Origin: Novosphingobium kunmingense
GTDB lineage: Bacteria > Pseudomonadota > Alphaproteobacteria > Sphingomonadales > Sphingomonadaceae
NCBI RefSeq assembly: GCF_002813245.1
Contig: NZ_PHUF01000004.1
Coordinates: 560,001-624,000 of the forward strand
DNA: 64,000 bases
Direction: 5' to 3'
Shown piece after piece: positions 1 through 64,000 of this stretch (position 1 is the stretch's first letter; each line of letters begins with the position of its first letter). A model generated the notes under the pieces. The model was not told the origin of the DNA and did not search any database. It saw only the letters and a list, made by a program, of their open reading frames with translations. Both the position numbers and the translations under genes were made by a program.

Positions 1-229
1 TGCATGGATCTTTTACGGCGTCGCCATCGGCTTCGCGCTGTTCCACCTGACCAACTACCCGACCTTCGGCCTGGCAATGCTGCCGCTGGTCCTGCCGCAG
101 CTATGGGCCGCGCTAGTGCTGGGTTACCTGCGCCAGAAGCTGGGCCTGGCGCAGGCGATCCTCGCGCACATGCTGGCCAACGGCAGCTCGATCGGCCTGG
201 CGCTGATGTCGGGGACGGTCGGCGGCTAA
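1..229 (+). CDS. CPBP (CAAX-like) intramembrane metalloprotease, C-terminal fragment
   Basis: The reading frame enters from the left edge (first whole codon at base 2) and ends at TAA 227-229, leaving about 75 residues. The fragment is hydrophobic and carries FALFHLTNY and, further on, [10 protein letters not shown]. These match motifs 3 and 4 of the CPBP/Rce1/ABI glutamic membrane protease family, in which the two His (FxxxH and HxxxN/D type) help form the active site. The start and the EExxxR motif lie outside the window. The stop overlaps the stop of the convergent ybjQ-like gene by four bases (CTAA). Family assignment is fairly safe; substrate is unknown. Confidence 0.75.
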
Positions 230-543
230 AGAACCACCGCCGTGCCCGAAGCGCTGACCATCAGCATCGAGCCGTTGGAACCGAGCACCTCGTAGTCGAT
301 GTCGACGCCGATCACGGCGTTGCCGCCCAAAGCCGAGGCCTGACCTTCCATTTCCTCGAGCGCCTGCTTGCGCGCGCGGGCCAGCACGTCCTCGTAGCTG
401 CCCGACCGCCCGCCGACGATGTCACGCACGCTGGCGAACAGGTCGCGAAACAGGTTCGCGCCAACGATCACCTCGCCGGTGACGATGCCGAGATACTGCT
501 GGACCGGACGGCCTTCGACGACGGCGGTAGTGGTGGAAAGCAT
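226..543 (-). CDS. YbjQ/UPF0145 family protein
   Basis: A 105-residue soluble protein of the YbjQ (UPF0145, once called heavy-metal-binding) family, at the family's usual length of about 105. It shows the typical opening ([20 protein letters not shown]), the central [16 protein letters not shown] and the closing [15 protein letters not shown]. The family forms pentameric rings and has no established biochemical role. The start ATG at 541-543 follows a purine-rich stretch (GGGAA). It converges on the CPBP protease gene with a four-base overlap, and there is no room for a terminator between them. Confidence 0.88.
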
Positions 544-607
544 GGGTCATTCCCTTCCCGTTGACTGAGCGCCCGAGATAGGGGCCCGCCACCGCGCCGC
601 AAGGGGA

Positions 608-1912
608 TCAGTCCTGCTTGATCACTTTGCCTTGCTTCATCACGAAGCCGACCGTTTCCAGCCGCCGCACGTCGGCGAGCGGATCGCCGGCAACCGCGAT
701 GATATCCGCCGCCATACCCGGCGCGATGCGGCCCAGCCTGTCCTTCTGGCCCAGCGCTTCGGCCGCGCCAGTCGTTGCCGCGGCGATCGCCGCCATCGGC
801 GTCATCCCGCGATCGACCATCAGCGCGAACTCTTTGGCATTGTCGCCGTGCTTCGACACGCCGGTGTCCGTGCCGAAGGCGATCCGGACCCCCATCCGCA
901 CGGCCAGCACATGGCTGGCGCGCGCTGCTGCGGCGGCTTCCTCGGCCTTGGGCAGCACCGCCGCCGGCAGCACGCCCTTGCGCGCGTTCTCCACGGCGGT
1001 TGCACTGGCCAGCATGGTCGGGACCAGCCAGGTGCCCCTGGCGACCATCGCCTTGGCCGTCGCTTCATCGAGGAACGTTCCGTGGTCGATCGTATCGACC
1101 CCGGCGTTGACTGCGGCCAGCGTGCCTTCCTTGGCATGGCTGTGGGCCGCCGCCTTGCGGCCGAAGCCGTGGGCCGTGTCGATCACCGCCTTCATTTCGG
1201 CATCGGTCATCTGCTGGCCAAGGCCGCCGGCGACATTGGACAGCACGCCGCCCGTCGCGGCGAACTTGATCACGTCGGCGCCAAGCCGCACCTGTTCGCG
1301 CGCGGCGCGGCGGCAATCATCGGGGCCGTTGCAGACATTGTTGTAATCGCGCGGATGGAACGCGTCGTAGGCTTCCTCGCTCAGCCCGCCCATGTCGCCA
1401 TGACCGCCGGAGATCGAGATCATCTCGCCCGCGTTGACCACGGTCGGCCCGGTCAGCTCGCCGCGGGCAATCGCATCGCGGAGCGCGCGAATGCCGCGCG
1501 GCGGACCGCCCAGGTCGCGCACCGTGGTGAAACCGGCCAGCAGCGTCGTTCTGGCACGGGCCGAGGCTTGCAACACCTCGTCCTCGCGGTCGCGGTTCAT
1601 GGCTTCGAGCCGCGAAGTCAACGGATCGCCGCTGCTGAACAGGTGGACATGCATGTCGATCAGGCCCGGAAGGACGAAGCGATCCTTGAGATCGACCAGT
1701 GTCGCCCCGGCTTCAGGCGCCACGAACCCATCGCGCAATTCGGCCACCTTGCCGTCACGCACCACGATCGTCGAGGCGCCGCGCGGCTGCTGGCCCGGCC
1801 GGTCGAGCACCTTGCCGGCCTGGATGTAGACCACCGAGCCACCGGCCTGACCCTGCGCCGCAACGGCGCCGCAAGCCGCGGCCGCAGCCACTATCCATTT
1901 CAATCCGCGCAT
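608..1912 (-). CDS. Secreted metal-dependent amidohydrolase (imidazolonepropionase/prolidase-like)
   Basis: A 434-residue amidohydrolase-superfamily enzyme with an N-terminal signal peptide (hydrophobic run about residues 7-20, then AQGQAG). Visible metal-site motifs are H88-V-H90 after strand 1, a candidate carbamylated lysine K216 in VIKFAATGG, H257/H259 in AAAHSHA, H277 in IDHG and D349 in FGTDTG. This layout fits the binuclear group that includes Xaa-Arg/Xaa-Pro dipeptidases and other cyclic-amide hydrolases; the substrate cannot be read from sequence. It probably acts in the periplasm. Its ribosome site lies in a perfect hairpin (see 1920-1944). It is downstream of gapR on the same strand but separated by a GC-rich hairpin region. 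Confidence 0.88.
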   Translation of the reverse strand: MRGLKWIVAAAAACGAVAAQGQAGGSVVYIQAGKVLDRPGQQPRGASTIVVRDGKVAELRDGFVAPEAGATLVDLKDRFVLPGLIDMHVHLFSSGDPLTSRLEAMNRDREDEVLQASARARTTLLAGFTTVRDLGGPPRGIRALRDAIARGELTGPTVVNAGEMISISGGHGDMGGLSEEAYDAFHPRDYNNVCNGPDDCRRAAREQVRLGADVIKFAATGGVLSNVAGGLGQQMTDAEMKAVIDTAHGFGRKAAAHSHAKEGTLAAVNAGVDTIDHGTFLDEATAKAMVARGTWLVPTMLASATAVENARKGVLPAAVLPKAEEAAAAARASHVLAVRMGVRIAFGTDTGVSKHGDNAKEFALMVDRGMTPMAAIAAATTGAAEALGQKDRLGRIAPGMAADIIAVAGDPLADVRRLETVGFVMKQGKVIKQD

Positions 1913-1919
1913 CTTTTAT

Positions 1920-1944
1920 CCTCCCTCTCGTTCAGGGAGGGAGG
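1920..1944 (-). promoter_or_regulatory. Hairpin that can hide the amidohydrolase ribosome-binding site
   Basis: On the minus strand CCTCCCTC (1944-1937) is the exact reverse complement of GAGGGAGG (1927-1920), with a 9-base loop. The second arm is the Shine-Dalgarno sequence of the amidohydrolase gene, 7 bases before its ATG at 1912. Pairing would block ribosome entry. Upstream, bases 1945-1976 can form another GC-rich stem (AGCCCC with GGGGCT). That the hairpin is regulatory is inference; no aptamer was recognised. Confidence 0.5.
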
Positions 1945-1981
1945 TTAGCCCCGCGCGCCGGCGGCGCAAGGGGCTCGCCGG

Positions 1982-2218
1982 TCAGCCGATGCCGAGCGCC
2001 GCCTTGTAGGTGTCGAGCAGCATTTCCATCTCGGCGCGGTCGTCGGGCTTCATCTTCCTGAGCCGGACGATCTGGCGCATGATCTTGCCATCGTAGCCGA
2101 CCGCCTTGCCTTCTGCGTAGACGTCTTTGATGTCGTCGGCGATGCCCTTCTTCTCTTCCTCGAGGCGTTCGATGCGCTCGATCAGAAGGCGCAGGCGGTC
2201 GTCGGTGGCTTCGGCCAT
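1982..2218 (-). CDS. gapR: DUF2312 protein, GapR-family DNA-binding protein
   Basis: A 78-residue DUF2312 (UPF0335) protein. It begins with a charged helix ([20 protein letters not shown]), continues through [20 protein letters not shown] and ends in a second helix rich in K/R and M. This matches the family of Caulobacter GapR, a nucleoid protein that clamps over-twisted DNA ahead of replication and transcription forks and stimulates topoisomerases. Length agrees with alphaproteobacterial members (about 75-90). It lies between DUF1244 and the amidohydrolase on the same strand. The family assignment is strong; that this copy does what Caulobacter GapR does is inference. Confidence 0.88.
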
Positions 2219-2262
2219 GGTGGGGGGTGCTCCAGTAAGATGAGAATCGGTTGAGCGCGCTC

Positions 2263-2598
2263 TTAGGAGGCGGGCGCGTTCTTCTTCAAGCTCTCGGCCA
2301 TGGCAGCAAGCTGGTCATCCGTCGCTTCCCTGTGGAAACGTGCTTTCCAGTCGGCGGAAGGCATGCCGTGAATCACCGCCCGCGCGCCTTCCTTGTCATA
2401 GGGCGCGCCAGCCTCGCGGATCCAGTCCGCAAGGCAATTGCGGCAGAAGCCCGACAGGATCATGAGATCCAGGTTCTGCGCATCATGACGGTGTCGCAAA
2501 TGGCGCACCAAGCGGCGGAACGCGGCGGCGGCTACGGCATCGTCGAGCTCGTCGAGCGGATCGCCCGCGGTCGCATTCGTATTTTCCGAGCAGCTCAT
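2263..2598 (-). CDS. DUF1244 family protein
   Basis: A 111-residue protein of the DUF1244 family, common in proteobacteria and of unknown function. The family core is present: [20 protein letters not shown], then [11 protein letters not shown] with its two cysteines in a CxxC, and the [18 protein letters not shown] block. The first 20 residues are a less conserved acidic extension. The start at 2596-2598 lies 62 bases from the divergent pyruvate kinase start, so the two share one short intergenic region. It is followed by gapR after 44 bases. The CxxC could bind a metal, but no function should be assigned. Confidence 0.85.
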
Positions 2599-2660
2599 GG
2601 CATGGGTCCTTGGTCTTTCACCGCCCCTTTGCCATAGGGCGCAGTTGAAACGGAAGGAAG

Positions 2661-4118
2661 ATGATGGCCAAGATCGATCCGCGCGGCCGCAAGGTGAAGA
2701 TCCTCGCGACGCTGGGCCCTGCCAGCCGCAGCCCCGAAATGATCGAGAAGCTGCTGCGCGCCGGCGCCGACGCTTTCCGCGTCAACATGAGCCACGGCGA
2801 TCACGAGACCCACGCTGCCACTATCTCCGCGATCCGCGACGTCGAAAGGGCGGTCGGCCGCCCGGTCGCGGTGCTGTGCGACCTGCAAGGCCCCAAGCTG
2901 CGCGTCGGCCAGTTTGCCGGCGGCAAGGCGGTGATCCGCCATTCGGGCCATTTCACCTTCGACCGCGATCCCGCACCCGGCAATGAAAACCGCGTCTGCC
3001 TGCCGCATCCGGAACTGTTCGGCATCCTCAAGAAAGGTCAGCGCCTGCTGATCGACGACGGCAAGCTGAAGCTGCGCGTGATCCAGGCCAGCCCGAACGC
3101 GATCCTGTGCTCGGCCGAAGTCGGCGGGGTCATTTCCGACCGCAAGGGCGTCAACGTGCCCGATGCGGTGGTGCCGATCCCGGCGCTCACCGACAAGGAC
3201 CGGCGCGACCTGGCCTTCGCGATCGAACATGGGGCCGACTGGATCGCCCAGTCGTTCGTCCAGCGCCCCGAGGACGTAGCAGAAGCGCGCCGCCTGATGG
3301 GCGGTTACGGCGCGCTGATGGCCAAGATCGAAAAGCCGGCCGCAGTCGATCGGCTTGAACAAATCGTCGAGCTGGCCGACGGGATCATGGTCGCGCGCGG
3401 CGATCTTGGCGTTGAACTGAATCCCGAGGAAGTGCCCCCGATCCAGAAGCGCATCGTCGCCATGACGCGCCGTTCGGGCAAGCCTGTCGTCGTCGCGACG
3501 CAGATGCTCGAATCGATGATCGAAAGCCCGGCCCCGACCCGGGCCGAGGTTTCGGACGTGGCCAACGCGGTCTATGACGGGGCCGACGCGGTGATGCTTT
3601 CGGCCGAAACCGCAAGCGGGGCCTGGCCAGAGGAGGCGGTGACGATCATGCACCGCATTGCCGGCCAGGTGGAAAGCGATCCCGGCTATCGCCGCCAGGT
3701 CAGCTTTGCCGAGGTCGAACCTGACACGACCACCGCCGACGCGCTGAGCAACGCCTGCGCCAGCATTGCCGAGAGCCTGCCGATCGCCGGGATCATCGTG
3801 TTCACAGGGTCTGGCAGCACGGCCCGCCGCGTAGCCCGCGAACGCCCCGCCGCGCCGATGCTGGTTCTGACCCCTTCGGCAAAGATCGCTCGGCGCTTGG
3901 CGCTGTTATGGGGCGCGCACGCTGTCAGCACCAAGGACATCGGCAGCTTCGAAGAAATGATCGGCAAGGGCAAACGCATGGCGCTGCGCCACGGCTTCGG
4001 CACGGCCGGATCCAAGCTGATCGCGCTGGCCGGCGTCCCCTTCGGCACCCCGGGATCGACCAATCTGCTGCACGTCGTGACCCTGACCGGCGACGAATTG
4101 AAGAACCGCGAGGCTTAA
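2661..4118 (+). CDS. pyk: Pyruvate kinase
   Basis: Transfers phosphate from phosphoenolpyruvate to ADP at the end of glycolysis/Entner-Doudoroff. The 485 residues match the family length. Visible landmarks: KVKILATLGPASRS at the N-terminus, DLQGPKLRVG, the MAKIEKP catalytic lysine (K222), the metal-binding VARGDLGVEL (about 244-253) and ATQMLESMIESPAPTRAE. The C-terminal regulatory domain is full length. Two tandem ATGs (2661 and 2664) follow GGAAGGAAG; the second has the better spacing. The stop TAA shares TTAA with the stop of the convergent yggS gene. Confidence 0.97.
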   Translation: MMAKIDPRGRKVKILATLGPASRSPEMIEKLLRAGADAFRVNMSHGDHETHAATISAIRDVERAVGRPVAVLCDLQGPKLRVGQFAGGKAVIRHSGHFTFDRDPAPGNENRVCLPHPELFGILKKGQRLLIDDGKLKLRVIQASPNAILCSAEVGGVISDRKGVNVPDAVVPIPALTDKDRRDLAFAIEHGADWIAQSFVQRPEDVAEARRLMGGYGALMAKIEKPAAVDRLEQIVELADGIMVARGDLGVELNPEEVPPIQKRIVAMTRRSGKPVVVATQMLESMIESPAPTRAEVSDVANAVYDGADAVMLSAETASGAWPEEAVTIMHRIAGQVESDPGYRRQVSFAEVEPDTTTADALSNACASIAESLPIAGIIVFTGSGSTARRVARERPAAPMLVLTPSAKIARRLALLWGAHAVSTKDIGSFEEMIGKGKRMALRHGFGTAGSKLIALAGVPFGTPGSTNLLHVVTLTGDELKNREA

Positions 4119-4777
4119 CCTCGCGCGCCGAACAGGGCGGAGCCGACGCGCACGTGCGTCGCGCCCAGCATGATCGCGGTTTCGAAGTCGTCGCTCATCC
4201 CCATGCTGCGGCCTGCAAGGCCATTGTCGCGCGCCAACTTGTCGAGCAGAGCGAAGAACGGCGCGGGTTCGATTCCAAGCGGGGGTACGCACATCAGGCC
4301 GATTACCGGCAGGTCCGCACCGCGCGCTTCGGCAAGAAGCGCAGGGAGATCGGCGATGGCGCAGCCGCCCTTCTGCTCTTCAGCGCCGATGTTGACCTGA
4401 ACGAAGCAGGGCACGCGGCGGTCCGCCCTGTCCATCGCCCTGGCCAGCGCGCCAATCAGCGAAGGACGGTCGAGCGAATGGATGCAGTCGAACAGCGCCA
4501 CTGCATCATCGGCCTTGTTGGACTGAAGCTGGCCGACCAGGTGCAGCTCGATCCCCACATGGCGTTCGCGCAGGGCGGGCCACTTCTCCTGCGCTTCCTG
4601 CACTCGATTTTCGCCGAAAACGTGCTGGCCAGCCAGAATCAGCGGTTCGATCGCCTCGGCAGCATGAGTCTTGCTGACGGCAACGAGCGTCACATCCTCG
4701 TCCGTGCGGCGTGCGATCCTTTTCGCGCTCGCGATGCGGGACTGGATTTCAGAGAGGCGTGTGGCTGGATCGGTCAT
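4115..4777 (-). CDS. YggS/PROSC pyridoxal-phosphate homeostasis protein
   Basis: A 220-residue single-domain PLP-binding protein of the YggS/PLPBP family (alanine-racemase N-terminal barrel fold). The PLP lysine is K36 in LVAVSKTH. Other family signatures are FGENRVQEAQEKW, HLVGQLQSNKA, VNIGAEEQKGG, IGLMCVPP, LSMGMSDDF-like SMGMSDDFETAI and VRVGSALFG at the C-terminus. Members buffer free PLP and affect amino-acid and keto-acid balance but have no proven catalytic activity. The gene starts 22 bases from the divergent ThiE-like gene. Confidence 0.95.
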   Translation of the reverse strand: MTDPATRLSEIQSRIASAKRIARRTDEDVTLVAVSKTHAAEAIEPLILAGQHVFGENRVQEAQEKWPALRERHVGIELHLVGQLQSNKADDAVALFDCIHSLDRPSLIGALARAMDRADRRVPCFVQVNIGAEEQKGGCAIADLPALLAEARGADLPVIGLMCVPPLGIEPAPFFALLDKLARDNGLAGRSMGMSDDFETAIMLGATHVRVGSALFGARG

Positions 4778-4799
4778 GGCGCGCTGCTATAGCGGGGCA

Positions 4800-5330
4800 A
4801 TGGCGCGAATGAAGCCCCTGCCGACAGTGTGGATCGTTTCGGATGCGCGCAATGACGCGTCGATCGAACGGGCGCTCGCCCGGTTGCCGCGCGGGAGCGG
4901 GATGATCGTCAGGCACTATCACCTGGCCAAGGCGGACCGCCGGCAGCGCTTCGACCGACTGAAGCGCCTCGCATGGGCGCGCGGTCACCTGGTTGCTTTG
5001 GCCGGAGATGCGCGCATGGCACGGCGCTGGGGTGCGGACGCGGCCTATGGTTCACCGGCGACGCTTGCCGGTGGGCCGGCCGTGCCCCGGCTGGTCGCGA
5101 TCCATTCGCTGCGCGAAATGCGCCGGGCCGCCCGCGCCGATGCGGTATTGCTTTCGCCCGCTTTCCCGACGCGCTCGCATCCCGGCAAGGCAATCCTTGG
5201 CCCGCTGCGCTTCCGGCTGATCGCGGCACGCTCGCAAGTTCCGGTCATCGCACTGGGCGGCATGGACGGCCACGCCGCAAAGCGTCTGAAGTGGCCCCGC
5301 TGGGCCGCGATAGACGCCTTTTTGCGGTGA
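4800..5330 (+). CDS. Thiamine-phosphate-synthase-like (ThiE/TenI) protein, degenerate
   Basis: A 176-residue protein with ThiE/TenI features in its second half: ADAVLLSPAFPTRSHPG (the TGVS/GPVFPT region), VPVIALGGMDG and a closing AAIDAFLR. It is 30-40 residues shorter than typical ThiE, and the usual GADGVHLGQ motif appears as GADAAYGSPA, so the diphosphate/pyrimidine contacts look altered. It may be a divergent thiamine phosphate synthase, a TenI-like protein or have another role. ATG 4800 was chosen because upstream codons overlap yggS; ATG 4809 is an alternative. It lies 80 bases before ftsK. Confidence 0.7.
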   Translation: MARMKPLPTVWIVSDARNDASIERALARLPRGSGMIVRHYHLAKADRRQRFDRLKRLAWARGHLVALAGDARMARRWGADAAYGSPATLAGGPAVPRLVAIHSLREMRRAARADAVLLSPAFPTRSHPGKAILGPLRFRLIAARSQVPVIALGGMDGHAAKRLKWPRWAAIDAFLR

Positions 5331-5410
5331 AGCGACTCGCCGCAAATCCGCGGATTCTTGACGCGGAGTCAGTGCAGAGCGCATAAAGCGGGCCTGACAA
5401 GGGGAGCTTC

Positions 5411-7768
5411 ATGGCAACACATCCGGTTTCTGCGGGACAGCGCGGCGCGCGGGTCGATTGGCGCGCGGTGCTGCGGCGTGCCGTGCGGCGCAGCGCCGAG
5501 ATCGGCGGGGCGGTCCTCCTCGGCCTTGGCATGGTGTTCTTCGCCCTTGCGCTGCTGAGCTACCACCAGACCGATCCCAGCGCCTCGACCGCTGCGGCGG
5601 GACCGGCGCAGAACTGGATGGGCGGCGCCGGCGCCTGGGTGGCGGAACGCGCGCTGTTCCTGTTCGGCCCGGTATCGGTGCTGTTCCTGCCGCTGATGTA
5701 CGTCATGGCGCGCAAGCTGCTGCGCCTGGTCGAGGAAGAGGACCGCAACCTGCCCCACGCCGACCATGCCTGGTGGCGCCCGATCCTGACCCTGCTCCTC
5801 GCCATGGCCATGCTGTCGTCCGTGCTGTCGCTGATCGTCACCGAAACGCGCGGCTCCTTCCCCGCGTCCTTCGGCGGCGTCTCTGGCCTGCTGGGGTCGA
5901 GCGGGATCCGCTGGCTGGCCGCGCAATTGCCCGAAGCCGGACAGTTCTGGGCCATCGCGGTTGCGGGCCTCGCTTGTCTGACCGGCGGCGCGGTGCTGGC
6001 CGGCCGCGTTTTCGCGATTGACTGGGGCAGCCTCTTCACCCTGCCGCTGGCGCTGACCCGCCGACCCAGGCTCGACAGCCTGGGCGCCGCGGTCCCGATT
6101 CCGGTCGTCCGCGACCGCAAGGCCCGCGACGATCGCGGCAGCGCGCCGGTGCCCCTCGCCGCCCCGCGCAAGCCGCCGGAAATCACCGATCCCAACCGCC
6201 CGGCCAAGCCAGCGCAGATCGGCGCTGCCAGCCGTCAGGGCGATCTGTTCGACACCTTCGAACTGCCGGGGCTCGACCTGCTCAAGGATCCGCCGCCGCA
6301 ATCGGGCCAGAAGATCGACAAGCTGGCGCTGGAACGCAACGCGCGCCTCCTTGAAACCGTGCTCGACGATTTCAACGTCAAGGGCGAGATCACCGCCGTC
6401 CGGACCGGTCCGGTCGTGACCATGTACGAACTGGAGCCGGCGCCCGGCATCAAGGCAAGCCGCGTTATTGGCCTCGCCGACGATATCGCCCGCAACATGA
6501 GCGCGATTTCGGCTCGCGTATCCTCGATTCCGGGCCGCACGGTCATGGGCATCGAACTACCCAACGCCGACCGCCAGATGGTCAGCTTCAAGGAACTGGT
6601 CGGCTGCGAACAGTTCGCCCAGGCCAAGGGCATGCTGCCGATCATCCTCGGCAAGGATATCGCAGGCGAACCGATCGTGGCCGATCTGGCCGCCATGCCG
6701 CACCTGCTGGTCGCGGGCACGACCGGGTCGGGCAAGTCGGTCGGCCTCAATTGCATCCTCCTGTCGCTGCTCTACCGGCTGACCCCCGCGCAGTGCCGGA
6801 TGATCCTGGTCGATCCCAAGGTGCTCGAGCTGAAAAGCTACGACAACATCCCCCACCTGCTCTCGCCCGTGGTGACCGAACCGGCCAAGGCGGTCCGCGC
6901 ACTCAAGTGGGCGGTCGAGGAAATGGAGCGTCGCTACCGCCAGATGAGCGAGCTTTCGGTGCGCAACCTCGCCGGCTTCAACGACAAGGTCCGCGCCGCG
7001 CAGGCCAAGGGCAAGCCGCTCGGCCGGCGCATCCAGATCGGTTTCGATGGCGAGACAGGAGAGGAATTGTTCGAGGAGCAGCAGCTCGATTACCAGCCGT
7101 TGCCGCAGATCGTGGTGATCGTCGACGAACTGGCTGACCTGATGGTCACGGTCGGCAAGGAAGTTGAAGTGTTGATCCAGCGCCTCAGCCAGAAAAGCCG
7201 CGCCGCCGGCATCCACCTGATCATGGCGACGCAGCGTCCTTCGGTCGACGTCATCACCGGTGTGATCAAGGCCAACCTGCCGACCCGCATAAGCTTTGCC
7301 GTCACCAGCCGCATCGACAGCCGCACGATCTTGGGCGAACAGGGTGCCGAACAGCTGCTGGGCAAGGGTGACATGCTTTACAAGCCCAACACCGATCCGA
7401 TCCGCCGCGTCCACGGCCCCTTCGTGTCCGACGAAGAAGTCGAGATGATCGCCGATTTCTGGCGCGGCCAGGGTAGTCCCGAATATGTCGATTCGGTCAC
7501 CGAGGAGCCCGAGGACGGCGGCTTCGGCTTTGACGACCTCGACGCGACCGCATCGGACAGCCCGGAGGAACGCAAATACCGCCAGGCCTGCCAGATCGTC
7601 TTCGAAAGCCAGAAGGCCAGCGCATCGTGGCTGCAGCGACAGCTTGGCGTCGGCTACAACACGGCGGCAAAATGGGTCGAGCGGATGGAGGCGGACGGCT
7701 TCGTCGGGCCTGCCAACCACGTCGGCCGGCGCGAGATCTACCGCGACAAGGACGGCAGCCCGCTCTAG
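5411..7768 (+). CDS. ftsK: DNA translocase FtsK
   Basis: Septum-anchored hexameric motor that pumps chromosome termini and activates XerCD at dif. The 785 residues carry four predicted membrane segments (about 31-50, 80-100, 124-143, 180-200), a short Pro/Ala/Arg-rich linker, then the motor domain with GTTGSGKS (436-443), VDELADLMV (Walker B) and the winged-helix gamma domain in the last 70 residues (ASWLQRQLGVGYNTAAKWVE), which recognises KOPS-type sequences. The linker is short compared with E. coli FtsK, as usual in alphaproteobacteria. AAGGGG precedes the ATG. The stop shares CTAG with the convergent kinase gene. Confidence 0.97.
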   Translation: MATHPVSAGQRGARVDWRAVLRRAVRRSAEIGGAVLLGLGMVFFALALLSYHQTDPSASTAAAGPAQNWMGGAGAWVAERALFLFGPVSVLFLPLMYVMARKLLRLVEEEDRNLPHADHAWWRPILTLLLAMAMLSSVLSLIVTETRGSFPASFGGVSGLLGSSGIRWLAAQLPEAGQFWAIAVAGLACLTGGAVLAGRVFAIDWGSLFTLPLALTRRPRLDSLGAAVPIPVVRDRKARDDRGSAPVPLAAPRKPPEITDPNRPAKPAQIGAASRQGDLFDTFELPGLDLLKDPPPQSGQKIDKLALERNARLLETVLDDFNVKGEITAVRTGPVVTMYELEPAPGIKASRVIGLADDIARNMSAISARVSSIPGRTVMGIELPNADRQMVSFKELVGCEQFAQAKGMLPIILGKDIAGEPIVADLAAMPHLLVAGTTGSGKSVGLNCILLSLLYRLTPAQCRMILVDPKVLELKSYDNIPHLLSPVVTEPAKAVRALKWAVEEMERRYRQMSELSVRNLAGFNDKVRAAQAKGKPLGRRIQIGFDGETGEELFEEQQLDYQPLPQIVVIVDELADLMVTVGKEVEVLIQRLSQKSRAAGIHLIMATQRPSVDVITGVIKANLPTRISFAVTSRIDSRTILGEQGAEQLLGKGDMLYKPNTDPIRRVHGPFVSDEEVEMIADFWRGQGSPEYVDSVTEEPEDGGFGFDDLDATASDSPEERKYRQACQIVFESQKASASWLQRQLGVGYNTAAKWVERMEADGFVGPANHVGRREIYRDKDGSPL

Positions 7769-8562
7769 TCGATGGCGCGCACCGCGCGGCCTTCGTCGAG
7801 GCGCACGGTCAAGTCGGCATGGTCCGGCATGGTCGCAAGCACGTGCCGGGTCAGCCGCTCGTAGTGCTGGATGAAGCGCACGATCTGCTCGGGCGTCATC
7901 ACCGCACTGCCGCCCCGCATCCGCAGGTCCGCTTCCTGCTGTTCGCGCCAGGCAGCGACCACCTCCCACGATGGCGCGGCAAGCAGGATCAGCCGGTTCA
8001 CCGCTGCGAACAGGGGCTGATAGTCGCCTGCCAGCCGTGCGTTGGCGTGACGCCGCCAGGTCCCGTCCGGGTCCTCCTCGCGTTCGAACGCGTTGACCGG
8101 CGTGGCCAGGGCCGCCTCGTTTTGTGGCGTGGCGCCAAGGCACCAACCTTCAAGCAGCAGCACCTCAGTTCCCGGCGGCGCAGGTGGCCATTCGATCCGC
8201 GGCAGGGGGTCGTCGCTGGCCTTGTCGAAACGCGGCAGCGGCGCGGCCTCGCCTCGCTTGAGGGCGTCCACCGTGGCAAGGCCAAGCCCGGGATCGTGCG
8301 TCCCCGGCACGCCCCTGGTGGCAAACAGCGGATGGATCGTCCGCGCCAGTTCCTGGCGCTCCTCCCGGCCGAGGTAGAGATCGTCGAGCGAGAGGGTCGC
8401 CACCTTCACCCCGCGCAAGGCCAGCTGTTCGGCCAACGCGGCGACGAGCGTGGTCTTGCCCGATCCCTGCGCCCCGCAGATGCCGATGGTGTAGAGGCCA
8501 GGTTGCCGCCAATGCGCGATCCGCGCCAGCAGGGTGCCGACAAGGTCGGGATCGGCGATCAC
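7765..8562 (-). CDS. P-loop kinase, D-glycerate 3-kinase-like
   Basis: A 265-residue P-loop kinase. Walker A is GAQGSGKT (30-37). TLSLDDLYLGREERQELA and PLFATRGVPGTHD match the GLYK/YggC group of D-glycerate 3-kinases and relatives of phosphoribulokinase and uridine kinase; EVLLLEGWCLG is the strand with the catalytic acidic residue. The likely reaction is ATP-dependent phosphorylation of D-glycerate, but related kinases act on other small substrates. The start is GTG at 8560-8562, overlapping the preceding TGA as GTGA; this excludes a long out-of-frame upstream extension. It is the last gene of the DUF2157-GDYXXLXY operon. Confidence 0.8.
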   Translation of the reverse strand: MIADPDLVGTLLARIAHWRQPGLYTIGICGAQGSGKTTLVAALAEQLALRGVKVATLSLDDLYLGREERQELARTIHPLFATRGVPGTHDPGLGLATVDALKRGEAAPLPRFDKASDDPLPRIEWPPAPPGTEVLLLEGWCLGATPQNEAALATPVNAFEREEDPDGTWRRHANARLAGDYQPLFAAVNRLILLAAPSWEVVAAWREQQEADLRMRGGSAVMTPEQIVRFIQHYERLTRHVLATMPDHADLTVRLDEGRAVRAID

Positions 8563-9047
8563 GGCGAGGCCGGCTGCCTTGCGGCGCGCGGACGGAAGCT
8601 GATGCGAAGCGGGGTGAGGTGACCATCGGGGCGCAGGCGGATGCGGACCACGCCTTGCCTGGTCGGGTCTCGCAGGTCCCTTTGCAGGCGCAGCGCCTCG
8701 CCCTGCGATGCATAAAGCCGTCCGCTCGATCCCTCGCCCTCGCGCACGAAGGGGGTGCAGTCCTCGTCGTCCCGCCTGATCCGCACACGGGCGATAGTTG
8801 GGGCAGTCCCGGTCAAGCAGAGCGCGTTGACGCCATAGACCCGTTCCGGTTCGGCAAGGTTGCTGGCGGGCCAATCGTACTGGAACTGCACATAGTGCCC
8901 TTGCAACAGGTCGCGCGGGTCATAGCCCTGGATTGGCACGTCCCACTCGGTGCCCTGGCGGCTGAGGCGCTCTTCTTGCAACCACATCCCGCCCAGGCCC
9001 AGCAGCGGCAGCAACAGGGCCACGCCATGAAGCAGCGCGCGGTTCAA
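8559..9047 (-). CDS. GDYXXLXY-domain membrane-anchored protein
   Basis: A 162-residue protein with one N-terminal membrane helix (about residues 4-22) and the GDYXXLXY domain, whose diagnostic segment here reads DPRDLLQGHYVQFQYDW, followed by VYGVNALCLTG. The family is usually encoded beside DUF2157 proteins, as here; no function is known. The start is inferred to be TTG at 9045-9047: it overlaps the TGA of the DUF2157 gene (TTGA) and is preceded directly by a strong GGAGGTGGAGG. A GTG at 9021-9023 is the alternative. Most of the protein is probably periplasmic. Confidence 0.8.
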   Translation of the reverse strand: MNRALLHGVALLLPLLGLGGMWLQEERLSRQGTEWDVPIQGYDPRDLLQGHYVQFQYDWPASNLAEPERVYGVNALCLTGTAPTIARVRIRRDDEDCTPFVREGEGSSGRLYASQGEALRLQRDLRDPTRQGVVRIRLRPDGHLTPLRISFRPRAARQPASP

Positions 9048-10165
9048 GCCTCCACCTCCAGGGGCGGGGCGTATCGGCGCGCTACCCGCACCGCGACCCA
9101 AGCAATGCCGAGGATCAGCAGCCCGCTGACGATCAACCCCGCGCCGCTCGACAACAGGTCGTTCTCCAGCTCGAAACTCAGCACGATCAGCCGCAGCGCC
9201 AGGGCCCCCACCGCAATCTGGAACAAGCTTCGCCAGCCGCCGCGCAGCGCGAGCGCCGCAACAGCAACCCACAGCGCCATGAACAGCAGCGCGCCGCCGA
9301 TCGCTTGTCCCGATAGAGGCCACGCCAGCAGGGTGACGACGCCGGATGCCGCCACCATTCCCGCCGCCGCCTCGCCCGACCGGTCGGGCCTCGCTCTGTA
9401 AACCAAGCCTGCCGCGCCGAGGCCGGCCACACCCCAGGTCACGAAGGCGAGCAGCAGGCGGATCCCGTCCCCGCCGCGCGACAAGCGATCCACCCCGGCG
9501 AGGATCGCGACCAGGCTCGCACCGACGAGGGCATAGGCAAAGCCGATCTGTTCGATCCGGCGCCAGAACGCAGTCCGGCTCGAGCGAGCGCGCAAGACCA
9601 CTCCCAGCGGTGCGAGCACCAGTGGCAGCGCGGTCGGCAGCGCGAAGACCAGGAACGAGCCGTCGCGAGCCTCCTGTTGCAGGGCAAAGTCCCACACCGC
9701 CACAATCAGCGTCCCGCCAAGCCCCAGCGCGGTCAGCCAGCTAGCCCCGCGCAGCAGAAACAGCGCGCCGAACAACGCCAGCCACACCGTCAGCGGCTGC
9801 CACAACGGCGAGGTGGTCTGATAGGCCTGCCCGACATGGCCCATGAAAGTGAGGCCAAGGGCGCCGAAGACGAACAGCAGCGCCTCTTCGGTCCAACTGT
9901 CGTTCAGCCGTAACGACCACAGCGCGACCGCCGTACCGAACAGGATGGCAAGGTGCATGCCGAGGCGCACGGTGGCAGGAATTGCGTCCCAGTTGGCGGC
10001 GACGACCGAGATCAGCCCCAGCCCGATCGCCAGCGCGCCGATCCCGATCACCGCCCAGAGAGCGAGCGGACGGCTGTGCGCGTCTTCGAACTGGCGAATG
10101 CGGCCCGCCGCTGCGGCGTCGATCAGGCCGGCCTCGACCCAGGCGTTCAACTTGCGCTCGTTCAC
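9044..10165 (-). CDS. DUF2157 integral membrane protein
   Basis: A 373-residue protein with a soluble N-terminal segment typical of DUF2157 (RKLNAWVEAGLIDAAAAGRI, then FEDAHSRP) followed by about ten hydrophobic segments. The family often occurs with GDYXXLXY proteins and is of unknown function. It heads a three-gene minus-strand set (DUF2157, GDYXXLXY, P-loop kinase) joined by four-base overlaps. It starts 15 bases downstream of the lrp gene on the same strand, so read-through from the lrp promoter is possible. Confidence 0.85.
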   Translation of the reverse strand: MNERKLNAWVEAGLIDAAAAGRIRQFEDAHSRPLALWAVIGIGALAIGLGLISVVAANWDAIPATVRLGMHLAILFGTAVALWSLRLNDSWTEEALLFVFGALGLTFMGHVGQAYQTTSPLWQPLTVWLALFGALFLLRGASWLTALGLGGTLIVAVWDFALQQEARDGSFLVFALPTALPLVLAPLGVVLRARSSRTAFWRRIEQIGFAYALVGASLVAILAGVDRLSRGGDGIRLLLAFVTWGVAGLGAAGLVYRARPDRSGEAAAGMVAASGVVTLLAWPLSGQAIGGALLFMALWVAVAALALRGGWRSLFQIAVGALALRLIVLSFELENDLLSSGAGLIVSGLLILGIAWVAVRVARRYAPPLEVEA

Positions 10166-10180
10166 AAGGCCGTTCCTATC

Positions 10181-10642
10181 TCAACCCCTCGGCACCGGAT
10201 AGCCCTGCCAGCGCTTGATCCGCCGGATCGCAAAGGCCGAACGCATCGAGGAGACTCCCGGCAGCCGCGCCAGGCAATCGCGGTGGATGCGGTCGTACTG
10301 TTCGAGATCGATCGCCGCCACGCGCAACAGATAGTCGGCCTGCCCGCTCATCAGGTGGCATTCGAGGATGTCGTCGAAATCGCCCACGGCGCGCTCGAAC
10401 CGGTCCATCGCCTCGCGGCTCTGGCTGGTCAGGGTGATTTCGACGAAGGCCTGAAGTTTCAGCCCGAGCCGCCCGCTGTCGACCTGCGCGGCATAGCCGG
10501 TGATGATCCCCCCTTCTTCCAGCGCCTTGATCCGGCGGTGACAGGCCGACGACGACACGCCGACAAGGTCCGCCAATTGGGCGACCGAGCGCGAGGAATC
10601 ATCCTGCAGCGCTTCAAGGATCGCGATGTCGGCCCTGTCCAT
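10181..10642 (-). CDS. Lrp/AsnC family transcriptional regulator
   Basis: A 153-residue feast/famine regulator: N-terminal winged helix-turn-helix (DDSSRSVAQLADLVGVSSSA then CHRRIKALEE) and a C-terminal RAM/AsnC ligand-binding domain (about 70-150) with VGDFDDILECHLMSGQADYL. It is divergent from alanine dehydrogenase. Lrp-type activators next to ald usually respond to alanine or other amino acids and control ald and themselves; that link here is inference from position and from the inverted repeat at 10650-10679. Confidence 0.93.
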   Translation of the reverse strand: MDRADIAILEALQDDSSRSVAQLADLVGVSSSACHRRIKALEEGGIITGYAAQVDSGRLGLKLQAFVEITLTSQSREAMDRFERAVGDFDDILECHLMSGQADYLLRVAAIDLEQYDRIHRDCLARLPGVSSMRSAFAIRRIKRWQGYPVPRG

Positions 10643-10649
10643 GATATTT

Positions 10650-10679
10650 AATCCCGATTTTTATCTTAAGTGCGGGATT
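10650..10679. promoter_or_regulatory. Candidate Lrp operator between lrp and ald
   Basis: AATCCCG (10650-10656) and CGGGATT (10673-10679) are exact inverted repeats separated by 16 bases that are AT-rich (ATTTTTATCTTAAGTG). The block begins 8 bases before the lrp ATG and about 100 bases before the ald ATG, a normal arrangement for an autoregulated Lrp-family protein. Function is inferred. Confidence 0.5.
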
Positions 10680-10777
10680 TATCGCCAAGAATGCGCCCCG
10701 TCGAGGCAAAGTTCGGTGAAACATTCGCCGCAAACCGGCGTATCCTGGCAGCACAGCGTTTTTACCGGAGAGCATCG

Positions 10778-11893
10778 ATGCGCGTCGGCACCGTCAAGGA
10801 AATCAAGAACCACGAATACCGCGTCGGCCTGACGCCCGAGAGCGTGCGCGAACTGGTCGCCCATGGCCACGAAGTCTGGGTCGAAACCGGCGCCGGCAGC
10901 GGCATCGGCGCGTCGGACGAGGACTACCGCGCCGCGGGCGGCACGATCAAGCCCACCGCGGCCGAGATCTTCGCCGAATGCGAGATGGTGGTGAAGGTCA
11001 AGGAACCCCAGGCGGTCGAACGCGCCCAGCTGCGCAAGGGCCAGATCCTCTACACCTATCTGCACCTCGCGCCCGATCCCGAACAGACCGCCGATCTCGT
11101 CAGGTCGGGCGTCACGGCAATTGCCTATGAAACGGTCACCGGCGTCGACAATTCGCTGCCGCTGCTGAAGCCGATGAGCCAGGTCGCCGGGCGCATGAGC
11201 ATCCAGGCCGGCGCCACGGCGCTCGAAAAGGCCAACGGCGGGCGCGGCGTGCTGCTCGGCGGCGTGCCGGGCGTACTGCCCGCCAAGGTGGTGGTGATCG
11301 GCGGCGGCGTGGTCGGCTTCAACGCCGCGCAGATGGCCGTGGGCCTTGGCGCCGACGTCACCATACTCGACCGCGATCCGGGTGTGCTCGAACGGCTCGA
11401 CAGCCATTTCGAAGGCCGCGCCCGCACGCTCTATTCGGGCCGCGCCGCTCTCGCCGCCGAAGTGGCCGAGGCAGATCTCGTCATCGGCGCGGTGCTGGTG
11501 CCGGGCGCTGCGGCGCCCAAGCTCGTCACCCGCGACATGCTGAAGACGATGAAGCCCGGCGCGGTGCTGGTCGACGTTGCGATCGACCAGGGCGGCTGCT
11601 TCGAGACCAGCAAGGCGACCACCCATGCCGAACCGACCTATGTGGTCGATGGCATCGTCCACTACTGCGTTGCCAACATGCCCGGCGCGGTGGCGCGGAC
11701 CAGCACCTATGCCCTGAACAACGTGACGCTGCCCCACGCGCTGCGCATTGCCGACATGGGCTGGAAGGCTGCCTTGAAGGCCAACCCGCACCTGGCCGCC
11801 GGGCTCAACGTCCACGAGGGCCAGATCACCTACGAAGCGGTCGCCGGCGATCTCGGCTACGACTACGTCCCGACCGAAAGCCTGCTCGGTTAA
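10778..11893 (+). CDS. ald: Alanine dehydrogenase
   Basis: NAD-dependent interconversion of L-alanine and pyruvate plus ammonia. The 371 residues equal the standard length when started at ATG 10778, 7 bases after CCGGAGAG. Catalytic and substrate residues are in canonical positions: R15 (HEYRVG), K75 (KVKEPQ) and H96 (YLHLAPD). The Rossmann motif is [15 protein letters not shown], and the catalytic Asp lies in the VAIDQGGC segment. It is divergent from an Lrp-family gene. Its stop shares TTAA with the convergent thioesterase gene. Confidence 0.97.
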
Positions 11894-12297
11894 TCGCCCA
11901 TGAAGGGGCGGAACGGCGCCAGGACGTCCTCGCGCACCCGCGCGAGGCGTCCGGTGGCGCGGTCGATCATCGCCCAGGTTGTGCGCGCGCTGACGATGAC
12001 CTTGCCCTCGGCGTTGCGGAAATCGACCCGCCGGTCAAACCGCGCGCCGGTGGGCGGCGCCGGCAGGAAAGTTTCACCCTTGACCGTCTCGCCCGGACCG
12101 ATGTTGCCGCGATAGTCGATCTCGTGCCTTGTCACGACCCAGATATAGGTTTCGCGGAGCGCCTCGGGCGCGACCGCGGCCCAGTGAGACGTCGCGATGT
12201 CCTGGATCCATTCTACCCAGACCGCGTTGTTGACGTGACCCAGTTCGTCGATGTGCGATGCGTCCGCAGCGAAGGCCTTGCCGAAACGTTCAGGCAT
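11890..12297 (-). CDS. Acyl-CoA thioesterase, hotdog (4HBT) fold
   Basis: A 135-residue hotdog-fold thioesterase. D17 and GHVNNAVWVEWIQD (20-33) form the 4-hydroxybenzoyl-CoA-thioesterase/FcbC-type active site; HEIDYRGNIGPGE and a final TGRLARVREDV-like block complete the fold. Likely cytosolic hydrolysis of acyl-CoA; chain length unknown. ATG 12295-12297 was chosen: it overlaps the end of the oligopeptidase B gene by eight bases, the usual coupling style in this window. Confidence 0.87.
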   Translation of the reverse strand: MPERFGKAFAADASHIDELGHVNNAVWVEWIQDIATSHWAAVAPEALRETYIWVVTRHEIDYRGNIGPGETVKGETFLPAPPTGARFDRRVDFRNAEGKVIVSARTTWAMIDRATGRLARVREDVLAPFRPFMGD

Positions 12298-14347
12298 GGC
12301 CCGGATCCAGCTGCCACAGCACGAAGGCGAACTCCTCTGCCGTTTCCTTGAGGCTTTCGAACCGTCCCGACTTGCCGCCGTGGCCCGCACCCATGTTTGT
12401 CTTCAAAAGCAGCTCGTTATCGTCGGTCTTCAATTCGCGCAGGCGGGCGACCCACTTGGCGGGCTCCCAGTAGGTGACGCGCGGATCGTTGAGCCCGGCG
12501 GTCACCAGCAGCGGCGGATAGGCCTGGGCCTTGACCTGGTCGTAGGGACTGTAGCTGCGAATCAGCTCGAAGGCGGCCTTGTCCTCGATCGGGTTGCCCC
12601 ATTCGGGCCATTCGCCCGGGGTCAGCGGCAGGCTGGCATCGAGCATCGTGTTGAGCACGTCGACGAAGGGCACGTGGGCCACGACCGCGCCCCACAGGTC
12701 GGGATCGGAATTGATCACCGCCCCCATCAGTTCGCCCCCCGCCGATCCGCCCGAAATGCTGATCCTGCCCGTCTTGGTATAACCGAGCGCGATCAGCCCC
12801 CTGGCCACGTCGACGAAGTCGGTGAAGGTGTTGGCGCGCCGCTCCAGCTTGCCCGCCTTGTACCAGGCGCGGCCGAGGTCGTCGCCTCCCCGGATGTGGG
12901 CGATGGCATAGGCAAAGCCGCGATCCACGAGGCTGAGCCGCGTGGTCGAGAACCCCGGGTCGATGGCGATGCCATAGGCGCCGTAACCGTAGAGGTGGAG
13001 CGGGCCGCCCGGCGCCCGGTCCTTGCGGTAGACGATCGACACCGGAATCGGCGTCCCGTCGCACGCGGCGATTTCCAGCCGCTCGGTCGCGTAGAGCGAG
13101 GCATCGTAGCCCGAAGGGATTTCCTGCACCTTGAGCGTGGTCAGGGTGCGGGCGGCCACGTCGTAATCCAGCACCGAGGCGGGGCTGACCATCGATTCGT
13201 AGCTGAGCCGCAGCGTGGTGACCGCCCATTCGGGGTTGTCGCCCAGCCCCGCGACATAGCTCGCTTCGGGGAAAGCGATCGGTTCGACCCGCGCGGGATC
13301 GTCGTAGTAGCGCACCTCGATCTGGTCGAGTCCGGCGCGGCGGCCCTCGATCACGTAGAAGTCGCGGAACAGGTCGAAGCCGGTCAGGTAGAAGGCATCG
13401 CTGCCCTCGATCAGCGTGGTCCAGTTGCCGGGATCGGACAGCGGCGCGGTGGCGAGGCGGAAGTTTTCGTGGGTGTCGTTGGCATGGACGAAGACCGTGC
13501 CTTCGCGCAGGTCGACATCGTATTCGACGCCCGTCTGGCGCGCCTTGACCAGGATCGGGGCCGCCAATGGATCGGCGGCGGGGACCAGCCACACTTCGCT
13601 CGTCTCGTGGTCGGACGTCCCGATGATCAGCCATTCCTCGTTGGCCGAAAGAGAGGAGCCGACGCGGAAGCCTTCGTCGTCCTCGTGGTAAAGCTCGACA
13701 TCGCTCGAGCTTGGCTGGCCGAGCCAGTGCAGGCGCGCATTGTCGGTGCGCCATTGGTCGTTGGCGAGCGAATAGACCAGTCCCTTGTCCTGCGCGACCC
13801 AGACCAGGCTGGACAGGGTGCCGGGAATCTCGTCGGCCAGTACTTCGCCCGTGGCGATAACCTTGATCCGAGCGGTAAAGCGTTCCGAGCCATTGTCATC
13901 GACCGACCAGGCGAGCAGCTTGCCGTCGTTCGAGACAGAAATCGCGCCGAGACGAAAGTAGTCGTGTCCTTGGGCCAGCGCGACCTCGTCGAGGATCAGT
14001 TCGTCGGGGCCGCCGGCGACGGGCCTTCGCCACCATTTCTTGTATTCCGCGCCTTCCTCGAACTCGATCCAGTAGAGCCAGTCGCCGTCCTTCTGCGGGA
14101 CCGACTTGTCGGCCTCCTTGATCCGCGCCCGCATCTCCTTGAACAGCGCGTCGATGGCGTCCTTCTGTCCCGCCATGCGCTGTTCGAACCAGGCGTTCTC
14201 GGCCTCGAGGTGGGCCAGCACCTCCTTGTCCTTGACCACCGGATAGCCGGGATCGCGCAGCCAGGCGTAATTGTCCGCCACCTGGATCCCGTGGTGGGTT
14301 TGGACAAAGGGCTTTCTAGCTGCGATGGGGGGTGTGGCAAGAGTCAT
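12290..14347 (-). CDS. ptrB: S9 family peptidase, oligopeptidase B type
   Basis: A 685-residue prolyl-oligopeptidase-family enzyme: N-terminal seven-bladed propeller (about 70-410) and C-terminal alpha/beta hydrolase. The catalytic triad is readable: S535 in SGGSAGGELMG, D621 in GLNDPRVTYW and H656 in GAGHGGKSG. DPDLWGAVVAHVPFVDVLNT and the acidic substrate-pocket region resemble oligopeptidase B, which cuts short peptides after Arg/Lys. No signal peptide, so cytosolic. It diverges from the aminopeptidase P gene with only 38 bases between starts. Confidence 0.92.
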   Translation of the reverse strand: MTLATPPIAARKPFVQTHHGIQVADNYAWLRDPGYPVVKDKEVLAHLEAENAWFEQRMAGQKDAIDALFKEMRARIKEADKSVPQKDGDWLYWIEFEEGAEYKKWWRRPVAGGPDELILDEVALAQGHDYFRLGAISVSNDGKLLAWSVDDNGSERFTARIKVIATGEVLADEIPGTLSSLVWVAQDKGLVYSLANDQWRTDNARLHWLGQPSSSDVELYHEDDEGFRVGSSLSANEEWLIIGTSDHETSEVWLVPAADPLAAPILVKARQTGVEYDVDLREGTVFVHANDTHENFRLATAPLSDPGNWTTLIEGSDAFYLTGFDLFRDFYVIEGRRAGLDQIEVRYYDDPARVEPIAFPEASYVAGLGDNPEWAVTTLRLSYESMVSPASVLDYDVAARTLTTLKVQEIPSGYDASLYATERLEIAACDGTPIPVSIVYRKDRAPGGPLHLYGYGAYGIAIDPGFSTTRLSLVDRGFAYAIAHIRGGDDLGRAWYKAGKLERRANTFTDFVDVARGLIALGYTKTGRISISGGSAGGELMGAVINSDPDLWGAVVAHVPFVDVLNTMLDASLPLTPGEWPEWGNPIEDKAAFELIRSYSPYDQVKAQAYPPLLVTAGLNDPRVTYWEPAKWVARLRELKTDDNELLLKTNMGAGHGGKSGRFESLKETAEEFAFVLWQLDPGHA

Positions 14348-14385
14348 GGCTTGGCTCTATGGTGGGGGCCAAAGGACTGCAAGAC

Positions 14386-16203
14386 ATGCTGATGAACACC
14401 CATGAGGCGCGGCTCGACGCGCTGCGCAAGGAACTGAAGGCTCGCGGGCTCGACGGCTTCGTGATCCCGATCTCCGATGAACACATGAGCGAATACGTCG
14501 GCGCCTATGCCCAGCGGCTCGCCTGGCTGACCGGCTTCGGCGGTTCGGCCGGCAGCGCGGCAGTGTTGGCCGACAGGGCCGCCGTCTTCGTCGACGGACG
14601 ATATACCCTGCAGGTGCGCGAGCAGGTCGACGCGCGTCTGTTCGAATACCAGTCGGTGCCGGCCACCTCTATGGCCGAGTGGCTGGCCGCGAACGCGCCG
14701 GCAGGTGCACGGATCGGCTACGACGCCTGGCTGCACGGCAAGCCGTGGGTCGATCAGACCGGCGCGGCGCTCAAGGCCAAGGGCGCCGAACTTGTCGCGA
14801 CCAAGGGCAACCCGATCGACGCGATCTGGCAGGACCGTCCGGCCCCCAGCCTCGCTCCGGCAATGGTTCATCCGACCGAGCACGCCGGCCAGTCGAGCGA
14901 GGCCAAGCGGAGCCAGGTGGCCGAATGGCTCACCGCGCGCGGCCTCGACGCGGCAGTGGTCTCGGCGCTCGACGGGGTGGCCTGGCTGCTCAACATCCGC
15001 GGCAGCGACGTCGATCGCACGCCCGTGGCGCTGAGCTTCGTCCTCGCCCACGCCGACGGCACAGCCGAACTGTTCATCGCCGAGGAAAAGGTCACGCCCG
15101 AGCTTCGTGCGCACCTGGGCAACGCAGTGACGATTCGCCCGCGCGAGGCTTTCGTGCCGCAGCTGCAGGCCTTGGCCGGAAAGAAGGTCGCGGTCGATCC
15201 CGAACGCTCGGTCCAGGCGGTCTTCGCCGCGCTTGAAGGCGCCGGGGCGCAGGTCGTCGAACTGACCGACCCGACCGTCCTCGCCAAGGCGGTCAAGAAC
15301 GAGGTCGAACAGGCCGGCCAGCGCGCCGCCCAGGCCCGCGACGGCGCAGCAATCGCCCGCTTCCTCCACTGGCTGAGCGTCGAGGCACCCAAGGGCAGAC
15401 AGGACGAGTTGTCCGCCGCGGCGAAACTGCAGGCCTTCCGCGAGGAAACCGGCCTGCTCAAGGATCTGTCGTTCGACACGATCAGCGCCGCCGGCGCCCA
15501 TGCCGCCAGCCCGCACTACAAGGTGGACGAAGCGTCCAACATTCCGATCGAGCCGGGCTCGGTCTATCTGGTCGATTCGGGCGGGCAGTATGCCGACGGC
15601 ACCACCGACATCACCCGCACGGTGTGGATCGGCAGCGAAGATGGCCTGGCCGAGCCGACCACCGAGCACAAGGACCGCTTCACTCGCGTTCTCAAGGGCC
15701 ACATCATGCTGGCCCTCGCCGTCTTTCCCAAGGGAACGGCGGGTAGCCAGCTCGACAGCCTGGCGCGCTATGCGCTGTGGCAGGCGGGCGTCGATTACGC
15801 CCATGGCACCGGCCACGGCGTCGGCAGCTTCCTCTCGGTCCACGAAGGGCCGCAGCGCATCGCCAAGGCGGCGGGCGGGCAGGCCGGCACCGGGCAGGAA
15901 CTGCTGCCGGGCATGATCCTGTCGAACGAGCCGGGCTATTACAAAGCCGGCGATTTCGGGATCCGAACCGAGAATCTGGTACTGGTCGAACCGCGCGAGA
16001 TCGCAGGGCAGGAGGGCGAATACTTCGGCTTCGAAACGCTGACCCCCGCGCCGATCGATCGCAGCCTGGTCGATGACAGCATGCTGACCCGCGACGAGGT
16101 CGAATGGTGGAACGCCTATCACGCCAAGGTCTGGCAGATTCTTTCCCCGCAATTGCATGGCGATGCGCTGGAATGGCTGCGAGGCGCCTGCGCGCCCTTG
16201 TGA
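14386..16203 (+). CDS. Aminopeptidase P family (Xaa-Pro aminopeptidase)
   Basis: Removes N-terminal residues that precede proline. About 605 residues, matching the long APP1-type form: two creatinase-N domains (1-300) and an M24 pita-bread domain. Metal ligands are visible: two Asp in VDSGGQYADGTTDITRTVW, His in GTGHGVGSFLSVHEGP, Glu in SNEPGYYKAGDFGIRTENL and Glu in FETLTPAPID. ATG 14386 (MLMNTHEA) follows AAGGA at suitable spacing; ATG 14392 is possible. Cytosolic. Its neighbour oligopeptidase B suggests a joint peptide-recycling role. Confidence 0.94.
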   Translation: MLMNTHEARLDALRKELKARGLDGFVIPISDEHMSEYVGAYAQRLAWLTGFGGSAGSAAVLADRAAVFVDGRYTLQVREQVDARLFEYQSVPATSMAEWLAANAPAGARIGYDAWLHGKPWVDQTGAALKAKGAELVATKGNPIDAIWQDRPAPSLAPAMVHPTEHAGQSSEAKRSQVAEWLTARGLDAAVVSALDGVAWLLNIRGSDVDRTPVALSFVLAHADGTAELFIAEEKVTPELRAHLGNAVTIRPREAFVPQLQALAGKKVAVDPERSVQAVFAALEGAGAQVVELTDPTVLAKAVKNEVEQAGQRAAQARDGAAIARFLHWLSVEAPKGRQDELSAAAKLQAFREETGLLKDLSFDTISAAGAHAASPHYKVDEASNIPIEPGSVYLVDSGGQYADGTTDITRTVWIGSEDGLAEPTTEHKDRFTRVLKGHIMLALAVFPKGTAGSQLDSLARYALWQAGVDYAHGTGHGVGSFLSVHEGPQRIAKAAGGQAGTGQELLPGMILSNEPGYYKAGDFGIRTENLVLVEPREIAGQEGEYFGFETLTPAPIDRSLVDDSMLTRDEVEWWNAYHAKVWQILSPQLHGDALEWLRGACAPL

Positions 16204-16255
16204 GGCGATCCATGTTCTCGTAATGTTCCATTCGACTCGCGGAAGGAGATGGACG

Positions 16256-16627
16256 ATGATCGGATACGTGACGCTTGGAACCAACGACCTGGCCCGCGCG
16301 GCCGCGTTCTATGACGCGATTGCCGCGGAGATGGGCACGGGCCGGATGATGGAGTTCGACACCTTCATCGCTTGGGGCACGCCGGGCGGCGGCTGCGGCA
16401 TCGCCGCGACCAAGCCGTTCGACGGCGCAGAGGCGACGGTCGGCAATGGCGTGATGGCGGCCCTGGAAGCGAAGGACGCCGAGCAGGTCGATCGGCTCTA
16501 CCGGATCGCCCTCGACAACGGCGGCAGCGACGAAGGCGCGCCCGGCCCGCGCGGCGACGGTGGGTTCTATGCCGCTTATTTCCGCGATCCCGACGGCAAC
16601 AAGCTCAACGCTTTCGTCATGGGTTGA
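16256..16627 (+). CDS. VOC (glyoxalase-fold) family protein
   Basis: A 123-residue vicinal-oxygen-chelate protein, probably one pair of beta-alpha-beta-beta-beta units acting as a dimer. MIGYVTLGTNDLARAAAFYD is the standard opening and AAYFRDPDGNKLNAFVMG the standard close, the final Glu metal ligand of glyoxalase being replaced by Asn-Ala. GGAAGGAGATGG before the ATG at 16256 fixes the start. Substrate unknown; the family includes glyoxalase-like and resistance proteins, and many chromosomal members have no assigned activity. Confidence 0.88.
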   Translation: MIGYVTLGTNDLARAAAFYDAIAAEMGTGRMMEFDTFIAWGTPGGGCGIAATKPFDGAEATVGNGVMAALEAKDAEQVDRLYRIALDNGGSDEGAPGPRGDGGFYAAYFRDPDGNKLNAFVMG

Positions 16628-16680
16628 GGTACGGCCCGGCGCCGGCTCGATAACCGGCGGGTGAACGGCCGGGCAAACCT

Positions 16681-16729
16681 GCGACAATTGGCGACACAAA
16701 GGGCCGAAAGCGGCATACTGTCGCGACAG
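16681..16729. promoter_or_regulatory. GCGACA repeats upstream of the EF-hand/two-component operon
   Basis: GCGACA occurs at 16681-16686 and again at 16691-16696 (10-base period, about one helical turn) and a third time at 16723-16728 inside a perfect 12-base palindrome CTGTCGCGACAG (16718-16729). Tandem hexamers at a helical-turn spacing are the usual target of OmpR/PhoB-type regulators, and such a regulator is encoded downstream at 17433. Also present just before are GC-rich inverted repeats around 16634-16676. Binding is inferred, not shown. Confidence 0.45.
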
Positions 16730-16822
16730 ACCGGTCCTAGAAGGGGCACAGGAAGTCGCGGGGCTCTTTCCCCTCCCCTTGTGGGTCCCGCGGCTTCACC
16801 CTTTTCCGTTCGGAGGATGACG

Positions 16823-17410
16823 ATGAAGACGATGACCAAAGGCCTTTCGATCGCTGCCGTGGCCCTGGCCCTGGCCGGTGTTGCCCATGCCCAGGATCAG
16901 CGCGGTTGGGCCAAGCCCGATGCCAATGCCACGATCACGCGGGCTCAGGCCCAGACCAAGGCCGAATCCATGTTCGACCGCATGGACGCCAACAAGGACG
17001 GCAAGATCGATCAGGCCGACCGCGCGGCGCGCCAGGCGGAACGCTTTGCCAGGCTCGATATCGACAAGAACGGTCAGATCTCGCCCGAAGAGATGGCGGC
17101 CGGCCACCAGAGGAAGCCGCGCCCCGATGGCGCTGCAACGGGCGGTGACCATGCCGGTCACAAGATGGGCATGCGCGGTGGGCACCGCGGCGGACACGGA
17201 GGCGGACATGGCGGCATGATGAAGATGGCCGACGCCAACAAGGACGGCGCGATCACCAAGACCGAGGCCGTCGCCGCGGCTCTGGCCCACTTCGACAAGG
17301 CCGATGCCAACCGCGACGGCAGCGTCACCCCGGACGAGCGCAAGTCCGCCATGGCCAAGATGCGCGCCGAATGGCAGGCCAAGCGCGCCGCCGCTCCGGC
17401 AGCCAACTGA
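16823..17410 (+). CDS. Secreted EF-hand protein with His/Gly/Met-rich linker
   Basis: A 195-residue exported protein: signal peptide ending near AHAQD (residue 24), then four calcium-type EF loops at about 54-65 (DANKDGKIDQAD), 79-90 (DIDKNGQISPEE), 137-148 (DANKDGAITKTE) and 161-172 (DANRDGSVTPDE). Between the two pairs lies a linker (about 109-135) rich in His, Gly and Met that could bind copper, nickel or zinc. ATG 16823 lies 6 bases after GGAGG; ATG 16817 abuts it. It is the first gene before a response regulator and histidine kinase, which suggests that it is a target or accessory of that system. Confidence 0.88.
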   Translation: MKTMTKGLSIAAVALALAGVAHAQDQRGWAKPDANATITRAQAQTKAESMFDRMDANKDGKIDQADRAARQAERFARLDIDKNGQISPEEMAAGHQRKPRPDGAATGGDHAGHKMGMRGGHRGGHGGGHGGMMKMADANKDGAITKTEAVAAALAHFDKADANRDGSVTPDERKSAMAKMRAEWQAKRAAAPAAN

Positions 17411-17432
17411 GGCACGGGCGGTTGGGGCACTG

Positions 17433-18164
17433 ATGGACGAAACTGCCAACCCCAGCATCCTCCTCGTCGACGACGAGGAGGCCCTGCGCCAGCCCCTGGC
17501 TGCCTATCTGGCGCGCCAGGGGTTCGGCGTGACGGAAGCCGCCAGCGCGGCCGAGGCGCGCACCCATCTGCGCGACGCCAACCCTGACATCGTCCTTCTC
17601 GACATCATGATGCCGGGGGAGGACGGCCTGTCGCTCTGCCGGCACCTGTCCGAATCGCGCGCGATTCCGACCATCCTGCTGACCGCCAGGGGCGAGGCGA
17701 TGGATCGGATCGTCGGGCTTGAGATCGGCGCCGACGACTATGTCGTCAAACCCTTCGAGCCGCGCGAACTTGTCGCCCGGATCCGCTCGGTCCTGCGCCG
17801 CGCAGCCAAGGGTGGTCCTGCCGCGGCCGAGGACGAGGTCTTCGCTTTCGAAGGCTGGATGCTGGACCCGTTGAAGCGCCGGCTGACCGCGCCCGACGGC
17901 GCGCTGGTGCCGATTTCGTCGGTCGAGTTCCGCCTGCTCATGGCTTTCGTCGAACACCCGCGCCAGGTGCTCGACCGCGACAGGCTGCTCGACATGGTTC
18001 AGGGCCGCGAAGCTCACCTGTTCGACCGTGCGGTCGACAACCAGGTCAGCCGCCTGCGCCGCAAGATCGAGGTCGACAGCCGCAACCCGACCCTGATCCA
18101 GACGGTCTGGGGTGGCGGCTACATGCTGGCCGCCGACGTGCGCCGCACTGCCGCAGTCGGTTGA
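17433..18164 (+). CDS. OmpR/PhoB-family response regulator
   Basis: A 243-residue two-component regulator. The receiver domain has D13/D14, phospho-acceptor D57 (IVLLDIMMPG), T84 and K106 (YVVKPFEP); the C-terminal winged helix (about 135-235) ends in the usual LIQTVWGGGYML block. It binds DNA when phosphorylated, probably by the kinase encoded 7 bases downstream. ATG 17433 was chosen because it places the receiver at the normal distance; the ribosome site is weak, suggesting coupling to the EF-hand gene 22 bases upstream. The GCGACA repeats at 16681-16729 are a candidate target. Confidence 0.95.
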   Translation: MDETANPSILLVDDEEALRQPLAAYLARQGFGVTEAASAAEARTHLRDANPDIVLLDIMMPGEDGLSLCRHLSESRAIPTILLTARGEAMDRIVGLEIGADDYVVKPFEPRELVARIRSVLRRAAKGGPAAAEDEVFAFEGWMLDPLKRRLTAPDGALVPISSVEFRLLMAFVEHPRQVLDRDRLLDMVQGREAHLFDRAVDNQVSRLRRKIEVDSRNPTLIQTVWGGGYMLAADVRRTAAVG

Positions 18165-18171
18165 GTTCCCC

Positions 18172-19596
18172 ATGGAAGCGCGCGGACTTTCGCGGATCTG
18201 GCCGCGCAGCCTGCAGGGCCAACTCCTGCTGGCCATCGCCCTGGCGCTGCTGCTGGCCCAGGGGATCAGCGCCGCGCTGCTCTATTCCGCACAGGTCGAT
18301 CGCCGCAACGACGCGCTGATTCACACCGCGGCCATGCGCCTTATGCCTGTCGCGCGCAGAGACGAGCCGGTGCCCTCCCCCGACGGGCCGCAACGCCGCC
18401 ACCCCGGTCGCGGCATGGGCGTACAGGCACTCGGCAGCTTCACCGTGCTTCCCGATGACCGCCGCAACACCGATGGCGAGGCCGAGCTGCGCAGCTGGCT
18501 CGCCGCGCAAGGAATCGACGCGGCCGAAATCATCGTCGTCCAGCGCAGGGTGCGCGACGATCCGCTTGCCCAGCGCCGGCTGGTGCAACGAGAGCGCGGC
18601 GGCCGCAAGGCCGAACGCGAAGGCAAGTTGGCTCCACCCGAACGCGTCATGCTGGCGGCGGTGCGGCCGCAAGGCCAGCCGCAATGGCTGGTTAGCCGGG
18701 TGCTTGTCCCGCGCGCCGGATTTCGCCCCGGCCTGACGCTCGTCAGCCAGACTCTTCTCCTCTACGCCCTGCTGGTCGGGGTGATCGCGGTAGTGCTGGG
18801 CCGGCTGACCCGCCCGTTGCAGGCGCTGACCCGGCGGGTCGAGCACTTCGCCCGCACCCGAGATCCGGACGGCCAGATCGAACCGCAAGGCCCCGACGAC
18901 GTGCGCCGCCTGATCGTCGCGCATAACGCGATGGAGGGGCGGATTTCCTCGCTGCTCGACGAAAAGGACGTGATGCTCGGCGCGATCGGCCACGACCTCA
19001 AGACCCCGCTTGCGGCCCTGCGGGTGCGGATCGAAAGCGTCGACGACGATGCCGAGCGTGAGCGCATGGCAGCGACGATCGAGGACATCGTTCGCACGCT
19101 GGACGACATCCTGTCGCTGGCCCGGGTCGGCCGGCCCAGCGACCCTCGCGAGCCGACCGATCTTTCCGCCCTGATCGCGCAGGTCGCCGACGAGTTCGAG
19201 GACCTGGGCGAACCGGTCACCCTGGCCGAGGGCGAACGCATCGTCGTTCCGCTGCGCCCCACCTGGCTGCGCCGCGCGGTGCGCAATCTCGTCTCCAACG
19301 CGGTGCGCTATGGCAAGGCCGCGCGAATCGCGGTCGCGCGGCGCCCGGACGGGATCGCCATCACGGTCGAGGACGACGGTCCCGGCATTCCCGATGCCGA
19401 TATCGCCACCATGCAGGAGCCGTTCCGCCGCGGCGATCCGTCGCGCAATTCGGCCACCGGCGGCGCGGGCCTGGGCCTGGCGCTGGCCCGCGCCATCGCC
19501 GAACAGCACGGCGGCCGGCTCGACCTTGCCAACCGCCGCGACGCGACCGGCGCGGTCGCCGGCCTGACCGCGACGATCGTCCTGCCGCCGGCCTGA
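18172..19596 (+). CDS. Membrane sensor histidine kinase
   Basis: A 474-residue EnvZ-like kinase. Membrane helices at about 15-39 and 191-211 flank a roughly 150-residue periplasmic sensor that is strongly basic (many Arg/Lys). HAMP follows (212-265), then the HisKA box with H274 in AIGHDLKTPL, the N box RNLVSNAVRYG, the G1 box VEDDGPGIPD and G2 GGAGLGLALARAIAEQHGG. It is co-transcribed with the response regulator. The stimulus is unknown; a neighbouring His-rich EF-hand protein hints at a metal or cation signal. The stop lies 3 bases from the stop of the convergent M1 peptidase gene. Confidence 0.94.
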   Translation: MEARGLSRIWPRSLQGQLLLAIALALLLAQGISAALLYSAQVDRRNDALIHTAAMRLMPVARRDEPVPSPDGPQRRHPGRGMGVQALGSFTVLPDDRRNTDGEAELRSWLAAQGIDAAEIIVVQRRVRDDPLAQRRLVQRERGGRKAEREGKLAPPERVMLAAVRPQGQPQWLVSRVLVPRAGFRPGLTLVSQTLLLYALLVGVIAVVLGRLTRPLQALTRRVEHFARTRDPDGQIEPQGPDDVRRLIVAHNAMEGRISSLLDEKDVMLGAIGHDLKTPLAALRVRIESVDDDAERERMAATIEDIVRTLDDILSLARVGRPSDPREPTDLSALIAQVADEFEDLGEPVTLAEGERIVVPLRPTWLRRAVRNLVSNAVRYGKAARIAVARRPDGIAITVEDDGPGIPDADIATMQEPFRRGDPSRNSATGGAGLGLALARAIAEQHGGRLDLANRRDATGAVAGLTATIVLPPA

Positions 19597-19599
19597 ACC

Positions 19600-22263
19600 T
19601 TATTTCAACGCGGCGAAGGCGCGCGATACCTCGGCTGCGCGCGCCTCCTTCAGACGGCCGCAACTGCGTACCCGTTCGATCGTGCGCTCCAGTTCGAGCG
19701 CGCCGGTCTTGCCGGCAAGCTTGGGCCGCATCAGCGCCGCGATCTCGTCGGCGCGGGCGACCGAGCAGAATCCCCCGACCACGCCGGGCATGCGCGAAGC
19801 GAAGAAGATCCCGCCGCCTGTCTTGCTGTCGAGCAGCGCGTCGAGGTTGGTCTTGAGCCAATCGAATCCGAGGTCGCGCGTGCCTTCGCTCGCCACGACG
19901 TTGCCGATCAGGCCCAGCCGTTCGCTGGTGCGCAGGCGCTTGTCGGAAAACTCCTTGAGCACCCAGGTGCCGATCTCGGGCTTGCCGCTGCCGCCGACCG
20001 CGCCGAGCGCCACCGGGCGGAACACCGGATCCTGCGAGGCAAGGGCCTTGTCCGCGACTTCCTTGGCCATGGCGAGGCCGCCGTCCTCAATCACGATGCC
20101 AAGCCCGGTGCCGAGCCACAGCGGGTCGAGCGCCGCCTTGTTGCCGCCAAGGTAGGCCCGCGCCGCATCGCCGATCTGCTTGCGCAGCTGGGCATCGCGC
20201 GCGGTGCCGGCCAGGCGCCGCACGATCTGGGCGCGCTTTTCCGACACTTCCGGGTCTTCAGCGGCATAGGCACCGGCCGCCGGGTCGAAGCCCATCGCGG
20301 CAAGACGCGGCTTGAAGGTCTGTTCCAGCAGGCGGCGGTATCCAGCCTTGGCGGGTTCGTCCATCAGGCTGCCATAGACTGCCTGCAACGTGTCGAAGCC
20401 GGCGGCGCTGGCATAGCTGTCCTTGTTCCTGGCCAGTTGCTGGGCCGCTGCGATCAGCAGATCGGGTGAGGCGCGGCCGGCGCGGAAGCTGGCGAAAAGC
20501 GAATCGTCGAGCGCCTGCGCTTCCCCGGCCGAAAGCGTGTCGGCCCTGGCGATCAGCGCCGCCCAGTCCTGCGCCGGCACCTCGAAGCGGTAATAGCCGG
20601 TGCCGCCGGCATTGGGCATGACCGTGCCCTTGCCGGTAAAGGCAAGCGGAGCGCTCTTCTCGGTCAGCAGCTGGCAGGTCTGGGTCGTCGCGGTCAGCGG
20701 CCTCACGCAGAGCGGCACGCCCCAAATCGTCTCGGGTGCCGTGGTGCCGAGCCGCGCATAGCGGCTCTGCGTGACCGTGTATCGCCCGCCCTTGTTCCTG
20801 GCGAAAGTCACGAGAGGCACGCCTTGCTGGTCGGTAAAGCTCTGCATCGCGGGCACGATGCGCGGATCGCCCGCGGCCTCGGCCATGGCGGCGAAGAAGT
20901 CCTTGCTCGTGGCGTTGCCATAGCGGTGCGCTGCCATGTAGCGTCGCACCCCGTCACGGAACTTGTCGTCGCCCATGTAGCCGGCGATCATCGCCACGAC
21001 ATGGCCGCCTTTGCCGTAGGTGATCGTATCGAAGGCCTCGTCGATCTTCTCATTGGTCGGGATCGGCTGGTGGATGGCGCGCCCGGCCAGCAGCGCGTCG
21101 GTGTTCATCGCGGCAAAGCCCTCGCCAAGACCGCCCGCGCCGATGTTGAGATCGGGCCGCCATTCGCCGCCGATCCGGAAGCCCATCCAGTTGGCGAAGC
21201 TTTCGTTGAGCCAGATGTCGTCCCACCACGCCGGGGTGACGAGATCGCCAAACCACTGGTGCGCCAGTTCATGCGCCACCACCATACCGAAGGTCCGCTT
21301 CTGTACGGTAGGCGCGGCATCGTCCATGATCAGGATCGGGTCGGCGTAAAGGTCGGCGCCCGCGTTCTCCATCGCGCCGGGCATGATCGGCGAGGTGATC
21401 TGGTCGAGCTTGGGATAGGGGAAGCCCTGGTTGAAATAGGCTTCGAGGTGCTTGACGATGCCCTTCGATCCTTCGAGCGCGAAGGCCATCTTGTCCTTGT
21501 TCTGCTGCGTCGTGACGATCCGCAACGGCAGCGGGGTCGCGCGCTGCGGGGTCGGCGGCACGGTGCCTTCGACCGTGGCGAAAGGCCCGACCATCATGGC
21601 AACAAGATAGGTCGGCAGCGGCAGGGTCGGGGCGAAGCGGTGGACCTCGAGCCCGCCTTCCAGAACCTTCGACACCTCGGGCGCGTTGCTGACCGCAACC
21701 TGGCCCGGCCTTGTGCGCAGGGTCACGGTGAAGGGCTGCTTGAAGCCGGGTTCGTCGAACGAGGGGAAGGCTGCGCGCGCGTCGATCGACTGGAACTGCG
21801 ACCACGAATACCACTCCTCGCCCACCTTGACGCGGAACAGCCCGGCGGGGCCGGTGTTGAACGGCGCGTCATAGGCGAAAGCGAAGGTGACGGGGCCGGC
21901 CGGCAGGGGTTCGGCAAAGGTCAGACGGGCAACGCCGGTGGGATCGACCTGCGCCCAGGTGCCGGGAAGGGTCCTGCCGCCAACAATCGCGACGACCTTC
22001 TTCATGGCGAGATCGCGGCCATGAAGATCGATCGTCATGCTCGGCGCCTTGAGCGTCGCGTCGATTTCAACCGCGCCGCTGAACCGCTCCTTGTCGGGAT
22101 CGACCGTAAGATCGAGGCGATAGGCGGTGGGCCTTACCGCATCGCTCAATTGGCCGCGCGGGACCTGAACGGTTTCGGCGACGGGCGCCGGCGCGGCCTG
22201 GGCCAGGGCCGGTGCCCCGCAAGCCAGGCCAATGATCGAACTAGCGACTAGCAGACGGCGCAT
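19600..22263 (-). CDS. M1 family zinc aminopeptidase, exported
   Basis: An 887-residue aminopeptidase-N-type enzyme with a signal peptide (MRRLLVASSIIGLACGAPAL, cleaved near AQA). The exopeptidase motif is PGAMENAG (295-302); the zinc site is H331-E332-L-A-H335 with third ligand E354 in NESFANW. The ERAP1-like C-terminal helical domain (about 520-880) is present. Acts in the periplasm to trim peptides. ATG 22261-22263 was chosen because the preceding in-frame codons lack signal-peptide character. It lies 102 bases downstream of the HerA-like gene on the same strand with a possible terminator between. Confidence 0.95.
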   Translation of the reverse strand: MRRLLVASSIIGLACGAPALAQAAPAPVAETVQVPRGQLSDAVRPTAYRLDLTVDPDKERFSGAVEIDATLKAPSMTIDLHGRDLAMKKVVAIVGGRTLPGTWAQVDPTGVARLTFAEPLPAGPVTFAFAYDAPFNTGPAGLFRVKVGEEWYSWSQFQSIDARAAFPSFDEPGFKQPFTVTLRTRPGQVAVSNAPEVSKVLEGGLEVHRFAPTLPLPTYLVAMMVGPFATVEGTVPPTPQRATPLPLRIVTTQQNKDKMAFALEGSKGIVKHLEAYFNQGFPYPKLDQITSPIMPGAMENAGADLYADPILIMDDAAPTVQKRTFGMVVAHELAHQWFGDLVTPAWWDDIWLNESFANWMGFRIGGEWRPDLNIGAGGLGEGFAAMNTDALLAGRAIHQPIPTNEKIDEAFDTITYGKGGHVVAMIAGYMGDDKFRDGVRRYMAAHRYGNATSKDFFAAMAEAAGDPRIVPAMQSFTDQQGVPLVTFARNKGGRYTVTQSRYARLGTTAPETIWGVPLCVRPLTATTQTCQLLTEKSAPLAFTGKGTVMPNAGGTGYYRFEVPAQDWAALIARADTLSAGEAQALDDSLFASFRAGRASPDLLIAAAQQLARNKDSYASAAGFDTLQAVYGSLMDEPAKAGYRRLLEQTFKPRLAAMGFDPAAGAYAAEDPEVSEKRAQIVRRLAGTARDAQLRKQIGDAARAYLGGNKAALDPLWLGTGLGIVIEDGGLAMAKEVADKALASQDPVFRPVALGAVGGSGKPEIGTWVLKEFSDKRLRTSERLGLIGNVVASEGTRDLGFDWLKTNLDALLDSKTGGGIFFASRMPGVVGGFCSVARADEIAALMRPKLAGKTGALELERTIERVRSCGRLKEARAAEVSRAFAALK

Positions 22264-22333
22264 TCTTGTAGACCCCTTGGATACGCAAAACACGTAGCCG
22301 GCGGCCTTGCCCAAACGGGTTGCAATTGAAACC

Positions 22334-22354
22334 ATGCCCCTCGACGAAGGGCAT
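22334..22354 (-). terminator. Possible terminator after the HerA-like gene
   Basis: On the minus strand ATGCCC (22354-22349) pairs with GGGCAT (22339-22334) over an 8-9 base loop, extended by one wobble pair, and is followed by GGTTTCAATT. It sits 12 bases after the HerA-like stop. The T tract is poor, so this is only a candidate. Confidence 0.35.
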
Positions 22355-22365
22355 TGGCGCGTCGA

Positions 22366-23940
22366 TCAGCGCAGCAGCCCGCCAAGAAGTCCGCGCGCGA
22401 AACGGCCAAGCATGGCCCCGCCGATCGCCGTGCCGATGGCATTCGCCGCCGCACTGGCAGCCGAAGCGCCGATGTTCCCGCTCGACCGGCGCCCGGTCAT
22501 TTGCCGGGCGACCATCGTCCCGGCCGAGGCGGCGGCCGCTCCCATCGCGGCCTTGCCGGCCTTTTCCCACATCGAGGGCGTGGCGCGCGGCTGGGCGCGC
22601 TGGGCGGCTTCGCCCTGTTCCTCGACCACCTGGGCGGCGGCGGCGGCATCGGCGGCCTTCTGGTTCAGCACTTCGGCCGCGCTTTCACGGTTCACGGCAT
22701 TGTCGTACTTGCCGTCGAAGGGACTGATCGACTGGATGATCGCGCGCTCCTTGTCGGTCACTGGCCCCAGACGGCTGCGCGGCGGGACGATCAGCGTGCG
22801 CTGGACGATCGTGGGCGCGCCGTCTTCGTCAAGCGTCGAGACCAGCGCTTCGCCGACCTTGAGTTCGGTTATCGCCGTTTCGACGTCGAGGTCCTTGTTG
22901 ATGCGGAATGTTTCCGAGGCCGCGCGGATCGCCTTCTGGTCGCGCGGGGTAAAGGCGCGCAGCGCGTGCTGGACCCGGTTGCCCAGTTGCCCGGCGATCT
23001 TTTCGGGGATGTCGATCGGATTCTGCGAGATGAAATAGACGCCAACACCTTTCGAGCGGATCAGCCGAACGACCTGTTCGATCTTGTCGAACAGCGCCTG
23101 CGGGGCATCATCGAACAAAAGGTGCGCCTCGTCGAAGAAGAACACCAGCTTGGGCTTCTCCGGATCGCCGACTTCGGGCAACGCCTCGAACAGTTCGGAC
23201 AGCAGCCATAGGAGGAACGTGGCGTAGAGCTTGGGGCTCTGCATCAGCTGATCGGCGGCCAGGATGTTGACCATCCCCTTGCCACTGTCGTCGACGCGGA
23301 TGAAGTCGTTGATCTCGAACGCGGGTTCGCCGAAGAACAGGTCTGCGCCCTGGCTTTCGAAGGCAAGCAGCTGGCGCTGGATCGTGCCGACGCTGGCCTT
23401 CGAAATGTTGCCATAGGTCGTCGCAAGCTCGCTCGCGTTCTCGGCGCAGGCGACCAGCACCTGCTGCAGGTCGCTCATGTCGAGCAGCAGCAGCCCGTTG
23501 TCGTCGGCCCACTTGAAGGCGATGGTCAGCACGCCTTCCTGCGTGTCGTTGAGACCAAGCAGCCGCGACAGCAGCAACGGCCCCATTTCCGACACGGTGG
23601 TGCGGATCGAGTGGCCCTTCTTGCCGTAAAGATCCCAGAAGACGGCCGGATTGTCATGGTATTCGAAGGGCTCGATGCCCAGCTCGGCAGCGCGCGACTT
23701 GATCTTGTCGGCGTGGGCGAAGCTGTCGCTGCCGGCCATGCAAATGCCGGACAGATCGCCCTTCACGTCGGCCAGGAACACCGGGACGCCGGCGGCAGAG
23801 AACTGCTCGGCCATGGTCTGCAGGGTCACGGTCTTGCCGGTCCCCGTCGCGCCGGCGACCAGTCCGTGGCGGTTGGCCTTGCCCAGCTTGAGAACCTGCC
23901 GTTCGCCGTTGGCTGCCAGCCCCAGAAAGATTTCATCCAT
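22366..23940 (-). CDS. HerA-like ATPase (DUF853, YjgR family)
   Basis: A 524-residue FtsK/HerA-superfamily ATPase of the DUF853 group. Walker A is GATGTGKT (30-37); Walker B is [15 protein letters not shown], where DEAH is followed by an arginine-finger-type region and [12 protein letters not shown]. About residues 410-524 form an Ala-rich, poorly conserved tail ending in glycine-rich segments. No NurA-type nuclease is adjacent, so a role in DNA end processing cannot be assumed. E. coli YjgR is uncharacterised. Cytosolic hexamer is expected by analogy. Confidence 0.9.
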
Positions 23941-24051
23941 TGCCTATCGTGCTCCGCTGCTCGCCAAGACGTATCGGGATAGACCGGTGAGCGAACCCGC
24001 GCGAGAGGGTTTTTGCATGTGGCGCAAAGCCCCGCTAGAAGCCGCTTCGCA

Positions 24052-25836
24052 ATGGCCAGCCCCTTGATCCTGCTCGACGATGCACGTTCCGAAGGGGCGA
24101 GCGCGGCGCGCTTCTATGCCGATCCGGTCGAGGTTGTCGTCGCGCGACGCGCCGAGGATGTGAGGCCTGCACTCGAACGGATCGAGGCGCTGCGAGCCGC
24201 GGGCCACCACCTTGCCGGCTATCTCGCCTACGAGGCAGGACTTGCACTGGAAACCCGGCTGGAGCCGCTTGCCGCGTCGCGCACCGGCGCCAACGGCCCG
24301 CTCGTGTGGTTTGCCGCCTTTACCGGCTACGAAACGATCCCGGCCGACCGGGTGCCCGCCTGGCTCGCCGCGCGCGCGCCGGGTACGGCGAGCGTCGGCC
24401 CGCTCGATCACGCGCTGTCACCGGGCGGCTACGCCCGCGCCTTCGCCGCAATGGAGGAGGCTATTGCGGCGGGCGACATCTACCAGGCGAACCTCACCTT
24501 TCCGCTGGCGGGATCCTATCGCGGCGATCCATTGGCGCTCTACGCGCGGCTGCGCCCGGCGGCCGGGGCGGGCTATGGCGGGGTGGTGTTCGACGGATCG
24601 CACTGGCTGCTCAGCCTCTCGCCCGAGCTGTTTTTCGCCGTCAAGGACGGTGCCGTTCGCGTAAAACCGATGAAAGGCACCCGCCCGCGCGGCCGCACAC
24701 CGGGCGAAGACGTTGCGCTGCGCGACGAACTGGCCGCCTCGGTCAAGGACCGGGCCGAGAACCTGATGATCGTCGATCTGCTGCGCAACGACATGTCGCG
24801 CGTCGCCGAAGCCGGCAGCGTCCGGGTGGATGCGCCCTTCGCGGTCGAAAGCTATCCGACGGTCCACCAGATGGTGACCACGGTGACTGCCCGGCTGCAG
24901 CAGGGCCGCACCGCCGCCGATGTTGTCCGCGCGCTGTTTCCCTGCGGATCGATCACCGGCGCGCCCAAGATCCGCGCGATGGAACTGATCCAGCAGCACG
25001 AGCGCGACGCGCGCGGCACCTATTGCGGCGCGATCGGCAGAATCGATCCTTCTGGCGAGACCGCGTTCAATGTGGCAATTCGCACGCTGCGCCTGACGCC
25101 GGAGGAGAACGGCCGGGGGCGCGCCGTGCTGGGCGTGGGCTCGGCGATCGTGGCGGATTCGGACATGCTGCCGGAATGGCGCGAATGTCTGATCAAAGGG
25201 GGGTTCGTGCGTTTGGGTGCCACCGGTGCCGACCTGATCGAGACGATGCGGTTCACCCCCGACGAGGGCATCCCGCTGCTTGAACTGCATCTCGAACGGA
25301 TCAAGGCTAGCGCGGCCGAACTGGGCTTTGCCTTCGATCGGCATGCCGTGCGCAACGCCATCCAGGCGCTGTGCTTCGAGGCCGAGGCGCCTTCGCGCCT
25401 GCGCCTCAGCGTCGCGCGCAGCGGGGCCTATACGCTCGACCTTTCGGGCCTGCCCGCCGCACTGCCCGCACCCGCGATCTGCGCCGTGTTGCGCCTGCCG
25501 GTCGATCCGGGCGACTGGCGCCTGCGCCACAAGACCAGCGACCGCGGTTTCTACGAGGACGGCCTGGCCATCGCGCAACAGGCCGGCGCGGACGAGGCCC
25601 TGTTCCTGCGCGATGACGACCGGATCACCGAAGGCTGCTTCACCAATGTCTTCGTTCAGCGCGGCGAGCATCTGATCACCCCGCCGCTCGCCCTCGGCCT
25701 GCTGCCCGGCGTGTTGCGCCGCTCGATGGTCGAGGCCGGCCGCGCGGTGGAGGACGACCTGACGCTGGCCGACCTCGAGCAGGGCTTTTTCATCGGCAAC
25801 GCGCTGCGCGGCCTGATGCCGGCGCGCCTGCTTTGA
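24052..25836 (+). CDS. pabB: Fused aminodeoxychorismate synthase component I and aminodeoxychorismate lyase (PabB-PabC)
   Basis: A 594-residue fusion for p-aminobenzoate synthesis. Residues 1 to about 370 are the chorismate-binding PabB domain with VKPMKGTRPRG, LMIVDLLRNDMSRV and FPCGSITGAPKI. Residues about 385-594 are the fold-IV PLP enzyme (PabC lyase): ETMRFTPDEGIPLLELHLER, HKTSDRGFYEDG with the PLP lysine, and ITEGCFTNVFV. It makes 4-amino-4-deoxychorismate and then releases pyruvate to give PABA for folate. A glutaminase partner (PabA/TrpG) is not in the window. The start ATG 24052 fits the family; the next gene begins with a TTGA overlap. Confidence 0.94.
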   Translation: MASPLILLDDARSEGASAARFYADPVEVVVARRAEDVRPALERIEALRAAGHHLAGYLAYEAGLALETRLEPLAASRTGANGPLVWFAAFTGYETIPADRVPAWLAARAPGTASVGPLDHALSPGGYARAFAAMEEAIAAGDIYQANLTFPLAGSYRGDPLALYARLRPAAGAGYGGVVFDGSHWLLSLSPELFFAVKDGAVRVKPMKGTRPRGRTPGEDVALRDELAASVKDRAENLMIVDLLRNDMSRVAEAGSVRVDAPFAVESYPTVHQMVTTVTARLQQGRTAADVVRALFPCGSITGAPKIRAMELIQQHERDARGTYCGAIGRIDPSGETAFNVAIRTLRLTPEENGRGRAVLGVGSAIVADSDMLPEWRECLIKGGFVRLGATGADLIETMRFTPDEGIPLLELHLERIKASAAELGFAFDRHAVRNAIQALCFEAEAPSRLRLSVARSGAYTLDLSGLPAALPAPAICAVLRLPVDPGDWRLRHKTSDRGFYEDGLAIAQQAGADEALFLRDDDRITEGCFTNVFVQRGEHLITPPLALGLLPGVLRRSMVEAGRAVEDDLTLADLEQGFFIGNALRGLMPARLL

Positions 25837-26999
25837 GGACTTCTGCCGCCCTGTCGCGCATCGCGCCCTCGCGCACGACCGCGATGACCGACCGCGCCAG
25901 CGAACTGCGCGCGGAAGGCCGCGACATCATCTCCCTGTCGGTGGGCGAGCCCGATTTCGCCACCCCGCCGCACGTTGCCGAAGCCGCCAAGCGCGCAATC
26001 GACGAAGGGCAGACCCGCTACACCCCTGTCGCGGGAACCCTGGCGCTGCGCAAGGCGGCGACCCTGCATTTCGAACGCGACCTCGGCATTGCCGCGGCGC
26101 CCGAGCAGGTGATTGTCAGCGCGGGTGGCAAGCAGGCGATCTTCCACGCCCTTCTCGCCACGCTCGATCCGGGCGAAGAGGTGCTGATCCCCGCCCCGTG
26201 GTGGGTCAGCTATCCCGAGATCGTCCGCTTTGCCGGCGCCACCGTCGTGCCGCTCCAGACCGATGCCGCCGGAGGCTTCCGCATCACGGCTGATCTGCTC
26301 GAGGCGGCGATCACCCCGCGCACCCGCTGGCTTCTGCTCAACAGCCCCGGCAACCCGACCGGGTCGGTCTATTCGGCGGAAGACCTGGCCGCATTCGCCC
26401 AGGTGCTGCGCCGGCATCCGCAGGTTCTGGTGATGAGCGACGACATCTATGCGCCGCTGCGCTACACGCCCGGCGCGCACGCCACGCTGGCCGCGCTGTG
26501 TCCCGATCTAGCGGACCGGATCCTCACCGTATCGGGCGTGTCGAAAAGCCACGCCATGACCGGCTTCCGCATCGGCGTCAGCGCTGGTCCGGAATGGCTG
26601 ATCAAGGCCATGGCCAAGTTGCAGTCGCATTCCTCGGGCAACCCTTGCTCGATCAGCCAGGCCGCCGCCGTCGCCGCCTTCCAAGGGCCGCAAGGCTACC
26701 TGGCCGAATGGTGCGCCGAGTTCCGTATCCGCCGCGACCGAGTGGTTGCCGCGATCAACGCCATACCGGGACTCTCGACACCGGCGCCCGACGGAGCGTT
26801 CTACTGCATGGTCGATGCCGCACCGCACATGATCCGCTTCGGCGATGACGAGGCACTGTGCCTGCATCTACTGGAACACGGCGTGGCCTTGGTCGCCGCC
26901 TCGGCGTTCGGCGGCAGGGATGGCTTTCGCATCAGTTTCGCCGCCGATCAGGCGACGCTCGACGAAGCGTGCCGACGGATAGCAAAGGCTCTGGCATGA
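25833..26999 (+). CDS. Class I PLP-dependent aminotransferase (aspartate aminotransferase-like)
   Basis: A 388-residue fold-I aminotransferase. SRIAPSRTTAMTDRASELRA and ISLSVGEPDFATPPHVAEAA match the aspartate/tyrosine/prephenate aminotransferase subgroup I-gamma. LLNSPGNPTGSVYS, the PLP lysine in VSGVSKSHAMTGFRIG and the C-terminal substrate Arg in DGFRISFA are present. The start is inferred as TTG 25833, overlapping the pabBC stop (TTGA); it gives the family's usual N-terminus. No clear ribosome site exists, so translation is probably coupled. The preferred amino acid cannot be told. Confidence 0.9.
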   Translation: MRTSAALSRIAPSRTTAMTDRASELRAEGRDIISLSVGEPDFATPPHVAEAAKRAIDEGQTRYTPVAGTLALRKAATLHFERDLGIAAAPEQVIVSAGGKQAIFHALLATLDPGEEVLIPAPWWVSYPEIVRFAGATVVPLQTDAAGGFRITADLLEAAITPRTRWLLLNSPGNPTGSVYSAEDLAAFAQVLRRHPQVLVMSDDIYAPLRYTPGAHATLAALCPDLADRILTVSGVSKSHAMTGFRIGVSAGPEWLIKAMAKLQSHSSGNPCSISQAAAVAAFQGPQGYLAEWCAEFRIRRDRVVAAINAIPGLSTPAPDGAFYCMVDAAPHMIRFGDDEALCLHLLEHGVALVAASAFGGRDGFRISFAADQATLDEACRRIAKALA

Positions 27000-27664
27000 C
27001 GGCGATCCCGATCCTGTTCGAGGATGGCGAAGCGATCGTCATAGACAAGCCGGCTGGCCTGCCCATCGAACGCCCGCGTGCCGGAGGTCGGAGCCTCGAA
27101 GACCATCTTGAGGAACTCAAGCTGGGCTTTCAGCGCGCGCCGGTGCCGGTCCACCGGATCGACACCGACACTTCGGGCTGCCTGCTGCTCGCCCGCAATC
27201 CCAAGTCGCTGAAGCGCTTCAACGCCGCCTTCGAGGCGCGGACGGTCGAAAAGGTCTATCTCGGCGTGGTCGCGGGGCCGGTCGATGGCCAGGACGGCAC
27301 GATCGCACTGTCGCTGAGCAAGATCAGCAGCGCCGACAAGGGCTGGCGGATGATTGCCGCAAAGAAGGGCAAGCCTTCGATTACCCACTGGCGCAAGCTG
27401 GACGAGCGCGGTGGAGTGACCCTGGTCGAGTTCCGGCCCGAGACCGGCCGCACGCACCAGATCCGCATCCATGCCGCCGAAGCCTTTGGCCACGCGCTGC
27501 TCGGCGATCCGGTCTACGGCACCGGCAAGGGCGCAGCGCGCACGATGCTGCACGCGCTGACGCTGACCGTGCCGCGCGAAGGCAAGGGCCCGATCGTGGC
27601 CCGTGCGCCGTTGCCTGCCGATTTCGCCGCACTGGGTTTCGTCGATGTCGACGCCGGCACATGA
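26996..27664 (+). CDS. RluA-family RNA pseudouridine synthase
   Basis: A 222-residue pseudouridine synthase. The catalytic Asp lies in HRIDTDTSGCLLLARN, the RluA/RsuA signature. PILFEDGEAIVIDKPAGLPI and FRPETGRTHQIRIHAAEAFGH are further hallmarks. There is no S4 domain, as in the RluA/RluE-like short forms. It modifies uridines in rRNA or tRNA; the site is not deducible. ATG 26996 overlaps the aminotransferase stop as ATGA. Its last 20 bases overlap the arfB start, tying two translation-related genes together. Confidence 0.9.
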   Translation: MTAIPILFEDGEAIVIDKPAGLPIERPRAGGRSLEDHLEELKLGFQRAPVPVHRIDTDTSGCLLLARNPKSLKRFNAAFEARTVEKVYLGVVAGPVDGQDGTIALSLSKISSADKGWRMIAAKKGKPSITHWRKLDERGGVTLVEFRPETGRTHQIRIHAAEAFGHALLGDPVYGTGKGAARTMLHALTLTVPREGKGPIVARAPLPADFAALGFVDVDAGT

Positions 27665-28064
27665 CGCCGTGGCCCGTGCGCAGGCGCTGGCCAGCGAAAG
27701 CTTCATCGCCGCCTCGGGGCCCGGGGGGCAGAATGTCAACAAGGTGGCGACAGCGGTGCAACTGCGCGTAGATGTCTACGCGTTGCGCCTTCCGGTCGAG
27801 GTGTTCGCGCGGCTGAAGACGCTGGCCGGAAGCAAGATGACCGCGAAGGGCGAACTGCTGATCGGCGCACAGCGCTTTCGCACGCAGGAAGCCAACCGCG
27901 AGGATGCCCGCGGGCGTCTCGCCGCCCTGATCGAGGACGCGTTCCGCCTGCCCGAAAAGCGCGCCAAAAGCCGGCTCAACCGGATCAACAAGGGCGAGCG
28001 GCTGGAAGGCAAGAAGAAACGCGGCGCGGTGAAGGCCGGGCGCGGCAAGGTACGGCTGGACTGA
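27645..28064 (+). CDS. arfB: Alternative ribosome-rescue peptidyl-tRNA hydrolase ArfB
   Basis: A 139-residue class-I release-factor-like protein. The catalytic GGQ is at residues 27-29 in SGPGGQNVNK. The tail after about residue 100 is very rich in Lys/Arg (KRAKSRLNRINKGERLEGKK then KRGA), the part that threads into the empty mRNA channel in E. coli ArfB/YaeJ. It releases peptides from ribosomes stalled without a stop codon. It starts inside the pseudouridine synthase gene (20-base overlap). Its TGA abuts the TGA of the convergent hydratase gene in TGATCA. Confidence 0.92.
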   Translation: MSTPAHDAVARAQALASESFIAASGPGGQNVNKVATAVQLRVDVYALRLPVEVFARLKTLAGSKMTAKGELLIGAQRFRTQEANREDARGRLAALIEDAFRLPEKRAKSRLNRINKGERLEGKKKRGAVKAGRGKVRLD

Positions 28065-28916
28065 TCAGGTCGTCGCGCTGGCGCTCATCACCTGCCGGCC
28101 GTCCGCGGCAAAGGCGCCAAGCTCGAATGCTGCATCTTTGCTGCGCAGCGCAAGGTGCAGCAATTCTCCCGCGATTGCCGGCGACACGCCCCGAAAAGCG
28201 AAGCTCTTGAGAGCATTGTCGCCCAATTCGCGCCGCGCGAGGTCGAGCAGCAGCGTTGCCGTCAGCGGGCCATGGACGACGAGCCCACGATAGTTTTCGA
28301 TGCTCGTCGCGTAAGGCAGATCGTAATGAATCCGGTGGCTGTTGAAGGTCAGCGCCGAGAAACGGAACAGCAGCGTCTCATGAGGAGTGATGGCACGGTG
28401 TGCGTCCCATCCGGTCACGTCGAACGCGCCATCCCCAAGCGGAGGCGGCGCCGGGGGCGTACCATCCGCGGCGGCATCGCGATAGACGATGGTCTGGACT
28501 TCGCGCACGGCCAGCCCGGCCTCGCCGCTCGTCTCGTGGGCAACGTCGACGAAGGCCAGCGTACCGCTCGATCCGGTCTTTTCCGTTAAAGCGGCGATGC
28601 GCGACAGGCGCGTCACCGCCTCACCAACACGCAACGGCGCGACGAACTCGACCTTGCTCGACGCCCACATCCGGCGCGGAAGCGGGATCGGCGGAATGAA
28701 GCCAGCCGTCCCGTCGTCACGCCTCGGGTGACCATCGGGACCGAGCCGCGCGGTTGCCGCATCGGGCAGGCCCAGACACCAGTGAAAGCCCTGCGGCACG
28801 TTGCCATCGGCTGGGGCTTCGCGGTCGAGCGTGGCGCACCAGCGGTCGAAATGGCCGGGGTCGATCCGGTCGGCGCGAACTTCCTCGCGCCCTTTCCAGT
28901 CCTGCCAGTCGGTCAT
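28065..28916 (-). CDS. HTD2/Meh-like acyl-CoA hydratase (FAS1-like dehydratase domain)
   Basis: A 283-residue double-hotdog hydratase/dehydratase. The second hotdog has the active-site block FSALTFNSHRIHYDLPYA, the variant of the MaoC hydratase-2 motif found in mitochondrial HTD2 and in mesaconyl-C4-CoA hydratase (Meh) of the 3-hydroxypropionate bi-cycle. The first half includes PLPRRMWASSKVEF, also typical of this group. Expected reaction: reversible hydration of a 2,3-enoyl-CoA to the 3R-hydroxy form, or of a mesaconyl-type CoA ester. The ATG (28914-28916) overlaps the preceding TGA by one base (TGATG). It is the last gene of the six-gene CoA operon. Confidence 0.85.
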   Translation of the reverse strand: MTDWQDWKGREEVRADRIDPGHFDRWCATLDREAPADGNVPQGFHWCLGLPDAATARLGPDGHPRRDDGTAGFIPPIPLPRRMWASSKVEFVAPLRVGEAVTRLSRIAALTEKTGSSGTLAFVDVAHETSGEAGLAVREVQTIVYRDAAADGTPPAPPPLGDGAFDVTGWDAHRAITPHETLLFRFSALTFNSHRIHYDLPYATSIENYRGLVVHGPLTATLLLDLARRELGDNALKSFAFRGVSPAIAGELLHLALRSKDAAFELGAFAADGRQVMSASATT

Positions 28917-30490
28917 CAGTTGCGTCCTTCCAGCAGCCCGCGGGCGATGACCTGGGCTTGGATTTCGGCAGCACCTTCGAAGATGTTGAGGATGCGCGCG
29001 TCGCACAGCACGCGGCTGATCTCGAATTCCAGCGCGTAGCCGTTGCCGCCGTGGATCTGCAGGCTGGCGTCGGCGTTCGACCAGGCGGTGCGTGCGGCGA
29101 GCAGCTTGGCCATCCCCGCTTCGATATCGCAACGCTTGCCCGAATCCTTTGCTCTTGCGGCGGCATAGGTCAGCTCGCGCGACAGGACCAGATCGACCAG
29201 GCTCATCGCCAGCTTGTCGGAGACGCGCGGGAAATGGACCAGCGCCTTGCCGAATTGCTTGCGCTGCAGCGCGTAATCGAGCCCCAGTTCCAGCGCGCGT
29301 CGCGCCACGCCCACCGCGCGCGCGGCGGTCTGGATTCGCGCGCCCTCGAAGGTGCGCATCAACTGTTTGAAGCCCTGGCCTTCCTCGCCGCCGAGCAGCG
29401 CATCGGCAGGCGCGATCATGCCGTCGAACGACAGCGCGTATTCGCGCATCCCGCGATAGCCCAGCACCTCGATTTCGCTGCCGGCCATGCCGTCTGCCGG
29501 AAACGGATCGGCCTCGGTCCCGCGCGGTTTCGGGACCAGCAGCATCGACAGCCCGGCATAGCCCCTGGCATCGGGCAGGGTGCGGGCGAGCAGGGTCATC
29601 AGGTCCGACCGCGCGGCATGGGTGATCCAGGTCTTGGCCCCGTCGATCCGCCATTGGCCCTGTTCGCGCCGCGCGCGGGTCTGCAGACTGCCGAGGTCGG
29701 ACCCGGTGTCGGGCTCGGTGAATACGGCGGTGGGCAGAACCGCGCCGCTGGCAATAAGCGGCAGCCAGTGCGCTTTCTGCGCTGCCGTGCCCGATCCGGC
29801 GATCAGTTCGCCCGCGATCTCGCTGCGCGTGCCGAGCGACCCCGCGCCGATCCAGCCGCGCGACAACTCCTCGGTGACGAGGCACATGACCAGCTTCGAC
29901 AGACCCAGCCCGCCGTACTCCTCGGGAATGCAAACCCCGAACGTGCCGAGGTCGGCCATCGCCGCGACAGTCGCATCGGGGATGAGCGCATTGGCGAGGT
30001 GCCAGCCGTGGGCGTGGGGCAGAATCTCGGCTTCGGTAAAGCGGCGGAACTGGTCACGGATCGCGTTTAGTTCGGAATCGTGGAGCGATTCGCTGGGCCA
30101 TTGCCCTTCAGCAAGACCAGTCGCCAGCGCCGCGCGCGTAGCGGCATGATCGGTTTCGAGCAGATCAGCGCAGTCCTTGGCCAAAGTCGCCGCTGCCTCG
30201 GTCAGTCCAAGGTCGGCGGGGCGCAGCAGTTCGTTCTGCCCCATGGGCAGGCCGCCGATCAGCTGAGCGATCGTCTCCGCGAAGGCGAGGCGCGCGACGC
30301 GGTCATCCTGCGGGTTTGCACCCCGGCCCGATGCGACCCAGGCTGCGACAGCTTCGAGCGCGGCAACGCTCGTCGCGATCCAGGCAAAGCCGTGATGCGC
30401 GCGCTGGTTCGCGGTGTCTATCCCCGCGGCCGCCGCGCGCGCGGCGTCGCGGTAGGTCCGGGCAGCGTCTAGGGTGGCAGCGTGGTTCAC
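28916..30490 (-). CDS. Acyl-CoA dehydrogenase with N-terminal extension
   Basis: A 524-residue FAD acyl-CoA dehydrogenase, about 140 residues longer at the N-terminus than the standard 380-residue form. The extension is helical and Ala-rich and resembles an extra ACAD-type helical segment. The core has [59 protein letters not shown] and [20 protein letters not shown]. It oxidises an acyl-CoA to the enoyl-CoA and passes electrons to ETF. The start GTG (30488-30490) overlaps the thiolase stop as GTGA. The substrate is unknown; the second ACAD in the same operon suggests two separate oxidation steps. Confidence 0.87.
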
Positions 30491-31701
30491 GCCTTTTCGA
30501 ACACCGCCGCGATCCCCTGCCCGCCGCCGATGCACATGGTTTCAAGGCCGTAGCGCACATCGCGGCGCTGCATTTCGCGGGTCAGATTGGCAAGGATCCG
30601 CCCGCCCGTCGCCCCGATCGGGTGCCCTAGCGAAATGCCCGATCCGTTGACGTTGAGCATGTCGTGGCGGCTGTCATCATCGGCCCAGCCCAAGCCCTTG
30701 AGGCAGGCCAAGACCTGCGGGGCAAACGCCTCGTTCAGTTCGATCAGGCCGATGTCGTTCCACGACAGGCCGTTGCGGGCGAACAATCGCTCGGTGGCCG
30801 GGACGGGGCCGTAGCCCATGCGGCTGGGATCGCAGCCCGCCGCGGCCCAGCTATGGAACCACGCGATGGGTTCAAGTCCCAGTTCTTCGAGCTTGTCTTC
30901 CGCCACGACCAGACAGGCCGCCGCGGCGTCGTTCTGCTGGCTGGCGTTGCCGGCGGTCACCACACCGCCTTCCAGCGCGCGCAGCTTGCCTAGCGTCTCC
31001 ATCGAAGCATCGGCGCGATAGCCCTCGTCGTGATCGAAGCGCAGGGGATCGCCCTTCTTCTGCGGCACATCGACCGGCACCAGTTCGTCGGCGAACTTGC
31101 CGTCAACCCAGGCCTTGGCGGCGCGCTGGTGGCTGCGCACGGCATAGGCGTCGCAGGCCTCGCGGCTGATGTTCCAATCCTTGGCGAGGTTTTCGGCGGT
31201 TTCGATCATGCCGCTGATCACGCCGTAACGTTCGATCGGCTGGCTCATCACCCGGCCGCGGGTGAGGCGGTCGTGCAGGGTCAGGTTACCGGCCCGAACG
31301 CCCTTGCGGATGTCGGTGCTGTAATGTTCGACGTTCGACATGCTCTCGCAACCGCCGGCGACGACCACGTCGCTCATCCCGGTCTGCACCATCATCGCCG
31401 CGTTGACGATCGCCTGGAGGCCCGAGCCGCAGCGTCGATCAAGCTGGTATCCGGGCACCTGTTCCGGCAGGCCGGCCAGCAGCCATGACCAGTGTCCGAT
31501 GCAGGGAGCCTCGCCATTGCCGTAACCCTGGCTGAAGACGACGTCGTCGACACGGTTCGGGTCGATGGCGGTGCGTTCGACCAGCGCCTTGAGGATCGCT
31601 GCGCCAAGCTGCCCAGCGGTCAGAGAGGACAAGGCCCCGCCGAACTTGCCTACCGGCGTGCGGATCGGAGCGACGATGGCGGCGCGACGTAGCTGGGTCA
31701 T
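30487..31701 (-). CDS. Thiolase (acetyl-CoA C-acyltransferase)
   Basis: A 404-residue thiolase. The nucleophilic Cys is in [15 protein letters not shown]; the His is in [19 protein letters not shown] and the second Cys in [11 protein letters not shown] thiolase in an operon with dehydrogenases and a hydratase usually performs the degradative cleavage of a 3-ketoacyl-CoA. [20 protein letters not shown] is a longer loop than in biosynthetic PhaA-type thiolases and differs from the thiolase at the end of the window. ATG 31699-31701 overlaps the upstream TGA (ATGA). Confidence 0.93.
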
Positions 31702-32906
31702 AGATCAGTTCCTGCAATTCCCTGGTCGATCAGTTTGCCGATCTCGCCCGAGGACAAGCCCATGACGTCGGCAAGAATGGCTTCGCTGTGCTGTCCGTTG
31801 CGCGGGGCCGGTGCGGGCACCATGCGCTCGAGGCCGGGTAGCGTGGCAAAGGCGCCGGCGGCCGGATAGGCAAAGCCGCTCGGGTTGTCGGCGGTGATCG
31901 CGAACACCGGATTTTCGGTGACGAGGCGCGGATCCTCCACCGCTTCCATCATCGTCCGATAGGGTCCATGGACCACGCCGTTGACGTCGAACAGTGTTGC
32001 AAGGTCCGCGTGATCGTACTGCGCCACTTCATGCTCGATCGCGGCGAAGATCGCATCGCGGTGGGCAAAGCGCGCGCCGTCGTCATCGGCGAAGGTGACC
32101 CCGCGCTCGATCTCGATCGCGGCGATGGCATCGGCGATCCCCAGCGCCTTGACCAGCCCCTGCCACTGGCGTTCGTTGATCGCGACCAGCATGAATCGGA
32201 CTCCATCGCGGGTGACGAAGTCGCGGCCGATCGTGCCGAACACCGCATTGCCCAGTCGCTCGCGGTCGCGCCCGGTGTAGAGCACTTCGGCGACGCGGCC
32301 CAGGTTCGCGGCCGAACCGATCGCGATATCGGTCAGGGGCAGGCGCACTTCACCCCCTTCTCCGGTCAGCTCGCGCCGGCGCACGGCCGCCAGCATCGCG
32401 AAGGCGGCATAGGCGCCGGTCAACAGGTCCCAGGCGGGCAGCACGTGGTTGACCGGGCGCGGATCCTCGACCGGGCCGGTCAGCGCGGTGTAACCGACGG
32501 CGGCATTGGCGGTGTAGTCGAGCGCGACCGAGCCGTCGGGCCAGCCCATGATCCGCACCGTGACCAGGTCCGGCCTTCCTTCGGCAAGGCGGTCGTGGGC
32601 GAGAAATCCCTTTGCCGGCAGGTTGGTGACGAGGTTGCCGACCTTGCGCGTCAGTTCGACCAGCAGGTCGCGCCCCTCGGGCCGGGTCAGGTCGAGCGCC
32701 AGGCTGCGTTTGGCCCGGTTGAGGTTTTCCCAGCTGAGCGAATCGTTCTGGCGCGTTACCGGCCAGCGGTGGAAGTCCTGACCACCGCCGATCTGGTCGA
32801 CCCGGATCACGTCGGCCCCGAACTGCGCCATGTAGAGCCCCGCGGTGGGCGAGGCGACGAAGGACGAAACCTCGACGAGCGAGAGACCGGTGAGGATGTC
32901 GTACAT
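31698..32906 (-). CDS. CaiB/BaiF family III CoA-transferase, mesaconyl-CoA C1-C4 CoA transferase (Mct)-like
   Basis: A 402-residue class III CoA-transferase. The N-terminal region (SFVASPTAGLYMAQFGADVI then RVDQIGGGQDFHRWPVT) and PVNHVLPAWDLLTGAYAAFA, with the candidate catalytic D160, resemble the Mct (2-methylfumaryl-CoA isomerase) branch more than formyl-CoA or carnitine transferases. Mct moves CoA within mesaconyl-CoA from C1 to C4. An Mct-like and a Meh-like protein in one operon recall the glyoxylate-assimilation arm of the 3-hydroxypropionate bi-cycle, but the other operon members fit beta-oxidation instead. It abuts the upstream ACAD stop with no gap. Confidence 0.83.
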   Translation of the reverse strand: MYDILTGLSLVEVSSFVASPTAGLYMAQFGADVIRVDQIGGGQDFHRWPVTRQNDSLSWENLNRAKRSLALDLTRPEGRDLLVELTRKVGNLVTNLPAKGFLAHDRLAEGRPDLVTVRIMGWPDGSVALDYTANAAVGYTALTGPVEDPRPVNHVLPAWDLLTGAYAAFAMLAAVRRRELTGEGGEVRLPLTDIAIGSAANLGRVAEVLYTGRDRERLGNAVFGTIGRDFVTRDGVRFMLVAINERQWQGLVKALGIADAIAAIEIERGVTFADDDGARFAHRDAIFAAIEHEVAQYDHADLATLFDVNGVVHGPYRTMMEAVEDPRLVTENPVFAITADNPSGFAYPAAGAFATLPGLERMVPAPAPRNGQHSEAILADVMGLSSGEIGKLIDQGIAGTDL

Positions 32907-34073
32907 CTACTGCTGGGCCGCCCATTCGCGCAGCATGTGCTTGGCGATCTGCAGCTGCAGAATCTGCGTGGTGCCTTCGTAGATGCGGTAGATGCGCGCA
33001 TCGCGGAAGAAGCGTTCGGCATCGTATTCGGCCAGATAGCCGGCCCCGCCATAGATCTGCACCACGCGATCGACCACGCGGCCGCACATTTCCGTGGCGA
33101 AGACCTTGGCCGCAGCCGCCTGGCGCAGCACCTTCTCGCCCGCGTCGGCGCGGCGGCAGGCGTCGTCGAGCATGCATTCGGCGGCGTAGATCTCGATCTC
33201 GCTGTCGGCCAGCATCTGCTGGATCAGCTGGAAATTGGCGATCGGCTCGCCGAACGCCTTGCGTTCGTTGGCGTAGCGAAGCGCCGAATCGAGTGCGCGG
33301 CGGGCGTAGCCGGCCGCTGCCGATCCGACCGAAAGGCGCCCGTTGTCGAGGCTCTGCATCGCGGTGATGAAGCCCTTGCCTTCCTCGTCGCCGAGCAGCG
33401 CATCGGCGGGCAGGTGGACGTCCTCCATGATGATGTCGGCGATGTGGCTGCCGGCCTGGCCCATCTTCTTGTCGCTCTTGCCTACGGTGATGCCGGGCGT
33501 GTCCATCGGCACCAGAAAGGCCGAGACGTGGGCGTTCTTGGGCAGCGCTTCCTTGCTGGTGCGCGCCATGATCAGCGCGACATTGGCGAAGGGCGCGTTG
33601 GTGATGTAGCGCTTGGTGCCGTTGAGCACCCAGCCGTTCCCGCTGCGCACCGCCATGGTCTGCATGGCTGCGCTGTCCGATCCCGAACCCGGTTCGGTCA
33701 GGCCGAAGCTGGCGACCTCGCCTGCGGCCAGGCGCGGCAGCCATTCGGCCTTCTGCGCCTCGGTCCCGCCCTTCATGATTGCCGAGCAGACCATGCCGAT
33801 GTTGATCGAGGTGATCGAACGGTAGCACGGCATCGCATAGCTCAGTTCACGGATCGTGCGGGCGTACTGCGACACATTCATGCCAGCACCGCCATACTGC
33901 TCGGGCATGGTGATCCCGAACAGGCCCATATCGCGCATTTCGGCCATGATGTCGTCGGGGATGCGGTCGGTTTCGAGAACGTCCTTCTCCGCCGGGACCA
34001 GCCGTTCGCGCACGTAGCGGCGCAGTTGCTCGATGAACTGGTCGAAGACGTCGGGATCCATGCCGGTGTTCAT
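32907..34073 (-). CDS. Acyl-CoA dehydrogenase
   Basis: A 388-residue standard-length FAD acyl-CoA dehydrogenase with FGITMPEQYGGAGMNVSQYA, SFGLTEPGSGSDSAAMQTMA, VLNGTKRYITNAPFANVALI and a C-terminal IYGGAGYLAEYDAERFFRDA then RIYRIYEGTTQILQ, the helix that carries the general-base glutamate in most short/medium-chain members. Likely cytosolic and ETF-linked. It is the second gene of the operon, 12 bases after the SDR gene. EGTTQIL at the end is typical of ACADs acting on short or branched acyl groups, but the substrate is not determined. Confidence 0.93.
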   Translation of the reverse strand: MNTGMDPDVFDQFIEQLRRYVRERLVPAEKDVLETDRIPDDIMAEMRDMGLFGITMPEQYGGAGMNVSQYARTIRELSYAMPCYRSITSINIGMVCSAIMKGGTEAQKAEWLPRLAAGEVASFGLTEPGSGSDSAAMQTMAVRSGNGWVLNGTKRYITNAPFANVALIMARTSKEALPKNAHVSAFLVPMDTPGITVGKSDKKMGQAGSHIADIIMEDVHLPADALLGDEEGKGFITAMQSLDNGRLSVGSAAAGYARRALDSALRYANERKAFGEPIANFQLIQQMLADSEIEIYAAECMLDDACRRADAGEKVLRQAAAAKVFATEMCGRVVDRVVQIYGGAGYLAEYDAERFFRDARIYRIYEGTTQILQLQIAKHMLREWAAQQ

Positions 34074-34085
34074 GGGTGCGGGTCC

Positions 34086-35000
34086 TTAGATGGGATCGTA
34101 GGGGAAGACATGGGCCGAAACCTCGTCGCCGCGAGCAAAGCTGGGGCGGAAGGCGGGAATCAGCTCGTCGGCGATGCTTTCCGGCGTCCAGCCTTCGACC
34201 TTGGTCATCGAACGGATCGGGCGCGGCTTGTTGTAGAGGACGATCTCGTTCTTGCGGACCGAGAAGATCTGGTTGGTCACGTCCTTGCTGGCGTCGGAGG
34301 CGAGGTAGACCACCAGCGGCGCGATCTTGTCCGCGCTCATCGTCTTCAATCGTTCAACGCGCTGCTGCTGTTCGGGAGTTTCGGCGGGGATCGAGGCGGT
34401 CATCCGGCTCCATGCGAAGGGCGCGATGCAGTTGGAGCGCACGCCCGCGCGGGCCATGTCGAGCGCGATCGACTGCGACAGGCCGACGATGCCGAGCTTG
34501 GCCGCGCTGTAATTGGCCTGGCCGAGGTTGCCGATAAGGCCCGAGGTCGAAGTGAAGTGGATGAAACTGCCCGACTGCTGCTCGTGGAAATAGGGCGTGG
34601 CCGCCTTGCTGACGTTGAAGCTGCCATTGAGGTGCACGTCGATCACCGCGCGCCAGTCCTCGTGGCTCATCTTGTGCCAGATCGTATCGCGCAGAATTCC
34701 GGCGTTGTTAACGACCGCGTCGATCCTGCCGAACCGCTGCACCGCGTCCTCGACGATCGTGACAGCCCCCGCCGGATCGGCAACCGAGGCAAGGTTGGCA
34801 TGGGCCTTGCCGCCCGCCGCGACGATGTCGTCGACGGTTTCCTGCGCCGGGCCGGCATCGCCGCCATCGCCGCCGCCGCCCACGCCGGGGTCGTTGACTA
34901 CGACCGAAGCGCCATGCCTGGCGCAAAGCAGCGCGATCTCGCGGCCCACGCCGCGCCCCGCACCGGTCACCGCTACAACCTTGCCTTCCAGCATGCCCAT
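34086..35000 (-). CDS. Short-chain dehydrogenase, (3R)-hydroxyacyl-CoA dehydrogenase-like
   Basis: A 304-residue SDR resembling the dehydrogenase domain of the peroxisomal multifunctional enzyme type 2. TGAGRGVG (12-19) binds NAD(P); NNAG is at 98-101; the catalytic set is Ser in TSTSG (about 151-153), Y164 and K168 in YSAAK. The C-terminal 60 residues (after SDASKDVTNQIFSVRKNEI) extend beyond a minimal SDR, as in MFE-2. Expected role: oxidise the 3R-hydroxyacyl-CoA made by the Meh/HTD2-like hydratase. First gene of the six-gene operon; GAGGA lies 10 bases before ATG 34998-35000. A candidate operator lies at 35020-35041. Confidence 0.92.
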   Translation of the reverse strand: MGMLEGKVVAVTGAGRGVGREIALLCARHGASVVVNDPGVGGGGDGGDAGPAQETVDDIVAAGGKAHANLASVADPAGAVTIVEDAVQRFGRIDAVVNNAGILRDTIWHKMSHEDWRAVIDVHLNGSFNVSKAATPYFHEQQSGSFIHFTSTSGLIGNLGQANYSAAKLGIVGLSQSIALDMARAGVRSNCIAPFAWSRMTASIPAETPEQQQRVERLKTMSADKIAPLVVYLASDASKDVTNQIFSVRKNEIVLYNKPRPIRSMTKVEGWTPESIADELIPAFRPSFARGDEVSAHVFPYDPI

Positions 35001-35019
35001 TCGCGCCGAATCCTCTACC

Positions 35020-35041
35020 CGTTTAATCGTTCGCTTAAGCG
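35020..35041. promoter_or_regulatory. Candidate operator upstream of the six-gene CoA operon
   Basis: CGTTTAA (35020-35026) and TTAAGCG (35035-35041) form an inverted repeat (six of seven matching) with an 8-base spacer, 20-41 bases before the SDR start. It also contains the 10-base perfect palindrome CGCTTAAGCG (35032-35041). The size and symmetry resemble TetR/FadR-type operators, but no such regulator gene is adjacent, so control by a distant factor is inferred. Confidence 0.4.
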
Positions 35042-35066
35042 CTCATGCGGCGCCGGCCAGCGAAAA

Positions 35067-35279
35067 TCAACTGGCTGAAGCGGCAGGGGTCACGGTCGAG
35101 GGCGGTGGGGTCGCCGCGGCCGTTGCCGCCGCTGCGGGGCGGCGATCCTCGATCATCTCGGCCGCCTCGTCGAGCGCGCGGGCTTCGCCGACGGTCACGT
35201 TGCCGGGACCGGGCTGGTTGTCGGCCTTGCCGCAAGCGGAAACCGCCAACAGCAAAGCCAGGGCGAACGCGCGGCGCAC
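35067..35279 (-). CDS. Small predicted lipoprotein, 70 aa
   Basis: A 70-residue protein with a signal peptide of type II: MRRAFALALLLAVSAC, the lipobox being AVSAC with Cys at 16. The mature part is about 55 residues, first acidic (EARALDEAAEMIEDR) and then Ala/Pro/Thr-rich. No domain recognised. It is 11 bases downstream of another small lipoprotein gene on the same strand. Likely anchored in the inner or outer membrane. Function unknown. Confidence 0.68.
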   Translation of the reverse strand: MRRAFALALLLAVSACGKADNQPGPGNVTVGEARALDEAAEMIEDRRPAAAATAAATPPPSTVTPAASAS

Positions 35280-35290
35280 GGGGTTGGCGC

Positions 35291-35521
35291 TTATTCCGCC
35301 TTGGCCGGTTCTTCGGCCGGGGCGTCCATTGCCGCGGCCGCATCGACCGCGTTCGCCGACGGATCGGCCACCGGAGTCGCCACGACGTCGCCCACGGCTT
35401 CCTCGGCCGGCATCTCGACGTTTTCAGCCTGGGCCGCTTCGTTGGCGCTTTCGCTGCTGCCGCAGCCGGACAGGGCAAACAGGGCGGCGCCAGAAAGGGC
35501 AATCGGGACAAACTTCGACAT
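35291..35521 (-). CDS. Small predicted lipoprotein, 76 aa
   Basis: A type II signal peptide (SKFVPIALSGAALFALSGC; Cys at residue 20) followed by about 56 residues rich in Ala and Glu. ATG 35519-35521 is preceded by GAGG with 8-base spacing; an in-frame ATG at 35525-35527 is too close to it. No domain recognised. It pairs with the lipoprotein gene 11 bases downstream, and its composition recalls the lipoprotein at 54218-54517. Divergent from the methionine regulator across a 167-base gap. Confidence 0.7.
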   Translation of the reverse strand: MSKFVPIALSGAALFALSGCGSSESANEAAQAENVEMPAEEAVGDVVATPVADPSANAVDAAAAMDAPAEEPAKAE

Positions 35522-35657
35522 GGGCATAACCTCGTCAGGATGGCGAAAAAACGGCGGCGTGCTGGACCCTCAAGGGTTGTCTAGCCAAGCGTGCTTGCGC
35601 TGCCAACCGATAACCGGACGCAGGCTAAGACCGTTCCCGGGCAAGACAGTTGAATAG

Positions 35658-35677
35658 ATATAAAGATTTCTTTATAT
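35658..35677. promoter_or_regulatory. Perfect palindrome before the ArsR-methyltransferase gene (candidate autoregulatory operator)
   Basis: ATATAAAGA (35658-35666), TT, TCTTTATAT (35669-35677): a perfect inverted repeat with 9-base arms, AT-only apart from one G-C per arm, in a GC-rich setting. It ends 11 bases before the ATG at 35689, overlapping where the core promoter or early transcript should be. ArsR-family proteins bind such 12-2-12 type sites as dimers. This is the likely operator for the regulator and the met genes behind it. Confidence 0.8.
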
Positions 35678-35688
35678 GATGCTGCGCA

Positions 35689-36669
35689 ATGAAGATCGAC
35701 CCCACCTTGCGCGCTCTGGCGGACAGCACCCGGCTGCGGATCATGCGCCTGCTGTCGACGATGGAGCTCGCGGTGGGCGAACTGGCGCAGGTGCTGGGGC
35801 AAAGCCAGCCGCGCGTCTCGCGCCACATCCGCATCCTGTGTGATGCGGGCCTCGCCGAACGGCGCAAGGAAGGCAGCTGGGTGTTCCTGCGAAGCGCCAT
35901 TGGCCCCAGCCGCGCGCCGCCGCTCGGCGCGGCCGCCGCCCGCCTGCTCGACGTGGCTGAGGCCGACGACGCGACCTTTGCCGCCCGCTGCGCCGAGGAT
36001 CGCCGCCATCTCGCCGCGATCCGCGCCGCGCGCGAAACCAGCGCAGAAACCTACTTTGCCCGCCACGCGGCAGAATGGGATACCCTGCGCGGGCTGCACA
36101 GCCCCGACGGGCCGGTCGAAGCCGCCCTGGCGAGAGCGCTGGGCCGGGAATCGCTTGGCACGCTGCTCGACGTGGGGACGGGCACGGGTCGCATGGCAGA
36201 ACTGTTCGCGCCGTCGAGCAACCACGTCACCGCCTTCGACAAGAGCCCGGAAATGCTGCGCATTGCCCGCGCCCGGTTGCAGCACCTGCCTTCGGACAAC
36301 GTCTCGCTGGTCCAGGGGGATTTCACCGCCCTGCCCTTTGCGGACCAGAGCTTCGACACGGTGTTGTTCCACCAGGTCCTGCACTATGCCCAGGCGCCTG
36401 AAGCGGTCCTGGCCGAAGCAGCGCGGGTGGCCCGGCCCGGCGGCATGGTCGCCGTGGTCGACTTTGCCGCCCACGACCGCGAGGAGTTGCGCGAAAAGCA
36501 CGCCCATGCGCGCCTCGGCTTTAGCGACGAGCAGATGCTTGCCCTGCTGTCGTCCGCCGGCTTCGCGCCCGCCCAGCCGGTCGCCCTTCCCGGCAAGCCC
36601 CTGACCGTCAAGATCTGGACCGCGCGCCGCGCCGCGCCGGTCGCCACCCGAAAGACAATCCAAGCATGA
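35689..36669 (+). CDS. ArsR-family regulator fused to SAM-dependent methyltransferase (SahR-like)
   Basis: A 326-residue fusion. Residues 1 to about 90 form a winged helix of the ArsR/SmtB type (LADSTRLRIMRLLSTMELAV then GELAQVLGQSQPRVSRHIRI) without the metal-binding Cys set. Residues about 155-300 form a class I methyltransferase fold with motif I LLDVGTGTGRMAEL and SFDTVLFHQVLHYA. In proteobacteria, ArsR proteins beside methionine genes (SahR) respond to S-adenosylhomocysteine; the methyltransferase-like domain here would be a natural SAM/SAH sensor. Whether it still methylates anything is unknown. Its stop overlaps the metF start (ATGA), and a perfect operator-like palindrome precedes it. 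Confidence 0.88.
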   Translation: MKIDPTLRALADSTRLRIMRLLSTMELAVGELAQVLGQSQPRVSRHIRILCDAGLAERRKEGSWVFLRSAIGPSRAPPLGAAAARLLDVAEADDATFAARCAEDRRHLAAIRAARETSAETYFARHAAEWDTLRGLHSPDGPVEAALARALGRESLGTLLDVGTGTGRMAELFAPSSNHVTAFDKSPEMLRIARARLQHLPSDNVSLVQGDFTALPFADQSFDTVLFHQVLHYAQAPEAVLAEAARVARPGGMVAVVDFAAHDREELREKHAHARLGFSDEQMLALLSSAGFAPAQPVALPGKPLTVKIWTARRAAPVATRKTIQA

Positions 36670-37571
36670 ACTCGCTCAGCGAAGCCCGCCGCGCCGCCGC
36701 CTCCCCGCTGTTTGCGGGCCTTGAAGGCGATGTCGGCGTCTCGTTCGAATTCTTCCCGCCCAAGACCGAGAAGATGGCCGAAACGCTGTGGGACGCGATC
36801 GGCACCCTGTCACCGCTGGCCCCGCGCTTCGTCTCGGTCACTTATGGCGCCGGCGGATCGACGCGCGAGCGCACCCACGCGACCGTCGAACGGATCGTGC
36901 GCGAAACCGCCATTCCGGCCGCCGCGCACCTCACCTGTGTCGACGCCAGCCGCGCCGAGATCGAGGAGGTCGCCCGCGGCTATTGGGACATCGGGGTGCG
37001 CCACATCGTCGCGCTGCGGGGCGATCCGCCGGTCGCTGGCACCCGGTTCGAGGCACGCGCCGACGGTTATGCCAGCGCGGCCGATCTGGTGGCTGGCCTC
37101 AAGGCGGTGGCCCCGTTCGAGATCTCGGTCGGCGCCTATCCCGAGACCCATCCCGAAGCCGCCAGCGCTGCGGCCGACCTCGACAACCTGAAGCGCAAGA
37201 TCGACGCCGGCGCCGACCGAGCGATCACCCAGTTCTTTTTCGAACCGGACACCTTTTTCCGCTTTCGCGACGCCGCCGCAGCCGCTGGCATCACGGCGGA
37301 GATCGTCCCGGGCATCATGCCGGTGACCAATTTTGCCGCGATCCAGCGGATGAGCGGGATGACCGGCACCGCCGTGCCCGACTGGCTGGCCGGCCTGTTC
37401 GAGGGGCTCGACGACCACCCCCCCGCGCGCCAGCTCGTGGCGGCGACGGTGGCGGCCGAGATGTGCCGCCGGCTCTATGCCGGCGGGGTGCGCGAGTTTC
37501 ATTTCTACACCCTCAACCGCGCCGAATTGAGTTACGCCATCTGCCACCTTCTGGGAGTGCGCCCGCAATGA
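36666..37571 (+). CDS. metF: Methylenetetrahydrofolate reductase
   Basis: A 301-residue flavoprotein that reduces 5,10-methylene-THF to 5-methyl-THF, the methyl donor for MetH. VSFEFFPPKTEKM is the family opening with the catalytic Glu; SVTYGAGGSTRERT, HLTCVD, VALRGDPP and QFFFEPDTFFRF are further conserved blocks. Length is normal for the bacterial enzyme, with no C-terminal regulatory domain. Four-base overlaps at both ends place it in one operon with the regulator and the first half of metH. Confidence 0.96.
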   Translation: MNSLSEARRAAASPLFAGLEGDVGVSFEFFPPKTEKMAETLWDAIGTLSPLAPRFVSVTYGAGGSTRERTHATVERIVRETAIPAAAHLTCVDASRAEIEEVARGYWDIGVRHIVALRGDPPVAGTRFEARADGYASAADLVAGLKAVAPFEISVGAYPETHPEAASAAADLDNLKRKIDAGADRAITQFFFEPDTFFRFRDAAAAAGITAEIVPGIMPVTNFAAIQRMSGMTGTAVPDWLAGLFEGLDDHPPARQLVAATVAAEMCRRLYAGGVREFHFYTLNRAELSYAICHLLGVRPQ

Positions 37572-38629
37572 CCCTGACCCCAAGTGCAGCCCGCGCGGCT
37601 TTCCTGGCCGAAGCGAAGAAGCGCATCCTGATCACCGACGGCGCTTTCGGCACCGAGATCCAGAACCGCAAGCTGAGCGAGGCCGACTACGCGGGCACGC
37701 TGGGCCTGGCGCGGGACCAGAAGGGCAACAACGACATCCTGGCGCTGACGCGCCCCGACGTGCCCGAAACGATCCACCGCGCCTATTTCGAGGCGGGCGC
37801 CGACATCGCAGAGACCAACACCTTTTCCGCCAACCGGATCAGCCAGGCCGACTACGCTGCCGAACACCTGGTGCGTGCGATCAACGTCGAGAGCGCGAAG
37901 CTGGCCCGGCGCGTGGCGGATGAATTCACCGCGAAGGACGGCCGCCCCCGCTTTGTCGCCGGCGCGATCGGCCCGACCAACAAGACCCTGTCCCTGAGCC
38001 CCGACGTCAACGATCCGGGCTTTCGCGAGATCGACTGGGACGAACTGGTCGCGGTCTATCGCGAGCAGGCCGAGGCACTGGTCGAGGGCGGGGCCGACTT
38101 CATCCTGGTCGAAACCGTGTTCGACACCCTGAACTGCAAGGCCGCGATCATGGCTGTGCGCGAGGTTGAGCAGGCGCTAGGCCGCGAGGTGCCGCTGATG
38201 CTGTCGATGACGCTGACCGACCTGTCGGGCCGCAACCTGTCGGGCCACACCGTCGAAGCCTTCTGGAACGCCGTGCGCCACGCCCGGCCGCTGACCATCG
38301 GACTGAACTGCAGCTTCGGCGCGCAGCAGCTGCGCCCACATGTGCGCGCCCTGTCGGACGTCGCCGACGCGCTGATCATGGTCTATCCCAACGCCGGCCT
38401 GCCCAACGAGCTGGGGCAGTACGACGAATTGCCGGATACCACGGCGGGACTTGTCGCCGAATGGGCGCGCAGCGGGCAGGTGAACGTGCTCGGTGGTTGC
38501 TGCGGATCGACCCCGGCGCACATTGCCGCCATGGCCCAGGCAGTCCAGGGTCTGCCTCCGCGCGCCCTGCCCCACGTTCCGGTCGTCACCCGGCTCGCCG
38601 GGCTCGAACCCTTCGTCATGGCCGCCTGA
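37568..38629 (+). CDS. metH: Homocysteine S-methyltransferase domain of a split methionine synthase
   Basis: A 353-residue protein equal to the first module of MetH (homocysteine-binding barrel). RILITDGAFGTEIQ opens the domain; zinc ligands are C248 (GLNCSFG) and C311-C312 (LGGCCGS). The folate, cobalamin and reactivation modules are absent and encoded by the gene at 39165. Start ATG 37568 overlaps the metF stop (ATGA), which overrides a longer frame that runs out of phase through metF. It should need the second polypeptide as partner to transfer a methyl group to homocysteine. Confidence 0.94.
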   Translation: MTLTPSAARAAFLAEAKKRILITDGAFGTEIQNRKLSEADYAGTLGLARDQKGNNDILALTRPDVPETIHRAYFEAGADIAETNTFSANRISQADYAAEHLVRAINVESAKLARRVADEFTAKDGRPRFVAGAIGPTNKTLSLSPDVNDPGFREIDWDELVAVYREQAEALVEGGADFILVETVFDTLNCKAAIMAVREVEQALGREVPLMLSMTLTDLSGRNLSGHTVEAFWNAVRHARPLTIGLNCSFGAQQLRPHVRALSDVADALIMVYPNAGLPNELGQYDELPDTTAGLVAEWARSGQVNVLGGCCGSTPAHIAAMAQAVQGLPPRALPHVPVVTRLAGLEPFVMAA

Positions 38630-39164
38630 TGGGCATCCATTCGCCTCTTGCCTGGACGATCCGTCCGGCCACGGCCGCCGATGCCGAGGCGCTGGCCATG
38701 ATTGCCCAGGCGACCTTCCTCGAGGCCTATGCCGGGCTGGTCGAAGGTGCGGATATGCTGGCCCACGCGCGTACCCAGAACAGCGCCGACGCGATGCGCG
38801 CGACCCTGGATGCGGGCGGTCGCATCTGGATCGCCGAGGCCGAAGGAACCCGCGCACCTATCGGCTTTGCCATGCTGGTCGCCTCCACCCTGCCCGACGC
38901 GCAGCCCGGCGACATCGAGCTGAAGCGGATCTACGTGCTCGACCGCTGCCAGGGCACCGGTCTTGCCGCAGCGCTGCTCAAGTCCGTGGTCGATGCCGGC
39001 GCAGGGCATGCCCGGCTGACCCTTGGCGTCAACCGCGACAATGAAAAGGCGCAGGGCTTCTACCGCAAGCACGGCTTCGCGATTGCCGGGACCCGCACCT
39101 TCACAGTCGGCACTACCACTTTCGACGATTACATCTACGCCCGGCCGCTACCTGAAAGCCTGAC

Positions 39165-39168
<4 letters not shown>
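38629..39168 (+). CDS. GNAT family N-acetyltransferase inside the met operon
   Basis: A 179-residue GNAT-fold protein. The acetyl-CoA pyrophosphate loop appears as [19 protein letters not shown] (Q/RxxGxG/A). [20 protein letters not shown] is the usual opening and [13 protein letters not shown] the usual close. It is placed between the two halves of metH: the start overlaps the upstream stop by one base (TGATG) and its stop overlaps the next ATG (ATGA). The acceptor is unknown. Its constant translation with the met genes suggests a link to methionine or amine metabolism, but this is inference. Confidence 0.9.
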
Positions 39169-41776
<2,608 letters not shown>

Positions 41777-41780
<4 letters not shown>

Positions 41781-41940
41781 GCGGACGGTTTGGCGGCGCG
41801 ATCCTTGTTGCGCTTGTCGGCGACGAAGATCCGGCCGTCGGTCAACTTCACGAGGTCAAACAATCCGGTTGCAGTCATCAATTCCGTAAACGTCCTGGCC
41901 CCATAGTTGCGGGGATCGATCGGGGCCTGCCGCTTGATTA
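41777..41940 (-). pseudogene. Remnant of an OST-HTH/LOTUS (NYN-type) protein gene
   Basis: The frame reads IKRQAPIDPRNYGARTFTEL then MTATGLFDLVKLTDGRIFVA and a basic tail to a normal stop. The DPRNYG...L...LF block is the end of the OST-HTH/LOTUS domain that closes many bacterial NYN-domain RNase-like proteins. Upstream of about 41940 the similarity stops, and the only in-frame ATG (42002-42004) adds about 20 residues that resemble nothing in the family. I read it as a 3' fragment left after deletion. The intact stop still overlaps the metH stop by four bases, as if once a full gene. Confidence 0.6.
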
Positions 41941-42016
41941 ATGGTGTCCTTGCTGGTTGGGGCCAATGCCGCAAAAGCTTGACCCAAAGCTGGGCAAATT
42001 GCACCCCCCGACTTCT

Positions 42017-43207
42017 ATGCGCCTGTTTGCTTTGATCGCGTTAACGCTAGCTGCCCCCGCCTTCGCCTCGCCGCCTGCCACGGTCGCCGTCGCATTCGAC
42101 CGGCAGTCCATCCGCCCCGTGCTTGCCGAGGGCGAAGCGGACCGCGCGACCGGCCGCCCGGTCAGCGCCGACGACCCGGTGCGCATTGCCTCGATTTCCA
42201 AGCTGGTGACTGCGCTGGGCGTGATGCGCCTGGTCGATCGGGGGCAACTCGATCTGGACCGCGACGTATCGGACTATCTCGGATGGCGGCTGCGCAATCC
42301 GGCGTTTCCCAAGCGCGTGATCACTCTCAACATGCTTCTCTCGCATCGTTCGAGCCTGCTCGACGGTGATGACCTTTACATCATCCCGCTCGGCACGACC
42401 CTGCGCGAGCGGCTGGCCGATCCGCGGGTGTGGGACGCGCAGCACCCGCCGGGAAGCGATTGGTTCCGATACACCAATCTCAACTTCCCGGTCATTGCCA
42501 GCGCGATGGAGCGCGCGGGCGGCGAACGCTTCGACCGGTTGATGGCGCGCCTTGTGTTCAGGCCGCTGCGCATCGACGCCTGCTTCAACTGGGGCGAGGG
42601 CTGTTCGGACGAAAAGGTGCGCAAGGCGGTCGTGCTCTACCGGGCGGATGGCTCGGTTGCGCGCGATGACCTCGGCGGCAAGCGGCCGCACTGTCTTGTC
42701 GTCAGCGGCACGGGCGGTGCCTGCGATCTTGGCAGCTATGTCCTGGGTCACAACGGCGCTCTGTTTTCACCGCAGGGGGGCCTGCGCATATCGACGCGCG
42801 ACCTCGCCAGGATCGGGCAGGTGCTGGGCCGCGGCGGCAAGGGCTTCCTTTCGGCAAAGGCGATGGCCCGGCTCGAGCAGCCTTTGTGGACGCTGGACGG
42901 GGCGAACGGCCTCGACGAAGACGGGCAGGCCGGCGGCTTCTTCTGCTCCTATGCGCTGGCGCTGCACCGCATTGGCAACGACGGGCGCGGGTGCCGCGAC
43001 AACCTCTTCGGCCCGCACCAGGTCCGCATTGGCCACGCGGGCGACGCCTATGGCCTCAAGTCGGGCCTGTGGTGGGACCCGGTAAGCGGCAAGGGGCTGG
43101 CCTTCTTCACCGCGGCGGTGCCAGAAAAGGATCCGGGTCTCCGCAGCACCTTTACCGCCGCCGAGGAACGGGTTGTGGACAGGATGCGGGACGCTGCCTT
43201 TCCCTGA
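42017..43207 (+). CDS. Exported serine hydrolase (beta-lactamase/class C PBP-like)
   Basis: A 396-residue serine hydrolase with a signal peptide ([17 protein letters not shown]). S59-I-S61-K62 in [13 protein letters not shown] is the SxxK nucleophile motif; YTN in [10 protein letters not shown] is the YxN; HAG in [13 protein letters not shown] stands for KTG. The family includes class C beta-lactamases, EstB esterases and D-aminopeptidases, and the exact substrate cannot be read. ATG 42017 was chosen for the signal peptide; no good ribosome site precedes it. The gene lies just downstream of the OST-HTH remnant on the other strand. Confidence 0.88.
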
Positions 43208-43238
43208 CCGGCGCGAGAGGCTAGGCGCGAGAGCAGCC

Positions 43239-45019
<1,781 letters not shown>

Positions 45020-45023
<4 letters not shown>

Positions 45024-46030
45024 GGCCGGATTTCGTCGTGCGGCAGCTGCGGCGCGGCGTCTTCGCCGTGGCGGGTCTTCCACAGCGAGTAGACCACGCC
45101 CGCGGCGATCAGGGCGAAGGTGACGGCAAGGCTCAACACCGGCGGGAACTTGTCGCCGCCAAGGATGAAATCCGACACGAAGATCTTCGAGCCGATGAAC
45201 ACCAGCACGGCGGCCAGCGCGTACTTGAGATAGTAGAAGCGGTGGATCATTGCCGACAGCGCGAAGTACAGCGCGCGCAGGCCGAGGATCGCCATGATGT
45301 TGCTGGTATAGACGATGAAGGTGTCGGTGGTGATCGCGAAGATTGCCGGCACCGAATCGACCGCGAAGACAAGGTCGGCCAGGTTGATCACGACCAGCGC
45401 CAGGAACAGCGGTGTCGCAGCCCGCACCATCTTGCCGGTCTTGTCGTCCGGCACCTTCACGAAGAAGTGCTGGGCGTGCAGATCCTTTGTCACGCGCATG
45501 TGCGTGGAAATCCAGCGCACCACCGGGTTCTTCGCGATGTCGGGGTCATGATCGCCGGCAAAGAACATCTTGATGCCGGTGAACACCAGGAACGCGGCAA
45601 AGATGTAGAGCACCCAGTAGGCCTGCTCGACCAGCGCCGCGCCCGCGGCAATCATCGCCCCGCGCAGCACGATCACCGCAAGAATGCCCCAGAGGAGCGC
45701 ACGGTACTGGTACTTCGGCGGAATGGCGAAGAAGGTGAAGATCAGGCTGATCACGAAGACGTTGTCGATCGACAGCGCCTTTTCGATGAAGAAGCCGGTG
45801 TAGTATTTCATGCCGAGGTCGGCGCCCTTGGTCGCCCAGACCCAGGCGCCAAAGGCCATGGCCACGGTGATGTAGAAGGCGGTGAGCTTCAGCGATTCGC
45901 CGATGCCCATCTCGCGGTCCTCCTTGTGGAGGACGCCAAGGTCGAACGCGGTCAGTGCCAGGACGATGCCGGCGAACGAAAGCCAGAACCAGAGCGGCGT
46001 GCCGAGCCAGTCGGCGAACAGGAATTCCAT
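45020..46030 (-). CDS. TerC family integral membrane protein
   Basis: A 336-residue TerC/Alx-type protein with about nine membrane helices. [20 protein letters not shown] and [20 protein letters not shown] are the two signature repeats with conserved Asp residues thought to bind metal. Family members export manganese or are linked to tellurite and pH responses. HQ-type loop with [10 protein letters not shown] lies in the middle. No yybP-ykoY riboswitch was recognised in the 70 bases upstream, which hold the terminator of the DUF465 gene. Function in metal export is inference from the family. Confidence 0.92.
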
Positions 46031-46052
46031 TGGTTGCCCCTATCTTGCGTGC

Positions 46053-46095
46053 AAAAAAGGCACCCGGCACCTCCTGCTGCGGAGGCACCGGGTGC
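46053..46095 (-). terminator. Intrinsic terminator of the DUF465 gene
   Basis: Minus strand: a 15-base stem (46095-46081 with 46074-46060; outer arms GCACCCGG/CCGGGTGC, inner CCTCC/GGAGG, joined by two G-U wobbles) with a 6-base loop, followed directly by CTTTTTT (46059-46053). It starts 8 bases after the DUF465 stop and ends 22 bases before the terC ATG, so it separates the two genes. Confidence 0.88.
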
Positions 46096-46102
46096 AGACC
46101 GA

Positions 46103-46282
46103 TCAGCCGCGAACCGGCGCGTGGCGCGCGCCGAAGCGCACCAGCCGATCCTTGATCGCCAGCTTCAGCTTCTTCAGCCGGGCGATCTCGAACGGGTCGG
46201 CGAAGCGGCGCGATTGCAGGCGGTGCAGCGCCTCGTCGAGTTTCTGGTGTCGTTCCATCAGGCGGAACAGGCGGTCTGACAT
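46103..46282 (-). CDS. DUF465/YdcH family small protein
   Basis: A 59-residue protein: MSDRLFRLMERHQKLDEALH, then a helix with RRFADPFEIARLKKLKLAIK and DRL. The KKLKLxIKD block is the DUF465 (YdcH) signature, and the length is typical. It is a helical hairpin of unknown function, abundant in alphaproteobacteria. Start ATG at 46280-46282, stop TGA at 46103-46105, then a strong intrinsic terminator. It is thus a self-contained small transcription unit. Confidence 0.85.
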   Translation of the reverse strand: MSDRLFRLMERHQKLDEALHRLQSRRFADPFEIARLKKLKLAIKDRLVRFGARHAPVRG

Positions 46283-46518
46283 GGGCTATGCTCCCTATCG
46301 TAGGTTAATACGATCGGATGCGCCGAGCAGGGCCTCGTATGCTCAAGGAGGGGGGAACAGCACCCGGACCCTAGCATCGGCAACATCCGATGCGGTCCGA
46401 CATCACGCTGCGTTCCCCGTGTTGGGCAAACGCCGCGCCAGAGGGGCCCGGTCCCGCGAGACCTATAATGCGTATCGGCGCGGAAAGTTTCAACCCCGCT
46501 TGACCGTTTCAGCGTGCC

Positions 46519-46557
46519 TGATATTAATTTGATATCAGATTTAAGGGGAACTGATAT
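46519..46557 (+). promoter_or_regulatory. Helically phased TGATAT repeats before the SPFH gene
   Basis: TGATAT occurs at 46519-46524, 46530-46535 (as the palindrome TGATATCA, 46530-46537) and 46552-46557, where it overlaps the start codon. The steps are 11 and 22 bases, so all copies lie on one helix face. AAGGGG (46543-46548) between the last two is the ribosome site. The rest of the gap 46283-46518 shows no gene; TATAAT at 46465-46470 lacks a good -35 partner. Confidence 0.35.
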
Positions 46558-47467
46558 GTCCGATTCGCATGCACCGATCATCCAGAGCGCCGAGCGCCGG
46601 GCGTGGAGTACAAGCGGTTACCTGATTTTTGTCGCCTTGCTCGTCGTGTTCGCGCTGACGGTCTGGCGGATCATCGCTTTCGCCGGCAGCAATCCCGATG
46701 ACAGCCAGGTGTTCGGTTTTCTCGTTTCGACCGGCCTGTGCATCCTCGCCCTCATCATCCTGGCCAGCGGCTTCTACATGATCCAGCCGAACCAGGCCGC
46801 CGCCATCACCCTGTTCGGATCCTACCGCGGCACGGATCGCACCACCGGTCTGCGATGGGTCTGGCCGTGGATGGGCAAGGCCAAGATTTCGGTCCGGGCC
46901 AACAATCTCGTGTCCGAACGGATCAAGGTCAACGACCTGCGCGGGAACCCGATCGAAATGGCAGCCCAGGTGGTCTGGCGCGTGGTCGACACGGCCCAGG
47001 CGCTCTACGACGTCGACGATTACAAGGCCTTCGTCGTGGTCCAGATCGAAGCGGCTGTGCGGACCATCGGATCACGCTACCCCTACGACGACTTCGCCCA
47101 TTCCGAGGTCACCCTGCGCGGCAACCACCAGGAAGTCGGCTCGGAACTGCGCAAGGAACTGATCGAGCGGCTGCGAATGGCGGGGATCACGGTCGACGAA
47201 TGCGGCTTTACCCACCTCGCCTACGCGCAGGAAATTGCCGGAGCCATGCTCCGCCGCCAGCAGGCCGAAGCCGTGGTCGCCGCGCGCAAGACCCTGGTCG
47301 AAGGCGCGGTCGGCATGGTCGAGATGGCGCTCGAGCTGTTGTCCGAGAAGGACGTCGTCCACCTCGACGACGAACGGCGCGCCGCAATGGTGTCGAACCT
47401 GATGGTCGTGCTGTGCGGCGAACGCGATACGCAGCCGGTCGTCAATGCCGGCACGCTGTACCAGTAG
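46556..47467 (+). CDS. SPFH (stomatin/prohibitin/flotillin) domain membrane protein
   Basis: A 303-residue protein with two N-terminal membrane helices (about 21-42 and 53-74), then an SPFH domain (about 75-240: [60 protein letters not shown]) and a helical tail with [24 protein letters not shown] proteins form large cage-like rings on the membrane and regulate proteases or lipid domains. ATG 46556 (MSDSHAP) follows AAGGGG. A ribbon-helix-helix gene follows 9 bases later, a common pairing for this subfamily. Confidence 0.92.
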
Positions 47468-47476
47468 GCACCAGCC

Positions 47477-47686
47477 ATGGCGCAGCCGCCCCGCAAGGCG
47501 TTCCCGCTCCGGCTCGATCCGGCGCTGTTCGACGCGCTGGAACGGTCGGCGGCGGGCGACTTGCGGTCGATCAACGCCCAGGTCGAGGTCCTGCTGCGCG
47601 AAGCCTTGTCCCGGCGCGGGCTCAAGGTCGCTCCGCCCAGGCCAGTCAAGCGCGGGCGTCCCGCGCGGGATGCCGGCAGCGAATGA
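47477..47686 (+). CDS. Arc-like ribbon-helix-helix DNA-binding protein
   Basis: A 69-residue protein. [20 protein letters not shown] then [20 protein letters not shown] is a ribbon-helix-helix of the Arc/MetJ type: short beta strand (KAFPLRL), two helices with the conserved SINAQ turn. The tail is basic ([10 protein letters not shown]). No toxin gene follows, so it is not obviously an antitoxin; it probably co-functions with the SPFH gene 9 bases upstream, either regulating it or acting as an accessory. Confidence 0.85.
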
Positions 47687-47741
47687 TGAAGGCCCGACAA
47701 AGCGTTTCGCGCATTCAGGGGTGCCCTGCTAGATCAGGCCC

Positions 47742-48683
47742 ATGAGAAACGCCATCCGCGCCGCCGCCATCTTTGCGACCCTTGCCGCCACCCCTGCGCT
47801 CCACGCGCAACAGGCCGCGCCCTTCCTTCACGGCGAAACCGGCCGCGGCTATGCCCGCCTGCAGGACGCGGTCAATGCGATAGGTGGCGGATCTGGCACG
47901 ATCCGCGTCGCCAGCGGGCGCCATGCCGAATGCGCCGTGCAGACACAGGGCAGCATCGCCTATGTCGCAGAGGTGCCGGGCCGGGCCGTGTTCGACGGCA
48001 AGGCCTGCGAGGGCAAGGCCGCGCTGGTGCTGCGTGGACGTTCGGCCCGGGTCGAAGGGCTCGTCTTCGCCAACATCAAGGTGCCCGATTTCAACGGAGC
48101 CGGCATCCGGCTGGAAAAGGGCGGCCTTGCGGTGCGGCAGGCGTGGTTCCGCGACAGCCAGCAGGGCATCCTGGCCGGCAACGACACTACCGGAACGCTG
48201 ACCATCGACAAATCGACCTTCTCCCGCCTCGGCACTTGCGAGGGTCCGGGCGGCTGTGCGCATTCGGTCTATGTCGGCGACTACGGATCGGTCAGCGTGA
48301 CCCGCACGCGGTTCGAGGCGGGCCGCGGCGGGCATTACCTCAAGAGCCGCGCTGCCCGCATCACCGTGACGGGATCGAGCTTCGACGACAGCGCCGGGCG
48401 CGCGACCAACTACATGATCGACTTGCCGAACGGAGCAAGCGGCCGGATCGCCGGCAACTGGTTCGTCCAGGGACCGAACAAGGAGAACCATTCGGCCTTC
48501 ATCACCGTCGCGCCCGAAGGTCGCCAGCACGACAGCGCGGGCCTGGTGATCGAAGCCAACGAGGCGCGCTTTGCGCCGGGCGTCACCTGGCCAAGCGTGT
48601 TTGTCGCCGATTGGACGGGCGAGGTTCGAAAGATCGGGAGCAACACATTGAGCCCCAGGCTGACGCGCTACGAGAAGCGCTAG
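47742..48683 (+). CDS. Exported right-handed parallel beta-helix protein
   Basis: A 313-residue secreted protein: signal peptide (MRNAIRAAAIFATLAATPAL, cut near HAQ) followed by repeats of about 22-25 residues of the pectate-lyase-like beta-helix (GRSARVEGLVFANIKVPDFN, GLAVRQAWFRDSQQGILAGN, GSVSVTRTRFEAGRGGHYLK, ARITVTGSSFDDSAG). It looks like a polysaccharide-binding or lyase-type scaffold; no catalytic set was identified. It converges on a GNAT gene with a CTAG stop overlap. Confidence 0.85.
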   Translation: MRNAIRAAAIFATLAATPALHAQQAAPFLHGETGRGYARLQDAVNAIGGGSGTIRVASGRHAECAVQTQGSIAYVAEVPGRAVFDGKACEGKAALVLRGRSARVEGLVFANIKVPDFNGAGIRLEKGGLAVRQAWFRDSQQGILAGNDTTGTLTIDKSTFSRLGTCEGPGGCAHSVYVGDYGSVSVTRTRFEAGRGGHYLKSRAARITVTGSSFDDSAGRATNYMIDLPNGASGRIAGNWFVQGPNKENHSAFITVAPEGRQHDSAGLVIEANEARFAPGVTWPSVFVADWTGEVRKIGSNTLSPRLTRYEKR

Positions 48684-49186
48684 CCGAACGCGGAGGCGTA
48701 ACGGACCAAGCCGCACGGTGCAGGGTCGTCCAGCACCTTCGCGCGAAAATAGGCCGCCTCCGGCCCATCAGGGCCGAGCCCCGGCACGACAGTGAAACCG
48801 AACCTCTCATAGTATGCCGGATCTCCGACCACACCGATACCGCGTGCGCCGCTTTGGCGCAGCCTGGCAACGCCGGCCTCTATCAGGGCCGATCCCACGC
48901 CCTGTCGGTGCAGCGGCGGATCGACGGATACCGGCGCCAATTGGACCCAGCCGCGATCCGCGCCATCGATCATCACCGGACTGAAACCGATGTGGCCGAT
49001 CACGCCCTTGCCCGGCAGTTCGGCAACCAGGGACAGGATCAGCTCGCCGCGATCGCGCAGGCGGTCGACCAGATCCTGCTCGTCGCCATCGGCGCGGGGC
49101 TGGGCGGCGAAAGCGCGCTGGGTCAGGGCATGGATGGCGGCGCGGTCAGCCGCGCCTTCGGGCCGGATGACAAGGCCCGCCATCAT
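48680..49186 (-). CDS. GNAT family N-acetyltransferase
   Basis: A 168-residue GNAT protein of the type often annotated as predicted N-acetyltransferase YhbS. The acetyl-CoA loop is LHRQGVGSALIEAGVARLRQ (Q/RxxGxG/A); IGVVGDPAYYERFGFTVVPG is the YhbS-like block. Two starts are possible, ATG 49186 or the next codon; the first overlaps the ribA stop as ATGA. It is the last gene of the xth-ribA-GNAT set. Substrate unknown. Confidence 0.9.
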   Translation of the reverse strand: MMAGLVIRPEGAADRAAIHALTQRAFAAQPRADGDEQDLVDRLRDRGELILSLVAELPGKGVIGHIGFSPVMIDGADRGWVQLAPVSVDPPLHRQGVGSALIEAGVARLRQSGARGIGVVGDPAYYERFGFTVVPGLGPDGPEAAYFRAKVLDDPAPCGLVRYASAFG

Positions 49187-50238
49187 AGCAGGTGCCCGGT
49201 CCGGTCACGCTTGGTGTCGAGATAGCGGGCGTTGTGCGGATTGGGCGGCAACTGGTGGGGCACACGTTCGGCGACGGTGACGCCGGCAGTGGCCAGTGCA
49301 TCGACCTTCGCCGGATTGTTTGTCATCAGCCGGATCGCGCCGATGCCGAGAAGCTCGAGCATTCGCGCCGCTACCGGAAAGTCGCGCGCCTCGGTCGGCA
49401 GGCCGAGGCGGTTGTTGGCATCGACCGTGTCGAAGCCCTGGTCCTGCAACTGGTAGGCGCGCAGCTTGTTGATGAGACCGATGCCCCGCCCTTCCTGCCG
49501 AAGGTAGAGCAGCACGCCCCAGCCTCCCTCGCCCGCTTCGGCCGCCATGGCCGCAAGCGCGGCATCGAGCTGCGGCCCGCAATCGCACTTGAGACTGCCG
49601 AGGATATCGCCGGTCAGGCATTCGGAGTGGAGCCGGACGAGTGGGGGCCGATCGCCCGAACGTTCGCCGATGACGAGCGCAACGTGTTCGCGCAGGTCGT
49701 CGGCGGAACGGAAAGCGACGATCTCGGCCTCCTCGGCCGCTGCAACAGGCAACCTTGCCCGCGCCGCAATGGTCAGCGCGGCAGTGTCCTTCCAGGCGGC
49801 AAGATCGGCGGCGGAGACGGCCTGCGCCTCGCCCGCGTCGTCGGGATCGACAAGGAAAGCCGGCAGGATGCCTGCCAGCCGCGCCAGGTCCATGGCCGCG
49901 GCGGCGGCGTCCGGCCAGACGAGATGTTCGGCAAGGAACGGCCCTTTCAAGGGATAGGCCAGGTCCAGCGCCGGATCGGACAGCGTTCGCGCGGCGGCAA
50001 GGTCGAACGGCTCGGCCGCGCGGATCAGGACGGGGGCGTGGGGCTCGGCCGCTTCGCGCTGGTTGGCGAGCTTCAGGGTGGCGGCGCGCGCTGCGCTGAT
50101 CAGCATGGTGCGGCTCGTCGCGCCTGTGGCAAAGCCGGTTTCGGCGGGCAGCAAGACCGCCCCGCCGGCAAGTGCAATCGGCCAGCCGTGGCGCAGCGCG
50201 TCGAGCGCCAGCGCCACCCGCCGCGCCGGGCTGGTCAC
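49183..50238 (-). CDS. ribA: GTP cyclohydrolase II with N-terminal extension
   Basis: First step of riboflavin synthesis: GTP to 2,5-diamino-6-ribosylamino-4-pyrimidinone phosphate. The catalytic domain is about 170-351: zinc ligands C207, C218 and C220 in ECLTGDILGSLKCDCGPQ, then LRQEGRGIGLINK. The first 160 residues form a further domain that has the position and broad pattern of RibB (DHBP synthase), with GWPIALAGGAVLLPAETG, but lacks the RibB catalytic DDEDRENEGD block, so it is probably inactive. Start GTG 50236-50238 overlaps the xth stop (GTGA). Confidence 0.92.
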   Translation of the reverse strand: MTSPARRVALALDALRHGWPIALAGGAVLLPAETGFATGATSRTMLISAARAATLKLANQREAAEPHAPVLIRAAEPFDLAAARTLSDPALDLAYPLKGPFLAEHLVWPDAAAAAMDLARLAGILPAFLVDPDDAGEAQAVSAADLAAWKDTAALTIAARARLPVAAAEEAEIVAFRSADDLREHVALVIGERSGDRPPLVRLHSECLTGDILGSLKCDCGPQLDAALAAMAAEAGEGGWGVLLYLRQEGRGIGLINKLRAYQLQDQGFDTVDANNRLGLPTEARDFPVAARMLELLGIGAIRLMTNNPAKVDALATAGVTVAERVPHQLPPNPHNARYLDTKRDRTGHLL

Positions 50239-51026
50239 AGATCGAACTCCGTCACCAGCGGAATGTGATCGCTCGGCTGGTCCCACCGGCGCGTCTCCTC
50301 GACGAAGCGGTGGCTGCGCGACTGGGCGGCCAGATCGGGCGAAGCCCACATGTGGTCGAGCCGGCGCCCCCGGTCCTTGTCCTGCCAGTAGGTGCGGTAC
50401 GACCACCAAGAATAGTTTCGCTCGGGCGCAGGGATATGCTTGCGTCCCAGATCCTCGAATCCGTGGGCGTTGCGGAACCTGTCCAGCGCGGCGATCTCGA
50501 TGGGCGTGTGGCTCACGACCTTGATCAGCGCCTTGTGGTCGTAGACATCGCAATCGAGCGGGGCGATGTTGAAATCACCGGTGATCAGCGTCGGCCGGTC
50601 GAGCCTGTCGGCCCAGAAGGCCATGCGTTCGAGGAAATCGAGCTTCTGCCCGAACTTGGCGTTCTGCTCCCGGTCAGGGATATCGCCGCCGGCGGGAATG
50701 TAGACGTTCTCGATCACCATGCCTTGCGCTGCGCCGAGCAGTTCGACCCCGACGTGGCGCGCCTCGCCGTTGGCCTGCCAGTCGTGCCGGTCGAGTTCGC
50801 GAAAGGGAAGGCGGCTGACCGTCGCGACGCCGTGATAGCCCTTTTGTCCGTGCACCGCACGGTGGGTATAGCCCAGGTCCTCGAAGACCTGGTGAGGGAA
50901 GTGTTTCTCTTCGGTCTTGATCTCCTGCAGGCACAGCACGTCCGGCTCCTCCTGCGTCAGGAAACGCGCGACCTGATCGGCGCGGAGGCGGACTGAATTG
51001 ATGTTCCAGGTAGCGATCGAAACCAT
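50235..51026 (-). CDS. xth: Exodeoxyribonuclease III (AP endonuclease)
   Basis: A 263-residue EEP-fold nuclease for base-excision repair. ATWNINSVRLRADQV (Asn metal ligand), LCLQEIKTEEKHFP (catalytic Glu), LITGDFNIAPLDCDVYD and the terminal SDHIPLVTEFDL (Asp-His pair) are the full set. Length fits E. coli XthA (268). It heads a minus-strand group with ribA and the GNAT gene, preceded by an intrinsic terminator from lolA at 51075-51115. Confidence 0.95.
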   Translation of the reverse strand: MVSIATWNINSVRLRADQVARFLTQEEPDVLCLQEIKTEEKHFPHQVFEDLGYTHRAVHGQKGYHGVATVSRLPFRELDRHDWQANGEARHVGVELLGAAQGMVIENVYIPAGGDIPDREQNAKFGQKLDFLERMAFWADRLDRPTLITGDFNIAPLDCDVYDHKALIKVVSHTPIEIAALDRFRNAHGFEDLGRKHIPAPERNYSWWSYRTYWQDKDRGRRLDHMWASPDLAAQSRSHRFVEETRRWDQPSDHIPLVTEFDL

Positions 51027-51074
51027 GGCCCGGCTTTAGGTGCCAAGCCTATGAGCGGCAAGACCGGCAATACG

Positions 51075-51115
51075 CAAAAGAAAACCCCTGCTCCGGGGGC
51101 ATTGGAGCAGGGGTT
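51075..51115 (-). terminator. Intrinsic terminator downstream of lolA
   Basis: AACCCCTGCTCC (51083-51094) and GGAGCAGGGGTT (51104-51115) form a perfect 12-base stem with a 9-base loop. On the minus strand it is followed by TTCTTTTGC (51082-51075), with two further T in the stem base. It separates lolA from xth. The plus-strand side lacks a long T run, so it acts mainly leftward. Bases 51116-51306 between lolA and this hairpin show no gene. Confidence 0.85.
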
Positions 51116-51306
51116 CGTTTGTGCGTTCGTCACGCTTTGACGGTGCGCCCTCACTGGAGGTGCGGGCAACAGGGGGGAAACCCGCCTCAGGCCGCGCCGT
51201 CGAGAACCGTTCTAGGCCTTTTCGGCTTGCTGCGCCATGAACAGAATCGGCAGAATTGTCGCAGTTTGTCGCTTCCCGCGCACGCTCCACGACAAGCCGT
51301 TCACCT

Positions 51307-51957
51307 TCATCGACGAGCGGCACCGCGCGGATCGTTGTACCTGAACGTGTTGTCAGGGACCGCCGCGCCGTACTGGTGGCCACTGAGGTTGATGACGGTG
51401 CGGTTGTTCTGCGAGTCGAGCGAAGCCCAGCTCGACAGTTCGAGCCCGGCCGGCGCCGATGCCTTGCGAACGAACATCATCGTGATGACGCCGTATTCGG
51501 GGTGGCTCTTGTCCCGCACTTCGATGCCGACCACGTTCGGATTGCCGACGGGCACCAGCTTGCCATACTTCATGACGTCGCGATTGGGGTCGAGCAGCGC
51601 GCCCAGCGGGCTGTTCCGGATCGGCCAGCGCTGCACCTGGCGCACCGAATAGTCGACGAAGGTCAGCGCCGACCCGTCCGACACGACCAGGATCGGCACG
51701 CCCTTTTCGTACTGGAAGCGGATCTTGCCGGGGCGCTTAAGGGTCAGCACGCCGCCAAGGCGCTTGCCGTTGCGATCGGTCTGCACGAAATTGGCGCGCA
51801 GCGTGGATATGCCGCGCAGGGCGGATACCGCCTGGGCCAGATCGCCCGACGATTGCGCCGCGGCCGGGGCCGCGACAGTCAGCGGGGCGGAAACGACAAG
51901 CGCCGCCGAAACGGCGGCACCTGCAACAAGGCGAACTTTGGAAATCAAGCTGTTCAT
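51307..51957 (-). CDS. lolA: LolA-like outer-membrane lipoprotein carrier
   Basis: A 216-residue periplasmic protein: signal peptide (about 1-36, cut after AAPAAA), then the LolA fold starting LRGISTLRANFVQTDRNGKR and LTLKRPGKIRFQYEKG. Periplasmic LolA accepts lipoproteins from LolCDE and hands them to the outer membrane. The sequence is somewhat shorter and more divergent than gammaproteobacterial LolA, as is normal in this order. It lies 52 bases after rpmG on the same strand; the gap has a small GAACC-TTCG-GGTTC hairpin (51995-52008). A strong terminator lies about 190 bases after its stop. Confidence 0.88.
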   Translation of the reverse strand: MNSLISKVRLVAGAAVSAALVVSAPLTVAAPAAAQSSGDLAQAVSALRGISTLRANFVQTDRNGKRLGGVLTLKRPGKIRFQYEKGVPILVVSDGSALTFVDYSVRQVQRWPIRNSPLGALLDPNRDVMKYGKLVPVGNPNVVGIEVRDKSHPEYGVITMMFVRKASAPAGLELSSWASLDSQNNRTVINLSGHQYGAAVPDNTFRYNDPRGAARR

Positions 51958-52009
51958 GCCAACTCCGTTAAGGAACGGGGCTTGAACTCTGAATGAACCC
52001 GAAGGTTCC

Positions 52010-52177
52010 TTACTTGATCTTGGCTTCCTTGAACTCGACGTGCTTGCGCGCGACGGGGTCGTACTTGCGGAAGCTCATCTTCTCGGTCGTGTTGCGCGGG
52101 TTCTTCTTCGTGACGTAGAAGAAGCCGGTGTCGGCGGTGGAGACCAGCCGGATCTTGACGGTTGCGGGCTTCGCCAT
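52010..52177 (-). CDS. rpmG: Ribosomal protein L33
   Basis: A 55-residue bL33: [20 protein letters not shown] then [20 protein letters not shown], the standard proteobacterial type without the four zinc-binding cysteines. Length is exact. ATG 52175-52177 was chosen by alignment with known L33; the codons before it are leader. A possible promoter lies at 52263-52291. Confidence 0.96.
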
Positions 52178-52262
52178 GGCGTGTTCCTGAACTCTCGATT
52201 CGGGCGCGGTGGCCCCGTAAAACTGCTGAAGCGGCACACAGGTGCCGCCCCGGAAGGTCGCG

Positions 52263-52291
52263 CCAATGCGTCAGCGCACCTCAAAAGTCAA
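52263..52291 (-). promoter_or_regulatory. Possible rpmG promoter
   Basis: Minus strand TTGACT (52291-52286), 17-base spacer, CATTGG (52268-52263), about 85 bases before the rpmG ATG. The -35 is good, the -10 poor. The leader to 52178 shows a GC-rich stem but no known ribosomal autoregulatory site. Confidence 0.25.
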
Positions 52292-52304
52292 GGCACTGTG
52301 CCGT

Positions 52305-53084
52305 TCAATCGGGCTTGAAGGGCGCAAGCGGTTGCAGCACGCCATAGACCTCGTCCAGGGGATCGTGGCCGAGTGGCTCGAGAACGAGGTCTTCGGGCGC
52401 CACGAATGTATCGGGCAGCCGGTCGAGGAAGTTGCGAATCAGGGTCAGCCGACCGCGCCGCTGATCGTTGAAATCGACGAGTGTCCACGGCGCCGTGTCG
52501 GTGTGCGTGGCGCGCAACATGGCCTCACGCGCCTTGGTATAGCCATCGTACTTGGTGCGCGCGGCAAGATCGATCGGAGACAGCTTCCACCGCTTGAGCG
52601 GGTCCTCAAGCCGTTCCGCAAAGCGTTTCTCCTGCTGGTCCTGGTCGGTCGCCAGCCAGTACTTGAACAGCAGGATTCCGTCGGCGACGAGCAGGTCCTC
52701 GAACCGCGGGACCTGGGTGAGGAAGGCGGTCACCTGGTCCTCGGTGGCATAGCCCATGACCTTTTCAACGCCAGCGCGGTTGTACCAGCTGCGGTCGAAC
52801 AGCGCGATCTCGCCCGCAGCGGGAAGGTGTTCGATATAGCGCTGGAAATACCACTGAGACTTCTCGCGTTCGGTCGGCTTGGGCAGGGCGACGACGCGGC
52901 ACTGGCGAGGGTTTAGCGGGCCCCGGATCGCGTCGATCGCCCCGCCCTTGCCCGCCGTGTCGCGCCCCTCCATCAGGACGACCACGCGCGCGCCGGTCTT
53001 GGCGACCCACCGCGCCATGGCGACCAGCTCTTCCTCCATCGGGGCGTAAAGCTCTTCGAACGCCTTTCGCTTCAGGATCTTCAT
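52305..53084 (-). CDS. ppk2: Polyphosphate kinase 2
   Basis: A 259-residue PPK2 of the one-domain class. Walker A is GRDTAGKGG (40-48), Walker B region FDRSWYNRAGVEKVMGYAT, and the lid has LPKPTEREKSQWYFQRYIEH. PPK2 enzymes phosphorylate nucleotides with polyphosphate, usually GDP or ADP. The one-domain class I form is expected from length. Divergent from phhA with a 108-base gap; the two may share a regulatory region. Confidence 0.95.
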   Translation of the reverse strand: MKILKRKAFEELYAPMEEELVAMARWVAKTGARVVVLMEGRDTAGKGGAIDAIRGPLNPRQCRVVALPKPTEREKSQWYFQRYIEHLPAAGEIALFDRSWYNRAGVEKVMGYATEDQVTAFLTQVPRFEDLLVADGILLFKYWLATDQDQQEKRFAERLEDPLKRWKLSPIDLAARTKYDGYTKAREAMLRATHTDTAPWTLVDFNDQRRGRLTLIRNFLDRLPDTFVAPEDLVLEPLGHDPLDEVYGVLQPLAPFKPD

Positions 53085-53192
53085 CGCCAGGCCGGTCCTT
53101 TCATCGAGGCCAGACTGCGCCAGTGCGCGGCGATGCGCAACCGGCGTGGATCGCCGTTGCTGTCCCGTGCTGAAAAAGTTACACTTGCAACC

Positions 53193-54146
53193 ATGTCGCC
53201 GACCTCGATCATTTCCCCGCCTGACTTCTCACGCTTGCCCGCCGGTGATCCCACGGTATTCACCGCCCCGCTGCAACGCCCGGCCCATATCGGCGAGGAC
53301 TGGATCGAACCGGAGCAACACATCTATTCGGGCGACGAGGACGCGATCTGGAACGATCTTTACGCCCGCCAGATGGACCTGTTGCCCGGCCGCGCCGCCA
53401 GCGCTTTCCTGGCCGGCACGCAGAAGCTGGGCCTCGGCCGCGGCGGCGTGCCCGAATTTGCCCGACTGTCGCGCGAACTGGGCGCATTGACAGGGTGGAG
53501 CGTAGTGCCGGTGCCGATGCTCATCCCCGACCACGTGTTCTTCTGGCATCTGGCCAACCGCCGCTTTCCCGCCGGCAATTTCATCCGCACGCGCGAGACG
53601 TTCGACTACATCCAGGAACCCGACGTGTTCCACGACGTGTTCGGTCACGTGCCGATGCTCGCCGATCCGACCTATGCCGACTATATGCAGGAGTACGGGC
53701 GCGCCGGGTGGAAGGCGATGCGCTACAACCGGCTCAAGGCGCTGGGCGCGCTTTACTGGTATACGGTCGAATTCGGCCTGATTCTGGAAGGGCCCGATCC
53801 GGCGAAGGACCTGCGCGCCTATGGCGCGGGCATCCTGTCCGGCCCGACCGAGGCGCGGTTCTGCCTTGAAGCCGAAAGCCCCAACCGGATCATGCTCAAC
53901 GTCGATCGCGTCATGCGGACCGACTATGTCATCGACGATCTGCAGCCGACCTATTTCGTCATCGAAAGCTTCGAGGACCTTTACCACCAGACGGTCGACC
54001 GGGACTTCGACCGGCTTTACCGCAGCCTGGCGCCCGGCTTCACCTATGCCAACACCTCGGTCATCGACGTCGACGACGTATTGCACCGGGGCACGCTGGA
54101 GTATTTCCTGCGCGGCGGCAGGGGATCGGGCGCAAAGCCGGTCTGA
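53193..54146 (+). CDS. phhA: Phenylalanine 4-monooxygenase
   Basis: A 317-residue tetrahydropterin-dependent hydroxylase that makes tyrosine from phenylalanine. Iron ligands H147 and H152 are in FHDVFGHVPML, and E193 in YTVEFGLILEG, matching the 2-His-1-carboxylate triad. PDHVFFWHLANRRFPAGNFI is another hallmark. It has only the catalytic domain, as normal for bacteria. No pterin carbinolamine dehydratase (PhhB) gene is adjacent, so pterin recycling must be encoded elsewhere. ATG 53193 gives the usual start. Confidence 0.95.
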   Translation: MSPTSIISPPDFSRLPAGDPTVFTAPLQRPAHIGEDWIEPEQHIYSGDEDAIWNDLYARQMDLLPGRAASAFLAGTQKLGLGRGGVPEFARLSRELGALTGWSVVPVPMLIPDHVFFWHLANRRFPAGNFIRTRETFDYIQEPDVFHDVFGHVPMLADPTYADYMQEYGRAGWKAMRYNRLKALGALYWYTVEFGLILEGPDPAKDLRAYGAGILSGPTEARFCLEAESPNRIMLNVDRVMRTDYVIDDLQPTYFVIESFEDLYHQTVDRDFDRLYRSLAPGFTYANTSVIDVDDVLHRGTLEYFLRGGRGSGAKPV

Positions 54147-54156
54147 TCCGCATGCG

Positions 54157-54187
54157 AAAAGGCCGGCGGTCGCTGCAACCGCCGGCC
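54157..54187 (-). terminator. Intrinsic terminator of the lipoprotein gene at 54218
   Basis: GGCCGGCGGT (54161-54170) and ACCGCCGGCC (54178-54187) form a perfect 10-base stem with a 7-base loop. On the minus strand it is followed by TTTTCG. It lies 30 bases after the lipoprotein stop and 14 bases after the convergent phhA stop; it could stop both, but the T run favours the minus strand. Confidence 0.8.
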
Positions 54188-54217
54188 CCTCGGTGCCCTC
54201 TGGGGGCGCGCAAGGTC

Positions 54218-54517
54218 TTATTCGGGCTTCGCGTCCTTCTTGTCGGCCGCGTCTTCCATGGCGTCGGCCTTGGCATCGGCTGCGTCGGCAGCGGCTTCGC
54301 CCTTGGCCTCGACAGCCTGAACCTGTTCGGTCGTTGCGCCCGAGGCATCCATCGCGGCTGCCGACGCGTTGATCGCTGCTTCGGTGGCTTCACCCGATTC
54401 GCGGACGGCCTGGGCGGCGGCTTCGTCGGCGTTTTCCGAACCGCTGTCGCAAGCGGTCAGGCCAAGAGCCATCGCGGCGGTAGAAGCGAGCATCACGCTC
54501 TTGTAGAAAGACTTCAT
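54218..54517 (-). CDS. Small Ala/Glu-rich predicted lipoprotein, 99 aa
   Basis: Type II signal peptide MKSFYKSVMLASTAAMALGL then TAC (lipobox LTAC, Cys at 23) followed by about 76 residues dominated by Ala, Glu, Asp and Lys (for example AADAADAKADAMEDAADKKD). No hydrophobic core, probably helical or disordered. ATG 54515-54517 was chosen for the signal peptide, over a longer frame. The gene has its own terminator. It resembles the lipoprotein at 35291 in build rather than by alignment. Confidence 0.78.
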   Translation of the reverse strand: MKSFYKSVMLASTAAMALGLTACDSGSENADEAAAQAVRESGEATEAAINASAAAMDASGATTEQVQAVEAKGEAAADAADAKADAMEDAADKKDAKPE

Positions 54518-54636
54518 GTGATCATCCCTTGTTGGTGCCCACCTGAATAGGGCGCGCGTTGAACGCATTGGCGGCGGGCAAACCCTCGCCAACAAGGCAT
54601 CAACCGATAACGCGGGAACAAGTTCCCAGATGTCGA

Positions 54637-55446
54637 TCAGCGGGTCAGGAAAACAAGCGCCAGAATGCCGACGACGATGCGGTACCAGGCAAAGGGCGCG
54701 AAGCCCGCGCGGCTGACATAGGCGACGAAGGCCTTGATCACCGCAAGCGCCACGACGAAGGACACGGCAAAACCGACCGCGATCTCGCTCCAGCCGACCG
54801 GGCCGGTGCCCGCCATCAGCGCCTGGCGGCTGTCCCACAGTTCAAGGCTGGTCGCGCCGATCATGGTCGGGATGGCCAGGAAAAAACTGAACTCGGCGGC
54901 GGTGCGCCGCTCGATTCCCATGGCCAGCGCCCCCATGATCGTCGCACCGGACCGGCTGACGCCGGGGATCATCGACACACATTGGAACAGCCCGACGCCC
55001 AGCGCCTGGCGCATGGGCAATTGTGCGACGCCGCTGGCCGGTCCGGGTTTGGCGAAGCGTTCGATCGCCAGGATCGCGATGCCGCCGCCGATCAACGCCC
55101 AGGCGACGACCAGCGGACTGCCCAGCAGGACGCGGATCTGATCCTTGAAGATCAGGCCGAGCACGGCGGAGGGAAGAAAGCCGAGCAGGATGTTGCGCAC
55201 GAAGACCAGGCTCAGCCGTTCCAGCCGCAGAAGCCCCATGCCGACCGCCCAGAACGTGCGCCAGTATTGCACCACCACGGCCAGGATCGCGCCGAGCTGG
55301 ATCACAACGTTGAACACCGCCCAGGTCGCCGCGTCGTAGCCGAAAAGCTCGGAGGCGAGGATTAGGTGCCCGGTGGAAGAGACGGGAACGAATTCGGTCA
55401 GGCCCTCGACTACGCCGAGGAGGATCGCGATGATGATCAGGTCCAT
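54637..55446 (-). CDS. uppP: Undecaprenyl-diphosphate phosphatase (UppP/BacA)
   Basis: A 269-residue membrane enzyme that recycles the cell-wall carrier lipid and gives bacitracin resistance. The two active-site blocks are EGLTEFVPVSSTGH (14-27) and PGVSRSGATI (Arg and Ser), with about eight membrane helices. Length is standard. It lies 33 bases downstream of the HCCA isomerase-like gene's end on the same strand. Confidence 0.95.
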   Translation of the reverse strand: MDLIIIAILLGVVEGLTEFVPVSSTGHLILASELFGYDAATWAVFNVVIQLGAILAVVVQYWRTFWAVGMGLLRLERLSLVFVRNILLGFLPSAVLGLIFKDQIRVLLGSPLVVAWALIGGGIAILAIERFAKPGPASGVAQLPMRQALGVGLFQCVSMIPGVSRSGATIMGALAMGIERRTAAEFSFFLAIPTMIGATSLELWDSRQALMAGTGPVGWSEIAVGFAVSFVVALAVIKAFVAYVSRAGFAPFAWYRIVVGILALVFLTR

Positions 55447-55479
55447 GGGCGTCCGCTCAACGGCACTGGCCCCGACAAG

Positions 55480-56109
55480 TCAAGCCGCCGCATCCGCCCT
55501 GCCGCGCAACAAAGCCGCTTCGACCAGTGGCAGGCGATCGTTGCCAAAATACATGTCGGTCCTGTCGACGAAGATCGTCGGCGATCCAAACCCGCCACGC
55601 GCGACCAGTTCTTCGGTGTTGGCACGCAGCGCCGCCTTGACCTCGGGACTGGCGGCAGCGGCGAGGATCGCTTCCGGATCCTCGTCCGCCGCAACGATGC
55701 ATTCTGCCAGAACGGCGGGATCGGTCAGATCGCGCCAATGTGCCCACAGCGCGTCGAACGCGGCGAAGGCAAAGGGCTGGACCTTGCCCCGCGCTTCCAG
55801 CGCCACCGCGCAGCGCATGACCAGCACCGCGTTGACCGGGTGGTCGGGCGAGGGAAACCGGATCGTCAGTCCGGCCAGCCGCGCCCAGTCCTTGAGGTCC
55901 TTGGCGTAATAGGCTTCCTTGGCCGGAACCGGGTTGGCCCGCGCGGCATAGACCGACTGGTTGGCCGCGTTGAATACGCCGCCCACCAGTATCGGCCGCC
56001 AGGCGATCGGCTCGCCCAGCCGCTCAGCCATGGGAACCAGGTTATGCACCCCCAGCCAGGTCCAGGGGCTGGTGACGTCGAAGAACAGTTCGATGCGCGG
56101 CTGGGTCAT
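55480..56109 (-). CDS. 2-hydroxychromene-2-carboxylate isomerase-like (DsbA-fold, kappa GST type)
   Basis: A 209-residue thioredoxin-fold protein. FDVTSPWTWLGV places a Ser at the glutathione-activating position, as in HCCA isomerase NahD and kappa-class GST, instead of a CxxC; GGFGSPTIFVDRTDMYFGND is the typical cis-Pro region. HCCA isomerase acts in naphthalene-type degradation, but chromosomal homologues exist far from such pathways. No aromatic-degradation gene is nearby, so the label is only a family name. ATG 56107-56109 gives the standard N-terminus. Confidence 0.82.
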   Translation of the reverse strand: MTQPRIELFFDVTSPWTWLGVHNLVPMAERLGEPIAWRPILVGGVFNAANQSVYAARANPVPAKEAYYAKDLKDWARLAGLTIRFPSPDHPVNAVLVMRCAVALEARGKVQPFAFAAFDALWAHWRDLTDPAVLAECIVAADEDPEAILAAAASPEVKAALRANTEELVARGGFGSPTIFVDRTDMYFGNDRLPLVEAALLRGRADAAA

Positions 56110-56155
56110 GGACGATCTCCCCCTTTGCCGCGCATCATGCCTGTTTCGATGGGCT

Positions 56156-58270
56156 TTACCAGATGCGCAGGCGCTTTTCCGGCGGCAGGTAAAGCTTGTC
56201 ACCCGGCTGGATGTTGAACGCCCGATACCATTCGTCGAAGTTGCGGACGACGCCGTTGACCCGGTATTCGTCGGGTGAGTGCGGATCGGTCTGCAGCTGC
56301 TGGCGGGCGGCCGCCTCGCGGCTCTTGCTCTTGAACGCCTGGGCCCAGCCCATGAAGAACCGCTGGTCGCCGGTGTAACCGTCGATCACCGGCGCTTCCT
56401 TGCCGTTCAGCGACAGCTTGTAGGCGCGGTAGGCGAGGCTGAGGCCACCCAGATCGCCGATGTTTTCGCCTAGGGTCAACCGTCCGTTGACGCAGGTCTC
56501 GCCGTCGTCGAACGGGCAGAAGGCGTTGTACTGGTCGACCAGGGCGCCGGTCAGCTTCTCGAAATTGGCCTTGTCGGCGGGCGTCCACCAATCACGCAGG
56601 TTGCCTTGGCCATCGGACTTCGCGCCCTGATCGTCGAAGCCGTGGCCGATCTCGTGGCCGATAACCCCGCCGATCGCGCCGTAGTTGACGGCATCGTCGG
56701 CGCTGATGTTGAAGAACGGCGGCTGAAGGATTGCGGCAGGGAAGGCAATTTCGTTGGCCGTCGACAGATAATAGGCGTTCACCGTTTGCGGGAACATCAG
56801 CCACTCGTCGCGGTCGACCGGCTTGCCGATGCGGACGTAATTGTCGTCGCTGCGCCACTTGTCGGCGGCAAGCGCATTGGCGAAGGCGTCGCTACCCACG
56901 ATCAGTCCGTCGTAGGTCTTGTACTTGCCGGGATAGCCGATCTTGGTGGTGAAGGCATCAAGCTTGGCCTTTGCCGCGACGCGGGTTTCGGGCCCCATCC
57001 ACTTCAGGTCGGCCAGATTTGCCGCCATGGCCGTGCGTAGGTTGCCGACCAGACGGTCCATCGCCGCCTTGTTGGCCGCGGGGAAGAACCGTTCGGCATA
57101 GACCTGCCCGGCCAGTTCGCCGACCGCCCCTTCGACCGCGCCGATCGCGCGCTTCCAGCGGGGGCGCTGTTCGGGTTGGCCGCCCAGCGTCGTGCCGTAA
57201 AAGGCGAAGTTGGCATCGTCGATCCGCTTGGGCAGCACGGCCGCCTTTGAAGCGATGAAGCGCACGGCCAGCCAGGCCTGCCAGGTTGCCATCGGCTCGG
57301 TGGCGATCATGCGGGCCAGCGCAGGTACGCCGCCGCCCAGCTTCGCCGCCATTTCGGGCGTGTATTTCGCCGCAGCCAGTTCGTCACTGGTCGGGGGAAG
57401 CTGGCCGACGATGATCTCGCCAGCCGCGCCAAGACCGGCGCGGCCAAGCGCGGCGGCCAGCGGCACGTCGGGAGCCAGCGCCGCGAATTCCGCCACGGTC
57501 AGCTTGTTGTAGGTCAGGTCGCGGTTGCGGCCGAGCGCGCGGTCCCAATTTTGCGCGGCCATGCGCTTTTCAAGGCCGTAGACGGCCTCGGCCGTGGCGA
57601 CCGGATCGGCATAGCCCAGTTCCTTGGCCAGGAAGGTCAGGTAATCCTTGTACTTGCCGGTGATCGTGCGGTTCCGCTCGTTATCGACGAGGTAATAGTC
57701 TCGGTCGGGGAGGCCAAGGCTCGCCTGGCTGGCGTAGAGTGCGTTGACGGCGCTGTTCTTGCCGTCGGCATGAACGTGCAGGTTGACCGGCGAAGCAAGG
57801 CCCGGGGCCATGAACAGATCGGTCAGGTCGTCGAGCGTCCTGGCGCCGTAGATCCGGGTCAGCATCGGATAGGCCGGGGTCAGACCAGCCGCCTCGATCG
57901 CGTCGGTGTTCATGAAAGCGCTGTAGACGGCCGCCACGCGCGCGCCGGCCGAGCCTGCCGGCTGCGGGTTGGCCACCAGTTCGTCCATGATCGACTTCAT
58001 CCGCACTTCGGACAGGTCGCGCAGCGCGATGAATCCGCCAGTCTCGGTTCGATCAGCCGGGATTTCGACCGTGGCCAGCCACTTGCCGTTGACGAAGTGG
58101 TTGAAATCGTCGCCCGGCTTGACCGCGCTGTCGATGTTGGCGGTCTGGATGCCCCAGCCCCAGTCGGCAGGAACCGGTGCGGACGCCTGGGCGGTCTGGG
58201 CGGTTGCGGGAGCGGCGAGCGCGAGGCCAAGCGCGGTAGCGGCAAGGATGCCGGCGGCACGGATCGTCAT
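56156..58270 (-). CDS. M13 family metalloendopeptidase (neprilysin-like), exported
   Basis: A 704-residue enzyme with a signal peptide (MTIRAAGILAATALGLALAA, cut near TAQA). The zinc site is H539-E-I-G-H543 in VIGHEIGHGFDDQGA, with the third Glu in the ENIGDLGGL block. The C-terminal end KRLRIW is the characteristic M13 tail. Acts in the periplasm on peptides. ATG 58268-58270 was chosen for the signal peptide. The ABC-exporter gene ends 73 bases upstream. Confidence 0.94.
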   Translation of the reverse strand: MTIRAAGILAATALGLALAAPATAQTAQASAPVPADWGWGIQTANIDSAVKPGDDFNHFVNGKWLATVEIPADRTETGGFIALRDLSEVRMKSIMDELVANPQPAGSAGARVAAVYSAFMNTDAIEAAGLTPAYPMLTRIYGARTLDDLTDLFMAPGLASPVNLHVHADGKNSAVNALYASQASLGLPDRDYYLVDNERNRTITGKYKDYLTFLAKELGYADPVATAEAVYGLEKRMAAQNWDRALGRNRDLTYNKLTVAEFAALAPDVPLAAALGRAGLGAAGEIIVGQLPPTSDELAAAKYTPEMAAKLGGGVPALARMIATEPMATWQAWLAVRFIASKAAVLPKRIDDANFAFYGTTLGGQPEQRPRWKRAIGAVEGAVGELAGQVYAERFFPAANKAAMDRLVGNLRTAMAANLADLKWMGPETRVAAKAKLDAFTTKIGYPGKYKTYDGLIVGSDAFANALAADKWRSDDNYVRIGKPVDRDEWLMFPQTVNAYYLSTANEIAFPAAILQPPFFNISADDAVNYGAIGGVIGHEIGHGFDDQGAKSDGQGNLRDWWTPADKANFEKLTGALVDQYNAFCPFDDGETCVNGRLTLGENIGDLGGLSLAYRAYKLSLNGKEAPVIDGYTGDQRFFMGWAQAFKSKSREAAARQQLQTDPHSPDEYRVNGVVRNFDEWYRAFNIQPGDKLYLPPEKRLRIW

Positions 58271-58342
58271 GGTGTGATGTCCTGATTGAGCGACCAAATT
58301 GTCAGGACGGTCTATTATCGGGTGCGCGTCGCTCCAACGACG

Positions 58343-60175
58343 CTAGTGGGGCTGGCTGGACCGTTCGTCGAATTGCAGGCTGGCAAGGCGCGCATAGAGG
58401 CCGCCCTGCGCGATCAGCGCATCGTGCGTGCCCGTTTCCACGATGCGGCCGTGATCCATCACCACGATCCGGTCGGCCGCGCGCACGGTGGCGAGGCGGT
58501 GGGCGATGACGAGCGTGGTACGGTTCGCCATCAGCCGGTCGAGCGCGTCCTGGACCAGCCGTTCGCTTTCCGCGTCGAGCGCGCTGGTCGCTTCGTCGAG
58601 CAGAAGGATCGGGGCTTCGCGCAGCACCGCGCGGGCGATGGCGAGGCGCTGGCGCTGGCCACCCGACAGCCGCGCACCGCCTTCGCCAAGAAACGTGTCG
58701 AGACCTTCGGGGAGCGCACGCAGAAAGGTTTCGGCGTTGGCGGCGCGGGCCGCCTCCCAGATCTGCTCCTCGCTCGCGTCCCAGTTGCCGTAGCGCAGGT
58801 TGTCGCGGGCCGATGCGGCGAACAACACCGCCTCTTGCGGGACCAGTGCGATGCGGCGGCGGATCGCGGCCGGATCGACCGAGGACAACGGCACCCCGTC
58901 GAGCTTGATGGTTCCGGCCTGAGGATCGTAGAATCGCTCGGCGAGCTGGAACAGGGTCGACTTGCCTGCGCCCGACGGCCCGACGATGGCAACGGTCTCG
59001 CCCGGTTCGATGCTTAGCGAAAAATCGGCCAGGGCCGACGTGTCGAGCCGCGTCGGATAGCGGAACGAGACGTGTTCGAAGGCGAGCTTGCCGCGCGGCG
59101 GCTCGGGCAGGGCCAACGGGCGCGCCGGCGCGGCGATGGCCGGCCTTTCGTTGAGCAGTTCGGCAAGGCGACTGGCCGCCCCCGCCCCGCGCAGAAGATC
59201 GCCATAGACCTCGGTCAGCGCGCCGAAGGCTCCCGCAACGATGCCGGCCGTGACGACGAAGGCGAAAATCGTCCCTCCGGTGACCGTGCCCCGCGCCACG
59301 CCGATCGCCCCTTCCCAGACCAGGAAGACGATCGAGCCGAAGATCGCCATGATCGCCAGCGCAGTCATGATCGCGCGCAGGCGGATGCGGCGGCGGCCGG
59401 TTTCGAACGTGCGCTCCACCGCGCCTGCAAAGCGGTCAAGCTCGCGCCGTTCCTGGTTGAAGGCCTGGACCACGCGCATCCCGCCGAGCGTTTCGGCGAC
59501 GATCGTGCCGATATCGGCAACTCGATCCTGGCTCGAGCGCGAGATGGTCCGCACTCTCCGACCGAACAGCATGATCGGCAGGACCACGACGGGGATTCCG
59601 ATCAACAGGCCGGCCGCCAGCTTGGGCGCGAGGTAAAACAGGTAGGCGATGCCGATCGCCCCCATGATAAGGTTGCGCAGCGCGACCGAGACCGTGGTGC
59701 CGACCACCTGTTCGATCAGGGCGGTATCCGCCGTCATGCGCGAGGAAATCTCGTTCGGGCTGTTCTCCTCGAAGAAGGATGGCGACAGCCGCAGGAGATT
59801 TTCCTGCACCTTGAGGCGAATGTCGGCGACGACGCGCTCGCCCAGCCACGACACGAAATAGAACCGGCTGGCCGTACCCGCGCCAAGCACCACCACCAGC
59901 AGGAGCAGATAGCGGAACCAGCGGCCGATCGCGGTCAGGTCGCCGCCTTCGGCAAAGCCGCGGTCGATGATCAGGCGAAAGCTGGCGGGTATTCCGATGG
60001 TCGCCGTGGCCGTGACGAGCAGGGCGAGCGCCGCGAACAGGACCTGGCGCGGATACTTTGCCGTTTCGCGCCAGATCATGCGCAGCGGCCCCAACGTGCG
60101 CGCGGGCTTGGCCGCCTGCGTTGCAGCTTCTTCGACGGTCGGCGCGGGGCTGGCTGGCAGCGGCGGGGCACTCAT
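58343..60175 (-). CDS. ABC exporter half-transporter (MsbA-like)
   Basis: A 610-residue fused membrane/ATPase protein. Six predicted membrane helices (about 45-340), then the nucleotide-binding domain: Walker A GPSGAGKST (399-407), signature LSGGQRQRLAIARAVL, Walker B ILLLDEATSALD and H-loop VIAHRLATV. The first 30 residues are Ala/Pro-rich and not conserved. The substrate may be lipid or peptide; the family is broad. A small hairpin (58326-58343, GCGTCG/CGACGC) overlaps the stop but has no T tract. It diverges from phaZ over 158 bases. Confidence 0.92.
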   Translation of the reverse strand: MSAPPLPASPAPTVEEAATQAAKPARTLGPLRMIWRETAKYPRQVLFAALALLVTATATIGIPASFRLIIDRGFAEGGDLTAIGRWFRYLLLLVVVLGAGTASRFYFVSWLGERVVADIRLKVQENLLRLSPSFFEENSPNEISSRMTADTALIEQVVGTTVSVALRNLIMGAIGIAYLFYLAPKLAAGLLIGIPVVVLPIMLFGRRVRTISRSSQDRVADIGTIVAETLGGMRVVQAFNQERRELDRFAGAVERTFETGRRRIRLRAIMTALAIMAIFGSIVFLVWEGAIGVARGTVTGGTIFAFVVTAGIVAGAFGALTEVYGDLLRGAGAASRLAELLNERPAIAAPARPLALPEPPRGKLAFEHVSFRYPTRLDTSALADFSLSIEPGETVAIVGPSGAGKSTLFQLAERFYDPQAGTIKLDGVPLSSVDPAAIRRRIALVPQEAVLFAASARDNLRYGNWDASEEQIWEAARAANAETFLRALPEGLDTFLGEGGARLSGGQRQRLAIARAVLREAPILLLDEATSALDAESERLVQDALDRLMANRTTLVIAHRLATVRAADRIVVMDHGRIVETGTHDALIAQGGLYARLASLQFDERSSQPH

Positions 60176-60230
60176 GGCGCTGCGCCCTAGCACAGCCGTG
60201 CCCGGGCGAAAGGGCCATTCGACCACAGCC

Positions 60231-60265
60231 TTGTGCACTGCGGCGTATTATATTGCATTGCACAA
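60231..60265. promoter_or_regulatory. Inverted TTGTGCA/TGCACAA repeat between the ABC exporter and phaZ
   Basis: TTGTGCA (60231-60237) and TGCACAA (60259-60265) are exact inverted repeats with a 21-base spacer that contains TATTATATTGCA. TTGCA is also tandem at 60253-60257 and 60258-60262. PHB regulator PhaR of other alphaproteobacteria binds TGC-rich palindromes, so this may be a PhaR site; that is inference from phaZ being downstream. Confidence 0.4.
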
Positions 60266-60333
60266 TGAATAAAACGGGCGCACCCTGTGCGTTCATAAAG
60301 GTCGCAAAGGCCCGCAGGAAGGAATCGATCCCC

Positions 60334-61578
60334 GTGCTTTACACGATGTACGAACTCAACCGGTCGTGGATGAACGCGGCCAGCAGCTGGGCCTCGATCG
60401 GGGCTGAGATGCTGAACAACCCGGCGCTGCCGTTCGGCTACAACTCGTTGAGCCCGGTCATGGCCTCGGCGCTCGAGGTCTTTGCCCACGCCTCGGCCAA
60501 TTATGGCAAGCCGGCCTTCGATATCCAGACCTGCACGGTCGATGGCCAGACCTGGCCGGTCACCGAAGCGATCGTCGTCCACCGGCCCTTCGGCAATCTG
60601 CTGCGCTTCACCCATTCGGGCCTGCCGGACAACGCGCCGCGCCTGCTGATCGTCGCGCCGATGAGCGGTCACTTCGCCACCCTGCTGCGCGGCACGGTCG
60701 CGCGGATGATCGAGCGCTGCGAGGTCTACATCACCGACTGGGCCGACGCGCGCATGATTCCGATGAGCGAGGGCGAGTTCGATCTCGACGACTACATCGA
60801 TTACCTGATCGGCTTCTTCGAGCACATCGGCCCGGGTGCTCACGCCCTGGCCGTCTGCCAGCCGTCGGTTCCCACGCTGGCCGCTGCGGCGATCATGGCC
60901 GAGGCCAAGCATCCCTGCCGCCCGCTGACCCTGACCATGATGGGCGGCCCGATCGACACGCGCGAAGCGCCGACCACGGTCAACGACCTTGCCATGCAGC
61001 GTCCGATCGAGTGGTTCCGCCATTCGGTGATCGCCAAGGTGCCGCTGCAGTACCCCGGCTCCGGCCGCGAAGTCTATCCGGGCTTCATGCAGCTCGCTGG
61101 CTTCATGAGCATGAACCTCGGCAATCACATGCTCAGCCATTATCATATGTTCAAGCATCTGGTCGCAGGCGACGGCGAAAGCGCGGACGCGACCAAGACA
61201 TTCTATGACGAATACCGCGCGGTCTGTGATCTCAACGCTGCCTACTATCTGCAGACCGTGGAAGAAGTGTTCCAGAAGCATTCGCTGCCCAACGGCACCT
61301 TCGTCCACCGCGGCAAGCGCGTGGACCTGGGCGACATTTCCGATACCGCCTTGCTTGCGGTCGAGGGCGAGCGCGACGACATTTCCGGCATCGGCCAGAC
61401 CAGGGCGGCGCTGCACCTGGCCACGGGACTCAGCGAATCGAAGAAGAAGTATCTCCTCGCCCCCGAAGTCGGCCACTACGGCATCTTCAACGGCAGCCGC
61501 TGGCGCAACAACATCGCTCCGGTTCTGGAAGAGTGGATTGCCCGCTTCGACAAGCCGGCACTGAAGATCGTCGCCTAG
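60334..61578 (+). CDS. phaZ: Intracellular polyhydroxyalkanoate depolymerase
   Basis: A 414-residue PHB-mobilising enzyme of the intracellular type. The nucleophile is C175 in ALAVCQPSVPTLAAAAIMAE, a Cys in place of the Ser of lipases, as in the Ralstonia PhaZ1 family. RPFGNLLRFTHSGLPD, VYITDWADARMIPMSEGEF and the C-terminal LAPEVGHYGIFNGSRWR (His of the triad) are conserved. GTG 60334 is the likely start: AGGAAGGA lies 10 bases before it and it yields the family N-terminus LYTMYELNRS; ATG 60346 is the alternative. The stop shares CTAG with the DUF4126 stop. Confidence 0.94.
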   Translation: MLYTMYELNRSWMNAASSWASIGAEMLNNPALPFGYNSLSPVMASALEVFAHASANYGKPAFDIQTCTVDGQTWPVTEAIVVHRPFGNLLRFTHSGLPDNAPRLLIVAPMSGHFATLLRGTVARMIERCEVYITDWADARMIPMSEGEFDLDDYIDYLIGFFEHIGPGAHALAVCQPSVPTLAAAAIMAEAKHPCRPLTLTMMGGPIDTREAPTTVNDLAMQRPIEWFRHSVIAKVPLQYPGSGREVYPGFMQLAGFMSMNLGNHMLSHYHMFKHLVAGDGESADATKTFYDEYRAVCDLNAAYYLQTVEEVFQKHSLPNGTFVHRGKRVDLGDISDTALLAVEGERDDISGIGQTRAALHLATGLSESKKKYLLAPEVGHYGIFNGSRWRNNIAPVLEEWIARFDKPALKIVA

Positions 61579-62210
61579 GGGCCACCAGCCGGAAGTGGCG
61601 CGACCGGCTCCGGCTGCACGCGCAGGAAGATCCGCCGCAACACCCGCCAGGCGACAACCATCAGCGCAACCGCGAGGACCAGCAGGACCAGCGCGACGAT
61701 GCCCGCCGTCACCGGATTGGTATAGGCAAGGTAGAGCAGCCCGGTCGTCGCAACGTCCTCGAGCGTCGAGACGGCGATGTTGCTGAACGGTTCGGGGCTG
61801 GTGTTGACCACGGCGCGCGCGCTGGCCTTGCCGCCGTGGGCCAGAAGCGAGGCGCCACCGCCCAGGATGAAGGCGATCGCCTGGGTCGCGGGATCGGACG
61901 GATCGACCACCGCCAGCGTCAGCAGTGCGCCGCCCAGCGGGCGGATCGCGGTGTGGATCGTATCCCACACGGTGTCGAGCCAAATCACCTTGTCGGCGAA
62001 GAACTCCAAGAAGGCGGCAAGCCCCGCCACGCCCATGACCCACGGGTTGGCCAGCACCTGCAAGGCCTTGAGGTGTTCGGGCAGCGGCAGGACGCCGAAA
62101 TGCATGGCAAGACCAGTGGCCAGCACGCACAGGTAAAGCCGCCACCCGGCGAGCAGGCTGACGCTGCCGGCAAGGCCCAGAATTTCCACGATACCAAGGT
62201 GTTCGATCAT
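61575..62210 (-). CDS. DUF4126 integral membrane protein
   Basis: A 211-residue protein with five to six membrane helices and the DUF4126 signature LAGSVSLLAGWRLYLCVLAT. It has conserved NPWVMGVAGLAAFLEFFADK and DTVWDTIHTAIRPLGGALL. Function unknown. It converges with phaZ by a CTAG overlap. Its hydrophilic C-terminus is Pro-rich. The 78-base gap to the upstream gene at 62289 shows no clear feature. Confidence 0.87.
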   Translation of the reverse strand: MIEHLGIVEILGLAGSVSLLAGWRLYLCVLATGLAMHFGVLPLPEHLKALQVLANPWVMGVAGLAAFLEFFADKVIWLDTVWDTIHTAIRPLGGALLTLAVVDPSDPATQAIAFILGGGASLLAHGGKASARAVVNTSPEPFSNIAVSTLEDVATTGLLYLAYTNPVTAGIVALVLLVLAVALMVVAWRVLRRIFLRVQPEPVAPLPAGGP

Positions 62211-62288
62211 GCGCCCGGTCCCCTTGCTTCGGGGCCGGTGATGCGCCCTTGCCGCCTTTCTGGCAAGCCGCCGCGCGAGGGTGCCGGT

Positions 62289-62876
62289 TCAGCGGCGGTC
62301 GAGCGCGGGGTCAAGCTCCTGCCCGGGGTCGAGCTGGATGCCGAAGCTGTTCAGCATCATCGATACCTGGGTGTATTGGCCGACCGTCATGACCAGGTCC
62401 ATCTTCTGCCTGTCGCTGAGGAAGCCCAACGCCGCCCAGCTATCGTCCGACACGTGATGGTCGCCCGTCAGATCGTCGGCCGCCCGAAGCAGGGCGCGGT
62501 CCTCGTTGCTCCATGACGGATCGTCAGGACCGGCCTTGATCGCCTCGATCTCGGTCTCGGTCAGCCCGGCGTCGAGGCCGATGCGGGTGTGCTGGGTGAA
62601 CTCGTAGCCCGAGGCGCAATTATAACCGGTGCGCAGGATCACAAGTTCGCGGTCGCGTTCGGACAGGCTGTTGCGCCGCGACAGGATATATCCGCCCCAG
62701 GCGAGGAACGCGGTCAGCGCCCTTGGCGCATGGACCAGCGTGCGAAAGATATTGAGCACCGCGCCGGAGGAGCGGGTGACATCGCGCCCGCCGGTCAGCG
62801 TGGCCAGCGCCTCGCGCTGCTCGTCGTCGATCGCATCGAGATCGACCGGAGCAATGCGAGGCGCCGAGAGCCGCAT
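62289..62876 (-). CDS. Carboxymuconolactone decarboxylase/AhpD-fold protein
   Basis: A 195-residue AhpD-like protein: LSERDRELVILRTGYNCASG then YEFTQHTRIGLDAGLTETEI is the CMD active-region, with a Cys and a downstream His but no CxxC thiol pair. It thus looks closer to 4-carboxymuconolactone decarboxylase than to the peroxidase AhpD, although the true substrate is unknown. It starts 4 bases after the end of the thiolase gene upstream and is probably co-transcribed with it. Confidence 0.87.
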   Translation of the reverse strand: MRLSAPRIAPVDLDAIDDEQREALATLTGGRDVTRSSGAVLNIFRTLVHAPRALTAFLAWGGYILSRRNSLSERDRELVILRTGYNCASGYEFTQHTRIGLDAGLTETEIEAIKAGPDDPSWSNEDRALLRAADDLTGDHHVSDDSWAALGFLSDRQKMDLVMTVGQYTQVSMMLNSFGIQLDPGQELDPALDRR

Positions 62877-62880
62877 GGGG

Positions 62881-64000
62881 TTAGAGGACCTCGAACAGGC
62901 CGGCAGCACCCTGTCCGCCGCCGATGCACATGGTGACCACCACATACTTCGCGCCGCGCCGCTTGCCTTCGATCAAAGCGTGGCCGGTGCAGCGCGCGCC
63001 GGTCATGCCGAAGGGATGGCCGATCGAGATCGAGCCGCCGTTGACGTTGAGCAGTTCGTCGGGAATGCCCAGCTTGTCGCGGCAATAGAGCACCTGGACG
63101 GCAAAGGCTTCGTTCAGTTCCCACAAGCCGATGTCATCCATCTTCAGGTTGAAGCGTTCGAGCAGCTTGGGAATGGCGAAGACCGGACCGATGCCCATTT
63201 CGTCGGGTTCGGTGCCGGCCACGGCCATGCCGACATAGCGGCCGAGCGGATCGAGGCCGCGCTTCTCGGCGACCTTTGCTTCCATCAGCACGCAAGCCGA
63301 CGACCCGTCGGACAGCTGGCTGGCGTTGCCCGCGGTGATCGTATGGCCCTCGCCCATCACCGGCTTCAAACTGGCCAGCCCTTCGAGCGTGGTATCGGGA
63401 CGGTTGCAGTCATCGCGGTCGGCGGTGACATCCTTGAACGAGACTTCCTTGGTTTCCTTGTCGACGATCGCCATCGTCGCCTGACAGGACACGATTTCGT
63501 CGTCGAACTTGCCGGCGGCCTGGGCGGCGGCGGTGCGCTGCTGCGACTGCAGCGAGTATTCGTCCTGATACTCGCGGCTGATGCTGTAGCGCTTGGCCAC
63601 CACTTCGGCGGTGCCGATCATCGGCATGTAGATGTGCGGGTGCATTTCCAGCAGCTGGCGATCGGGCTCGACGAACATCTTGCCGCTGCCGACGACCTTC
63701 GAAATGCTTTCCACGCCGCCGCCGACGCAGATGTCCATGTTGTCGACCAGGATCTGCTTGGCCGCTGTGGCGATGGTCATCAGGCCAGACGAGCACTGGC
63801 GATCGATGGTCATCGCCGGGACGGTGACCGGCAGGCCGGCGCGAAGCGCGGCAAGGCGCGCAACGTTGCCGCCGGTCGATCCCTGCTGGGCCGCCGTCCC
63901 CATGATGACGTCGTCGATTTCGCCGCCTTCCAGGCCAGCGCGCTCGACCGCCGCCTTGATCGAGTAGGCGCCGAGCGTGGCACCCGTGGTGTTGTTGAAT
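62881..64000 (-). CDS. Acetyl-CoA acetyltransferase (thiolase), 5' end outside the window
   Basis: At least 372 residues of a thiolase continue past the right edge: the frame is open from 64000 and includes [20 protein letters not shown] before a later ATG at 63901-63903, so that ATG is internal. Nucleophile Cys in [20 protein letters not shown], His in [20 protein letters not shown] and second Cys in [16 protein letters not shown]. Either fatty-acid breakdown or acetoacetyl-CoA formation is possible; phaZ nearby makes a link to PHB turnover attractive but unproven. It differs from the thiolase at 30487. Confidence 0.94.

Follow-up and report, generated by a model that had tools for sequence, protein, structure and literature searches.

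Organization and recurrence of the operon

Six minus-strand open reading frames occupy positions 28065-35000 of the window, the 64-kb stretch of DNA analyzed here, and are listed in Table 1. Their coordinates bear out a preliminary description of this DNA, which reported overlaps or gaps of no more than 12 bases and the absence of both Mch and a lyase from the operon. The SDR and ACAD1 genes are separated by 12 bases and the ACAD1 and CoA-transferase genes by none, while the CoA-transferase and thiolase genes overlap by 4 bases; the Mcd-type gene starts at a GTG within a GTGA common to the thiolase stop (an alternative in-frame GTG lies upstream, at 30535), and the hydratase ATG overlaps the preceding TGA by one base. 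The encoded enzymes are of kinds familiar mainly from the assimilation of acetate and CO2, and no description of the operon was found in the open literature searched.

Table 1. Genes of the operon, with predicted products.
Gene	Position in window	Strand	Length	Predicted product
SDR	34086..35000	-	304 aa	(3R)-hydroxyacyl-CoA dehydrogenase, MFE-2 type
ACAD1	32907..34073	-	388 aa	acyl-CoA dehydrogenase without the Mcd alpha-methyl pocket
CoA-transferase	31698..32906	-	402 aa	family III, Mct clade
Thiolase	30487..31701	-	404 aa
Mcd-type (second ACAD)	28916..30490	-	about 524 aa	methylsuccinyl-CoA dehydrogenase type, with N-terminal extension
Hydratase	28065..28916	-	283 aa	HTD2/Meh/Ich type

A scan of named genomes yielded 80 loci that were kept, 61 of them with enough flanking sequence, and neighbors were called within 7 kb using identity cut-offs of 70% for the SDR, 60% for ACAD1, 70% for the thiolase, 55% for Mcd and 48% for the hydratase. 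The preliminary description had proposed a search for the same gene order across genomes, and in 58 of the 61 well-flanked loci the transferase gene is adjacent to one or more of its five partners, on the same strand and in the order of the window; this arrangement is not due to chance. Other gene orders are seen in three loci beyond this set (L037, L060 and L075). Many Sphingomonadales have this operon, and recombined forms of it are found in other Proteobacteria. The relatives frequently lack Mcd, which is linked in 28 of the 61 well-flanked loci and has no match at E 1e-70 in 11 of 25 genomes searched; four-gene ACAD1-MCT-THL-HTD2 operons without it make up 18 of the 61, and this form would need another dehydrogenase or another substrate. 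Novosphingobium aromaticivorans with pNL2 has a two-gene locus (SARO_RS19850-19855) of Mcd and hydratase with no adjoining transferase.

The two dehydrogenases and the CoA-transferase

Both of the acyl-CoA dehydrogenases counted in the preliminary description are present, but they are not alike, and it had missed the nature of the second, which by its sequence belongs to the methylsuccinyl-CoA dehydrogenase (Mcd) family. This protein matches chain 6es9 with 580 bits (query residues 27-522 of 525, chain residues 53-551) and has the N-terminal extension of about 170 residues that is a feature of Mcd. All nine of the positions checked are identical (S248, R252, A285, F287, R376, E380, T418, R421 and E535, in the PdMCD numbering of the accessible part of PMC5798300), such that Arg252, Arg376 and Arg421, the methyl pocket formed by Ala285 and Phe287, and the catalytic Glu535 are all kept. 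The same nine are identical in 52 of 54 homologues of at least 55% identity, the remaining two being short fragments.

ACAD1 has SCAD chains as its nearest solved relatives, and carries a Phe in the column of PdMCD Ala285 and none of the three arginines, a signature found in 77 of 77 relatives of at least 45% identity (74 distinct sequences). Because it lacks the Mcd methyl pocket a second Mcd role is unlikely, and with Phe in that place we rejected ACAD1 as a second methylsuccinyl-CoA dehydrogenase. A different signature likewise led us to reject as Mcd the ACADs of 32-34% identity to it in loci L043, L044, L053, L112 and L122.

The CoA-transferase scores 339 bits against 8apq and 334 bits against 7xkg, versus 90 for a formyl-CoA transferase. 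It falls in an isolated 74-row clade with the Mct proteins of Chloroflexus aurantiacus and Roseiflexus castenholzii (SH-aLRT support 100), on a stem of length 2.54 in a quick tree and apart from other family III transferases; eight of the 12 paralogues in its own genome were included in the tree, and all eight lie outside the clade. A tree had been suggested in the preliminary description as a check, and ours, which is of the transferase only, does group it with well-studied Mct, but we are aware of no pathway with a demonstrated joint role for these enzymes. Arg47, Tyr136 and Asp165 of Mct are kept (R47, Y131 and D160 in the window protein), with the Arg and Asp present in all 121 homologues and the Tyr in 87, the other 34 having Phe. 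The match to TIGR04253, at 349 bits, is below the equivalog cut-off of 725, and we therefore file the protein in the Mct clade rather than as a proven Mct. Its predicted role is the transfer of CoA between C1 and C4 of mesaconyl-CoA.

Hydratase, SDR and thiolase

The hydratase aligns with itaconyl-CoA hydratase 8khg (168 bits, residues 5-255), the two having an FN(S/G)HRIHYD block in common, and it matches no NCBIfam model. It is a relative of itaconyl-CoA hydratase, and a candidate for the hydration of mesaconyl-C4-CoA. The available portion of PMC12290011 describes itaconyl-CoA hydratase as doubling as mesaconyl-C4-CoA hydratase, and one C. necator Ich homologue as seeming to serve another pathway.

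Among solved structures the SDR is closest to 2et6, which bears the name (3R)-hydroxyacyl-CoA dehydrogenase (two aligned stretches, 368 bits), followed by 17-beta-HSD4 chains at 180 and 178 bits, with a chain named BbsD as a distant match; it presumably forms the 3-oxoacyl-CoA. A PaaH-type 3-hydroxyacyl-CoA dehydrogenase replaces it in clusters L037, L047, L048 and L092. The thiolase matches NCBIfam PRK06205 with 678.5 bits (cut-off 551) and is likely to release acetyl-CoA and methylsuccinyl-C1-CoA. Some relatives without this type of thiolase have near the transferase a pair consisting of an HMGS-like protein and a PRK06157-type thiolase (690 bits, cut-off 403), and it is possible that the pair acts as a citramalyl-CoA-cleaving aldolase.

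Fuller operons contain two separate hydratases, as in S. paeninsulae (SDR-MaoC-HMGS-thiolase-ACAD1-MCT-MCD-HTD2) and in loci L039 (the same genome as L077), L071, L076 and L079. A search for an MFE-2-type hydratase, made with the MaoC enzyme found alongside the SDR in those operons, gave no match in the genome containing the window, although the control, the genome from which the query came (G021), did match. Much of what the preliminary description recognized is recovered by these comparisons: the Mct-like transferase in a clade with both solved Mct enzymes, the Meh-like hydratase with its FNSHRIHYD block in the relationship to 8khg, and a 3R-type beta-oxidation set in the SDR, thiolase and ACAD matches.

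A proposed catabolic route and the order of its reactions

We propose, with a probability of about two in three, that the operon encodes a catabolic module of two halves, a beta-oxidation turn followed by conversion of methylsuccinyl-C1-CoA to citramalyl-CoA, which the Mcd-type identity of the second ACAD joins together. The upper half would be one turn on a methyl-branched dicarboxylyl-CoA, catalyzed in sequence by ACAD1, a hydratase, the SDR of 3R type and the thiolase, and yielding acetyl-CoA and (2S)-methylsuccinyl-C1-CoA. We infer that 4-methyladipyl-CoA (3-methyladipate activated at its far end) is a fitting substrate, and this would be the expected remnant of a chain methylated at the third carbon and degraded from the opposite end; the substrate, the choice of hydratase for the upper half and all of the activities are predictions. 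In the lower half, Mcd would oxidize methylsuccinyl-C1-CoA to mesaconyl-C1-CoA, the Mct-type enzyme would shift CoA within the molecule to give mesaconyl-C4-CoA, and the Meh/Ich-type enzyme would hydrate this to (S)-citramalyl-CoA, for cleavage to acetyl-CoA and pyruvate by a citramalyl-CoA lyase encoded outside the operon. The proposal builds on the assignment of Mcd and Mct by family and by active-site residues, on the conserved linkage of the genes, and on the linkage of a lyase in some relatives.

This places the CoA transfer after oxidation, whereas the preliminary description had CoA transfer activating an acid that was then oxidized, a sequence that is probably wrong, as the parts fit a beta-oxidation turn, Mcd, intramolecular transfer and hydration. 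Activation by transfer between molecules, followed by 3R-type beta-oxidation with Mcd and the hydratase as ordinary members, would account for the enzymes of the turn, but we think it very unlikely: the transferase keeps Arg47, which stands where some between-molecule transferases have an opening loop (PMC9813914), Mcd has a methylsuccinyl-type site, and where a second family III transferase is found, in L037, it adjoins the gene set.

Transfer could also precede dehydrogenation without any activation, methylsuccinyl-C1-CoA being converted to its C4 ester and another ACAD making mesaconyl-C4-CoA, an order that may apply where Mcd is missing. The 18 Mcd-less four-gene operons suit it, an (RS)-methylsuccinyl-C4-CoA dehydrogenase is described in the part of PMC12290011 available, and among loci L029-L129 the substrate-binding Tyr of the transferase is replaced by Phe in 30 of 49 without Mcd versus 4 of 52 with it, although in 9 of the 49 less than 4.5 kb of downstream sequence is available, and five pairs of transferases have the same sequence, some of these pairs coming from one genome represented twice. 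This Tyr/Phe split lies mostly in one clade and so may reflect ancestry only. The window itself has both the C1-type Mcd signature and a Tyr-type transferase, and for it we consider this order improbable.

Lyase genes and the size of the substrate

Although the operon in the window has no lyase, the hydratase homologue lies directly before a lyase gene in four loci (L092, L293, L295 and L298). The order in Sphingobium estronivorans (L092) is MCT-THL-MCD-HTD2-lyase, and the best NCBIfam model for its lyase is RipC_Ccl (284 bits, cut-off 375); S. herbicidovorans plasmid pSHV1 has MCT-MCD-HTD2-lyase, with a lyase 61% identical to that of L092, and Sinorhizobium mexicanum has MCD-MCT-HTD2-lyase, with one at 35%. 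Two plasmids have an annotated pyruvate carboxylase at a distance of about 5 kb from the lyase gene. A lyase-like match occurs in L092 alone of the named loci L050-L129, and the two lyase candidates in the genome containing the window score 163 and 155 bits against the RipC_Ccl cut-off of 375. These candidates are the genes at C3:446868-447722 and C3:647572-648393. In genome G024, genes for a lyase, a transferase and a ThDP-type enzyme lie upstream of the operon, and since they read like a separate 2-hydroxy-acid operon we did not count them as linked.

The same chemistry might act on a larger 2-substituted succinyl-CoA, derived from a terpenoid or steroid ring, with the lyase freeing a longer 2-oxoacid. 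Some relatives do belong to large clusters that also encode additional ACADs, AMP ligases and thiolases, and the alternative PRK06157 thiolase has the benzoylsuccinyl-CoA thiolase model only among its weaker matches (149 bits, cut-off 750). Against this, the PdMCD positions are unchanged in the window Mcd, those of the methyl pocket included, and RipC/Ccl is the closest model for the one module-adjacent lyase compared with NCBIfam, such that a larger substrate seems unlikely to us.

Steroid ring C/D breakdown is a weak candidate as the source of methylsuccinyl-CoA, because the known route yields propionyl-CoA and succinyl-CoA. A methyl-ortho route via 4-methyl-3-oxoadipate is chemically possible and a similarly weak candidate; the literature searched held nothing useful on it, nor, in the parts available, on bacterial breakdown of 3-methyladipate.

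Relationship to known pathways

Mcd is known from the ethylmalonyl-CoA pathway, and Mct and Meh from the 3-hydroxypropionate bi-cycle, so that a role in acetate or CO2 assimilation has to be weighed; the accessible part of a paper on a sphingomonad lists meh and 2-methylfumaryl-CoA isomerase under carbon fixation (PMC9967899). The likeness to the first pathway lies in a (2S)-methylsuccinyl-CoA dehydrogenase with an N-terminal extension and identical active-site positions, but crotonyl-CoA carboxylase/reductase (Ccr) is over the cut-off in none of 27 genomes (best score in the genome of the window 63 bits, cut-off 378.55), and mesaconyl-C1-CoA would here enter Mct rather than pass through Mch to glyoxylate and propionyl-CoA. 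With the second half of the bi-cycle (Mch-Mct-Meh-lyase) the operon has in common the Mct clade and a Meh/Ich-type hydratase leading toward citramalyl-CoA, but its mesaconyl-C1-CoA would come from oxidation of methylsuccinyl-CoA, not from glyoxylate and propionyl-CoA. Half-length MaoC matches pass the cut-off of the Mch family PF19315 (26.5) in all 27 genomes, although that in the window's own genome (50 bits) spans only positions 21-168 of 353, or 148 positions, in a 163-residue frame, and this genome has no full-length Mch match; an Mch-like activity may nevertheless be present. The absence of Ccr over the cut-off and of a full-length Mch makes both pathways unlikely; we reject the ethylmalonyl-CoA pathway on the former ground and the bi-cycle, for which Mch was the enzyme sought, as a likely setting on the latter, and regard an assimilatory role as extremely unlikely.

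Benzylsuccinate beta-oxidation (Bbs) also applies an ACAD, a hydratase, an SDR and a thiolase to a succinate derivative, but the operon has no activating heteromeric transferase and contains instead an Mct-type transferase and Mcd. In the anaerobic naphthalene thn genes (ThnP, ThnO/ThnT), as far as the available part of PMC11659651 describes them, thiolysis similarly puts CoA on the wrong carboxyl and an intramolecular transferase shifts it, letting an ACAD proceed; ThnP is a family I (Cat1) enzyme whose substrate is a cyclohexane diacid and whose host is an anaerobe, whereas the transferase here is of family III. A pseudomonad cluster for itaconate and methylsuccinate, covered in the accessible part of PMC12290011, comprises Ict, Ich, Ccl, a C4-type Mcd and Msi, and likewise leads from methylsuccinyl-CoA through mesaconyl-C4-CoA and citramalyl-CoA to acetyl-CoA and pyruvate. 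Its dehydrogenase uses the C4 ester, however, whereas the operon has a C1-type Mcd and would rely on the Mct-type enzyme to move CoA; the operon also lacks MmgE/PrpD isomerase and lyase genes and has a built-in beta-oxidation turn. An annotated MmgE/PrpD gene adjoins Mcd in Pseudorhizobium flavum.

Implications

The operon thus appears to hold known kinds of enzyme in a new combination, and predicts a complete route for methylsuccinyl-C1-CoA, a metabolite otherwise known from acetate assimilation. An intramolecular CoA-transferase would be useful in ordinary catabolism because oxidation could then pass the methyl branch without ATP for re-activation. The broader claim of a widespread and undescribed aerobic route, in which a methyl branch leaves methylsuccinyl-C1-CoA that is finished by Mcd, an Mct-type CoA flip and cleavage of citramalyl-CoA to acetyl-CoA and pyruvate, with no B12, carboxylation or glyoxylate, is one for which we see the chances as even. 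If it is correct, mct and meh in Proteobacteria would commonly serve heterotrophic breakdown in nature, and their use as markers of CO2 fixation would be unsafe. The point bears on gene annotation, and several papers found in the literature search have carbon fixation as the subject of their titles. The relatives of mct- and meh-type genes examined here occupy degradation-type operons, in hosts that we take to be heterotrophs.

Organization of the operon

Six minus-strand open reading frames encode a short-chain dehydrogenase (SDR), an acyl-CoA dehydrogenase (ACAD1), an Mct-type CoA-transferase (MCT), a thiolase (THL), an Mcd-type second acyl-CoA dehydrogenase (MCD) and a Meh/Ich-type hydratase (HTD2). 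Three of the junctions overlap, by 4, 4 and 1 bases; another is gapless, and the last has a 12-base gap. The coordinates bear out the tightly spaced operon reported in the preliminary description.

Positions of the operon, its neighbors and other features of the Novosphingobium kunmingense genome (G000)
Sequence	Position	Strand	Feature
Window	28065-35000	minus	Six-gene operon, filling the segment
Window	ending at 28064	plus	Downstream neighbor of the operon
Window		minus	Two small ORFs on the upstream side of the operon
Window	from 35689	plus	Genes beyond the two small ORFs
Window	62881-63903		Further thiolase-like ORF (by reading) near the window end, outside the operon
G000:C3	9100-11226		Single open frame of 760 residues with two family III CoA-transferase domains
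G000:C3	647572-648393		CitE-like lyase directly after a gene resembling malic enzyme (start read by eye); also in genomes G008 and G034
G000:C5	86000-98000		Unlinked gene cluster L190

The two acyl-CoA dehydrogenases

The reading of the operon hinges on its second acyl-CoA dehydrogenase. Compared with all solved structures, it matches the Mcd structure 6es9 best (580 bits), followed by 8ciw, a chain named (2S)-methylsuccinyl-CoA dehydrogenase (277 bits), and FadE3 (255 bits). The Paracoccus Mcd is described as having an N-terminal extension of ~170 residues, arginines 252, 376 and 421 that serve the carboxyl group, and a pocket for the C2 methyl formed by Ala285 and Phe287 (PMC5798300). The window protein was aligned with 63 homologues encoded close to transferase genes and with relatives of ACAD1, internal-stop matches having been removed beforehand, and nine active-site positions were checked. 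The window protein is identical at all nine, and so are 52 of the 54 homologues with at least 55% identity (53 distinct sequences); the two exceptions are fragments, 170 and 184 residues long. Of nine rows with less than 55% identity, five show the pattern of a different acyl-CoA dehydrogenase, two resemble 8ciw, and two are fragments. In ACAD1 the pocket column holds Phe and all three arginines are absent, a pattern shared by 77/77 relatives of at least 45% identity; the two dehydrogenases therefore probably have different jobs.

The CoA-transferase and its partners

The transferase scores 339 and 334 bits against the Mct enzymes of Chloroflexus and Roseiflexus, versus 90 against formyl-CoA transferase, and is eleventh by score among 13 family III matches in its own genome (3.5 Mb, 10 contigs). 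The preliminary description had noted its resemblance to Mct, and this holds in a quick maximum-likelihood tree (88 rows; careful search unfinished; the program warned of long branches), in which it belongs to a clade of 74 rows that includes both Mct enzymes (support 100, stem of 2.54 changes per site) and lies apart from the Frc and SUGCT chains and the eight included own-genome paralogues (of twelve). Counting against Mct membership, its score to the equivalog model TIGR04253 is 349 bits versus a cut-off of 725. In Mct, Asp165 is catalytic, Arg47 and Tyr136 hold the far carboxyl, and Arg47 occupies the space of a loop present in some transferases working between molecules (PMC9813914). Equivalents of all three residues are present in the window transferase; every one of 121 homologues of at least 40% identity (116 distinct) keeps Arg and Asp, and the Tyr position is Tyr in 87 of them and Phe in 34.

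Five Novosphingobium operons (L040, L041, L042, L045, L100) carry an Erythrobacteraceae-type transferase, 54-57% identical to that of the window and nested in that clade, with a thiolase at 91-92% and an SDR (where present) at 90-93%; the transferase gene seems to have been swapped within an otherwise inherited operon.

The hydratase has a relative in itaconyl-CoA hydratase 8khg (168 bits), and itaconyl-CoA hydratase is described as doubling as a mesaconyl-C4-CoA hydratase (PMC12290011). The closest relative of the SDR is (3R)-hydroxyacyl-CoA dehydrogenase of MFE-2 type, and the thiolase clears the PRK06205 subfamily cut-off.

A proposed route

Direct hydration of mesaconyl-C1-CoA would need Mch, and the Mch family is represented in this genome by half-length MaoC matches only, although these do clear the Pfam cut-off. 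The preliminary observation of the operon stands, and its interpretation, activation of an acid by CoA transfer followed by oxidation via an R-hydroxyacyl-CoA, is improved on rather than kept as given. From the chemistry we infer an upstream substrate that would be a methyl-branched dicarboxylyl-CoA, 4-methyladipyl-CoA fitting best. It would undergo oxidation by ACAD1, hydration, a second oxidation by the SDR and cleavage by the thiolase, which would leave CoA on the carboxyl adjoining the methyl group, as in the substrate of C1-type Mcd. For the hydration, the MaoC-type hydratase that goes with the SDR in fuller operons was sought in this genome and not found, a point against the scheme. Mcd would then yield mesaconyl-C1-CoA, the Mct-type enzyme would shift CoA to C4, the hydratase would form citramalyl-CoA, and an unlinked lyase would split it. 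The chemistry of these last steps is established in other organisms; their joining into one route is our proposal. The whole is a chemically sensible combination of known enzymes, widely conserved and testable.

No description of an Mcd-Mct-Meh route was found in the examined passages of the available open-access papers (subscription journals and preprints lay outside the search), under the topics mesaconyl-C4-CoA hydratase, methylsuccinyl-CoA dehydrogenase, methylsuccinyl-CoA with citramalyl-CoA, 2-methylfumaryl-CoA isomerase, and mesaconyl-CoA with Sphingo-; the last combination returned nothing there. The closest logic described is that of anaerobic naphthalene breakdown, in which an intramolecular transferase stands ahead of an acyl-CoA dehydrogenase step, although that transferase is from another family (PMC11659651).

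Distribution and gene order

The transferase is found at E 1e-60 in 22 of 61 genomes (21/37 of the genus, this one included, and one other), and at E 1e-75 in 44/337 genomes drawn from the class and 28/398 from the phylum (this genome in both). From a scan of named genomes with 577 confirmed stretches, the best 80 were kept; they come from Novosphingobium, Sphingomonas, Sphingopyxis, Sphingorhabdus, Sphingobium, Erythrobacter, Qipengyuania and others. The six-gene order, which the preliminary description had proposed seeking across genomes, recurs: among the 61 well-flanked loci of these best 80 of 577, the complete order of the window is present in nine, ACAD1-MCT-THL-HTD2 in 18, all except the SDR in six and the transferase alone in three, and in a further set of relatives all six genes are present in 7/17 well-flanked loci. 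In the same 61 loci (best 80 of 577), the gene most often linked to the transferase is the thiolase (49 loci), followed by ACAD1 (47), the hydratase (40), Mcd (28) and the SDR (18). Other gene orders occur in L037, L060 and L075.

Half of this picture is variable across relatives. Most Erythrobacteraceae operons seen are without Mcd and SDR, and no Mcd was found at E 1e-70 anywhere in 11 of 25 genomes searched; in the five neighborhoods of unlinked Mcd genes that were read (L144, L146, L148, L149, L151), these lie apart from the six-gene partners. Loci without Mcd account for 30/34 transferases with Phe at the Tyr136 column versus 19/67 with Tyr, nine of these 49 loci ending early downstream. 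Such an excess would suit CoA transfer on a saturated ester, but is confounded by ancestry.

Recombined versions of the operon

Several relatives place a lyase beside these genes. The Sphingobium estronivorans locus reads MCT-THL-MCD-HTD2, then a lyase gene and, after it, genes for a 3-hydroxyacyl-CoA dehydrogenase and two enoyl-CoA hydratases; the best model for the lyase is RipC/Ccl (284 bits versus a cut-off of 375), and no other lyase match of this kind was found in the named loci L050-L129. S. herbicidovorans pSHV1 has MCT-MCD-HTD2-lyase, and Sinorhizobium mexicanum MCD-MCT-HTD2-lyase with a thiolase upstream, in a stretch without annotation. In Pseudorhizobium flavum, the transferase gene has HTD2, lyase and ETF genes ~5 kb downstream; Mcd, farther from it, adjoins an MmgE/PrpD gene. 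Two plasmids have a gene annotated as pyruvate carboxylase ~5 kb away from that of the lyase, as expected of a route that yields pyruvate and acetyl-CoA; the two cases are only suggestive. RipC/Ccl relatives are present (at least one) in 27/27 genomes searched and over the cut-off in 0/27, the N. kunmingense genome having two candidates of 163 and 155 bits, under the cut-off. In L268, from the same phylum but outside the class, a hydratase, an Mct-type transferase and two CitE-like lyases are consecutive, beside a family I CoA-transferase look-alike, in what would be a bi-cycle-like set in another family.

Other versions vary the beta-oxidation genes. L037 has, consecutively, an acyl-CoA dehydrogenase, 3-hydroxyacyl-CoA dehydrogenase, Mcd, enoyl-CoA hydratase, thiolase, MCT and a second transferase, without HTD2. 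S. paeninsulae has SDR, MFE-2-like hydratase, HMGS-like protein, thiolase, ACAD1, MCT, MCD and HTD2 in succession, which could give each hydration step a dedicated enzyme. In Variovorax SRS16, MCT and an Mcd of 8ciw pattern occur with a 3-hydroxyacyl-CoA dehydrogenase, two enoyl-CoA hydratases and an HMGS-like/thiolase pair. An HMGS-like protein and a PRK06157-type thiolase lie near the transferase in nine loci (L088, L099, L110, L128, L252, L266, L269, L297, L300), although in L252 and L266 they are on the opposite strand. In these nine loci, an ordinary thiolase of window type was not seen beside the transferase.

The Mct clade as a whole is predicted to serve other routes too, which counts against a single function, because MCT is without any of these partners in several of 20 outside neighborhoods read and adjoins a longer, Mch-like MaoC protein in L254 and a Marinobacter plasmid.

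The L190 cluster, its genes mostly named by reading sequences, encodes an alpha/beta hydrolase that resembles ring-cleavage hydrolases, along with a hydratase, an HpaI-type aldolase and a CoA-transferase; it also has genes for an MFS transporter and an IclR regulator. Novosphingobium marinum, Sphingobium chungbukense and Novosphingobium sp. PC22D (L071, L076, L077) have most of these genes immediately next to the six-gene operon, a possible clue to the substrate.
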